Part shown: positions 1-64,000 of the stretch, in pieces
Numbering within the stretch: the first letter of the stretch is position 1
Layout of the letters: every line of letters begins with the position of its first letter
DNA from: Pratylenchus scribneri
Lineage: Eukaryota; Nematoda; Chromadorea; Rhabditida; Pratylenchidae
Direction of reading: 5' to 3'
Assembly (NCBI GenBank): GCA_030063045.1
Contig: JAQSEB010000116.1
Location: forward strand, 620,001-684,000
DNA length: 64,000 nt
Translations under genes and position numbers: made by a program
Notes under the pieces: model-generated
What the model was told of the DNA's origin: nothing
What the model saw: only the letters and a program-made list of their open reading frames with translations
The model's database searches: none

Positions 1-1236
1 TTGTGATTGGGAAAGGAGGATGGAAGGGAAGGGTGATGGAGCTAGGCCAACAATTGCGTAAGGATGCGAAGCAATTCCCAAGAAAAAATGGAAAATGCTA
101 ATGAGGGTCGAACAGACTAAGCAGAAGGGAAGGGAATATGGCTTTTTGGCAAAATCGAATGGGAAAAGGGACATTGAACATAAATAATCGCTTAGAGCGG
201 AAGCGAATTATTTGAGCAAAATTGAGCGGGCAATGCGCAGAGTTTGGGAGAAGGAGGATGATGGAATTGGAAAAGGCCCTAAATTGAGAAAATGAATATT
301 AAGGAAGAAGGGAATTCAGGATTATGAAAAAGAGAGGAAAGGGACCCGTACGGGGCTCCAATTGTCGCCCGGGGCCAAATTTTGGGAGGTTGGCCAACCC
401 CGCCGGCCGGGAGGTCCGGAGCTTCCCCCTGCCTCGGAAGGGGGCCCGGGTGGGACATTGATGCCGGTTTAAGACCGAATTGGGGGTGGGGGCTCCACCC
501 AGTCATTGTTGATGGGGACTGGGACCCAAAGGTCAAAATGGGCCAAATCCCTGATGATTCGGCATAAGTGGGTAAGGGGTAGCTTGGAAGGAAGATCGGA
601 GAATCAAACCGGAGGAATTGAGGACTGGGAGAGTGGGGAAAGGAAAAGGAAGAGGGTAGGACGGCATAAAAGCCTGATGAAGAAGGGGGGATAATCAGTG
701 GGGATTCTGATTAATCCCACCGGAGGGGGAGATTATCGGTGGGAATTCCGATTAATCTCGCTGACGGGGGGCGGCTGACTGGCCCTGAGGATGGAATGCT
801 CTCACCTAGAATTTCTCCACCCCAACTATATTTTGCCCCATACAATAGAGTTTTAATTAACAGTTTATCGCCGCCAAATATTAAAAAATGCCACAAAATG
901 ATAAAAAGGGGTGTTTTTTGGGCAAGGATTCTGGCACATTGGCAAAAATGAAGGCAGCGGACGGTGTTGGGGCAGGCGAGCTGAACGGGGGAGGAAAAAC
1001 TAGAAGAACATTCGGAGAAGTGTTGGCCCGAGAAAGGTGGGGGGAAATCGCCAAGTGTTGGGGGAGGCGGAGTTAGGAAGGTGGGCTCTTCCTTCAACCA
1101 ATGGCTGAAGGAGAAAAGCGAGGGGCCCCGCGAGCCCAAATCCTTCCTACCATATCCTCAAATCGCTTTAGCGACAATTGTGTTTAATAACTTTAGTTTT
1201 AGTTTATGCACTAATTATTATGGGGAGCGCGAGTTA
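1..1236. other. Left-edge region, no gene recognised
   Basis: I see no convincing gene here. Short open stretches exist on both strands, but none has splice-supported continuity or recognisable similarity. Positions 340-480 are locally GC-rich. Positions 700-760 hold a small tandem-like pair of segments resembling GGGGATTCTGATTAATC (near 700 and 740). The segment could contain the 3' end of a gene lying to the left. Confidence 0.4.
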
Positions 1237-1432
1237 ATGTCCTTTGAAGAATTAGAAAGAGAATTATCATATGTCTATCGGTATGATCCAATATATTGTA
1301 TTTTTTTTATTACTACTACTGGTTTCTTTTTTTAGTACCATAAAAATTGTCACAGATGAACTGCCACGTGATAAAGAATGGGCAACATATCTTTATGAAG
1401 AATTTCATCGCAAACCTCGAGATTTCAAGTAA
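1237..1432 (+). CDS. Possible small two-exon gene, 46-residue protein of unknown function
   Basis: Two exons, 1237-1280 and 1336-1432, join across a 55-bp GT-AG intron (GTATGATCC to TTTTTTTAG) and keep frame to a TAA stop. The protein starts MSFEELERELSYVYR and ends EEFHRKPRDFK. It is rich in charged and aromatic residues and has no signal peptide or membrane segment. The intron length matches other introns in the window, and the downstream exon would be closed without the splice. It lies 290 bp upstream of APRT on the same strand. I do not recognise the family. It may be a mitochondrial or assembly-factor-like micro-protein, or the last exons of a longer gene. Seen: two exons in phase. Inferred: that it is real. 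Confidence 0.4.
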
Positions 1433-1724
1433 ATTGATCTTTTTATCAATTTTTACATCCCAACTGGGTGGTGAGAAAGTTTGACGCATTCATAACTTTT
1501 AAACTATTTAGAACCATTTCTCAACCATTATTGAAGGGTTTTTATTGAATGTTTTATTTCAGAAATAGTTTAGGGCTGCGGGCTGCGGCTGCTCCAATTT
1601 TTTTTATCAATTAATTTCCATTTCTATCTTTTATTCATTCATTCGTTATCAATTATCAATCATAAAAATGATAAAATTTAATATTTTAGTGAAAAATAAA
1701 TAAAACATTTCACCAATTTTTAGC

Positions 1725-2404
1725 ATGGAACGCGAACAATCTTTACGTGAAGAAATTCAACAAATAGTTCGCAATTATCCCGACTTTCCAACACAAGGAA
1801 TACTCTTCAGGGATGTGCTGCCATTGTTCGCTAAAGCCGCACTTGTTCAATCATTGTGCAAATTTATTGCCGATCGATACAAGGGAAAAGTTGATATAGT
1901 GGCTGGTTTAGAAGCAAGAGGTAAAATTTGTTTAATAACATCATTTTTGAACAAATTCCACCTGATTTTAGGCTTTCTATTTGGATCAATTGTTGCATAC
2001 GAATTGGGTTTACCATTTGTTCCAATTAGGAAGAAGGGAAAACTTCCTGGCCCAGTCATCACGGCCGAATATCAGGTAAAAAATATGAAAATGAAGAGAT
2101 TAAAACTTGAGTATTTTCAGAAAGAATATGGAACGGACGTTTTCCAAATGCAACAGGGCGTTTTGGAAGCCGGTCAACGCGTTTTACTCCTCGACGATTT
2201 ACTGGGTAATTCATATTCAAAATAAATTATTTTATTTTGATTATTTCAGCAACTGGTGGCTCATTAAAAGCGGCTGAACAATTGGTAAAAATGGCTCAAG
2301 CAAAAGTGGAAGCAATTTTTGTGGTCATTGAATTGAGCAAACTTGATGGGAGGAAAATTCTCAGCGCACCCGTCATCGATGCATTAATATCATATTCTGA
2401 TTGA
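1725..2404 (+). CDS. aprt: Adenine phosphoribosyltransferase (APRT)
   Basis: Purine-salvage enzyme of the cytosol: adenine plus PRPP gives AMP and pyrophosphate. Four exons, 1725-1920, 1972-2075, 2121-2205 and 2250-2404, are joined by 44-51-bp GT-AG introns and give 179 residues, the usual APRT length. Diagnostic blocks are NYPDFPTQGILFRDVLPL near the N-terminus, GLEARGFLFG across the first splice, VPIRKKGKLPG, KEYGTDVFQMQ, and the PRPP-binding loop LLLDDLLATGGS across the last splice. The start ATG follows CACCAATTTTTAGC, so a trans-spliced leader acceptor at 1721-1723 is plausible. All key motifs are present, so the gene looks intact. Identity rests on family motifs known for type I PRTases, and I am confident. 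Confidence 0.95.
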
Positions 2405-2997
2405 TTTTTGTTATTAATGAATAATTAAAAAATTCCGCATTATTTATTTACATCAATTTTATTCGACTATGTTTTCATCATTTTAAAAATCCATAAAATC
2501 AATACAATTTTCATTTTAATTTCATCAATAAATGTGGGGTGGGGATGGAGAAGCAGCAGGGTTCATTTTTTGGAGGGTTGTGTTTATGTGAAAGCACAAA
2601 AAGTGAGGGAAATGAAGGATTTATTTGGGGTTATTTTAATGTGAAAAATGTGAGAATAATAAATGTGGATGAAGAAGTAGAAGAAAAGGAAGGGAAAGAA
2701 TGGCCATTTTAGGCACAAATTGGCTCCGGGATGTTTGTTTGATTGAATTGGCATTATTTCGGGATTTGGTGGATTAGATTTTTGACATTTTATGTGGCTT
2801 TGGAAATAATATTTTCTAGGCAAATTTGATTTTGGATTTGGATCGGATTGCAAAAATACAAAGCGGACAAAAAATGTGGGTTTGGGTAGGGAAAATAAGT
2901 GGGCATTTTATTGGATTTGGATTAGATATAATCAATCAATTTTTGTGTGTCAGACCAGTCGATGTAAATTATTAATTCATCTTTCATTAATTCCATT
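2405..2997. other. Intergenic region between convergent aprt and RanBP9/10 genes
   Basis: AT-rich sequence between the stop codon of aprt (+) and that of the RanBP9/10 gene (-). I see no gene here. It probably holds the two 3' UTRs. Confidence 0.5.
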
Positions 2998-5900
2998 TTA
3001 CATTTCTTTTTTCTGCACATCATCGTCCATTTGAATTAATTTTGGTATTTGCTTTCCACCGCGGCTTTCCTGCGTTCCTCCTTGCTTTCCTTCCGTCTTG
3101 ATTTCACCGTTTATTTCATTTCCATGTTGACTTGGACTGGCAGCAGGGTTTTCACCAAAAAGAAGCCGATTTGCATCGGCAAATACGGCAGAGGCAGATG
3201 TGGTAAGTGCCTGCTCCCGAATGAGTCGAGAGCGGCGAAGGCATTTGTCTAAAGGCGAACTTCCATCTTTGCCATGGGATTCTAAAGAAATTGAATATTT
3301 TATGTGGTTTAAATCCAATTTAATACCCAAAATTGCTGCATTCAATGCCTTGGCAATCATGTCCCGTTGACTTTGTTCAAGCAAATATGCATGGTCCGAT
3401 TGGCTGGGATCTCGGTAGCAAAGAAGTGAAAAAACTTCCTGAAAAATTTAAGGATCAGTGGTTTTGGTTTAAGATTTTTAATAAAAAATGTTTGGCTCAA
3501 ATGGATACCCCCTCTGTTTTGCAAAATTTAGGTCACAAGTTCGAATCCGCTCCGAGGCAAATATTTTTTTCCGAGCTTGGTTGTCAACTTTTATGTATTT
3601 TAATACATTCTCCATAATATATTTCTACTCTAACTACAATAATTTCAACAAAAATACCAACAATGGCTAATGTTACCCCCTTATTTAATGTTATCCCCTT
3701 ATATTTAATACTATTTAATCCAAATCCAAACCAACATTCATTCGTTGCCGGAGTGCTGCACAATTCTGCGGTGGTTGTTGGCCATCGTCTCCGTCCAGCT
3801 TCAGCGAAAGTTGTGAAATTTGTTGTCCAAACATGAGAATGGCAGCATAACGGGCGAACTGAATTAAAATTAAATATAAATAAATTATAAAATATAATTT
3901 AAATTGCCCACCTGATTCTGTTCTTCGGCACTCTCAAAACCGCCATAATCTGGTCCTTCTTGCTGCTCTTCCATATATTCCATTGTCATCCCATCCGGTG
4001 CCATTTCTGTATGAAAATTAATAAAGTAAATTCTTAAATGCGAAATATTTAATTTGCCAAAAAAGACTGAATTGAATCATTAAACCAAAAGCGGTTTAAA
4101 CCGTTTAAATACCCTTTAATTTTGAATGTAGGAAACGCTTAAAACATTATAATTATTTTGACGTTATCTACTCATTTTTCGACAAATTAAATATAATTTA
4201 TATTAAAATATCCCAAAAATTTACCCAATATTTCGGCCACCGGCTCGTCAATGATTGTTGTGCTTGTTGGCGGTGTACCAACCAGCAGCATATTATTATT
4301 GCTATTGCTTCCACTGCAGCATCCATTCGTCGATCGTTGCCCACCATTTGCCATTGATTCCAACATCAAAATTGGATTATTGCTATTGCTATTACCACCG
4401 CCGCCATCATCCTCCTCTTCATCATCATTGTCATCATCTTCATTTTCATCATCACGCATTTCTGAGTGACCATCCTGACTCTCCTCACTAATTTCCATGT
4501 ATTCATCATCATCATCATCTTCGTCCTCTTCATCTTCCTCCACTCCAATTTCGCCTTCTTCCTCCTCTTCTTCTTCATATTGTTGCTGACGTTGATTTTG
4601 TTGGTGTTCTTCTTGTCGTCTTGGAGTTGAATTTCCTGCATTTATTGTCGATGAATTCCCGTTTTGTGATTGTTGTCTGAATTGCTGTTGTTGATGATGA
4701 TGTCGTGTATTTGGAGAAGGCAAATGTTGATGTGGATGATGATGGTGGTGAGGACGATGTGGATGATGATGATAAAGATGTTGATGGCGTTCCGTGCATT
4801 CTTCTTTAAATAAAAATAAATATTATTGAACTTTAACTCATTTATATTCCCCCCTTTTCTCTATTCTAATCCAACTCAAATAATTAAAATTTTTTAAATG
4901 TTTGACTTCCGTTTTCCCCTGTTAACTAAGTCCTAGCTCTCGTTTTGGGAACAAATTCATCAATTCTGAACCAATTTAAATAAAATTTAATATTATTGGA
5001 TAGCCAAAAGTTTGCTGTTTAATTTTATACCAAAATTGGTTAGGTCTTTGATGAGTAATTAACAATTTCCTTCATCCAAATTCGGTTTCGGTTCCCCACT
5101 TATACTTACCATCACTGGATCGACGTTTCACTGGGTTATGGTGGTGCAGGTGCATTCTACTGCTACTTCCGGCAGCGCCATTGTCAGCCGAAGTGCCGGC
5201 AATGGCATCCTCCTCTTCAACCGCAGCCGCACTCCGTTTCCCACCTCGACTTGATGAAGGACGTGGCGATGGTGAATGAACGGCCGTACTGATGGCACTA
5301 AAATGTGACGATGTGGGCCGTGTGGTTAATTCATCCATTGGATGGTTTTGTTGATGGTGTTGTTCTTGTGGCAATGGTGGCAAATCCTTTAAACCAATTT
5401 TTGCAATTATTGATTGAATATTGATTAATTAATTTGTGTTCACCTTTGAAACGTCCTTAAGCATTTCCACAAATTGTTGCGTTTTGAGGAGCAATGCCAA
5501 TTGTCGGTTTGAATCCAGCAGATTTGGATAAAGTTGCTGTAAAAATTGACAATATAGTACTACATAAAGCCAAAATAATTATAATGGTTTAATGGTTTGT
5601 CCTACATTCCCAAATCATATACCCAAAATTGGATAGAGCTGGTCAAAACGCGTTGAATGGTATATAATTTATTATGGTTTGGTCAACAATTAAAGGGTAT
5701 TAAACGGTTTAGACCGATTTTGGTTTAATGGTTCAAAACTTAAGTTAGAATTGGTTAAACCCAAGGCAAAACATAATCAAATAATGCATCTTGACAATCT
5801 TTTCAACAATTTCAATACTTTTGGCAATTTCAATGTGTTTTTTCCCATATTGTGATTATTAAAATGCCATTAAAAAACTCACTTCGACTCGTTCAATTGC

Positions 5901-7961
5901 ATCGGCAATTTCGCCTCTCTTCACCATCCGGACCAATTCTCGTCTGTGTTCCATTTCTTCGTGCAATGCCTCCTGGACGGAACGGACGACGGAACGCCTT
6001 CCGGCCGGCTCCGAATCGCCTCGCAATATTCCAATCATTGAACGCATCACATTTTCGGCAACTTTCTCTGCCGCCGCCGTTGGCGATTGTGAATCCTTGG
6101 ATTCGGCCGAAGTCATTGTTGATGAGCCTTGCGATTCACTTTTTGCCAAACCCGATGGAACTGGTTCCAGTTTTGTGCCGCCAGTGGCCCGGTTCAATGC
6201 TTCCAGCGAACGGGAATAGCCTTCATGGGCCATCCAATTGGAGATCAAACTTTAAATTAATTATTTAATTATCGATTAATAAATTGAATTTATTTTCCCG
6301 GCTAGGATTAGACTTAATTATTGGTTTTACTTTGGATTTGAATTAGGTTTGGTTTGGCTAGGATTTATTTATAAAAATGATTTTACGAAAAAATTTTTTA
6401 GAGCAACTTTTAGCCTAGAGGATTACCGCTAACTTCCCAAAATTTAGGGTCTCGGTTTCGAACCCGCCCAAGGGAAGTTAATTTTTTTTGGAATTGAGTG
6501 TCACTTTTTATGCATTTTTATTCATTCTAAAGTACATTTTTGGATGAAATACATTAATTCTAACAAAAAAACCTTAGAATAGATACAAGTGTTACCAATA
6601 TTTGACAAATAAATTGAAAAAAGACCAACCTGTTCATCCAAAGCACTTTCTCAGCAGGAAGTTCAATCGAAGTAATACCGGAGAGGGTGGCCGCTTCAGC
6701 AGCCTAATCAAAAAGTAAATAATGTTATTTTAAAATTCAAATTTGACCTCTAATTCCACTCGAATATCATAGACGAATGGACGCTGACCGAAGTTGGCGT
6801 CAATCTGACAACAAATTTTGTTTTGATGGAATTGGGCATGTTCAATGGATTCTATGTCTACTAGTCCCATCAACCAATCTCTAGCACTCTCCCCTTCACA
6901 CACCATCTCATCAGCGGTTTGCATTCCAATTGTGGGGAACAATTCATTGTTCAATGGAATTGGCTGGGAATTTGCCACGCCTTAAAAAATAAACCAATTA
7001 TGATTTTTATTTTTGATATGATTGAATAACCTAGATTCAGGCCATTTTTGGTGAAGAAAATTTCGCGGGTCACAAAATTAAGGCCGCAACCAACAACATC
7101 GCCGGTGGTGAATGTTGGTCCATATTCGACACCTTTGCCGGATGAGGCAAAAAAGTTGCCATCATCGCCATGGTATCCGTATGATGTTTGATCCCATCCG
7201 GGTAATCGATTCAACGAAACATTCTTCTCGCTCAATCCAACGCCCATATAGCTAAATGTATCGGTTATTCATTTAAATTCATTAAAAATAGAAAAACTTA
7301 CCCGTTTTGGCCTTTATTGACCACTGTAATTTCAAAATAATAAACAATGCATGAACGTGGAATTGATCGATTTGCCCGAACTGCGGCGGCATCTTTGCTA
7401 TTCTGGGAATTTCCTTTGCCTAGAAATTGAATTTTATTGAGATTTTTAAAATAAAAATGAAACGTTTTGTGACGCGCAAAAAATCTGTTGAAAGTTCAAG
7501 AATTTGTGTGATTTGAGCAACGCCATTATTATTTTGTACAGGCATAGTCCAGCGATCAAGTTTGCTCCAAATACGTGGCAATTTCTTTTGGAAATAATTT
7601 AATTAAAAATTAAAACATTTTTAAATAAAACCTGAATGTCCGTGTGCGGATATAACTGTTGAAGTCGGTGAACCACTTTTCCCTCATCAAATTCGTACAT
7701 TTCCTAATAAATTAAATTTATTAATTTCCAAAAATATTTCTAAAAAACCGAATGCATTGGGTCCGGCGACGGCGCAACAATCTCCTTGGCAATTTGTGCT
7801 GCCATTCCACCGGCAGTTGTATCCTCACCCAGCACGTCCACAATTGAAAAACGCTGAATGGAAGAGACAGCAGCAGGGTTCAGCTGGTTTGGTGCTGCCG
7901 GTTCGGGTGCAGCATCCACCATTGGAATATCATCATGTTCATGTTGCTGCTGTTCATCCAT
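2998..7961 (-). CDS. RANBP9: RanBP9/RanBP10 homologue (SPRY-LisH-CTLH-CRA protein)
   Basis: Scaffold subunit of the GID/CTLH ubiquitin-ligase complex in other animals. Fifteen exons on the minus strand: 7961-7749, 7703-7632, 7584-7464, 7419-7302, 7251-7031, 6980-6904, 6804-6748, 6703-6630, 6249-5883, 5536-5444, 5386-5110, 4803-4225, 4006-3912, 3858-3736 and 3438-2998. All junctions are GT-AG and in phase, giving 975 residues. The SPRY domain (about 95-300) contains [32 protein letters not shown] and [12 protein letters not shown]. The LisH helix ([18 protein letters not shown]) starts near 318, CTLH ([19 protein letters not shown]) near 430-470, and the CRA C-terminus near 790-890 ([24 protein letters not shown]). 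Between CTLH and CRA is a His/Gln/Asp/Glu low-complexity insert (about 472-760). Secreted SPRYSEC effectors share only the SPRY fold. This protein has no signal peptide and keeps the full conserved architecture, so it is the housekeeping orthologue. Confidence 0.93.
3488..3660 (+). repeat. tRNA-like (SINE-like) insertion in a RanBP9/10 intron
   Basis: Inside the last RanBP9/10 intron (3439-3735). TTGGCTCAAATGG near 3491 fits an RNA polymerase III box A, and AGTTCGAATCC at 3539-3549 fits box B. A T-run follows at 3563-3570. Downstream, an AT-rich tail (TTTTATGTATTTTAATACATTC) resembles that of the copy at 6411-6590. The cloverleaf acceptor stem does not pair, so it is not a functional tRNA. 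Confidence 0.45.
4045..4190. repeat. Repeat R-A, deleted copy
   Basis: Within RanBP9/10 intron 4007-4224. It contains the R-A signature of repeated TTTAAACC-type blocks followed by TACCCTTTAATT and a TTATAATTATTTT end. Compared with the copies at 5562 and 62735 the centre is missing. Confidence 0.55.
4957..5065. repeat. Repeat R-C, half copy
   Basis: Lies in RanBP9/10 intron 4804-5109. It carries the R-C signature GATAGCCAAAAGTYTGCT followed by TTTAATTT and GATGAGTWATT. Only one arm of the foldback seen at 26955 and 34547 is present. Confidence 0.55.
5562..5800. repeat. Repeat R-A, full-length-like copy
   Basis: Lies in RanBP9/10 intron 5537-5882. Shared blocks with 15655-15930, 46690-46870 and 62735-62975 include GAATGGTATATAATTT, GGATAGAGCTGGTCAA and AAACATAATCAAAT. 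Dispersed, non-coding, origin unknown. Confidence 0.65.
6411..6590 (+). repeat. tRNA-like (SINE-like) insertion in a RanBP9/10 intron
   Basis: Within intron 6250-6629. TTTAGCCTAGAGGATT near 6410 fits box A, GGTTTCGAACCC at 6454-6465 fits box B, and a T-run spans 6482-6489. The AT-rich tail (CACTTTTTATGCATTTTTATTCATTC) matches the copy at 3488. A tRNA-derived element is inferred. Confidence 0.45.
6805..6903 (-). other. In-frame 99-bp intron of the RanBP9/10 gene
   Basis: The SPRY consensus reads from QTADEM directly to IDANFGQ when this segment is removed. The donor is GTGTGTGAAG and the acceptor TTGTTGTCAG, both at codon boundaries. The segment is exactly 33 codons and has no stop, so retention would insert 33 residues into the SPRY domain without a frameshift. 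Removal is supported by the family sequence (GEVVDANFGQ in vertebrates). Confidence 0.75.
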
Positions 7962-9293
7962 TATTATTTATTTGATAATGAATTTTGATGCTTTCTTCAA
8001 AATGTTTATTTTTATTTTGAGACCAGTATAAAAAATCAATTTTCCCAAATCTGATAAGAAAAATTCAATAAAAATTTCAGTATGAGGTGATCAGCCAAAT
8101 TTGTGATTTCTGATTTTTTTTCAATAATTCATCATCTTCAGAGCGCACTCACATCCATCCACTTCATCGTCTTCTCCTCCTTCTTTCGGTTCGGCTCCGA
8201 ATTTTTTCTTGAGTCCAAGTCTCGAAGAATTATATTGAGGCCTTTTTGTGCCTTCCTCTTCCTTTTTTTCCTTGTGACAAGGAGGAAATTTTTGCTGTGC
8301 TGAATTTTTCTACCGACTGACTCTGTGCTGCCGACCCCACCCCAACCGCTCTCCTCCTCCTTATCCTTTCTCCCCAAAGGGGGCTGCTGCTTTGCTATTT
8401 ATATTGGTGTGGTAGTGCTGGGCGAAGGGCAAAAACAAACGGCCACAGCTCACCCCCCAAAGCAAGATGGGATGGGGGTGTTGGTCGTGTTTTGGGGGCA
8501 CTGCTCTACGGCTCTACGCCCTAGGGGAGGAGGAGGAGCTGACGACTGCTCCACTGCCCTGACGGACGGATGGGAACGGAATATGGGAAGGGGAACAACC
8601 CGTGAGTAGTAGATGGAATTGGGTGGGGGAAAATGTAATGGGCCCAGCTGAATCGATGGGTTGAATTTTTTATTGTTGGAGCACAATTTTCCTGCTTCTC
8701 TTCTCAACGTTATCTCGCAGGTCACACGTCCAAAATGACGATGAATTCAGGAAAATCGTGATGAAGAACAGCCCAATGGGTGAAGAGATTGTGAGAATTT
8801 GGAATGCTCCTTCCTAAGGGATACTGTACTCGGAGAGAATGAATGAGAGAAAACCAATTCCCCTTTCAAAGGAAAATGAATGGGAGATGCATTTCTGTTG
8901 AATGAATTGATAAAAAATATATTTTATTTAATTAAAATTTAAATAAATTTTATGATAAAATTGTAAAAATATTTATGAAATATATATTATCTTATAATAT
9001 AATAAATATAAGGAAGGTCTATCTATTTTTGGACTTTATCAATAATAATAAGTTGATTGCCATCGGAGAGGAATTTTTTGGGGGAAGTGACACCGAGTTT
9101 CACATGGACCAAGGTTTTTTTTGTTCAAAATGCATTCTATTTTCATCTCCGTCGAAAGAACAAAACGGGATTAACTCGATCCCTGAGCCTTGTCCGATGG
9201 GATGGCCCAGATTTGGGGTCTCCATTTGACTCCTCCAAAAAGCGTTTTATAATTTCCTAAAATTAGGAAAAATTTAAATTTATTCCCAATAAT
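7962..9293. other. Upstream/intergenic region of RanBP9/10
   Basis: Contains the presumed promoter and 5' UTR of RanBP9/10 (pyrimidine-rich near 8150-8350) and AT-rich sequence near 8900-9060. I see no gene here and no MITE-A copy. The right end meets the 3' end of the TSP1-domain gene. Confidence 0.4.
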
Positions 9294-12200
9294 TTAAAAT
9301 ACATCAGTTTGGGGTCCACATGCAAATTTTCCTTCTTCATAGATCAAATTGTAGGGCATGCAGCAGGAGGGTTGCGGATATTGGCAAACTCCAATGTTGC
9401 ATGGTTCTGTCACTTTGTATTCACCTCTGTGGAATTTAGGACATTTAAGGAATTGTTTTCAAAAATAAAATCCGCCTGCAGGAAACAAGACGTTTCTCAA
9501 TACCGTTGATTCGATACCTGGGCTATTCTTTTGGCCATAGCTTAACAAGGAAGTAGCCAATTTGGGAAGGCTATATGCCATTTTAAAGCTTTAAATATAA
9601 TTTTTGAAAATTTAAATAATTTTTGAAATAATCTACTTCTCCTCTAAAAATTTGGGTTTATTACACTCAAAAACATATAAATATTTCACAGATGTGAAAT
9701 TTATAGAAATTTTATAGCCACTTTGCAGAGGACATTTAGAGCTTTCGAATGATATACACCTTCCTAGATTGGTTATTGCCTCGCAGAGTTATGGGCCAAA
9801 AACGGATACAGCTATTGTATTGGCATCAATACCGCCATTTTAGTATCTGAACTCTTCTTTTGGTCATAATTCAACAAGGAGGCTACTAATTTCGGAAGGC
9901 GATATAATATTTGAAAGCCCTAAATCTCCTCTAAAAAGTGGCCTAATTTTTAGAAAATTTTAAAAATTTGTAAAATTTTTGAAATAATCTACTTTTTAAC
10001 CTAAAAATTTGGGTTTTTACACCCAAAAACATATAATATTTCACAGATGTGTAATTTATAGAAATTTTATAGCCACTTTGCAGAGGACATTTTAGGCTTT
10101 AAAATGGTATATCGCCTTCGCAGATTGGTTAGAGCCTAGCTGAGTTATGGCCAAAAACGGATGGCAATTACTGTATTGGTAGTATTGAAACGTCTCCTAT
10201 CGCCGCAGGCAATGAAGAATGAACTCACAAACAAGGACATCCTTTCCCATGTTTGAATGATTTGCATTCCCTGGTTCGTTGCACCATCCCACATGCCCCA
10301 CATTCAGCCGTACATGGCCCAGTTTCACGCCACTCACTCCATTGGCCTGGATTACCATTGCAATTTGGGCCCATTGAATTATTGATGTTGCCATTTCCAT
10401 TTGATGGGATTGGAAGGGATGGGCCATTAGGCGGTGGACTCGTTCCTTGATCCACAGAAGGGGAAGGAATGGACGTTGTTGTTGTGGCTTCTGATTCCTC
10501 TGCCAACGATGAAGACGTTGTAGAGATCTCATTTGATGTTTCATTCGGATTCGGTTGTCCACCGTTTTGACCTTCTTGACTGTTGGTTGGCCCTTGCCCA
10601 TTTGGCGGTGGAATTTGCCCTCCGGGGCCATTTGGTGGAAACATTGGTCCTCCGGGGCCATTTTCAGCTCCACCTTGGTCATTTCCTGGAATAAAATTAG
10701 GTTGTCCTCCTGGCACGAATGGTGGCCCATTTGGTGGTCCAATCGGCCTTCCTTGGCCATTGTTTGGCGGTCCCATCGGCCCTCCTGGGCCATTTTTCTC
10801 AGGAAGCAATCCTTCTCCTTCATCTGACTTTGGGTTTTGTCCTCCTTCTTCTTTAGGTCCTTTTTGTCCATCACCAACTTCTCTCGTAGTATTTCCATCA
10901 TTTTCTGGTCCTTCATCGCCTACTTCCAGACTTTTCTCGTCTCCTTCCTCATTTTGACCTGAAAAATGGTTCAAAAATAAATTCAAATTTAACCAAATTT
11001 TTATGTGAGATATTTTTGGCTTTGCTTCATTCAAATTGGAACTTCACCAAATTTGACCAATTCCGGGCTTTCCACCCGGAGAATTTGTCATCGTTTTGAT
11101 CTTAATAATCCTTGGATAAGTAATATTACTATTTTCTGTTTTGGTTGATGGTGGAGGAAGTTGTGTGGTTGTCTGCTCCTCATCATCACTATCATCTTCC
11201 TCATCTTCGCCAACTTCTTCACCACCACCCAAAGGATTTGTCGCATTAGTTGTGCCAACAATTGGAGGAGTTGGCAATGTTGTTGACTCATCGCTTTCAT
11301 CCTCTTCTTCATCTTCTCCAATTTCACCCAATTTTCCATGCTCTCCAGGGGTAATAGTCGTTCCATTCCCTGGCAATCCACCCAAATCAGAAGTAGGAGG
11401 TGGTGGAATTTGGGTGGTGGCTTTGCCCTCATCACTCTCATCTGAATCCTCTTTCAAATCTTCGCCTTCTTCTTCAGGGATTCGAGTTACGTTTTCAGCC
11501 ATTTCTTCAGGAATTCGAGTTGTATTTTCGGCGATTTCTTCAAGGATTTTAGTTGTGTTTTCAGCCATTGTTGTGCCATTCCCCATTATACCACCTTCAA
11601 TGACTGAAATTGTTGAATTTCCGGGAGGCAATGCCGTAGTGGATTCTTCTTCATCGCTTTCTTCCACATCGTCTCCAACTCCATCTCCTTCTTTTCCAAT
11701 AGGAGGAAGGGTACTCGTTGCATTTGTTCCAACTAATTCGCCCAATTCAGTTGGAGGCGATGGAATTTGGGTGGCGGCTTTTTCTTCATCACTTTCTTCC
11801 ACATCGTCCCCAACTTCATCCCCTCCCTTCCCTGTTGGAGGAAGAGGAGTTGTTGTTCCAAATGGTGATGGTATTTGGGTACCTTCCGCGCCTTCATCAG
11901 CAATTCCAGTGGAATTTTCAATTGGATTAGGCGTTGTAGAAGTGTCATTTCCTGGCTTTTCTGTTTTCCTTTCAGTGCCATTTTTTCCTTCATCTTCGTC
12001 ATTTTCCTCTTCATCCCCTCCGACTTCTTCACCTCCTTTACGTCCAGCAGAGGGTGGAAGTGGAGTTGTGCCATTCATCGTTTCGGTGCCATTTGCGATG
12101 GGTGGCGGTGAAATTTGTGTGCCCTCCTCATCTGAGGCATTCTCCGCTTCATCTTCTCCAAACTCTTCTCTTCCTTTATCAATTTCTGTACTATTTTTCG

Positions 12201-15200
12201 GTGGATTTAAACCGGGGATAATTTCGCCTATTGGATTTGCTGTTGAATTTCCTGTAGATTCTGGTGGAATTGAAGTCGTCGACCCATCTTCATCATCATT
12301 TTCTTGTACATCATCTCCAACTTCACCTAATTTTCCATCCCCTCCAGGCGCAATGCTTGTTCCATTCCCTGCCAATTCCCCTAATTCAGAATCAGAAATT
12401 GGAGGCGATGGAATTTGAGTGGTGGCTTTGCCATCATCACTCTCATCCGAATTTTCCGGCTCATCCTCAGCCAATTCTTCAGGGATTTGAGTTGTGTTTT
12501 CAGCCATTGTGCCATTCCCAACATTTAAGGGAGGCGATGGAATTTGGGTGGTGGCTTTAGCCTCATTAGAATCTTCCTTCATATCTTCTCCTAATTCTTC
12601 CCCTAAATCTGGGCTTCCGGTTACCCCATTAGGTTCCGTTCCATTCCCCATTATACCGCCTTCAATTGTTGGAATTGTAGAATTTCCAGGAGGCAATATT
12701 GTACTGGATTCTCCATCTTCGTTACTTTCTGGTTCATCTTCTCCAAGTTCTTCACTTTGTTTTCCAATAGGTGGAAGAGGATTTGTTGCATTTCCCCCAG
12801 CCAATCCGCCTAATTCAGAATCAGAAATTGGAGGCGATGGAATATGGGTGGTGGCTTTGTCTTCATCATTCTCGTTAGAATTTTCCGGCTCATCTTCACC
12901 CAATTCTTCGGGGATTTGAGTTATATTTTCGGCAATTTTTGTGCCATTCCCAATTATTCCGCCTTCAATGGTTGAATCTGTAGAATTTCCGGCAGGAGGC
13001 AATATCGTAGATTCTTCTTCATCACTTTCCGGTTCATCATCTCCAAGTTCCTCGCTTTGTTTTTCACTTGGAGGAGGAGGGCTTGTTCCATTTCCACCGA
13101 TTCCATCTATATTTGATATTGCATCCTCACTAATTTGTTTATCTACTGCTGTTGGTCCATCTAGAGGCGAAAATGGACGGTAAGGTCTTTTCAGCATCTT
13201 GCCCAATTCTTTTGGCCATAGCTCGATAAGGAATTAACCAATTTAGGAAGGCGATATGCGATTTGAAAGCGCTAAATGTCCTCTAAAAAGTGGCTTCCAA
13301 ATTTTATAAAAATCAAAACAATTTACTAAATTAATCGGCTTTTCCTCCAAAAATTCAGATTTATTAACTCAAAGACATATACATATTACAAAAATAAGAA
13401 TTTTATAAAAATTTTATAGCCACTTTTTAGAGAGCACTTTGGGCTTTACAATGTTATATCGCCTTCCGAGATTGGTGATCGCCTCGCTGAGATATGGCCA
13501 AAAGAATGGCCTAAGTTTCTCTTACCGTCTAGTGGAGTTGGCATAGAACTATTGTTGGCTGCCGATGGCAATTCTATACTTTGAGTCGTATTTTCGGAAG
13601 AAGGTGGCATTTGTGTGCTGGATTCCGTTCCATCTTCATCGTTTTCTTCCTGCTCATCTTCTCCTACTAATTCATCGCCAATTACTGATGGTTTAGGCGT
13701 GCTCATTCCCTCTTCTGAAATTGCAGTTTCATTTCCGGATGTGCCTGGAAGTTGCGTTGTGTTTTGCACATTTTCTTCCGGCATGGGATTTGCCCCTTTT
13801 TGGCCATTTTCTTCGTCATCCTCTTCTTCATCTTCACCCAATTCATCTTTTCCTTTTTGAGGTGTTTTTTCTTTGGAAATTGCCGTCGATGTGGGCGGCA
13901 TCTTCCCTTCTGCCATTGTTCCATTGGCCTTATTCTCCTCTTCTCCATCTTCACCCAATCCATTCGAATTTCCCAAATCAAATGGCGGAGATGGCAATTG
14001 AGTTGTTGCGCCACTTTCTTCCCCTTTTCCCCCTTCATTTTCTCCTCCACTAGAAACGGGATATTTTCAGTATCGCAGTTTCAATACCTGGGCAATTCTT
14101 TTGGCCATAGCTCAACAAGGAAGTAACCAATTTGGGAAGGCAATATGTCAATAGAAAGCCCTAAATGTCCTCTAAAAAGGGGCTTTCCTAATTTTTTGAA
14201 AATTTATAATTTTTGTAAATTAACTGCTTTCTTCAAAAATCAGGCCCCTGAACACTCAAAAACATATAAATATTTCAAAAATAAGAATTTTATAAAAATT
14301 TTATTGCCACTTTTTAGAGGATACATCGGGCTTTCCAGTGGTATATTGCCTTCCAAGATTGGCACAAACCTCGATGAGTTATAATCAAAAGAATGGTCCA
14401 GTTACTAAAAGTGCGATACTGAAATGTTCCCTACCGTTCTCCATCCGGATTGGGTGAACTTGTTTCTTCCAATTCTCCATCTCCATTAGTAACATTGTCC
14501 AAAGGTGTCATTTGTGTACTGCTTCCGGCCATTTCATTCGATCTACTTTCTTCCGGTTCCGGTACATCTCGTGGATCTTCGCCTTCTTCTTCAGATTGAG
14601 GATTTGCAACCGTCGATGTTTCCTCAATTGTTGGGCCATTCTCCTCCTTATTATCCATTGTTGGGCCATTCTCCTCCTTATTATCCATTGTTGGGCCATT
14701 CTCCTCCTTATTATCCATTGTTGAGTCATTTTCTTCCTTATTATCCATTCCATTTTCTCCTTCAGATTCCCCCATTTTTGGGCCATTTTCCCTATCATCA
14801 GCCCTTTTCTCCCTTTCCGATTCATCGAAGCCATATGGCTCCGGACCATCCTCATTCATTGGATATTGCCCTTCCTCATTATTAATATTTTCTGGCCCAA
14901 ATTCTTCTCCATTAATTTGTCTTTTCACCCTATTTTTCGCTTTTTTATTTTGAATTTTTTCCAATGGATTTTTCCCCTTTTTGCCTTTAATTTTTTATTT
15001 AAATTTCAATAAAAAATAATAATGTATTACCATTTCCAGGAAGAATTGGTTGTATGCCCGCCGTAGGGCCCATCGGCTGCTTCCCTGGCTTTGATTGTGG
15101 CCCATCCGGCAGATGAATTGGACTTAAATCTTCTCCATTTTCCATTCCATTCGATTCATTTTCAAAACTATTTGGTACTTCAATTCCTTTTCCGCCTTCA

Positions 15201-16701
15201 TTTTGGCCATTTTCAAAAGTATTTTGGTCAATTCCTTCTCCTCTTCCACCTCCATCATTCACTCCAATTGGCATTGGCACATTTTCTTCATTTTCATTCA
15301 TTTCATCATCTTTTCTTCCATTTTCTTCAATTTTATTCTTCTCCTCCATTTGGCCACCCTTTTCTCCACCGTTCGATGCCTCATTGCCGCCTTTCTTTTC
15401 TTCCTCAAATCTATAGTCATTTCCGTCGGCTTTATCTTCATGCCCTTTTCCGGCTTCTTCTTCCATTCCATAATCAATTATTTCATTCTTTTCATGTTCC
15501 GGCATTTCTTCCTCCGTTTTATCAACTTAAATTTACAATAAAACTAATATTTAAATCGGAAATTAATTTGCCAAAATATACGGTAATGCCGAAAGAATAC
15601 TGTATCGAAAAATTGTAACAAATCAGCAGATTTTCATCCGAAACCCGTTGACTTTATATTCAATAGATAAAGTTCCTAATGAGGCATATTTGATTATGTT
15701 TTGGTTTTGATTTAACCAATTCTAACTTAGTTTTGAAACATTAAACTTAAATTGGTTTAAACCGTTTAATAAATACCCTTTAATTGTTGACCAAACCATA
15801 ACAAATTATATACCATTCAATGTGTCTTGACCAGCTCTTTCCAATTTTGGGTATATGGTTTGTAAATGTAAGGCAAACCCTTAAATTGTTACAATATAAT
15901 TTTGGCGCTATGGCAAATTAAATTGCTATCCAAATTCAAATCCATTAAATTTCAACCTTTTCCGACATCCTTTTTGCCATCATCTTCATCTTCTTGGCCT
16001 TCATGATTTTCATATTCCCCTTCATCCTCCCCTTCTTCCCCGCCTCCATCCTTCTCCTCAATGGCAACATCGGTCCCCGGATTCAATGGTGGCACCGAAG
16101 GCGGCGGTGCCCTCAACCAATTTGCACTGTTTCGCATATTCCCGGATCTGGCCAAATGTTCCAATGTTTGTTGAATATCGTGTGAAGTTGGCTCATTTCC
16201 AGCAATTCCATCATCCACCGGATATTCTTCATTATCAGCCTCTTTGCTCCAAGCATAATCAAAATCGCTACTTCGAGCAAATTCTACACTCGAAAAGGAA
16301 TAAAATTTTGTTGTGGGATACGATGTTACGATTACGACATTTGGGGAATAGAGCGATTTAGCGTCAATGGTGATAATGCTTCAGGGTAAATTTATATAGA
16401 ATTTTATTAGGCATGAAATTTGCTATAGCCAAAAAAGACTGCCAGAAATACAATTTTAATAAAAAAAACTAATGGCCACAATTCGGTAATTATCCAATAT
16501 TGGCCAATGATTTTATTATAAATTTGTAGCTAATTTTATGCCAAATAAAATGCAATCATATATAAAAATTTATCCAACAACATTATTACATCGATACCAA
16601 ACCGTTTCATTCCCAATTGTTAGTATTATGGACGGGTGGTACGACTTACCATCTAATGAAGAATAAATGAGTAAAATTAACAATAAAAAGGGCATTGGCA
16701 T
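9294..16701 (-). CDS. Acidic mucin-like secreted protein with C-terminal thrombospondin type 1 repeat
   Basis: Eight exons: 16701-16650, 16283-15957, 15525-15031, 14984-14435, 14049-13526, 13160-11076, 10958-10229 and 9426-9294. All are in phase with GT-AG borders and give 1631 residues. The N-terminus MPMPFLLLILLIYSSLD is a signal peptide; an in-frame ATG at 16791 would lengthen it. The body (about 20-1500) is Glu/Asp/Asn/Ser/Thr/Pro-rich, with many NGT/NST sequons and repeated blocks of the type PSPP...GELGEDEPE, typical of a mucin-like extracellular protein. A dibasic KNRVKR site lies near 310, a possible furin cleavage. The C-terminus (about 1548-1631) is one TSP1 module: GQWSEWRETGPCTAECGACG, then RTREC, CPC, and after the last splice further Cys including SCCMPYN and CGPQ. 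The nematode TSP1 family with CPC...CC...CGP is known. Cuticle or extracellular-matrix location is inferred. Four introns carry dispersed repeats. Confidence 0.8.
9509..9827. repeat. MITE-A copy 1
   Basis: In the last intron of the TSP1 gene (9427-10228). The left arm begins near GATACCTGGGCTATTCTTTT and runs GGCCATAGCTTAACAAGG...; the right arm has the inverted form ending TTATGGGCCAAAAACGG. The two arms meet around a central AT-rich loop. Confidence 0.8.
9828..10197. repeat. MITE-A copy 2, adjacent to copy 1
   Basis: Directly follows copy 1 in the same intron. Inner arms are TTCTTTTGGTCATAATTCAA and GAGTTATGGCCAAAAACGG. The outer terminal sequence at the right is TATTGAAACGTCTCCTATCG, one of the better preserved ends. 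Confidence 0.8.
13176..13529. repeat. MITE-A copy 3, overlapping intron 13161-13525
   Basis: GACGGTAAG occurs at 13176-13184 on the plus strand and in inverted form at 13521-13529. The inverted copy contains the exon end GACG and the 5' splice site GTAAG of the TSP1 gene. Inner arms are CAATTCTTTTGGCCATAGCT and GAGATATGGCCAAAAGAATG. The element fills nearly all of the intron. Confidence 0.8.
14058..14436. repeat. MITE-A copy 4, coextensive with intron 14050-14434
   Basis: Ends are GGGATATTTTCAGTATCGCA at the left and, inverted, TGCGATACTGAAATGTTCCC at the right. On the gene strand the intron starts GTAGGGAACATTTCAGTATC and ends ...CCCGTTTCTAG, so apart from about eight bases at the 3' splice site the intron is the element. 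Confidence 0.85.
15655..15930. repeat. Repeat R-A copy, inverted orientation
   Basis: Lies in TSP1-gene intron 15526-15956, in the opposite orientation to the copy at 5562. Shared blocks are TTTAACCAATTCTAACTTAG, AAATTATATACCATTCAATG and TTGGGTATATGGTTTG. Confidence 0.65.
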
Positions 16702-17098
16702 TGTCAAAATGAGAATAATAATTAGAATGGAATAAAAGAAGCCGTAATTCCAGCTATTCCAGAGGAAATTTTCGGCGTGGATTTGGCCCAATCGATCGTT
16801 TGATGTATTTTAAAATGAATGATGTGGCCATATAAAGCCAGCCTATTGATGGGATGAAGCGGGCTTTTCCTTTGGCTTTTCCCTCTAAATGCATCAATAT
16901 TTGCTCATCCGGCACATACACAGCCAGTTAAGCCAAAAATGTGATGTGTTGAATACATTTTGTATAACAAAGGAGCAGTGTGGAAGGAGGAATTAAAGGG
17001 TCGAAATTATCAAAACAAAAGCTCCAAATTAGACAATTAATTAGAAATGCATTTATTTGGAATTCATTTCCCACATCCATATTAATTCCTTTGAAAAA
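16702..17098. other. Region upstream of the TSP1 gene
   Basis: Presumed promoter and 5' UTR of the minus-strand TSP1 gene. No gene or known regulatory motif is recognised. It ends at the start of the 24-bp minisatellite. Confidence 0.4.
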
Positions 17099-17099
17099 T

Positions 17100-17690
17100 C
17101 TAACCGGAAAGAATTCTGATTTTCATTCCGGAAAGAATTCTGATTTTCATTCCGGAAACAATTCTGATTTTCATTCCGGAAAGAATTCTGATTTTCATTC
17201 CGGAAAGAATTCTGATTTTCATTCCAGAAACAATTCTGATTTTCATTCCGGAAAGAATTCTGATTTTCATTCCGGAAACAATTCTGATTTTCATTCCGGA
17301 AACAATTCTGATTTTCATTCTGGAAACAATTCTGATTTTCATTCCGGAAAGAATTCTGATTTTCATTCCGGAAAGAATTCTGATTTTCATTCCGGAAAAA
17401 ATTCTGATTTTCATTAAAGAATTCTGATTTTCATTCCGGAAAGAATTCTGATTTTCATTCCGGAAACAATTCTGATTTTCATTCCGGAAAGAATTCTGAT
17501 TTTCATTCCGGAAAGAATTCTGATTTTCATTCTGGAAACAATTCTGATTTCCATTCCGGAAAGAATTCTGATTTTCATTCCGGAAAGAATTCTGATTTTC
17601 ATTCCGGAAAGAATTCTGATTTTCATTCAGGAAAGAATTCTGATTTTCACTCCGGAAAAAGTTAACCGGAAACTAATTCTGATTTTCATT
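17100..17690. repeat. 24-bp minisatellite block 1 (TTCCGGAA family)
   Basis: About 24 tandem copies of AATTCTGATTTTCATTCCGG plus AAAG or AAAC (24 bp). The palindromes TTCCGGAA and, in the AAAG variant, GAATTC recur in each unit. Because 24 is divisible by three, open frames persist on both strands, but there is no signal peptide, splice context or start context to support coding. Confidence 0.95.
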
Positions 17691-17869
17691 ATTCCTCCAA
17701 ATATTATGTGTTTTTTTCCTCCAAACATTTTGTGTTTTATCTTTTATTCCAAAAAAAGTAGAATAATATGTAAAATTATTTAAAAAGCAATTGTTTAGAT
17801 AAAATTATTAACATATTTGTTTATTTTTCCCATTCATACTTCATCTCTTCTCTGTTTTCATCTTCCTCC

Positions 17870-18112
17870 TCACTGTTGTCCGCCTTGCTCCTGATCACGG
17901 CGGTTACGGCGACGTTCATTATATCGAGCTTGGTTTCGGCGATTTCGTTCTCGCTCTCGTTCTTGACGTTGACGCAACTCATTCAAACGACGTTCATTTT
18001 CAGCCTCCAGACGTTCCACTCGTTCTTGGCGCATTTGAAGTTGCTCACGAAGACGATCCAAATATGCTTGAATGCGTTGAAGGCGTTCACGTTCACGTTC
18101 TGAATCCGACAT
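17870..18112 (-). CDS. Small Arg/Glu/Gln-rich protein, paralogue A (80 residues)
   Basis: Single-exon frame starting MSDSERERERLQRIQ and ending GGQQ. The whole chain is heptad-like and extremely charged (Arg, Glu, Gln), predicted to form one long helix or coiled coil, with no signal peptide or membrane segment. It is divergently arranged with the plus-strand paralogue at 18643, which begins MSNSERERELE and also ends GGQQ. The shared ends on opposite strands argue that both are real genes from an inverted duplication. Function unknown. A nucleic-acid-binding or structural helix is only a guess from composition. Confidence 0.6.
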   Translation of the reverse strand: MSDSERERERLQRIQAYLDRLREQLQMRQERVERLEAENERRLNELRQRQERERERNRRNQARYNERRRNRRDQEQGGQQ

Positions 18113-18642
18113 TTGTGAACGATTTGAGCTGAACTGGTAGAATTTGGAGAATTAAAAAAGCAGTTTTGAATTAAGAATAAAATAATAAAAGTGCAAAGAA
18201 TAGGGGGGAGCTGATGAGTGATGAGCCTAAAGAAGATGGCAAAAATTGAAAATTTTGAGGAAATTTTATGTATTTAGACTACAACATAACATTTGCGAGC
18301 GACGATAGGCGCGAGCGCGAAAATTTTTTGATATTTTGTATATGTATAATCTTTAAAGAAAAAAAGATAAATTATCATATATTCGCTTTGAAAAATAATT
18401 TTAAAAATAACTTTTCAAAATAATTTTCGGGGTGGAAAAAGTTCGAGGTGAAGATCGGGTTCGGGTCGGGGTTTTCGGGTTCTCGAAAATTTAATCCAAT
18501 TTATTTCCCAATTAACATAATCAATCAATCTAAAATAGGAAATCCCAATATATAGCATATTTCATTCCCGAATCCCGATTTGTATTTTACAATATAAAAT
18601 TTAAATTCCATTTTAGATTTGCAAAGTTTTATACTAAAAAAA
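18113..18642. promoter_or_regulatory. Shared divergent promoter region between the two small paralogues
   Basis: A 530-bp AT-rich spacer between head-to-head genes, so each must start transcription here. GATTTGCAAAG stands just upstream of the plus-strand ATG. No specific box is recognised; the role is inferred only from gene arrangement. Confidence 0.4.
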
Positions 18643-18915
18643 ATGTCTAATTCGGAACGCGAACGGGAATTAGAATTATACCGTCAATTAGAGGATCTTG
18701 AGCAACGTCGGGAAGAAATGAGGCGACGTGAGCAGGCAGCGAGGCAACAGGCTGAACAATTGAGGCAAATGGAAGAAGAACAACGCCAACGATGGCGCGA
18801 AGAAAGGGCTCGTTGGCGTGCAAGGCAAACGCAGGAAGAACGGCGCCGACGATGGCGCGAAGAAAAGGCTCGTCAGCGTGCAAATCGTCGTGAACATGAG
18901 GGCGGACAGCAATGA
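18643..18915 (+). CDS. Small Arg/Glu/Gln-rich protein, paralogue B (90 residues)
   Basis: Starts at the ATG of MSNSERERELELYRQ and ends ...REHEGGQQ. It contains two near-repeats of the type RRRWREEKARQRA / QRWREERARWRA, so it is longer than paralogue A mainly through internal repetition. It is highly basic/acidic with a continuous helical character and no signal peptide. An upstream in-frame extension to 18619 exists but lacks an ATG, so 18643 was chosen. It pairs with the gene at 17870-18112 in inverted orientation, and both lie between TTCCGGAA minisatellite blocks. Family not recognised. Confidence 0.6.
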   Translation: MSNSERERELELYRQLEDLEQRREEMRRREQAARQQAEQLRQMEEEQRQRWREERARWRARQTQEERRRRWREEKARQRANRREHEGGQQ

Positions 18916-19320
18916 GGATATGAGGAGGATGATGCCAAAACAAAGAAGTGACGAAAGAATGAAGAGGAAAATTAAACAAATATAATAATATTGTCTAAAC
19001 AATTGCTTTTGAAAAATTATTTTAATTCAAATTATTCAATTTCTTCGATAATAAATAAATGGTCTCTATTCTCTTAATTTTTCTTTCTAATTTCATCCTG
19101 TGTATCTTACCTGAAAACTATATTGAGAAATTTCACTAATAAGGCAGGCACCTATTTTGAACATAAAAATCCTCCTTAAAAAAGAAATACAATAGAATAA
19201 AATTATGGGATTTCATTTTGAGTAATTATGAATTCATGTAATATCGAATTAAGGGTCTAAGGCAAAAATTGATTTCACACATAAAACCATGATGATGGGC
19301 TCACATTCACAATAACCTCA
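18916..19320. other. Spacer between paralogue B and the composite minisatellite
   Basis: AT-rich; presumably the 3' UTR of the small gene followed by unique sequence. I see nothing else. Confidence 0.4.
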
Positions 19321-19329
19321 CAAAAGCAT

Positions 19330-20045
19330 TGCATACCTTACGGTTTACGGACAATCCCTAAAAATATTGCATACCTTACGGACAATCCCTAAAAATATTG
19401 TATACCTTACGGACAATCCACCTTACGGACAATCCCTAAAAATATTGCATACCTTACGGACAATCCCTAAAAAACAGTGCATACCAGACATACAATCCCT
19501 AAAAAAGCATTGCATACCACACAGACAAGCATTGCATACCACACAGACAAGCATTGCATACCACACAGACAAGCATTGCATACCACACAGACAAGCATTA
19601 CATACCACACAGACAGTCCCTAAAAAAGCATTGCATACCACACAGACAAGCATTGCATACCACACAGACAAGCATTGCATACCACACAGACAAGCATTGC
19701 ATACCACACAGACAAGCATTGCATACCACACAGACAATCCTAAAAAAAGCATTGCATACCACACAGACAAGCATTGCATACCAGACAGACAAGAATTGCA
19801 TACCAGACAGACAAGAATTGCATACCAGCAGACAGACAAGAATTGCATACCAGCAGACAGACAAGAATTGCATACCAGACAGACAAGAAAAAGAATTGCA
19901 TACCAGACAGACAAGAATTGCATACCAGACAGACAAGAATTGCATACCAGACAGACAAGAATTGCATACCAGACAGACAAGAATTGCATACCAGACAGAC
20001 AAGATTGCATACCAGACAGACAAGAATTGCATACTAGACAGAAAA
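19330..20045. repeat. Composite minisatellite with GCATACC core
   Basis: The first part has units of about 31 bp with TTACGGACAATCCCTAAAAA. It then changes to 22-bp units of AGCATTGCATACCACACAGA plus CA, and later to AGAATTGCATACCAGACAGA plus CA. The three sub-blocks share TTGCATACC. The order shows stepwise unit conversion. Open frames through it are by-products of unit length. Confidence 0.9.
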
Positions 20046-20049
20046 TCCG

Positions 20050-21247
20050 TACTTTTCATTCCGGAAAGAATTCTGATTTTCATTCCGGAAAGAATTCTGA
20101 TTTTCATTCCGGAAACAATTGTGATTTTCATTCCGGAAACAATTCTGATTTTCATTCCGGAAAGAATTCTGATTTTAATTCCGGAAACAATTCTGATTTT
20201 CATTCCGGAAAGAATTCTGATTTTTATTCCGGAAAGAATTCTGATTTTCATTCCGGAAACAATTGTGATTTTCATTCCGGAAAGAATTCTGATTTTTATT
20301 CCGGAAAGAATTCTGATTTTTATTCCGGAAAGAATTCTGATTTTCATTCCGGAAACAATTGTGATTTTCATTCCGGAAACAATTCTGATTTTCATTCCGG
20401 AAACAATTCTGATTTTCATTCCGGAAAGAATTCTGATTTTCATTCCGGAAACAATTCTGATTTTCATTCCGGAAACAATTCTGATTTTTATTCCGGAAAG
20501 AATTCTGATTTTCATTCCGGAAAGAATTCTGATTTTCATTCCGGAAACAATTCTGATTTTTATTCCGGAAAGAATTCTGATTTTTATTCCGGAAAGAATT
20601 CTGATTTTCATTCCGGAAAGAATTCTGATTTTCATTCCGGAAACAATTCTGATTTTCATTCCGGAAACAATTCTGATTTTCATTCCGGAAACAATTCTGA
20701 TTTTTATTCCGGAAAGAATTCTGATTTTCATTCCGGAAAGAATTCTGATTTTCATTCCGGAAACAATTCTGATTTTTATTCCGGAAAGAATTCTGATTTT
20801 TATTCTGGAAAGAATTCTGATTTTCATTCCGGAAAGAATTCTGATTTTCATTCCGGAAACAATTGTGATTTTCATTCCGGAAACAATTCTGATTTTCATT
20901 CCGGAAAGAATTCTGATTTTAATTCCGGAAACAATTCTGATTTTCATTCCGGAAAGAATTCTGATTTTAATTCCGGAAACAATTCTGATTTTCATTCTGG
21001 AAACAATTCTGATTTTCATTCCGGAAACAATTCTGATTTTCATTCTGGAAACAATTCTGATTTTCATTCCGGAAACAATTCTGATTTTCATTCCGGAAAG
21101 AATTCTGATTTTTATTCCGGAAAGAATTCTGATTTTCATTCCGGAAACAATTCTGATTTTCATTCCGGAAACAATTCTGATTTTCATTCCGGAAACAATT
21201 CTGATTTTCATTCCGGAAACAATTCTGATTTTCATTCCGGAAAAGGC
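20050..21247. repeat. 24-bp minisatellite block 2 (TTCCGGAA family)
   Basis: About 50 copies of the unit seen at 17100, with variable positions AAAG/AAAC, CATTCC/TATTCC and TCTG/TGTG. It abuts the GCATACC array without a spacer. Frames are open in two plus frames and at least one minus frame; one continuous plus frame spans the junction of the two arrays, which argues for chance openness rather than a gene. Confidence 0.95.
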
Positions 21248-21318
21248 TCTATTAATGCCATAATAAAATAAAATTGATCAGAAAATTAAATTAATTTTAT
21301 TCCATTTAAAAACCATTA

Positions 21319-23485
21319 TCAAATTTTTGCACGAAAAAAATTGGTCATCATTAATGTTGTAGCTGTTGTTGTGGTGCCAATGCCAATGGCATTATTCTCA
21401 TTCCCCAATTTCCTTCTCCTTCTTTTTCCATTGTTTTCCACTTCCGCCGGACAATAGTTGCGAATTCGCCAATTCCGATTTGTGGTCCAAAGACGGGAAA
21501 TTGCATGGAACAGTGACACTTCGGCACGATATTGAGTGAAAATGGCGAGGAACAAAGCGGCAAACATTAAAATGCACGCAACCAAAACGGTCAAGTCAGG
21601 CTGCTGGCTGAGGGCAACGCGCGAGGCACGATTGGAGGGGGTAGAGGAGGAGCGACTGAAATTTATTTGATTATATTTTTTGGAGAATTTGGATTAAAAT
21701 TTTTACTCATATTTTTGTTACTTTATAATAAATTTTTCATAAAAAAATTATTTTCGCTAGCAGGATTCGAACCCCCATGTACATCAAAATCCATAATCAA
21801 ACCACTCTACCATAGATGTTATTAAAAAATTTTATGCGAAATTATTGGTGGATTAAATTAGGAAATGGAGGGGGACAGACCATCCATACAAATTGTTAAT
21901 TTTTGCACCCACCCTCAAGAAGATCTCCAGCTGCTAATAGATAATTGAAGGGTGAAAATGGAAGGCAGATGGGCAAATTTTAAGTCTGTGGGATTTGTGA
22001 GTGGCCATTTGGCCGAAGTGGCACAAAATCCAATTAGTAGCAGCCTCAAATTCCCTTCTGTTATGTTCCCTACTTTTCCTTTCATTTCTACATTTTTAAT
22101 TCATTAATCTTCCTTTTCCATCAATTTAAGGAAGGAATTGGCAAGGTGGCAGAGGCCTAACAAATTTAAAAAGTAAAAATAAGATGATTTAGCCACAGGG
22201 TTAATTTTCCCTTCCTTTTTTTGAGAGGAAATTGGGTACGATACAGGGTTTTAAGTATAAATAAGGCAAAAGGTATAAATAAATTTAAGTTTTAGGCACT
22301 AAAGTTAAGAGTTAAGACATAAAAATAATTTTATGAATAATTTTCAAATAAATTTATTTCCCCCAATAAATTTACCCCAATATTTGCGGCCTTCTCTCGA
22401 TTTGTTGCAAATGTTGGACGGCCACCCATGCACAAAGGCCCATAATTATGAAGAGCAGAATGCAAAGTGAATTAAGCACACGATCGCGCAAATCCTACAC
22501 AAAAATAAATTGGATTTTTGGATAATTAAAAGATTTACCATAAATGGGAAATGGATTCGAGTGAACTGGAAAATGGGAGAGGGAGTAAATTATTCTATTC
22601 CCATTTTTGGCACTCACATCAATAAAAGGCCGTTTTCGGTAACGAAACCCACAAAGTTCACAATGGGGTGGTGGGCCCAACTTGCGCGAGGACACCTCAA
22701 TCCAATGGGCCAAACAATGGACATGAACATGTTGGACGGAGCCAGCACAACGACAGGGCGAAAGCAGAGGCCTTCGACGTGATTCTGTGCTCAACAAGCA
22801 AATGCGGCATTGGCGAACGGGAATTAGTGGGGAGGCCAAATGATGGGGAGAAGCAATGGGTTGAGGCTGTTTTTGTTGAATGATTTGGCTGCTTTTAGGC
22901 TGATCTGATGACTAAAAGTATTAAAATTGAATTGCATTTTGGAAATTCCAATCCCAAATCTATCCCTTAAGCCCATTACGGAACGATTTCTTTTGATTAT
23001 AACTCAATGAGATTAATAATACTTTAATAATTCCGCCTGGTTGACTAAGTTTTAATAATTCCGCCTGTTTAACTAAGTTTTAATAATTCCGCCTGGTTGA
23101 CTAAGTTTTAATAATTCCGCCTGGTTGACTAAGTTTTAATAATTCCGCCTGGTTGACTAAGTTTTAATTTAATCTATAAATTTTTTCAATATGTATTCTC
23201 TCAAATTTACAAGGCCTTTATGAATTTGGCACACATTCACTGCAAATTTGACCAAATCCCTCTTTGAATATAGCTATTAGGCTAAACAAAAGGAGGGTTA
23301 TGGTAAGTGGAATACAATTTTGCCTAGAGCAAAATCTGATGGTCGAATTTTTTAATTCATTTCATTTCCCCTATTTTTACTTGATTTTGCTCCTTCTCTT
23401 GTTCATCTGGCATTTTCTGTTGTTCAACTTCAGGTTGAAGGACAATTGGAGATGGGGAAGATGAGCAGCTGGCAATTGTGGACAT
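21319..23485 (-). CDS. RING-CH (MARCH-type) membrane E3 ubiquitin ligase
   Basis: Four exons, 23485-23381, 22911-22618, 22494-22376 and 21655-21319, have phase-matched GT-AG junctions and give 284 residues. The N-terminus is Ser/Pro/Gln-rich. The C4HC3 RING-CH domain (about 80-130) reads CRICL, LSPCRCAGS, HVHCLAHWI and CELCGFRY. Two hydrophobic segments follow: LCILLFIIMGLCAWVAVQ, and VLVACILMFAALFLAIF in the last exon. RING-CH plus two transmembrane helices is the known MARCH layout, which transfers ubiquitin to membrane proteins. The first exon (MSTIASCSS...) was chosen because its donor is in phase with the acceptor at 22912. Intron 22912-23380 holds a 28-bp tandem repeat and intron 21656-22375 a tRNA-like element. 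Confidence 0.8.
21743..21830 (-). repeat. tRNA-like sequence in a MARCH-like gene intron
   Basis: On the minus strand TGGTAGAGTGG (plus 21802-21812) fits box A and GGTTCGAATCC (plus 21763-21773) fits box B. A T-run follows (A-run on plus, 21741-21747). The acceptor strands do not pair and the T stem has a mismatch, so a tRNA pseudogene or SINE head is more likely than a tRNA gene. Confidence 0.5.
23020..23166. repeat. 28-bp tandem repeat related to the 58-kb satellite
   Basis: About five copies of TTTTAATAATTCCGCCTGGT plus TGACTAAG in MARCH-like gene intron 22912-23380. Its core AATAATTCCGCCTGGTT is the reverse complement of the 58-kb satellite core AACCAGGCGGAATTATT. Confidence 0.9.
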
Positions 23486-24331
23486 TTTGGAAATTTGGAC
23501 GGAAATTATTGAAAAATTAATGAGGCCTCAATGCAGAATTAATCAAATCTCGAATCGTTTTATTCTAAAATGGAGGGAATCTGAATTTTGGGCAACAAAA
23601 AATTCAAATTAATAAAGAAAAAGGAAAACTGGAAAGTGGGGACGAAGGACGAAAATAAAATTGAATGTCTCTGGAAATATAGTTGGATGGAAGAAAGGGC
23701 CGACTGGGTAGGAGGGTGGAGGGATGGACACATCCTTGGCCTTTTTCCCTTCACATTTTGCCCATCCCTTTTTCTTCCTTGGCCATTGGAAGGGCGGTCA
23801 TCCATTCTCGGCGATGGAGGGGAGGGGGTTGAATGGCCGTTGGCCCCGGAGGCGGAGGACACTTTCCCTCCTCCCCTCCCCGCAATAAACAACCGAATTG
23901 GCTTGAAGGGCGAAGGAAAGAAGAAGGCAAATGGGCCAATGTCCGGCCAGCAGCCACCCTCACTTTTAGAAGAGCCTTCGCCTTCTCTTATTTCCCTGTG
24001 GGGACATTGCTGCTCACTCAGATGACTGCTGTGGGCATTTGATGGGTGTGGGGTGGGTCTCGACTCTCGAGAAATGAGCAACAAAAAAAACAACAAGGGG
24101 CAAAATTGCACAAAAAAGTGGAAAACATCCCCTCATCTCCATTTCATCTCGCTCAGCTGGCGCAGCGGTCTTATCGCTGCATAAACAAACAACATGGAAA
24201 AAAGTGGATTGAAAACAAATAAAGTGCGGGGAATTGAGATGGAATGAATAAAGCCATTCAATCCAAAATCCAATCTGTGTAAATGGATGAAGCCATTCAA
24301 TAATCAAATCCAATCTGGATAAAGGGATAAT

Positions 24332-24683
24332 TGAGTACCGCCGATTGACTCACATTTTAGTTTTTTGACCAGTAGTACAACTAGGCAAAAGCCAATTTGA
24401 GGAGGCGATATATTAATGGAAAGCTCTAAATGTCCTCTAAAAAGTGGCATTAAAATTGTAATAAAATTCACAATTTTGTAAATTTTACATGTCTTTAAGT
24501 TTGTAAACTTAATTTTTTGGAAGAAAAGCTGCTTTTTCTATGAGAGTTAAATTTTTCAAAAAATTTATTCAGCCACTTTTTAGAGGACATTAAAAACTTT
24601 CAAATGGCATATCGCCTTCCCAAAATTGGTTGCTTCCTTGTTGAATTATGGCCAAAAGAATAGCACCAAGTACTCAATCGTCC
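24332..24683. repeat. MITE-A copy 5
   Basis: Arms from GAGTACCGCCGATTGACTCA to GCACCAAGTACTCAATCG, with inner arms AAATGTCCTCTAAAAAGTGG and CCACTTTTTAGAGGACATT. It is intergenic. Confidence 0.75.
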
Positions 24684-25619
24684 TTTTAGAATTCCAACCC
24701 ACCAATTTGACTGTGAATTTGAGCTTCTTTTGTGAGGTTGCGCGAAATGTTGGTTGAGAGGGATTGCGCAAAAAAATAATTGCAAAAATAATGGAAATAT
24801 GAGGCGGAAGAAGGACGCCAAATTTCACATTGTATTTGACCCAGCAGCTGTCATTCAAGGTTGGAAATGAGGGAAGGAGGAAATTGGATGGAAAGAAAGC
24901 GAGCCAGCCGGCTGTCAGGTTGCTCCTCGGGGTTTTGTGTTGACCAACCAATTTTGGTGGATTCATCGACTGCGCATGGACATTTATTTGTTTGGGTTTG
25001 CCGCCTCAAACCAAAATTTGCTTAAGGCCATTTTTGGTGGTTGGCCGAAAAGCACACATAAAATGGCCTTTTCGAAGGGAAGGACCCCTCCTCCTCTTCT
25101 TCCTCTTTTGGTTGCTCAATTTTCGGAGCATTTGGCGCAAATGCAGCTGTCACCTGTCACCTTCATCTCCTCTTCCTTGCCCATTTTTGGCCTCCTCTAC
25201 CAATGCAAATGCTGCAGCCAGCCGCTTTCTTTCAAGGCCTCATCCGCTGCCCATACATTTTTCGTTGTTGCGGTCTTTCCTTCTTCTTCCTCCCTAATAA
25301 ATCCCCTCTTCCCATATTCATCCTTCTTCCCCCAATTCCAGAAAGTGTCCCAATTCACACCAAATTCTCCCATTTCCCCCTCGGCGGCGGGTTAGCGCAT
25401 TCAACCAAAATTGGACCGCGAATTGTGAATGGGGGACTGGGTCAAAAAAAAAGATGGAAAGGGAAGAAATGAAGGAGGAAAAGCATAATGATGAAGCATT
25501 CATTGAAGGGGAAGAAAAGAAGGATTTCTGGTTTAATTCAAAATATTCTTGTAGGAAAAGAAATCAATTCCGGCAACAAATAATTGAGGGAATTGCTGGT
25601 ATATTTTATTATCATAATG

Positions 25620-25955
25620 AACTTTTCTTTTGGCCATATCTCAACAAGGAAGCAATCAATTTTGGAAGGCAATATACCATTTGAAAGCTCTAAATATCCT
25701 TTAAAAAGTTGCACATTAAAATTATTCTAAAATCTAAATCTCATAGAAAAAAACGGCTTTTCCTCCAAAAATAAGGGTTTATTAGACTCAAAGGCATGTA
25801 ACTTTTTTTGAAACTGGATTTTATAAAATTTAAATAAGCCACTTTATAGAGGACACTTTTGGCTTTCAAATGATATATCGCCTTCCAATATTGGCTATTG
25901 CCTCGCTGAGTTATGGCCAAAAGAAAAGCTAGAGCATTGAAACCCCTCTAATGAG
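25620..25955. repeat. MITE-A copy 6
   Basis: Inner arms are TTCTTTTGGCCATATCTCAA and TGAGTTATGGCCAAAAGAA, with the outer right end GCATTGAAACCCCTCT. Intergenic, upstream of the PDK1-like gene. Confidence 0.8.
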
Positions 25956-26225
25956 AGAATAGAAAGGGTCACTCGAATAAATTTAAAAAATTCGCATTAG
26001 AAAAAGCAGAGAGAGTACACATCTAATTGAAAAATATAGAAGCAGAGAATAAAATAGTGAAGAATAATGAGAGAGACCACAACAACTAATGGCCTAAGGC
26101 TAAGGGTCTTAAATTTGCATATTTATAGGGAAATGCGCAACCCACAAAAGTTGCCTAATTATTTACCAAAAATAAATGAAAATTATTGAAATTCCGATAA
26201 TAATAAATATAAATTAATTTTCTAG

Positions 26226-28600
26226 ATGCCATCGTCTTCAGCTGCAACAGAAGAAACCCCGCAACAAAATGCAACATCTTCCACTAGTTCAAAAGAAGAA
26301 CAGCAGGAACCGAATGTTCCGCAACAGCAGATGAACCTTAAAAAAGAAGATTTCCTAAAGCTTCATGAACTTGGAGAAGGTTTTTAAACGATTTTACCCA
26401 ATTCCTAAAATATTTTATTAAATTTTTAGGCTCATATTCCACCGTTTATTTAGTGTCCGAACGTGCCACGAGCCGGAAATTTGCAATGAAAGAATGCTTT
26501 AAGAAGAAAATTATTCGAGAAAAGAAGGTCAGCTTTTATAAAATGTCTTAAAAATGAATTTTAAAAAATTTAGGTTCAACAAATATTCCGAGAACGAGAC
26601 ATTTTGCGCCTTTTATCGACACCCGAACATTCAAGCCCGTTCATCGTTCGTTTATATTGTACATTCCAGGACGAGGAATCCTTGTTTTTTGTGCTTACAT
26701 TGGCGGACAAAAAAGATCTACTCTCTCGATTGAAATCACTTGGCGGTAAATTCAGCATTGAACAAACGAGATTTGTCATGGCGCAGCTTTGTGCCGCTCT
26801 TGGTTAATTTATTTTTAATTCTAATTTAAATCTTTTATTAAATTCCAGAGCATATACATGCATTGAATGTAGTTCATCGAGATGTTAAGCCCGGTAATTT
26901 ATTTATTCATAAATTTTGAAAAATGACAAACTTGTCAGTTGTCACCGTTTTTATAATTAAAAGCTCATCAAGAACCGAATCAATTTTGGTGATTTTAGTG
27001 TCAAATTAAAGAGCAGACTTTTGACTATCCAATAATACTAAATTTATTTAAATTGCTTAATAATTTAGGGAATTATGCCCAAAAAAGTCGTTAAAATTAC
27101 CTTTATAATGGATTAGCAAAATTTTCACTGTTATTTTGGGCACAACTCCATCAATACTGAACCAATTTACATAAAATTAATTTCATTGGATAGCCAAAAG
27201 TCTGCTCTTTAATTTGATATCAAAATTGGCCCAATCCTTGATGAGTTATTCTAAACGGCGTCAAGTTGGGAAATAGGAATTTACATTTTTAATTTTCCAG
27301 AGAACATTTTGTTATGTCAAAATGGAAATATTTTGCTGTCTGATTTTGGCTGCGCAAAAAAATTGGATGGTCCAAACGAATTAAAAAAGGACGAAGAAAA
27401 AACAGAAGTCGTTGGCAATGAAGAAGGGCAAAACCCAACGATTCGGAGGCGATGCTCATTTGTAGGCACAGCACAATATGTCAGTCCAGAGGTACAATAA
27501 AAAAAATTCTCAAAAATTTTATAATAATTTTATTGAATTTTTTTGCAGATTTTGAACGGAGAAGAAGTGGGCACTGCTTGTGATTGGTGGTCAGCTTTTT
27601 TATTTTTAAAATTTAAATTTGGAATTTATTTACCACATTTTTCTCATTGACTAATTTCTCAATTTAATTAAAATCTTTAATAAATTTTTTTACTATGAGA
27701 TTAAGCTCTCATTGGAGAATATTTATTATATCAAAATAATTAATCAAAAAAATTAATTGGTCAGAAAATTATGGCCAAAAACCAAATAAAACCACTTTTT
27801 TTTAACTTTTTTGATAATAATTTTTTTTTTTGAAAATCAATCCAATCAATTTTTTCTATTTTTTTTTCAAATTAATGAATCCAAATTAGGGCTCTAAAAT
27901 GATATAAAAATTATTAAGTTTGTCCACAAGATTTCACTAAATTTCAAATTTATTCCCTTCTAAATTTAGTTTTTTTATAATTAAAAAATTAAATAGGGAG
28001 CAGATTTTTAATTCAAAAAATTAAAAAATAGGTGTGCCTATTTAAGTTATTTGTGAAATTTGCCAAAAATAGGAAACCTCAAAATAGTTAATTTTTGGCT
28101 TTTTAATGCATTTTTCTAATTAAATTTACCCCCAAAAAATGCTAAAAATAAATGTTCAAAAACTTTAATTTGTTTTTTTCCCATCAAATCTGATATATCA
28201 CAAAAATAGGCCAAAACCAAAAAATCCCCTCCTTTAAATAGAAAAATTATTATTAAATTTATATCTAATTTTCCCACAACATTTTCACAGGGCCTTCGGC
28301 ATCATTCTATTCGAATTATTGGCCGGTCATCGACCATTTTCGGGCGAGAGTGAATATCTCATCTACCAACAAATTATTCGGCTCAATTACAAATTTCCGG
28401 AGGGTTTCCCATCGGTTGAAGGCCGTGAACTTATTCAAAGCATTTTGCGCATTTGTCCTTCCGAAAGAATTGGGGCCAAGGAGCAGGGTGGCCCAAAACT
28501 TATTCGGAATCATCCATTTTTTGATGGAATTATTTGGAATGGATTAGAGCAACAAAAGTCTCCAATTTTCCCGGAATATGATCAAAAAACAGCCAATTGA
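26226..28600 (+). CDS. pdk-1: PDK1-like AGC protein kinase lacking a PH domain
   Basis: Seven exons, 26226-26379, 26430-26527, 26574-26802, 26849-26893, 27301-27491, 27549-27589 and 28291-28600, give 355 residues. Kinase motifs: glycine loop LGEGSYSTVYLV (about 49-60), catalytic lysine in FAMKECFKK, helix C RERDIL, HRDVKPENILL, SDFGCAKKL, activation loop CSFVGTAQYVSPE (the PDK1 signature), CDWWAFGIILFELLAGHRPF and the C-lobe end HPFFDGIIWNGLEQQ. The protein stops 18 residues after that, whereas canonical PDK1 has about 200 more residues with a PIP3-binding PH domain. PDK1 phosphorylates the T-loops of Akt, SGK and related kinases. All catalytic residues are present, so an active, membrane-independent kinase is inferred. 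A paralogue rather than the main pdk-1 is possible. The start follows TTTTCTAG directly. Confidence 0.88.
26955..27265. repeat. Repeat R-C, foldback copy in a PDK1-like intron
   Basis: Lies in intron 26894-27300. Two inverted arms: CATCAAGAACCGAATCAATT...AAAGAGCAGACTTTTG and its complement CCAAAAGTCTGCTCTTTAAT...CCTTGATGAGTTATT, ending AAACGGCGTCAAGTTGG. The same ends occur at 34547. Confidence 0.7.
27590..28290. other. Long AT-rich intron of the PDK1-like gene
   Basis: The 701-bp intron between TGTGATTGGTG and GGCCTTCGGC is very AT-rich with poly-T/A tracts. No member of the dispersed repeat families in this window was recognised. Confidence 0.5.
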
Positions 28601-29114
28601 GAATTGAAAATGATTCATATATTTTTGTGATAATTATTCCATCATTTTAGGTGCAAATTTCCCCCATTTATATGTATTCTTTTTTTATTAAATGCCATTC
28701 ACCTTTTTTGTTCATTTTTGAATAAAATTGAATTTTATTATTTAATTATTTTTTCATTCCAAAAATTTCCGATTTTCCGTCCCCCATTTTCTGAAAAAAT
28801 TAAATTTTTGAATAATTTAATTGGCCTCGTCTGCTTCCTCTTAAATTCAAAAAAAAAAAATCAGTCCTATAATTTAGCATTTGGGAAAGAAATAGTAATT
28901 TAATGGCAAATAATTTGATGGAAATTGAAGAAAATTGAATAAATAGGCCCATGGTTTTGTGTTTAATTTAGTCCTCCGCTAGACAATTTTATTAAATTTT
29001 TCCCATTTTTAATTGCTACTTCATTTTATAATTATATTTTTCCCTTTTTTGGTATGTGCGAATTTTTGCTGAATTTAAGGAAATTATAAATTAAATTTTT
29101 TTGCTTCATTTTAA
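28601..29114. other. 3' flank of the PDK1-like gene
   Basis: AT-rich sequence containing the likely 3' UTR of the PDK1-like gene. I see no gene. Confidence 0.4.
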
Positions 29115-29122
29115 TTAATTTT

Positions 29123-29736
29123 GGTAATATTGTCGTTCGTTCCCCCCTTTTTTACCAAAAAAAATTTTTTATTTTATTTTACGCTAAAAACATGAATTTA
29201 GGGGTTTTCGATGATGGGAAATACGAATCTGGCATTAGTTTTTCATTAGCTATATTGGCTGAACCGTTATCGGTTCACAAACCGGTTTCGAAAAATCGAA
29301 CTTTGGTATTTTCGGTAATATTATATATCAATCGACGCGTATTTACGAGCTGAACACGAATCTGTCATTTGTTTCGCATAAAACACAAAACTAAAAAAGT
29401 TATGGCCAATTTAGTCACTTGGGTCATCAATAGCTTATGAAATTTTAAATGGCCATAACTTTTTTAGTTTTGTGTTTTATGCGAAACAAATGACAGATTC
29501 GTGTTCAGCTCGTCAATACGCGTCGATTGATATATAATATTACCGAAAATACCAAAGTTCGATTTTTCGAAACCGGTTTGTGAACCGATAACGGTTCAGC
29601 CAATATAGCTAATGAAAAACTAATGCCAGATTCGTATTCCCCATCATCGAAAACCCCTAAATTCATGTTTTTAGCGTAAAATAAAATAAAAAATTTTTTT
29701 TGGTAAAAAAGGGGGGGAACGAACGACAATATTACC
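29123..29736. mobile_element. 614-bp near-perfect palindromic foldback element with 8-bp target duplication
   Basis: The left arm begins GGTAATATTGTCGTTCGTTC and the right arm ends with its complement GAACGAACGACAATATTACC. The arms run inward almost without mismatch (for example ACGAATCTGTCATTTGTTTC and GAAACAAATGACAGATTCGT) to a loop of about 50 bp near 29405-29455. Identical octamers TTAATTTT flank the element at 29115-29122 and 29737-29744. An 8-bp duplication is typical of hAT superfamily insertions. It has no coding capacity. Confidence 0.85.
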
Positions 29737-30036
29737 TTAATTTTTTCCAATTTTGGTATTTGCCATTTTTAAATTAAAGAAATTAAATGTTTATACATTT
29801 TTTATCGAATTCTTTTTAATATGTAAAATCTTTGTGTTTGGTTTGTAGGGAATGAATGGGCAAAAAATATATAATTGGAAATAAACTCTGATGAAAATGG
29901 AAAGATAAAATGATAAAAGTAATGCATTAAATAAATTTAGAATAAAAAATGCAATGAAATTTGGAAAATGTACTGAAAAAAAATGAGAATGAATAAATGT
30001 ATGTTTTTGGATTTTTGGGAGAATCAATTTTGATTA

Positions 30037-37202
<7,166 letters not shown>

Positions 37203-40200
37203 TCAATGCGTGGAGGAGGGAAGCTGAAAGAATGAATGGATTATTGGAGGGATATTAGGCAGGAGAGGCTTAAAAACGTGAAGAAATTGTGAAAGGGAAA
37301 ATATTATGTAATGTAAAATGGGCGCGCGCACAAAAATGGAGGAAAAGGCTTTGTGGCCAAATTGGTCTCGGCACTTTTTTGGCCACTAGGCAAGGCGAAA
37401 AAGGCAGACAAAATAATGGGGGGAATTAGTCGGCAGCCTAGGCTCTTAAAAGGTGGAGAAAGGAATTAGCCGGTGGATATGTGCAGAAAGATGTCTTCTT
37501 CCCTCTTTGAAATTCATCAGCGCCGAAAATGTCGGCAAATAGCACACCAAAATGAAGAAGAAGATTTCCAAAGGCCAAATGGCTTAGTTAAGCTATTGCC
37601 AAAATAAAGGACCACAAAAAAACAAAAATTAGTGGTTCTGGGGCTTCCTTTGGCATTTCTTCCTAAATCCTCCATTCTTCTCTCTGAAATTCATCACACA
37701 GTGCCGAAAGGCACACTCAAATGAAAAAAGAATATATCCAGGAGCGGCCAACGCAAAAAAGGCTTACAACATTTGTTCCAAAATAATTGACTAAAAACAG
37801 AAAAGGTGGCGCTTCTTTTTTGGTCGTTTTTTTCTAAGCTTATTCTCCCGAAATTGCCGAAAGGCACACTCAAATGTGAAAAAGGCAAAATAATGGATAC
37901 AAAAAAGATGGCCAAAATAGAGTGGCTTCCATTCTACTGAAATTCATCAGTTCCGAAAGAGAGGTACCTAAAAGAAGAGGATATCCAAGGGCCAACGCAA
38001 AAGGCAGCTTACGGCATTTTGTACCAGAACCCAAAAAAACAAGGACAAAATTAAGTGGGATTTGGGGGTGGTTGGGGGAGTGGAACAAAAAATGGGTAAA
38101 ATAGGTGGGATTTGGGGGTGGATGTACAAAAAATGGGCAAATCGGTGGGTGAGGGTGGCATTTACGAAATGGATGGAAACCACAAAATGTAAGGGGAAAT
38201 GCCATCTAAATTCCCCCTCGGGGCTACCGCCCAAAAAAAAACAAAACCTTCCTCTCCTATAAAAACCTCATTTTCCGTACCCAACAAAACCAAAAGCAAA
38301 GGCGCTTCCTCCTTTTAAAAGCCTCTCTTCTTCAATTTAGTAGTAAATATTTCCCACTGCTCCATTTTGTGCCATTCTTGTGGGAGGATCGGCTTTCCTT
38401 TCCATGCGTTGACCGGATTGGCCAATTTCAATTCCGTTTTTTCCAAGGAAATTGGGACTAAATGGAAAAATAAATGGAAAATGGAAGGGCACACAGTCAA
38501 GTGGAGGGACATTCCCCCGGTTGCTTGGGAAAAACATCATCCGTGGAAATTGGAAAATGGGGAGGGAATTGAGATGTGCCGCCGCCGGGCATAAAAATGC
38601 CCGTAAAAGAGGGCCATGGGTGGGAATATAAGAGGATAGGAGGACAAAATGTGAGGAGAAATGCGGGAAGAGGATGGGACAAGGGGGAGGATTGGACCGT
38701 GAAATTGGCCAATTAGCCTTCGCTTTAAAAGAGAGAGGGGAAATGTGCCGGCAAAAATACATAATATAAAAATGATGGAAGGACGCCCGCGCAAAAATTT
38801 TATGGCTCCAAACGGAAAAGGGTGTGGGAGACGGTTTTGTATCCAACTATCGAAAAAAGGTGGGAAGTTGGTGGACAATTGGTGTTTGATGGTAATAAAA
38901 TGCCATGATATACTTTCAGGCTCATTCACTGTGTGTTGATTGGCACAACATCATATTTCAGTGGTGACTATGGCTATTGTCATTGGCGTGTTTTAATGAT
39001 GGACATTGTCATTGGCATGAGATGGATGGATTTGGCAAAGGGCGAATCACATTAACGAGCCATAATTCAGAAAAGAGGAAACCGTTTAATGTAATTTGGT
39101 ATTATTTGATAGATTAATTCGAGCTGCCTTCGAATGATCACGATTTTAATAACTTAATGTTGAAAAGTGAACAAAATTGGTATTTTCCTTATTTAGAAGC
39201 TCAAAATTGATTAAATCTCGAACATCTTTCATGAGCTTGAATAACTATATCCAATGATGCCAAACTTGTATTAAACGATTCCTTCTTTAATGAATCTTTT
39301 TTAAAACTCGTCAAAGTGGCCGATGCTGAAATTTCCCCCAGGCAGATTTGGATGGAAAGGAGGAAAGGGATAATGGTAAATGCAATTGAAAATGTAAAAT
39401 GGACGGAATTAAATGGAAAAAGGCAAGGGAATGAGCGGATTTGCGGCACACTAAACTAAAGTGGGGTTTATTGGCAAATTTATGTAGGGGTGGGGTGGCA
39501 TTTTGCGAGAGTGAAACGGATGTTAATGGAGGGGATTTCTGCGTAGATTTTGGCTGTTGAATTCCGAAATGCCATCAGCCTTGTCGGGGTTGTTAATTGG
39601 CCAACCAAACAAATGGGAGACGCCAATTTATGTGTTTGTGGATGGGAAGAAGCCATTTTTGGAGGACTTTCCCTAAAAGTGGGGGGGGGGGGGGGAATGT
39701 GGTGTGCGAATTTGGTGGTGGTAATGGTGGCCGACTTTACGCCCTAAAATGTGTGTGAAGTGCGAAAGGGGGAATGGAAACGGATGGAATGTGAGGATGG
39801 GAATGTGACTGGGGATGGATGGGCCAATGTGGCCATATTTGTTCGGGACCCGGGGGCCAATCAATCGGCCACTTCTTCTGCTTTTGGTCCCAATGGGTCG
39901 GCTTTTCCCCTTTTCAATTCGTATTTTCCACACACAAACACAGAGAGGAAATCAAATTTGGCCCCCTCTCGCATTCAATTGTGTGAAGAACATAAAAGTG
40001 GCGACCATAGAGGCCAATCCCCAAAATACAACAAAAGGGTAAGGAAAGGCACAAATTGAGAGTATGGAAGGGTTTTGTGCGCATAAACTGAATTAGTGGC
40101 CAAATTTGGCACACAGTTTTTTGTGTTCAATTGCAGAAAAGAGAGGGGTAAGAAGCTTGTTGACAACCCAAAAATGCCATTCAATCCTATTTTCATCCAT

Positions 40201-41620
40201 TTTCTTTTAATAATATCAATTTGAGGCATTGGCGCCTGATTCTCTGTGGCACAAATGAGGCATTTGGAATGAGGAAATATATGCCACCTCATTCCAGGGG
40301 AAGGAAGGAAGTAAAATGAGTGCAAAAATGTGTCCCATTTATCCCGCACGATATTATTATTAGCGGTGAATTGTGGTTGAAAAAGGTGAGGGCAAAAATG
40401 CCGTCCCCGTCGTTTTCACCGCCATCACCAATACACAAAAGCCGCCGTGACCAAGACGACCGCGCCGAGGGCAAAGGGAAAGTTTTAGGCCATAGCGGGC
40501 AGTCGGGAGCAATGGTGGATAAGGAAGAAGCGGGTGAATATGGGGGATGGGATGTGGGGACTGGGAAATGTGCAAAGGGAGAATTGTGGCCAAGCCAAAC
40601 AGCTGAATAACACAGCTAGCTTTGGGGATGAAAGCAAAAAAGAAGCTGGATGACTGCCCTTTGGCCAGATGAATGAATGAATGGATGAATGGCTCTGGAT
40701 GCGTGTATGTGTACTTGGCTTTAGAATTTGGATTGCCGTCTGGCTGCCTCTGGAAAAAAAGTGTCAAAAACCCCCAAATGCCAATGCCATTTTCATCATT
40801 GTGTGACTTTAACATAGACATAAGTGTGTTGAAGCATAATATATTATTGGAACCGGAACTTCCATTGAATAAGTACACAAAAAAGGTGGTAATAAATGAA
40901 TATTTGATTAAAATTAAACAATTCAGTCCACAGGAACCCAACAATTCAACCCTAAATTAGAATTAATTGTAAGGTTTGGAGTTGACTCGGTAATCAAAGA
41001 TACCGAATTTCTTCAATGTATCCATTTTATTGCATTTCGTTAGTGATCAAACCAATAAATCAATCAATAATGTGATGTGGGGTTCGGATACGGTCGACGA
41101 AAGGTTATTTGTTGAATTTTTGAATTAACGCGTAAAATTGTTAGATATTTCTTGCCTCTCTTTTTCTTTTATTCACTCTATTTTCACCACGCTATTTACA
41201 TTAGTTTTTTTTGGGCAGTAGATTTTTAAAAACCGATGCCAATGCCACCATCATCATTAAATCAAGAGTCCGAGTCAAGTCAAGATAAGTGGAAAATGCC
41301 GTGGCATCTTGCCGATTCTGATAAAATAAGGCGAAAATTAACGAGCCTCTTATTGATGAAATAAAAATAACTGATAAGAAATAAGAATAAAACAAAGAAA
41401 CTAGGGATGATCGATGATGGCTTTGATAAATGATAATGATAAATATATTAATGGCAATTGCTGGATTGATTGAATAAGCATAATACGTATTAGAGTCTGG
41501 TCTAATTTATCACTTTATTAGAAAGAATTAAACGCGTTATGCAAAACTCCCGATTATATTTAATAATAACCATTAAAATTTATTTTAGATTTACATTTAT
41601 TTGATAGTTGAGCAAATTAA
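37203..41620. other. 4.4-kb region without recognised genes
   Basis: The left end is the presumed promoter of CMK-1. Numerous open stretches on both strands overlap in ways that suggest base-composition artefacts. A homopolymer run of about 16 G lies near 39681-39696. Two short minus-strand frames with hydrophobic starts (39449-39201 and 41395-41201) could be exons of small secreted proteins but lack splice support. No repeat family defined here was found. Confidence 0.4.
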
Positions 41621-44600
41621 ATGAATCCAAACTTTCGACCACCTATAATTCCGAATCCTAATCAAGGGTTCTTCTTTCGACCGCCACCAAATGTTCCAAA
41701 CCAGCCGCCGGCGGGAGTAAATATTGCACTCCAACTGCCAAGACCAAATCTTCCACCGCCTCCGGGTGCAAACCTTCCACCACCACCGCGGCCAAATTTT
41801 CCACTCCAGCCACCGGTAGCAAATCTTCCGCCGCCGCCGATTCCAAAAGTGACTTCCATTTCAACTCCACCAGTGCAAATTATAGGTTTAATTTTAAAAA
41901 AACTTGTGATAATTGATTTAAACTTGAAAAATAGATGAAGTCTTGCCCGTCGCTTCATCTTCACCAGCCGCTTCATCACCATCAAATAATAATCGTCCAA
42001 TGGCACAAATAATGGGCAAAGGTTTGCGCTTTAATTTTTCAACAATTATTAAATGTTTGTTTTATAGAACAATCAACCTCGCAAAAGACTGCTAAACCAC
42101 CTCCGGACAGACAATTTGGATTTTCTAAACCCACGCCAACTCAAATCAATGCACAAATTGGAGAAATCAAACAAAAATTTAGCGAGGTTTTTAAATTTAA
42201 TTTTGATAAACTAGCGCGTTTCGGATCATTTTTTTTCGAAATAATGAATTTCGTCAAGCCCGAAAAAAATAACTTCCTTTGAGCGGATTCGAACCCAGAC
42301 TTAAATTTTTGCAAATGTTGAGATTAAGAGTCCTCTCCTTTGGGTCGAATTTATTGATAAAATCTTATTTACATATTTTTCGGCAACCTGAACCTGGCCC
42401 AAATTACATCTCTATCTCTAGTTGTTACATAAAAATGATTCGTCCAAAAAAAAACTGATCCGAAACGCGCTAATTTAGCTCTGAATTTTGTTGAATTATT
42501 TTTCATTTTAGTATTCCATTGCTGAATGTCGTGAAAAAGTGGAATGGCTCTCTTCCCTCTGCATCCAACAACAACTCGATTTGGATTTGTTGCATTCAGC
42601 GGCTTGGACCGTCGAGGATTGGACATCCAGGGAATTGAGAAAATTTGGCAAAATTCGCAAAGATAATGGAATTCTGACGAGCCAGAAGAAAAAATTACAA
42701 GAAACGGATCGAAAGAACCAAAAGGAGCTGGCCGATTTGCGGACGAAAATGTCAACGGAAAAGGCAGAATTCGAAGGAAGAATTGAAAAATTGGAGTCGG
42801 AAATGCGATTAAATGCCACAAATTTCCAAATGACAAAAAATTCATTGGAAAAAGAAGTTCACGATTTGAAGCCATTCAAAGAGAAATGCAAAAGATTGAC
42901 ATTGGAAGCGGAGACACTGAAGTCGGAAAATTCAAAAATGAAGAAGGATTTGGACGGATTAATGGCAGAAAAGGAACGATATGGGAAAATGGTGGACCCG
43001 AACAAATTGGAGGATGCACTACGGGAAAGGTTAACACTGGGGGGACATAGGATAGAATTTTAGTTGAAAATTCGGCAAATCATTCTTATAATTATCATTT
43101 ACGCATTAGACATTACGAAAATTGTGGATCAGCATTTGATGATGCGACAGTTGGGGATTATTTTTTGAAAAAAAGCAATGAAATAAACATTAAAAATGAT
43201 TCTTTTTCTCTTTAAGAAACATAGACTTTACACTTTACCACCCAGAAATTTTTCGCTTCCAGAATTTTCTACTTAAGTAATTTTCCAATTTATTCATACG
43301 TGGCCAATAAATAAATTAAATAATTCATATTTAATAAAGTTTTATTCCACTTGTTTTTTCTAAAAATCTAATTGTGTCCACAATTGCTTATTTCCAAATA
43401 CCAGCCATCATTTTGGCTATTAAATGTAAACTAAATTTTTTAATATTTTATTATAAAACTAAGAATTTTAATTACTTGCACTCACAAGTGCTATATAGTC
43501 CAGTGGTAACTTATCAGACTTTAAGCCAATTAGACGAGGGTTCAATTCCCAGTGGTGGCGAATAATTTTTTCCATTTTTAATTTAATTTTTATTTTCGAT
43601 AAAATTAATTCAAAACAATTATGCAGGGATGAATCGAGGAAGAAATGCGCAGAATTGAAGCAAGAGCGGGCGACATGGAAGGAAAAAGTGGATAAATTGG
43701 AGAAGAAATTGACTGCCGAAATGCAAAAGAAAAAAGGAGAAAAATCGAAAACGCCGGAAGGAGATGAAGATGAGGAGGAAGAAAAGGACCGAAAGGTAAA
43801 ATTGACAGCAAAAGATGCGGAAATTGCAAAATTGAGAGAGGAATTGGCGGAGAAGGATGAAGAGCTGCAAAAGGGAAAAGAGGAGGCAAAGCATAAATAT
43901 TTCCAGCTGAAGGAGAAATTGCAAAAGAAAAGGGCAGATTGTGAAAAATTGAAGGAGGATTGTCGAAAAGAGCAAGAATACAGGGAGAAGGCAGAATTGG
44001 AGGCGGAAAAGGCAAATAAAGAATTGGCAAAATTACGGAAGAAAATGGAGGAAATGAAACAGCAACAACCACCGACACAACAGAAGGAAGAACAGGTTAA
44101 ATAAAAATAAATTTTTATTTAATTTTAATTATTTTTTAAATATTTAATTAATTATTAAATTAATTTTAATTTTTTTAATTTAATTTTAATATTTATTTAA
44201 ATTTATTTTTAATTAATTATTAAATTATAAATTATTTTTAAATTTAATTTTAATATTTATTTAATTTTTTTTTAATTAAATTTTTAAATATTTTTAATTA
44301 TTTTTCAGAAAATTGTGGAAACGACGACCATCACAGAAAAATCGGAAAATAAAAAGTTGCTATTGGAACGCTTACAAAAGAGGGTAAATTAAACATTTTA
44401 AATCAATTAAAATAATTTTAAAAAATATTTATTTAGGTTCAAGAATGTGCAGCAAAAAAGGCGGAAATGGAAAAAGTAATTTCACCATTATTGGCAAAGA
44501 TGGCTGAGGGAAAATGCGAAAATTGTGTCAAATATGAAGAATGTTAGTCATTAAAAATAATTATTAATTTAATTAATTAATATTTAAATTTAGACTTTAA

Positions 44601-46292
44601 ACGTGCCCAAAAGCGAAGTAGTGAATTGACCACCGAAGTATTCACGAAAAATATGGAAATTGCGGAATTACGTGGAAGAGTTAAGGAAAAGGAGAACAGT
44701 AATGATGATGTTGGAAATTTGGATGGACCGCAAAAACAACAACAACAAAGGATGACCCCCAAAAATGGACAATTGGGTGGAATACAACAGCAATCGAGAG
44801 GGCACAAAAGAAAGGCAGGGGATGGGCAGGGAAAGGAGGGTGATGATCCGCCGGTGGTGGCACAAAAACAGCAAAAAAGGTTTATTAATTTTTATTGAAT
44901 TTTGGAAATTTTAATTGCTCCGGAAAAATTCTCTGAAATAAAAAATATTGGGAAATTTATTTAGCCGAAAAAGATATATGTTGAAAAAAAAATTAAAAGC
45001 AAATATAAAAGAAAATTTAAATTTTTGTTGAATTAATGACAAATAAATAATACTTTTTCCTATAAAAATTACTCATTTTTAATTCATCAAATTCGCAATG
45101 TCCAAATTAATAAATTTAGCCAATTCATAATCCAATTTTAAAGGAAATAAAAATTAATTTTTTGGTCTAAATTTATTTTTTTTAAAATCCAATTTAGCAA
45201 AAATTTTAAATTTCGTCCTTTAAATTTTATTTTGCAGCATTTCCGCAGCCTCCATCCTTTTAATTGACACCGAATTGGAGCAACATGGAGAAAAACAACA
45301 ACAGGGAAAGGAGCCATCAAAATCGCCCAATTTAGCAGAAAGTATGCAAATTTATTTAAAAATTTATTCAATTTTTCAAATTTTAGGCCAAATTTCGCCT
45401 TCATTGCCCGCTGCTGCCCCAAATCTTGTCAATAACAGTTCATCAGTAATTCTTTTGTCGATCAACACATCTTCTACTCCTCCGCCTACTTCTCCTCTAC
45501 CCAATCAATCCATAGTTGGCCAACAATCACCGAACAATGCATTCGGCCGTTCCATTTCGCAGCAGCCTTTGACAAACACTGCCCAACACCCAAACAATAC
45601 ATCATATCGGCCAAGTTCCGTTCCGAACGACCAAAACACCTCTCCAATGCTCAAACGGGTCCAACCACCTCATCAAATTGTTCAACCATCGCCTCATTTG
45701 AATCGACCGCAAATTAAGGAGCCACTGATGGATATGGATGAACAGGCATCAGCACTGGAAGAAGAAACGGCGGATCAACCATCGGCACAACAACAGGATG
45801 GGAACGCCAATTCTGATGCGCAAGATCAAATCAAGACGATGGCTGCAAGAATTGTGACCAATTTCTTACTGTAAGGAAAATTTATTATTAATTTTTTTTT
45901 AAATAATTTATCGTTATTAAATTATTTTTTAACAATTTAAAATTAATTTTTCCGATTTTAAAAATTTTTTTATTAATTATTATTTTTTTAGTAATTTAAA
46001 AATTATTTTTTTACCAATTTAAAAATTTTATTTTTATTTATTAATTTATTTGAATTTATTTTTTTATTAATTTAAAATTATTTTTTATCGAATTTATTTT
46101 TTTAGTTTCCTTGGCCAGCCGCAGAATATTCAACGCAATGCGCGGGCCCTGATCCCCGAATTCATCCAACTACACAATTTGCCATCAATGCAACTGATCA
46201 GTGACCAATTGGCGTTAATTGCGGAAGAAGCGGAGAGAGGAAAGGCGGAACGGGCCAGATTGGCCAATGCCAACAACAACAGAGGAGCATAA
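41621..46292 (+). CDS. Proline-rich / coiled-coil protein of unknown function (899 residues)
   Basis: Eleven exons: 41621-41885, 41935-42021, 42068-42186, 42512-43029, 43627-44095, 44309-44383, 44437-44542, 44594-44879, 45238-45341, 45387-45870 and 46106-46292. Every junction is GT-AG and in phase to a TAA stop. Residues 1-90 are proline-rich (PPPPGANLPPPP). About 157-560 is a Lys/Glu-rich coiled coil with heptads (for example KLREELAEKDEELQKGKEEA). It is followed by a small CENCVKYEE segment, a Gln/Gly-rich stretch, a Ser/Pro/Asn-rich linker, and a C-terminal helical tail beginning about residue 820 (MAARIVTNFLLFLGQPQNIQ). No catalytic motif, signal peptide or membrane segment is seen. I do not recognise the family. 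A cytoskeletal, chromosomal or scaffold role is only suggested by architecture. Intron 42187-42511 and intron 43030-43626 carry tRNA-like sequences. Confidence 0.75.
42262..42345 (-). repeat. tRNA-like sequence in a coiled-coil gene intron
   Basis: In intron 42187-42511. On the minus strand GGTTCGAATCC (plus 42285-42295) is a perfect box B, followed by GCTCAAAGGAAGTTATTTTT, close to the AAGGGAAGTTAATTTTTTT end at 6470. Box A is only partial. Confidence 0.4.
43488..43572 (+). repeat. tRNA-like sequence in a coiled-coil gene intron
   Basis: In intron 43030-43626. TATAGTCCAGTGG fits box A and GGTTCAATTCCC fits box B. Their spacing is that of a tRNA gene, and GGCGAATAATTTTTT follows. The 5' acceptor strand does not pair with TGGTGGCGA, so a tRNA gene is not supported. 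Confidence 0.5.
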
Positions 46293-46689
46293 GAAAATGA
46301 TGATTGATGGCAGGGAGAACATTTTTTATAATTTATTGAGAAAAATGCATACATTTTATTGAATTTGTTTATACATTTTTTTGGACAATTTTAATTAAAT
46401 TATGATGAAAATTGGTGGATTGAGTGAAAATGGGTCGATCTCTCTCACTTTTGTTAGTATTATAAGCAGAGATATAGGAATTTATTTTTTCATTTATTTA
46501 ATTTGTATTTGTTGCTCATTTTGTGGATTTATTACTCTATCAATTTAATGAATAAACTGCTTTCATTGCTTTTAAATATTTTATTTTGAATCGACTTTAT
46601 TACAATCATCCAAGGCTTAATGTGGAGATGAAGACTTATAAAGTAGGATTTTTAATTTCCCCAAAAACCATTGAAATAAGGGAAAAAAG
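46293..46689. other. 3' flank of the coiled-coil gene
   Basis: AT-rich with AATAAA-like sites (for example near 46549). It probably holds the 3' UTR. I see no gene. Confidence 0.4.
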
Positions 46690-49600
46690 ATTCATAACAT
46701 CAAAATAATAAAATGGTTTAAGGGTTTTGTCCTACATTCACAAACCATATAACCGAATGGATATAGAGCTGTTAAGATGCATTGAATGGTATATAATTTG
46801 ATATGATTTGATCAAAATTTAAGTGTATCAAATGGTCTTAAACCCATTTTGGTTTAATAGTTCAAGAAAACCAATATTTGCAAAGATAAACCGGTTTAAA
46901 ACCATAAAAAGTTTAATTTGCTATATCTTTTTGTCTTTTGGTTTTTCTGATTTGAAAATTAATTTTTCTTATACTAAATCGGCAATGGAGAATCCGAAAA
47001 TCATATTTTTAAAAATTTAAACCCATTAGATATAAACCTAAACCAGTTTAAAACCATAAAAAGTTTAATTTGCTATATCTTTTTGTCTTTTGGTTTTTCT
47101 GATTTGAAAATTAATTTTTCTTATACTAAATTGGCAATGGAGAATCCGAAAATCATATTTTTAAAAATTTAAACCCATTAGATATAAACCTAAACCGGTT
47201 TAAAACCATAAAAAATTTAATGAGCTATATCTTTTTGTCTTTTGATTTTTTTGATCTAAAAATGAATTTTTCTTATAGTATATCGACTATGTAGAATCCG
47301 AAAATCATATTTTTAAACTTCTAAATCCATAAGATAAAAAGCTAAACCGGTTTAAAACCATAAAAAATTTAATGAGCTATATCTTTTTGTCTTTTGATTT
47401 TTTTGATCTAAAAATGAATTTTTCTTATAGTATATCGACTATGTAGAATCCGAAAATCATATTTTTAAACTTCTAAATCCATAAGATAAAAAGCTAAACC
47501 GGTTTAAAACCATAAAAAGTTTAATTTGCCATATCTTTTTGTCTTTTGGTTTTTCTGATTTGAAAATTAATTTTTCTTATACTAAATTTTCAATGGAGAA
47601 TCCGAAAATCATATTTTTAAAAATTTAAACCCATTAGATATAAACCTAAACCGGTTTAAAACCATAAAAAGTTTAATTTGCTATATCTTTTTGTCTTTTG
47701 GTTTTTCTGATTTGAAAATTAATTTTTCTTATACTAAATTGGCAATGGAGAATCCGAAAATCATATTTTTAAAAATTTAAACCCATTAGATATAAACCTA
47801 AACCGGTTTAAAACCATAAAAAATTTAATGAGCTATATCTTTTTGTCTTTTGATTTTTTTGATCTAAAAATGAATTTTTCTTATAGTATATCGACTATGT
47901 AGAATCCGAAAATCATATTTTTAAACTTCTAAATCCATAAGATAAAAAGCTAAACCGGTTTAAAACCATAAAAAGTTTAATTTGCCATATCTTTTGTCTT
48001 TTGGTTTTTCTGATTTGAAAATTAATTTTTCTTATACTAAATTTTCAATGGAGAATCTGAAAATCATATTTTTAAAAATTTAAACCCATTAGATATAAAC
48101 CTAAACCGGTTTAAAACCATAAAAAATTTAATGAGCTATATCTTTTTGTCTTGTGATTTTTTTGATCTAAAAATGAATTTTTCTTATAGTATATCGACTA
48201 TGTAGAATCCGAAAATCATATTTTTAAACTTCTAAATCCATAAGATAAAAAGCTAAACCGGTTTAAAACCATAAAAAGTTTAATTTGCCATATCTTTTGT
48301 CTTTTGGTTTTTCTGATTTGAAAATTAATTTTTCTTATACTAAATTTTCAATGGAGAATCTGAAAATCATATTTTTAAAAATTTAAACCCATTAGATATA
48401 AACCTAAACCGGTTTAAAACCATAAAAAGTTTAATTTGCTATATCTTTTTGTCTTTTGGTTTTTCTGATTTGAAAATTAATTTTTCTTATACTAAATCGG
48501 CAATGGAGAATCCGAAAATCATATTTTTAAAAATTTAAACCCATTAGATATAAACCTAAACCAGTTTAAAACCATAAAAAGTTTAATTTGCTATATCTTT
48601 TTGTCTTTTGGTTTTTCTGATTTGAAAATTAATTTTTCTTATACTAAATTGGCAATGGAGAATCCGAAAATCATATTTTTAAAAATTTAAACCCATTAGA
48701 TATAAACCTAAACCGGTTTAAAACCATAAAAAGTTTAATTTGCCATATCTTTTTGTCTTTTGGTTTTTCTGATTTGAAAATTAATTTTTCTTATACTAAA
48801 TTTTCAATGGAGAATCCGAAAATCATATTTTTAAAAATTTAAACCCATTAGATATAAACCTAAACCGGTTTAAAACCATAAAAAGTTTAATTTGCTATAT
48901 CTTTTTGTCTTTTGGTTTTTCTGATTTGAAAATTAATTTTTCTTATACTAAATTGGCAATGGAGAATCCGAAAATCATATTTTTAAAAATTTAAACCCAT
49001 TAGATATAAACCTAAACCGGTTTAAAACCATAAAAAATTTAATGAGCTATATCTTTTTGTCTTTTGATTTTTTTGATCTAAAAATGAATTTTTCTTATAG
49101 TATATCGACTATGTAGAATCCGAAAATCATATTTTTAAACTTCTAAATCCATAAGATAAAAAGCTAAACCGGTTTAAAACCATAAAAAGTTTAATTTGCC
49201 ATATCTTTTGTCTTTTGGTTTTTCTGATTTGAAAATTAATTTTTCTTATACTAAATTTTCAATGGAGAATCTGAAAATCATATTTTTAAAAATTTAAACC
49301 CATTAGATATAAACCTAAACCGGTTTAAAACCATAAAAAATTTAATGAGCTATATCTTTTTGTCTTTTGATTTTTTTGATCTAAAAATGAATTTTTCTTA
49401 TAGTATATCGACTATGTAGAATCCGAAAATCATATTTTTAAACTTCTAAATCCATAAGATAAAAAGCTAAACCGGTTTAAAACCATAAAAAGTTTAATTT
49501 GCCATATCTTTTGTCTTTTGGTTTTTCTGATTTGAAAATTAATTTTTCTTATACTAAATTTTCAATGGAGAATCTGAAAATCATATTTTTAAAAATTTAA

Positions 49601-52600
49601 ACCCATTAGATATAAACCTAAACCGGTTTAAAACCATAAAAAGTTTAATTTGCTATATCTTTTTGTCTTTTGGTTTTTCTGATTTGAAAATTAATTTTTC
49701 TTATACTAAATTGGCAATGGAGAATCCGAAAATCATATTTTTAAAAATTTAAACCCATTAGATATAAACCTAAACCGGTTTAAAACCATAAAAAATTTAA
49801 TGAGCTATATCTTTTTGTCTTTTGATTTTTTTGATCTAAAAATGAATTTTTCTTATAGTATATCGACTATGTAGAATCCGAAAATCATATTTTTAAACTT
49901 CTAAATCCATAAGATAAAAAGCTAAACCGGTTTAAAACCATAAAAAGTTTAATTTGCCATATCTTTTGTCTTTTGGTTTTTCTGATTTGAAAATTAATTT
50001 TTCTTATACTAAATTTTCAATGGAGAATCTGAAAATCATATTTTTAAAAATTTAAACCCATTAGATATAAACCTAAACCGGTTTAAAACCATAAAAAATT
50101 TAATGAGCTATATCTTTTTGTCTTTTGATTTTTTTGATCTAAAAATGAATTTTTCTTATAGTATATCGACTATGTAGAATCCGAAAATCATATTTTTAAA
50201 CTTCTAAATCCATAAGATAAAAAGCTAAACCGGTTTAAAACCATAAAAAGTTTAATTTGCCATATCTTTTGTCTTTTGGTTTTTCTGATTTGAAAATTAA
50301 TTTTTCTTATACTAAATTTTCAATGGAGAATCTGAAAATCATATTTTTAAAAATTTAAACCCATTAGATATAAACCTAAACCGGTTTAAAACCATAAAAA
50401 GTTTAATTTGCTATATCTTTTTGTCTTTTGGTTTTTCTGATTTGAAAATTAATTTTTCTTATACTAAATCGGCAATGGAGAATCCGAAAATCATATTTTT
50501 AAAAATTTAAACCCATTAGATATAAACCTAAACCAGTTTAAAACCATAAAAAGTTTAATTTGCTATATCTTTTTGTCTTTTGGTTTTTCTGATTTGAAAA
50601 TTAATTTTTCTTATACTAAATTGGCAATGGAGAATCCGAAAATCATATTTTTAAAAATTTAAACCCATTAGATATAAACCTAAACCGGTTTAAAACCATA
50701 AAAAATTTAATGAGCTATATCTTTTTGTCTTTTGATTTTTTTGATCTAAAAATGAATTTTTCTTATAGTATATCGACTATGTAGAATCCGAAAATCATAT
50801 TTTTAAACTTCTAAATCCATAAGATAAAAAGCTAAACCGGTTTAAAACCATAAAAAGTTTAATTTGCCATATCTTTTTGTCTTTTGGTTTTTCTGATTTG
50901 AAAATTAATTTTTCTTATACTAAATTTTCAATGGAGAATCCGAAAATCATATTTTTAAAAATTTAAACCCATTAGATATAAACCTAAACCGGTTTAAAAC
51001 CATAAAAAGTTTAATTTGCTATATCTTTTTGTCTTTTGGTTTTTCTGATTTGAAAATTAATTTTTCTTATACTAAATTGGCAATGGAGAATCCGAAAATC
51101 ATATTTTTAAAAATTTAAACCCATTAGATATAAACCTAAACCGGTTTAAAACCATAAAAAATTTAATGAGCTATATCTTTTTGTCTTTTGATTTTTTTGA
51201 TCTAAAAATGAATTTTTCTTATAGTATATCGACTATGTAGAATCCGAAAATCATATTTTTAAACTTCTAAATCCATAAGATAAAAAGCTAAACCGGTTTA
51301 AAACCATAAAAAGTTTAATTTGCCATATCTTTTGTCTTTTGGTTTTTCTGATTTGAAAATTAATTTTTCTTATACTAAATTTTCAATGGAGAATCTGAAA
51401 ATCATATTTTTAAAAATTTAAACCCATTAGATATAAACCTAAACCGGTTTAAAACCATAAAAAGTTTAATTTGCTATATCTTTTTGTCTTTTGGTTTTTC
51501 TGTTTTGAAAATTAATTTTTCTCATAGTAAATCGACGATGGAGAATCCGAAAATCATATTTTTAAACTTCTAAACCCATTAGATAAAAAGATAAACCGGT
51601 TTAAAATCATAAAAAGTTTAATTTGCCATATCTTTTTGTCCTTTGATTTATCTCTTTTGAAAATTAATTTTTCTTATACTAAATCGGCAATGGAGAATCC
51701 AAAAATCATATTTTTAAAAATTTAAACCCATTAGATATAAACCGGTTTAAAACCATAAAAAGTTTAATTTGCTATATCTTTTTGTCTTTTGGTTTTTCTG
51801 ATTTGAAAATTAATTTTTCTTATACTAAATTGGCAATGGAGAATCCGAAAATCATATTTTTAAAAATTTAAACCCATTAGATATAAACCTAAACCGGTTT
51901 AAAACCATAAAAAATTTAATGAGCTATATCTTTTTGTCTTTTGATTTTTTTGATCTAAAAATGAATTTTTCTTATAGTATATCGACTATGTAGAATCCGA
52001 AAATCATATTTTTAAACTTCTAAATCCATAAGATAAAAAGCTAAACCGGTTTAAAACCATAAAAAGTTTAATTTGCCATATCTTTTTGTCTTTTGGTTTT
52101 TCTGATTTGAAAATTAATTTTTCTTATACTAAATTTTCAATGGAGAATCCGAAAATCATATTTTTAAAAATTTAAACCCATTAGATATAAACCTAAACCG
52201 GTTTAAAACCATAAAAAATTTAATGAGCTATATCTTTTTGTCTTTTGATTTTTTTGATCTAAAAATGAATTTTTCTTATAGTATATCGACTATGTAGAAT
52301 CCGAAAATCATATTTTTAAACTTCTAAATCCATAAGATAAAAAGCTAAACCGGTTTAAAACCATAAAAAGTTTAATTTGCCATATCTTTTTGTCTTTTGG
52401 TTTTTCTGATTTGAAAATTAATTTTTCTTATACTAAATTTTCAATGGAGAATCCGAAAATCATATTTTTAAAAATTTAAACCCATTAGATATAAACCTAA
52501 ACCGGTTTAAAACCATAAAAAGTTTAATTTGCTATATCTTTTTGTCTTTTGGTTTTTCTGATTTGAAAATTAATTTTTCTTATAGTAAATCTACTATGTA

Positions 52601-52910
52601 GAATCTGAAAATCATATTTTTAAACTTCTAAACCCATTAGATAGAAACCTAAACCGGTTTAAAATCATAAAAATTTTAATTTGCCATATCTTTTTGTCCT
52701 TTGATTTATCTCTTTTGAAAATTAATTTTTCTGATAGTAAATCGACTATATAGAATCCGAAAATCATATTTTTAAACTTCTAAATCCATGAGATAGAAAC
52801 CTAAACCGGTTTAAAACCATAAAAAGTTTAATTTGCTATATCTTTTTGTCTTTTGATTAATCTGACAAAGTTAAACCTTTTTTAAAACATAATCAAATGA
52901 TACATCTTGA
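46690..52910. repeat. Repeat R-A copy split by the 152-bp satellite
   Basis: The left portion, 46690-46870, has AACCATATAACCGAATGGAT, GAATGGTATATAATTTG and TTGGTTTAATAGTTCAAG. The right portion resumes at about 52865 with GTTAAACC and AAACATAATCAAATGATACA, the R-A end seen at 5755-5785. Between them lies the satellite array. Confidence 0.7.
46885..52862. repeat. ~6-kb satellite array of 151-152-bp monomers with higher-order structure
   Basis: About 39 tandem monomers begin CCGGTTTAAAACCATAAAAA. Successive starts at 46891, 47043, 47195 and 47347 are exactly 152 bp apart; a subtype lacking one T (ATCTTTTGTC) is 151 bp. Two main types alternate: A (GAAAATTAATTTTTCTTATA then CTAAAT...CAATGGAG) and B (ATGAATTTTTCTTATAGTAT then ATCGACTATGTAG). 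The rare A variant with TCGGCAATGG recurs 1972 bp apart (48497 and 50469), a 13-mer period. Edge monomers at 51.5-51.7 and 52.58-52.86 kb are more diverged. Confidence 0.97.
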
Positions 52911-53068
52911 GATCAATCAATTGATGTAAAGTTTGAAGGTCTATAATAAACCATTGACACTAGATTCATTTCAGATTTTCAACAATCATTTTACCAATTT
53001 TTTTGCTTTTTCGGCAAATAAAATATTTCCTATTTTTAATAAATTATTTTGATCAAAATGAAAACAAA

Positions 53069-56000
53069 TCAAATTAAGTATTTGACATCTCTCCCCGTTT
53101 CCCCTTCATGTACGTGTCCCGCTTCTGTTTCTCCTCCTTCATGTACGTGTCCCGCTTCTGTTTCTCCTCCTTCATGTACGTGTCCAGTTTCCGTTTCCCC
53201 TCCTTCATGTACGTGTCCAGTTTCCGTTTCCCCTCCTTCATGTACGTGTCCCGCTTCTGTTTCCCCTCCTTCATGTACGTGTCCAGTTTCCGTTTCCCCT
53301 CCTTCATGTACGTGTCCAGTTTCCGTTTCACCTCCTTCATGTGCGTGTCCAGTTTCCGTTTCCCCTCCTTCATGTACGTGTCCAGTTTCCGTTTCCCTTC
53401 CTTCATGTACGTGTCCCGCTTCTGTTTCCCCTCCTTCATGTACGTGTCCAGTTTCCGTTTCCCCTCCTTCATGTACGTGTCCAGTTTCCGTTTCCGCTCC
53501 TTCATGTACGTGTCCAGCTTCTCCGTGCGAATGATGATGCCTTCCTCCCCCAGCCTCTTCGCTTTCTCCCAACGGTGAATGCCCAGGCCAGCCCACAAAT
53601 CGGACCTAAATTCATTTGATTAATTTCTTTAAAATTCACTGAAGCTGACAGTTCCACCAAAATGTTCATGTTCATCTTCCTCCACCTCGGAACTGTGTTC
53701 ACCACCGAGGATATGCGGAGACAAAACCTCAATCAAATAACGCTCTTCACTGTAAATACGCGGCGAAAGAATGTGCGGACTGAGCACAAGGACGCCATGC
53801 GTGTCCGGAGAGCCAATATGAATTGCGCCGGCGGCTAAAATCAACAAAGGAAACGGTCATTTGGCCTTCACTCCCAACTTACTTGGTCCCAATACTTGGA
53901 CAAAAAGAGTGCGCGGAGCCAACACTCGAGCCTCGGCTGCAATCGGTGAAAGGACCTATTCGGATTGGAAGAGATAAAGCAATTTAAAAAGGAAGGCGAC
54001 TTCAATCATAAATGCTTCCGGACTCAGGGTGTATGTGTTCAGAAATTGGGGGGTCAACACTTGGAGCTTGAATGCTTCAGGACTTAGAATTTGGGCGAAC
54101 AGAGCCATTGGTGACAAAATTGTGGCATAGAAGGCGACGGGGGAAAGCACATGAATCTGATGAGGGAAGGGAAGATTCCATGGATTCAGAATGTTCGCTC
54201 ACCGTCAAAATTTCGGGTGAAATCAGTTCACGATAGAATGCATGCGGCGACAGAAACAAACCCTTTTAATTGAAAAAAAATGCATAATAGAAAGAAATCG
54301 TCGAAGCATTTAAACAATTTTAATTAATGATAGGTTATATTTTGGCAATTTTATGATATATTTTATAACAAGTTGGTTTTAATGTAAGGACTATGGCCGC
54401 ATTCAGATTTTTAAATTCATTCCAGTTTAGATTTATGTTTCATTCCGGAATTCTAATTTCTAAGTTCATTACATAATTGTAATTGCGATTGTAATTCTTT
54501 CCGGAAAGTATTCTGATTTTCATTCCGGAAAGAATTCTGATTTTCATTCCGGAAACAATTCTGATTTTCATTCCGGAAACAATTCTGATTTTCATTCCGG
54601 AAAGAATTCTGATTTTCATTCCGGAAAGAATTCTGATTTTCATTCCGGAAAGAATTCTGATTTTCATTCCGGAAAGAATTCTGATTTTCATTCCGGAAAC
54701 AATTCTGATTTTCATTCCGGAAACAATTCTGATTTTTATTCCGGAAAGAATTCTGATTTTCATTCCGGAAACAATTCTGATTTTCTTTCCGGAAAGAATT
54801 CTGATTTTCATTCCGGAAAGAATTCTGATTTTCATTCCGGAAAGAATTCTGATTTTCATTCCGGAAAGAATTCTGATTTTCATTCCGGAAAGAATTCTGA
54901 TTTTCATTCCGGAAAGAATTCTGATTTTCATTCCGGAAAGAATTCTGATTTTCATTCCGGAAAGAATTCTGATTTTCATTCCGGAAACAATTCTGATTTT
55001 CATTCCGGAAAGAATTCTGATTTTCATTCCGGAAACAATTCTGATTTTCATTCCGGAAACAATTCTGATTTTCATTCCGGAAAGAATTCTGATTTCTATT
55101 CCGGTAACAAGAAAAGCTAACCGGAAACAATTTCTGATTTTCATTGTTGAAAGCTGAGCAGTTTTTATACTTTAATTCTATGAGTTTTAATTTTTAAGCC
55201 AATCCATTTTTCCTATATAATTCGATAGATCTCTTTCAGCTTTTTATTAATTTGACATCAAATTTGCTAAAAATTCATTAGTTTTTGAAGTGATAAAAGT
55301 CTCGCGCGCAAACGGCCTGTTCCAATTCTACCCCAAGCATTTTTCTCAAATATTTTACCTCAAGAATAACGCCACCCAATCTCGTGTCAAATGCAAATGG
55401 CTCCAGATCGAGAATGTTTGGAATTGGTCTCAGGCCACTCTCCGTGTCCGGTGCTATTCCACCAATTTCTTGTCTTTTTCTCCTTCTTTTCCTCAATTCT
55501 TGAGTGAATGATTTGCCTTCTGGTATAAATAAAATTATTTCATTCCTATTAATTAAAAATGCTTCTCACCTGCCAGACTTTCTCCTGCCATCTCTACTCC
55601 TTCTTCTCCTAATTTGGCCAATTCTGCGATTTTTGCCTCCAATCTCCTTTCGGCCATTTCCAAATCCTCTCCATCATTTATTTGCCAACTTCTTGATTTT
55701 GGCAATACAATTTCTTGTTGCCATTCCCTCAAATGGGCATATCCTCTCGTTTTGAGCATTTTCCTTTGCCCAATGTCCAATGTTGCCTTCAGCCTTGTCC
55801 AATCCCGTTCGGCTGCCTCAATCCTTCGGATCGCCGGCAAAACTTCTCCTTCCAATCTTTCCATTTTTGGGCCCAATTCACTGACCAATCGGGCCAAATT
55901 CCTTCCAGTGCCAGTCAAATTCATCAGCAAATCCAACCAGGCAATTTGTTCACTTCGGCCAATTGAGGCCAAAGAAAGGATCGAAGGAAGGGAAAAGGAT

Positions 56001-56921
56001 GATTTGGAGGAGTTGTGGAATGAAAGCAAATCAGGAGACAAAAAGCCTTTTCTTCTGGACGGAAAAATGGAGAAAAGTCGAGGCGAAAGTAGCGAAAATT
56101 GGTTGGAAGAAATTTTGTCAAAAATATCTTCAATTTTGTGCTGCATTTCGGCCAATTCTTTTGGCCCATCCAATCGTTTTATTCTCAAATTTGTGGCTGA
56201 GTTTGTTGTTGCCATAATTTTGGATATTAATCTAAAAAAAAAGTAATAAATATATTCCTAAAATGGTTGTCCAAAAATTGTACTTCACATTTCGGTCGTC
56301 CATTTTTGCAATGAATTTTTGGCATTTCACCAATGCCCGTGAATATTTCTCCAATTTTTGCATATTTCGAATATTCTCCGACAATTCCATCATCCGTGTT
56401 TTCATTGTCTCCCTTTTTCGCCTTTTTCTGGCCACCGTATTTTTCACAATTTTTCGCCGCCTCCAAAGATTGAAAAAGTGCCGAATTCGTCGATGCCAAC
56501 GATGTTGATGCCTCCTTCCCCCAATCAATGTTGAATCTGCATCCTTGGCCATTTTGATCCTTTTTCCCTTAATACTCACTAAAATTTCGGTTCTTTGCTC
56601 TCCACGGTCTCGGGCACGGAACATTTTTGCCAAACATTTTGCATAGTGAATTGGAGTTTTGCCTCCTTGCCTATTTTCGGCCAAACATTCCGCAAAAAGG
56701 ATTCGCTCAATTTTTGGCACTTGGGCCAACGTAATCCGTGCCTTGGCCTTCATCAATGCGAGAAGGGCGGCACGCCGAAAAAGGGCATCAATTTTGGTGG
56801 GGTTCAAAAGGAATTGATGACCATTTTGGATTGATGAAGAGGAATCAGAATTGGTTTGGATTGAAGTGAAAAGGAAGAAAAGAAAGAAGGTTGCCTTGGG
56901 AAAAATCAAATTGAATGACAT
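53069..56921 (-). CDS. mlt-10: MLT-10-type moulting-cycle secreted protein
   Basis: Eight exons, 56921-56284, 56231-55570, 55519-55359, 54262-54203, 54156-54001, 53955-53883, 53834-53650 and 53605-53069, give 823 residues in the phase-consistent model. A signal peptide (MSFNLIFPKATFFLFFLF) is followed by a basic region and the moulting-cycle domain, with FSLLSPRLFSIFPSR and GFLSPDLLSFH (about 245-270). The hallmark LSP repeats follow from about 488: LFLSPHAFYRELISPEIL, VLSPVAFYATILSPMALF, VLSPHILSPRIYSEERY, EVLSPHILGG. C. elegans MLT-10 is an epidermal secreted protein needed for moulting. The last exon holds a 33-bp repeat open in more than one frame. Phase favours HVHEGGETETG repeats, while the alternative frame reads DLWAGLGIHRWEKAKRL then KLDTYMKEGKRK. 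Intron 54263-55358 holds a 24-bp minisatellite. Confidence 0.85.
53097..53520. repeat. 33-bp tandem repeat in the last mlt-10-like exon
   Basis: About 13 copies of TCCTTCATGTACGTGTCCAG plus TTTCCGTTTCCCC (33 bp, 11 codons). Main variants are CCCGCTTCTG versus CCAGTTTCCG. Frames are open on both strands. On the gene strand they read HVHEGGETETG or KLDTYMKEGKR. Confidence 0.95.
54430..55140. repeat. 24-bp minisatellite block 3 (TTCCGGAA family)
   Basis: About 25 copies of the same unit as at 17100 and 20050, entirely within mlt-10-like intron 54263-55358. Left-edge sequence GTAATTCTTTCCGGAAAG resembles the CMK-1 intron repeat at 30296. Confidence 0.95.
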
Positions 56922-58020
56922 TTTGAAAGGAAATGGAATGAGGCGAAGTGAGGAGAAATGGCGACATCAACGACGATTTGTTAGCCGGATCAATCAGTTT
57001 CATTTTTGTTTTTGCAGAGAGGCTGAATTCTAAAGCTTCTCATAAATTTAATTTATCACATTGAGCAGTTCAGTTCAGACCCAATTTTTGGATGGGGATA
57101 TCGGCGCAATCGACTGTCAATTATTTATGGATGATGGGGGAGAATTTGGGGTTATACTCGATCTGTGTGACTGATGGAAATAAAATAAATCCATTTTTTT
57201 AAATTTTAACTAATTCATTTATTAATTACAAAAATTGGTCAAAGATTTCTTGCCATTTTTTAAAGTAACAAAGAGAAAATTGAGAACACAGTATAATAAA
57301 CCCGACTTTCTTGAGGATAAGCTATTTTTTCTATAAAATGGTTTAAATTTTCGTAAATTTAATTGTCATTTTTAGAAATTATTTAGGGCCTTCAAAGGGT
57401 ATATAGGCTTACCGAATTGGTTGTTTCATTGTTTGCCTATGGCCAAAAGAATGACTCAAGTTACTGAAACGTCCTAATTTGATCAAAAATGACCTTTTAT
57501 TTTCGGCTTCCTTTCTCTATGAATTTATTCTTTATGCTTCCGCCGCTTTTTATGCTAATAAATCTAGTCGGTATTTTACGACTTTTTCTCGGCTTCTTCT
57601 TTCCAATTTTATTCGCTTCTTTTCACTGGAAAAAAATTTTAAAATGTTGGTTAAACATTTACGCTTTGCAAGCAACAAAAAATCAGGCAAAATAAAGAGG
57701 AGCAAGGATGAAGAAGGAGGGAAAGGTGGCGCAAAATGATCGGTCGTCGAAATGCTATATTGAGTTGCGCACCTACAGGTGCAAATCCGAAATCCCCTTC
57801 CGCTTACTTCTCAACAATTTTTGTGTCAATTGACGCGGGTCAACACCTTCTCTCATTACTTGCTTCCCGTCAAATAGTTCATTTCATATTTTTATAGAAG
57901 TCAATTCATTTTTCAATACCCTCTTCACCCTTCAGAAATAAGAAATAACGCAATTCAAAGATGCGGAAAGAATATTGCTATTTGGCAAAAGCCAAATTGG
58001 CTGCTTTTAATTATTTAAAA
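56922..58020. other. Upstream region of the mlt-10-like gene
   Basis: Presumed promoter of the mlt-10-like gene. It contains one half MITE-A copy (57300-57477). A short frame at 57479-57739 (+) has a hydrophobic start and a Lys-rich end, with no further support. Confidence 0.4.
57300..57477. repeat. MITE-A half copy 10
   Basis: Only the right arm is present: TTATTTAGGGCCTTCAAAGG, ACCGAATTGGTTGTTTCATT, CTATGGCCAAAAGAATGACT and the outer end AGTTACTGAAACGTCC, the clearest terminal sequence of the family. Confidence 0.65.
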
Positions 58021-58027
58021 GTCAGAG

Positions 58028-59095
58028 CAAGCGGAATTATTCTAACCAGGTGGAATTATTCTAACCAGGCGGAATTATTCTAACCAGGCGGAATTATTCT
58101 AAGAACAGGCGGAATTATTCTAAGAACAGGCGGAATTATTCTTAACCAGGCGGAATTATTCTTAACCAGGCGGAATTATTCTTAACCAGGCGGAATTATT
58201 CTTAACCAGGCGGAATTATTCTAGGCGGAATTATTCTAACCAGGCGGAATTATTCTTAACCAGGCGGAATTATTCTTAACCAGGCGGAATTATTCTAACC
58301 AGGCGGAATTATTCTTAACCAGGCGGAATTATTCTTAACCAGGCGGAATTATTCTAACCAGGCGGAATTATTCTAACCAGGCGGAATTATTCTAACCAGG
58401 CGGAATTATTCTAACCAGGCGGAATTATTCTTAACCAGGCGGAATTATTCTAACCAGGCGGAATTATTCTAACCAGGCGGAATTATTCTTAACCAGGCGG
58501 AATTATTCTAACCAGGCGGAATTATTCTAACCAGGCGGAATTATTCTTAACCAGGCGGAATTATTCTAACCAGGCGGAATTATTCTAACCAGGCGGAATT
58601 ATTCTTAACCAGGCGGAATTATTCTTAACCAGGCGGAATTATTCTAACCAGGCGGAATTATTCTTAACCAGGCGGAATTATTCTTAACCAGGCGGAATTA
58701 TTCTTAACCAGGCGGAATTATTCTAACCAGGCGGAATTATTCTAACCAGGCGGAATTATTCTTAACCAGGCGGAATTATTCTAACCAGGCGGAATTATTC
58801 TAACCAGGCGGAATTATTCTTAACCAGGCGGAATTATTCTAACCAGGCGGAATTATTCTAACCAGGCGGAATTATTCTAGGCGGAATTATTCTAAGAACA
58901 AGCGGAATTGTTCTAACCAGGCGGAATTATTCTAACCAGGCGGAATTATTCTAAGAACAGGCGGAATTATTCTAACCAGGCGGAATTATTCTAACCAGGC
59001 GGAATTATTCTAACCAGGCGGAATTATTCTAAGAACAGGCGGAATTATTCTAACCAGGCGGAATTATTCTTAACCGGCGGAATTATTCTAAGAAA
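58028..59095. repeat. 19-20-bp satellite with GGCGGAATTATT core
   Basis: Roughly 50 tandem units of AACCAGGCGGAATTATTCT (19 bp) or AACCAGGCGGAATTATTCTT (20 bp), with occasional AAGAACAGGCGG variants near both ends. Stops in all frames exclude coding. It is the reverse complement of the intronic repeat at 23020. Confidence 0.97.
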
Positions 59096-61013
59096 AGATG
59101 GAAGAATGAATTAATCTATAAACATGCGGATTTATTCTTAATAAGCTACAAGATAACTGCCTCATTTATCGATGGCAATGCCGTAAAAAGATGCCAAAAT
59201 CCCCATTCTCGATATTTATTTCCCTCACATTCCAATGTTTAAGCCCTACCCCACACTAATCCACATCCATTAATTAATCTTGAATATCCTCCCTCAATTT
59301 TTCATCTAATCTGATCAACATAACACACATTTTCCCTCAAACTCCCTTCCATTCCACCCATTAATCCATCTTATTCATCCCCTTCCCCCGTTTTACCCCT
59401 CAATTTTGCATTTCCTCATTTTCAGAAAAAAATGTCTTTCCAATAAAATGTTCCTCCTTTGACCACCCAATTTCGTCCGAACAAATATATAATAATTTGG
59501 AATCCATCCCCGAGAGGCATACCACCCGGCAATTTTATTTCCCCTTCTCCATTTCGTCAATTGGAGTTGCGCGAGAATTGGCTTCCCCCTTTGCCCCTTT
59601 AGCCTACATAGAAATTTTCATTCCCTTCCCCTTTACTTTTTCTCCACCTTTGACAGTTTGAAAGGTTTACGGCAAAAAGCAAAAAACACTAACCCATTTT
59701 GTTAGGTGACAATTATTGTATGTGGCACCATTCTCAGAAGAAATTTGCATATTTTCTAAATGTTTTTTCTCATTCACCAAATAAAATAATAAATATAATA
59801 AAACCAGATTTGGGTGGGGAGAGCTTTCTGTTCTCCTACTAATTTTCACTTTGAACCTCGAGAGAAGAAGAGTGGCAAATGCCGATAAAAAGAAAAAATA
59901 ATCGAGTGAAAAGCCAAAATTGGGTGACGAATTCGCTGATATCCAATCTCACACATTCCACCCATCAATCGCGCTCATCATCAATTTTGTGCCTTCAGGG
60001 GAATAAAATGTGTGCCGCCAAAAATTGTTTAAAAGGGAACGGCTGAACGCCTAAAATGATTTGATTTGATTAAGAAGTCTCGCTTTGGGCGAATATACAC
60101 AAAAAATGATCAAACCGGCAAAGGAAGAGGGGAACGCCTTTTCAAAGCTTCACCAATAAACCCCCTCCCCCCAAACGGCTTCATCTTTCCTTCCTACCAG
60201 CCCCTCCTTCAATCATTCCGCGTTAGAGCAGAAAATCGGCGGCAAATGAGTGGAAAAAGGGGCAACGGAATTGGATTGAATTTCGCCTTCATTGCCTTCT
60301 CCTCGCCTTTCTCATCAGTTGATCTTCCGGATGAACGCCTTCTCAATTTTTGATGGGCTCCATTTTAGGGAATGCCGACTTTTAAATGGAGTCGAATTCT
60401 TCACTCTATTTAAAAAGAGGCAATTTGCCATTTTCAAAAGGCTTCTGCCTCTTTAAATTTCCCTTTCAATCCGACATTGGATTAAATTTTAGTGCCTTCC
60501 CCCTTCCTCCTCACCTTCCACAGATCCAGACAAGCTTGATCTTCTGGATGAACAGTGAAAAACTTCACAATTGCCCCGCTTTATTTTAAAAGGATAATTT
60601 GCCAATTGAAAAGGCTAATGTATCCCTTTCACTTTCCCTTCCTTTTTCCCTATTTTTACCTAAAAATTCACGACGGCATTTTCCCCATTCCCTCTTTGAC
60701 GCGTGCCTATGGGCATGATGGGCACATTGTTTGCATTCTCGCGCACATTTTTTGTTCGGATGGAGGATAATCGCAATATATCCAAATGGACACATTCCTC
60801 TTCTTCCCCTTCCCGTTTTCTTTTTGTATTTGCCCATCGGCACTTTCCCTTTTCACTTAAGTGGCTCAATTCCACTTCCACATAATCTGGCGCCATTCTC
60901 TTTCAAATTTGTTTGTGCAATTTCCCAAATTTTTTATCCAAAAACACTCAAAAATATTCTCCTATCCTTCCCTTTTCATTTTCGAATACTCCCTTCCCTT
61001 TTGCTAGCCAATA
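59096..61013. other. 1.9-kb region upstream of the QUA-1-like gene
   Basis: Presumably includes the QUA-1-like promoter. It is pyrimidine-rich with several short frames on both strands and no splice or family support. The last bases, TTTTGCTAGCCAATA before ATG, could be a trans-splice acceptor. Confidence 0.4.
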
Positions 61014-64000
61014 ATGCCATTTCCTTCATGGCTATTGGCCATTATATTTGGCCTTTTCCCTTTTCTAATCCACTCCTCGTTGGCCATTTCCTATCGTTGC
61101 GAAGGTGATCAAGTGCTGATTGTCCAATCGTTTGGTAATGATTCCATCCGAATGCATTGCCAACGCCTTCAACTTTGTGGGCACAAATCTGTGGTCTGTC
61201 TTCACTTTTTATTCCTTTATTTCGCGCCGATACTGGACAATTGAGTCCAGCCGATTCAGTACCTGATCATTCTTTTGGCCATAGCTCAATGAAGCAATAA
61301 CCAATAGCGAAGGCGATAAGCCATTTTGAAGCTTTAAATATCCTCTAAAAAGTGGCTTAGTAATATTATGAAAATTTAAATCAATTTTTAAAATAAGTGA
61401 CTTTTCATCAGAAAATTTGGGTTCAACTCTTTAACAGACTCAAAGACATCTAACTTTTTTAGAACTGTAAATTTTATAAATACATTTAGCAACTTTTTAT
61501 AGGATACTTTAAGCTTTTAAAAGATATATTGCCTTCCCTGATTGGTTATTGCCTCGTTGAGCTATGGGCCAAAAACCAATGTAGGATAACTAGAATTAAT
61601 ACCTCCAAACCCTATGTCAAACATTTCCTCCCCTCCTTCCATTCCAGCGTTGCCAATATGAACAAAACCAGTCGGCATGTGGTGGCAAAACCAATTTTGT
61701 CTCCCATGTTAATCAACCAACGCCTTTGGCCCCGGTGGCGCATACTTGTTGCGAATTATTACAGGCATTGCCCGGTGCTGCCAGTCAAGCGCCCGCCCAT
61801 CCGGGCATCCCTGGCCATGGTGGGAATGATTGTTTTGTGTATGAATTGCCGGATGGCAGCACACCGGATTCACCAAAAAAGGAAAAAACGGAGAAGCCAA
61901 AAACAGCCACGGCCGAAGATGAAGCGGAAGAATTCACGCTGCTCAACAGTGTGGATCAAATTCCCTCGCAATTCGGTGATTCACCCGGACAAATTGGCTA
62001 TCGAATGCGCCTCTTCCTGTTGAGAAATAAAAGTCCACCGGTGTTATTGGTCAAAGCAATCCAACGTGTCAAGTCAGTGTGCATAGGGAGAAACAGGGCA
62101 TTTCAGTACCAATGGCCGTTCTTTTGGCCATAACTCAATAAGGAAATAACAAATTTGGGAAGGCGATAAGCCATTTGAAAGCTCTAAATGTCCTCTTAAA
62201 GGTGGCTTCTTTACTATTTTGAAAATTTAGAATAATTTAATAATAAAGCGGCTTTTTCTTAGAAAATATTGGTCATTAACCTCAAAGATATTTAACTTTT
62301 TAAAAAGGTGAATTTCATAAAAAAATATTGAAGCCACTTTTTAGAGGACATTTCGGGCTCGCCAATGGCATATTACCTTTCCCAGATTGGTTACAGCCTC
62401 GTTAAACTATGAGCCAAAAACCAATTCTGGTTTCTGCTTCCGACGAAAAAGGCCATACAGAAATGAAAATTGGGGTTGATTTTTCTAGGGACGGCTATCG
62501 TGTCACCATTTGCCGACCCCGCTGTGGTCCATTAATGAGCCATGGGCGGCCATTGGGTTCACGTGAAGGTGGTCGTAGAAAAGTTGATGGTGGAAAATCA
62601 TCGGAGGAATGGACAGCGGCTGCATGGAGTTCATGGAAGACAACATCGTTGGTTTTTTAATAGACCTATTCAAAAATTTTTCCTAGACCCAGAAATATTT
62701 AGGCATTTGACAGAACTCGTTAATGCGATTCATTAGATTATAAATTGGCTCGGTTTCAACCAATTCTAACATAGGTTTTGAACCATTAAACCAAAATGGG
62801 TTTAAGCAGTTTAATACCCTTTAATTATTGACCAAACCATCACAAATTATATACCATTCAATGCGTCTTGATCAGCTCTATCCAAAATGGTATATGGTTT
62901 TGGAATGCAGCCAACCTTTAAACCATTATAATTATTTTTGTATTATGTCCCTTTTTGGCAAATTAAATAGTATCCGCCTTCTTTCCACAGATGGTCCTCA
63001 TGGAGCACAAATATTTTGACACCTGGGAATGGGACAAAAGGAGGCGGAAGAAGCCGAAATAGAAGTGGCGGAAATGGAAGGTCAATTGAAGCGGAGGCCA
63101 GTGCCGAAGCAGGGGCCGAAGGAAATGCGGAAGCCCGAGGTGGCCAAAATGGTGGTGGCCAACAGCCATCCATTGTGAACAATGTGACCGTGATTGGTGT
63201 GGGCGGACAAGGTGGTGACGGAGGGCATGCCGTGGGAAATGCCAATTTGACGGGTGGCACTGGCCAAGGAATTGGCGTTTTGGCGGTGAACGTGAGAAAT
63301 GGAACGGATGATGATGGAGGCAAAAATGGAGGAGGAAATGGAGGAGGGGATGAAGATGAAGAAGGAAGGGGGAAGAATAATGGAAAACGAGGAAAACATC
63401 ATAAAGGAAGGAAGGGTAAGTTCGAATTAGCGAATTGCCCATTCTTTTGGCCATATCTCAACAAGGAAGCAACCAATTCAGGAAGGCAATATGCCATTCG
63501 AAAACCCTGAAAGTCCACTAAAAAGTGGCTAAACTATTTTTTAAAAATTTAAAATAATTTACAAAATAAGCGGCTTTTCCTCCAAAATTCGGGTTTATTA
63601 CATTTAAAGGTATATAATTATTTTAAAAGGGAGATTTTTACAAAAGTATAATAGCTACTTTGTAGAGGAAATTGTGAGCTTTCAAATAGTATATCGCCTT
63701 CCTAAATTAGCTTTCCTCGTTGTGCTATGGGTTTCAAAAACCATTGTGGATCTAAAAAATCGGCAATACTCAAATTGCCCCATAACCATGAGGAAATCTT
63801 TTAAATTTAATTTGTTTTCATAGGTGGCGATGAATCCGACGATGAGAATGATTCCGGGGATGGAGATGATTCTGGCGTAGATGGTGAAAAACGACATGGA
63901 AGGAAAGGGAAGAAAGGCAAAGGTAAAACAGGAAAAGAAGGAGGCGATGATGGAACGGATGAGGCAAAAAGTGATGAAGATGAAGAAGAAGAAGGAAAGG
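61014..64000 (+). CDS. qua-1: QUA-1-like hedgehog-related secreted protein, 5' part
   Basis: Exons 61014-61190, 61648-62072, 62489-62647, 62991-63415 and 63824 to the window edge are in phase, with at least 454 residues visible. A signal peptide (PSWLLAIIFGLFPFLIHSSL) is followed by a Cys-rich N-domain: YRCEGDQVLIVQSF, MHCQRLQLCGHKS, RCQYEQNQSACGGKTNFVSH, HTCCELL, GNDCFVYELPDG, GYRMRLFLL, DGYRVTICRPRCG. This Cys pattern recalls nematode hedgehog-related N-domains, in particular QUA-1. A Gly/Asn-rich then Lys/Glu/Asp-rich linker follows. The C-terminal Hog/Hint autoprocessing domain expected for QUA-1 would lie beyond the window, so the call is provisional. All four complete introns contain dispersed repeats. 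The protein is expected to be secreted; C. elegans qua-1 is needed for moulting. Confidence 0.65.
61244..61603. repeat. MITE-A copy 11 in QUA-1-like intron 1
   Basis: Lies in intron 61191-61647. Left end AGCCGATTCAGTACCTGATC, inner arms CATTCTTTTGGCCATAGCTC and GTTGAGCTATGGGCCAAAAA. Confidence 0.8.
62084..62438. repeat. MITE-A copy 12 in QUA-1-like intron 2
   Basis: Lies in intron 62073-62488. Left end ATAGGGAGAAACAGGGCATT plus TCAGTACC, starting only about ten bases from the 5' splice site. Inner arms are TTCTTTTGGCCATAACTCAA and AACTATGAGCCAAAAACC. Confidence 0.8.
62735..62975. repeat. Repeat R-A copy in QUA-1-like intron 3
   Basis: Lies in intron 62648-62990. Blocks are CAACCAATTCTAACATAGGT, AATTATATACCATTCAATGC and TTATAATTATTTTTGTATTA. 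It has the same orientation as the copy at 15655. Confidence 0.65.
63438..63745. repeat. MITE-A copy 13 in QUA-1-like intron 4
   Basis: Lies in intron 63416-63823, starting about 20 bases after the donor GTAAGTTCG. Arms are ATTCTTTTGGCCATATCTCA and TTGTGCTATGGGTTTCAAAA; the right arm is more diverged. Confidence 0.8.

Follow-up and report, generated by a model that had tools for sequence, protein, structure and literature searches.

Can a short transposable element that lands in an exon become an intron? The question is raised by a minus-strand gene in a 64,000-nucleotide stretch of the Pratylenchus scribneri genome (contig JAQSEB010000116.1, positions 620,001 to 684,000; hereafter the window), where a first-pass annotation had proposed that a 385-nt intron is one copy of a MITE family, MITE-A, and hence an introner-like element. 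Our analysis suggests that this intron, a second one in the same gene and a third in another gene are probably cases of occasional de-novo gain of the introner type, in which the element would give the donor and the repeated target or the adjoining exon the acceptor.

Introns 1 and 2 and the gene that holds them

The assembly comprises 227 Mb in 276 contigs. The window is one of three homoeologous regions that are collinear over most of their length, with 81-92% DNA identity in chained matches, and that appear to be three subgenomes or haplotypes retained in the assembly:

C116: the window
C91, 1030001-1090000: homoeologous region
C47, 2410001-2470000: homoeologous region

A stretch of about 17 kb (C116:604793-621714, its end being window 1-1714) is not represented in the chained matches with C91 or C47. 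Long tandem repeats at window 17056-21277 are open in several frames and are not coding evidence. An SL1-like 22-mer has 302 sites genome-wide at no more than one mismatch, versus 0 for the reversed control, which fits a nematode.

The gene is found in all three homoeologs, which are 83-84% identical. Its features in the window, all on the minus strand, are as follows:

14435..14984: exon A, upstream of intron 1; substitutions between homoeologs by codon position 22/19/40
14050..14434: intron 1, phase 2, GTAGGG...TTTCTAG, 385 nt
14052..14436: MITE-A copy forming intron 1, placed by end alignment with 12 genomic copies, with inverted arms
14437..14445: GATGGAGAA, candidate target copy on the left of intron 1, weak
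14043..14051: AGTGGAGGA, candidate target copy on the right of intron 1, 6/9; its AG is the acceptor
13526..14049: exon B, in frame between introns 1 and 2; substitutions by codon position 25/23/52
13161..13525: intron 2, phase 1, GTAAGA...CCTCTAG, 365 nt, a second MITE-A copy
13168..13527: MITE-A copy forming intron 2, placed by end alignment with genomic copies
13528..13535: CCACTAGA, target copy on the left of intron 2
13160..13167: CCTCTAGA, target copy on the right of intron 2, 7/8, containing the acceptor AG
11100..13160 (3' end approximate): exon C, downstream of intron 2; substitutions by codon position 89/103/205

The proposal that intron 1 equals one copy of MITE-A holds from end to end, and the 13 family copies first counted in the window, intron 1 included, were found again. 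Read on the minus strand, the intron opens with GTAGGGAACATTTCAGTATC (14434) and closes with CCCGTTTCTAG (14050), while the element runs from its left end at 14436 to its right end at 14052, with the acceptor AG directly after it. The donor had been placed at the element edge; it does come from the element's own left end, but the split is CG|GTAGG, so that two element bases (CG) stay exonic. The terminal motif GGGATATTTTCAG, noted as lying about eight bases from the acceptor, indeed starts some 8-9 nt from it, and alignment refines the right end of the element to 2 nt away. The arms of this copy (14058-14201 and 14288-14431) are 144 nt long and 72% complementary, and the predicted RNA fold is a long hairpin (-149.8 kcal/mol, z -13.15), with none of 100 shuffles as good.

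Intron 1 occupies the same place and frame in the three homoeologs, where it measures 385 (C116), 387 (C91) and 391 nt (C47), and intron 2 interrupts the same codon, in frame, with 365, 373 and 381 nt, respectively. The length modulo 3 is not kept and the frame is, which supports both splicing and gain. The spliced frame is open across the intron 1 junction in 3/3 homoeologs, in agreement with the in-phase splice noted at first, and retention of the intron brings a stop after one codon in 3/3. Substitutions between homoeologs in exons A, B and C fall mostly at codon position 3. The gene is fast-changing and of low complexity; one of its later exons has a TSP1 match (PF22195, E 0.0039) that lies under the Pfam cut-off, and an intron free of MITE-A in the same gene is 46 nt long.

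The evidence from target repeats differs between the two introns. At intron 1 the candidate repeat, in a fixed register that was chosen after looking, is equalled at 3/235 exon AG sites and at 161/3075 exon positions, and in free register it is not significant in any homoeolog (null sites 194/228, 210/218 and 213/220). At intron 2 the fixed register is equalled at 3/235 exon AG sites and 4/3076 exon positions. In free register this repeat passes in C116 (5/228 null sites) and C91 (5/218) and fails in C47 (74/220), where the right target copy, CCACTTTTAGA, may represent CCACTAGA plus three extra T.

The MITE-A family and a third site

A first look at the genome with intron 1 as the query gave 4060 candidates, 40 of which were scored. 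The introns can be aligned, from CGGTAGGG onwards, with twelve genomic copies chosen because their left ends are intact. The left end, CGGTAGG, is a 5' splice site after its CG, and the right end reads ...CCTATTTC(G/A); ATTTC(G/A) is kept in five of the 12 aligned copies, the others ending differently or ambiguously. CGGTAGG is also present in copies without a coding edge, which indicates that the motif belongs to the element.

Copy L047 has CTCTAACCC on both sides, a 9-bp target duplication as judged by eye. In a sister family with the left end CGGTGGGGG, 9-bp duplications are seen by eye in three of six copies (L051, L053 and L055) and one of 8-9 bp in L054. This sister MITE (left end CGGTGGGGGACGTTTCAGTGC; L051-L056 and other places in the genome) has near-identical ends, which together with the clean duplications in 3/6 copies suggests that it may be younger. 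Mutator-like MITEs make target duplications of 9-11 bp, and MITE-A resembles them in its long inverted arms and its 9-bp duplications. For the most part it behaves as an ordinary MITE of a Mutator-like kind, a label that draws on duplication length and on the traits of the superfamily. Most mappable copies are present in the other homoeologs too, which suggests that the family is largely older than the homoeolog split. No clean empty site was found between homoeologs; one candidate (C91:1064177-1064462), seemingly absent in C116, was rejected since C116 retains a remnant.

By way of 10 of the 45 places from a genome pattern search we found a third intron bounded by the element (intron 3), at C33:2798829. 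Two of the genome patterns were unspecific (45 places versus 68 for the reversed control, and 7 versus 55), and four others had 0 in the reversed control. The gene concerned, present on C33, C85 and C139, is taken to be unrelated to the gene with introns 1 and 2. On C33 the exon end ...EEDIIHP meets CG|GTAAGG, and the right end CTATTTCG is followed by TATCCATTC, an AG and the exon VEIPFDPFYG; both flanks are coding, in one frame. The target repeat CATCCATCC/TATCCATTC agrees at 7/9 positions and is equalled by 0/31 AG sites and 5/585 positions in those exons, the right copy agreeing at 6/9 in C85 and 7/9 in C139. A protein search of the genome recovered both exons in three contigs, each time split at this place, and the junction peptide EEDIIHPVEIPFDPFYGAP is identical in C33, C85 and C139. 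Between C33 and C85 the two exons differ by 18 and 8 substitutions (3/2/13 and 1/0/7 by codon position). In C85 the intron is 597 nt long and its left arm is broken by about 200 nt.

For intron 3 the empty site, once joined, would have the sequence CATCCAGTT, compared with CATCCCGTT after splicing; HPV is encoded by either, within an unchanged peptide HPVEI. A distant homologue, P0003 (43% identical, E 5.5e-10, source ena), reads LEIRPVEIPFDEP and is continuous across the junction, on a 1134-bp contig that may be genomic or a transcript. A closer match, P0002 (75%, jgi), reads HPGK and then runs into an apparent intron 3.

We propose the following course of events. On this view MITE-A, very common in the genome, is a short DNA transposon of the non-autonomous kind, bounded by terminal inverted repeats, that makes target duplications of about 9 bp. 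Upon sense insertion into an exon, the GT of the element may serve as donor, and as acceptor an AG that lies within the target repeat or shortly after it; the spliceosome would then excise the inserted copy as a newly made intron, leaving the frame intact. The acceptor would lie inside the right target copy at introns 1 and 2 and just after it at intron 3. Provided that the target copies of introns 1 and 2 are correctly identified, the spliced products there would gain 9 and 3 nt, respectively; at intron 3 the change would be 0 nt. As a guess, the inverted arms might draw the two splice sites close to each other. Element ends coincide with intron ends at all three sites, GT, AG and frame are kept in the three homoeologs of each (9/9 copies), and a target repeat is seen at two of the three sites (introns 2 and 3).

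Copies in older introns and competing explanations

How often MITE-A copies take this course was judged from 40 left-end matches sampled elsewhere, in batches of 14, 10, 10 and 6. One is a clear case of an intron bounded by the element (L093), one is ambiguous (L087), 33 have no visible coding edge and five lie, by reading, inside older introns (L039, L044, L045, L063 and L089); the sampling favours intact left ends and GTAAG, so these counts are not rates. The MITE-A core is in the fetched piece for 29 of the 40 (weakly for L040), absent in six and without a downstream piece in five; for L094, one of the six, the core appears in a further piece, L099. Some of the 40 look like mutual homoeologs (L079/L081 and L083/L085/L097). 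In a scan of 80 copies, homoeologs counted apart, coding at both edges was seen only for introns 1 and 2; the scan is not exhaustive, as it missed the C85 copy of intron 3 (L006), a member of its own pool. Judged by the sampled copies, intron gain by MITE-A is an occasional outcome.

Two further candidates are not clear cases. L049 was rejected, as its flanks show an upstream gene that seems to lie on the opposite strand, with no coding upstream in the element sense. At L087/L088 (C155:529097) there is a donor CC|GTAAGT at the edge and, by eye, a target repeat of 8/9, with no convincing two-sided coding. Among protein kinase exons (PF00069, at least 139 matches, 119 of 1507 candidates scored) no exon pair combined a MITE-sized gap with a contiguous profile; the nearest pairs (C50 and C39) lie 288-289 nt apart.

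Copies in older introns matter for the best of the alternatives, namely that the introns are old, that a MITE landed beside the donor of each, and that the rest of the intron was later lost while the element end took over as donor. The following older introns hold MITE-A; the lengths of non-element sequence (donor side + acceptor side) were counted on ends set by eye:

9494..10156, minus strand: older intron of the gene with introns 1 and 2, two MITE-A copies, 26+55 nt
window 31324: older intron with MITE-A, 37 + >300 nt
window 63435: older intron with MITE-A, 7+36 nt
L016: older intron with MITE-A, 10+48 nt
L035:784: older intron with MITE-A, ~6+38 nt
L039: older intron with MITE-A, 15+51 nt
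L063/L064: older intron with MITE-A, ~20+47 nt

The first of these is a counter-example to a donor at the element edge, as a native GTGAGT donor stands 26 nt before the element. It carries two tandem copies in C116 and C91 and a single one in C47. At window 30664-32134 (minus strand) protein kinase exons (PF00069) are split by an intron in which MITE-A lies 37 nt after the donor. A plus-strand Gly/Glu-rich region (window 61180-64000 and L035:1-3000) has several introns that hold MITE-A, partly beside native donors; near L035:2900 it has what we take to be a Hint-like motif, a region for which Pfam gave no match. In L089 (C155:284651-284811) MITE-A lies about 40 nt into the intron of an exon resembling acyl-CoA oxidase, YAQTEMGHG presumably being a motif of that enzyme.

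Such copies, the five of 40 and several others, often near a donor, lend the conversion of older introns some weight. However, the non-element intron sequence amounts to only 2 nt at intron 1, 7-10 nt at intron 2 and 11 nt at intron 3, versus at least 42 nt in the older introns and 46 nt in the MITE-free intron of the same gene as introns 1 and 2, and the donor at the three sites is the element's own terminal motif. When the flanks of intron 3 are joined over the target repeat the frame runs on unbroken, P0003 is continuous at this place too, and exon C contains related repeat modules without an intron, although their likeness is loose and the protein composition biased. We regard conversion as unlikely. 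Less likely still is that introns 1 and 2 are one gain copied by module duplication. They do share a gene built of repeat modules, and their mutual match of 80% is among the better scored matches, but they are unlike in phase (2 versus 1), in their flanks and in target sequence, intron 1 has matches of similar quality elsewhere (80% on C76 and 78% on C85, among the 40 scored), and intron 3 sits in another gene. That the copies are unspliced, either with open frames that are accidents or remnants in low-complexity sequence or in dead genes, is very improbable: the gene of introns 1 and 2 does change fast and splicing is read from DNA, but the junction frames stay open in three homoeologs while intron lengths shift modulo 3, with third-position bias in the exons, GT and AG in 9/9 copies and a prompt stop upon retention of intron 1.

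Intron gain by insertion of MITE-A is thus the reading that we prefer. We infer both the splicing itself, from frame and conservation, and that the insertion created an intron rather than hitting an older one. With this proviso the introner proposal of the first-pass annotation is supported as regards intron creation, at three sites in two apparently unrelated genes; MITE-A as an introner family is not established, given the single clear case among 40 and the two introns of the 80-copy scan.

Relation to known introners

Intron gain via transposons is already known in other eukaryotes. In the introners of Aureococcus and Micromonas, treated by Huff et al. in 2016, one splice site reportedly comes from a DNA transposon and the second from the target duplication. 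Those introners are reported to be far more numerous as introns than MITE-A and their elements much shorter.

Introners that derive from DNA transposons, one class of which carries a 5' splice site and co-opts the 3' one, are described in the main text of Gozashti et al. 2022 (PMC9860276). There, similarity is to start no more than 5 nt (exonic side) or 10 nt (intronic side) from either intron boundary, a family is to have at least four introns, and gene paralogy is not to explain them; marks of transposition (inverted repeats and/or target duplications) are not required. At the three MITE-A sites the similarity begins, in all nine copies, at the left end of the element, of which the first two bases are exonic. 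At the 3' boundary introns 1 (2 nt) and 2 (7-10 nt) lie inside the 10-nt limit and intron 3, at 11 nt, is one over. As to paralogy, the gene of intron 3 is taken as unrelated, introns 1 and 2 share a gene, and homoeologs were not counted as independent. Three independent sites, rather than four, were found in a partial search. Transposition marks are present as inverted arms and as target repeats (by eye in L051, L053, L055 and L047, and at introns 2 and 3). The introners of PMC9860276 share with MITE-A edge-to-edge introns, inverted repeats, target duplications and a 5' splice site of their own; unlike them, MITE-A has three sites, most of its sampled copies are not introns, and it is read here from unannotated genomic sequence.

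Our literature search found no report of a nematode introner. The main text of PMC9860276 has no word beginning with nematod, and the survey PMC9169325, where it discusses missing source sequences, raises introner elements and names no nematode case. It is possible, although we hold it to be rather doubtful, that MITE-A is a nematode introner family with a CG|GTRRG donor at the left and TTTC at the right (one polarity), whose two ends let sense copies be spliced from exons and which in past bursts supplied many genes with introns.

Where the gained introns of nematodes come from is a standing question, for which MITE-A is a named candidate with a built-in donor. The case offers recognisable copies, three homoeologous versions of each site and one site at which the protein would be unchanged by the insertion. 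If MITE-A is indeed an introner family, nematode intron gains of obscure origin would have a direct source in it.
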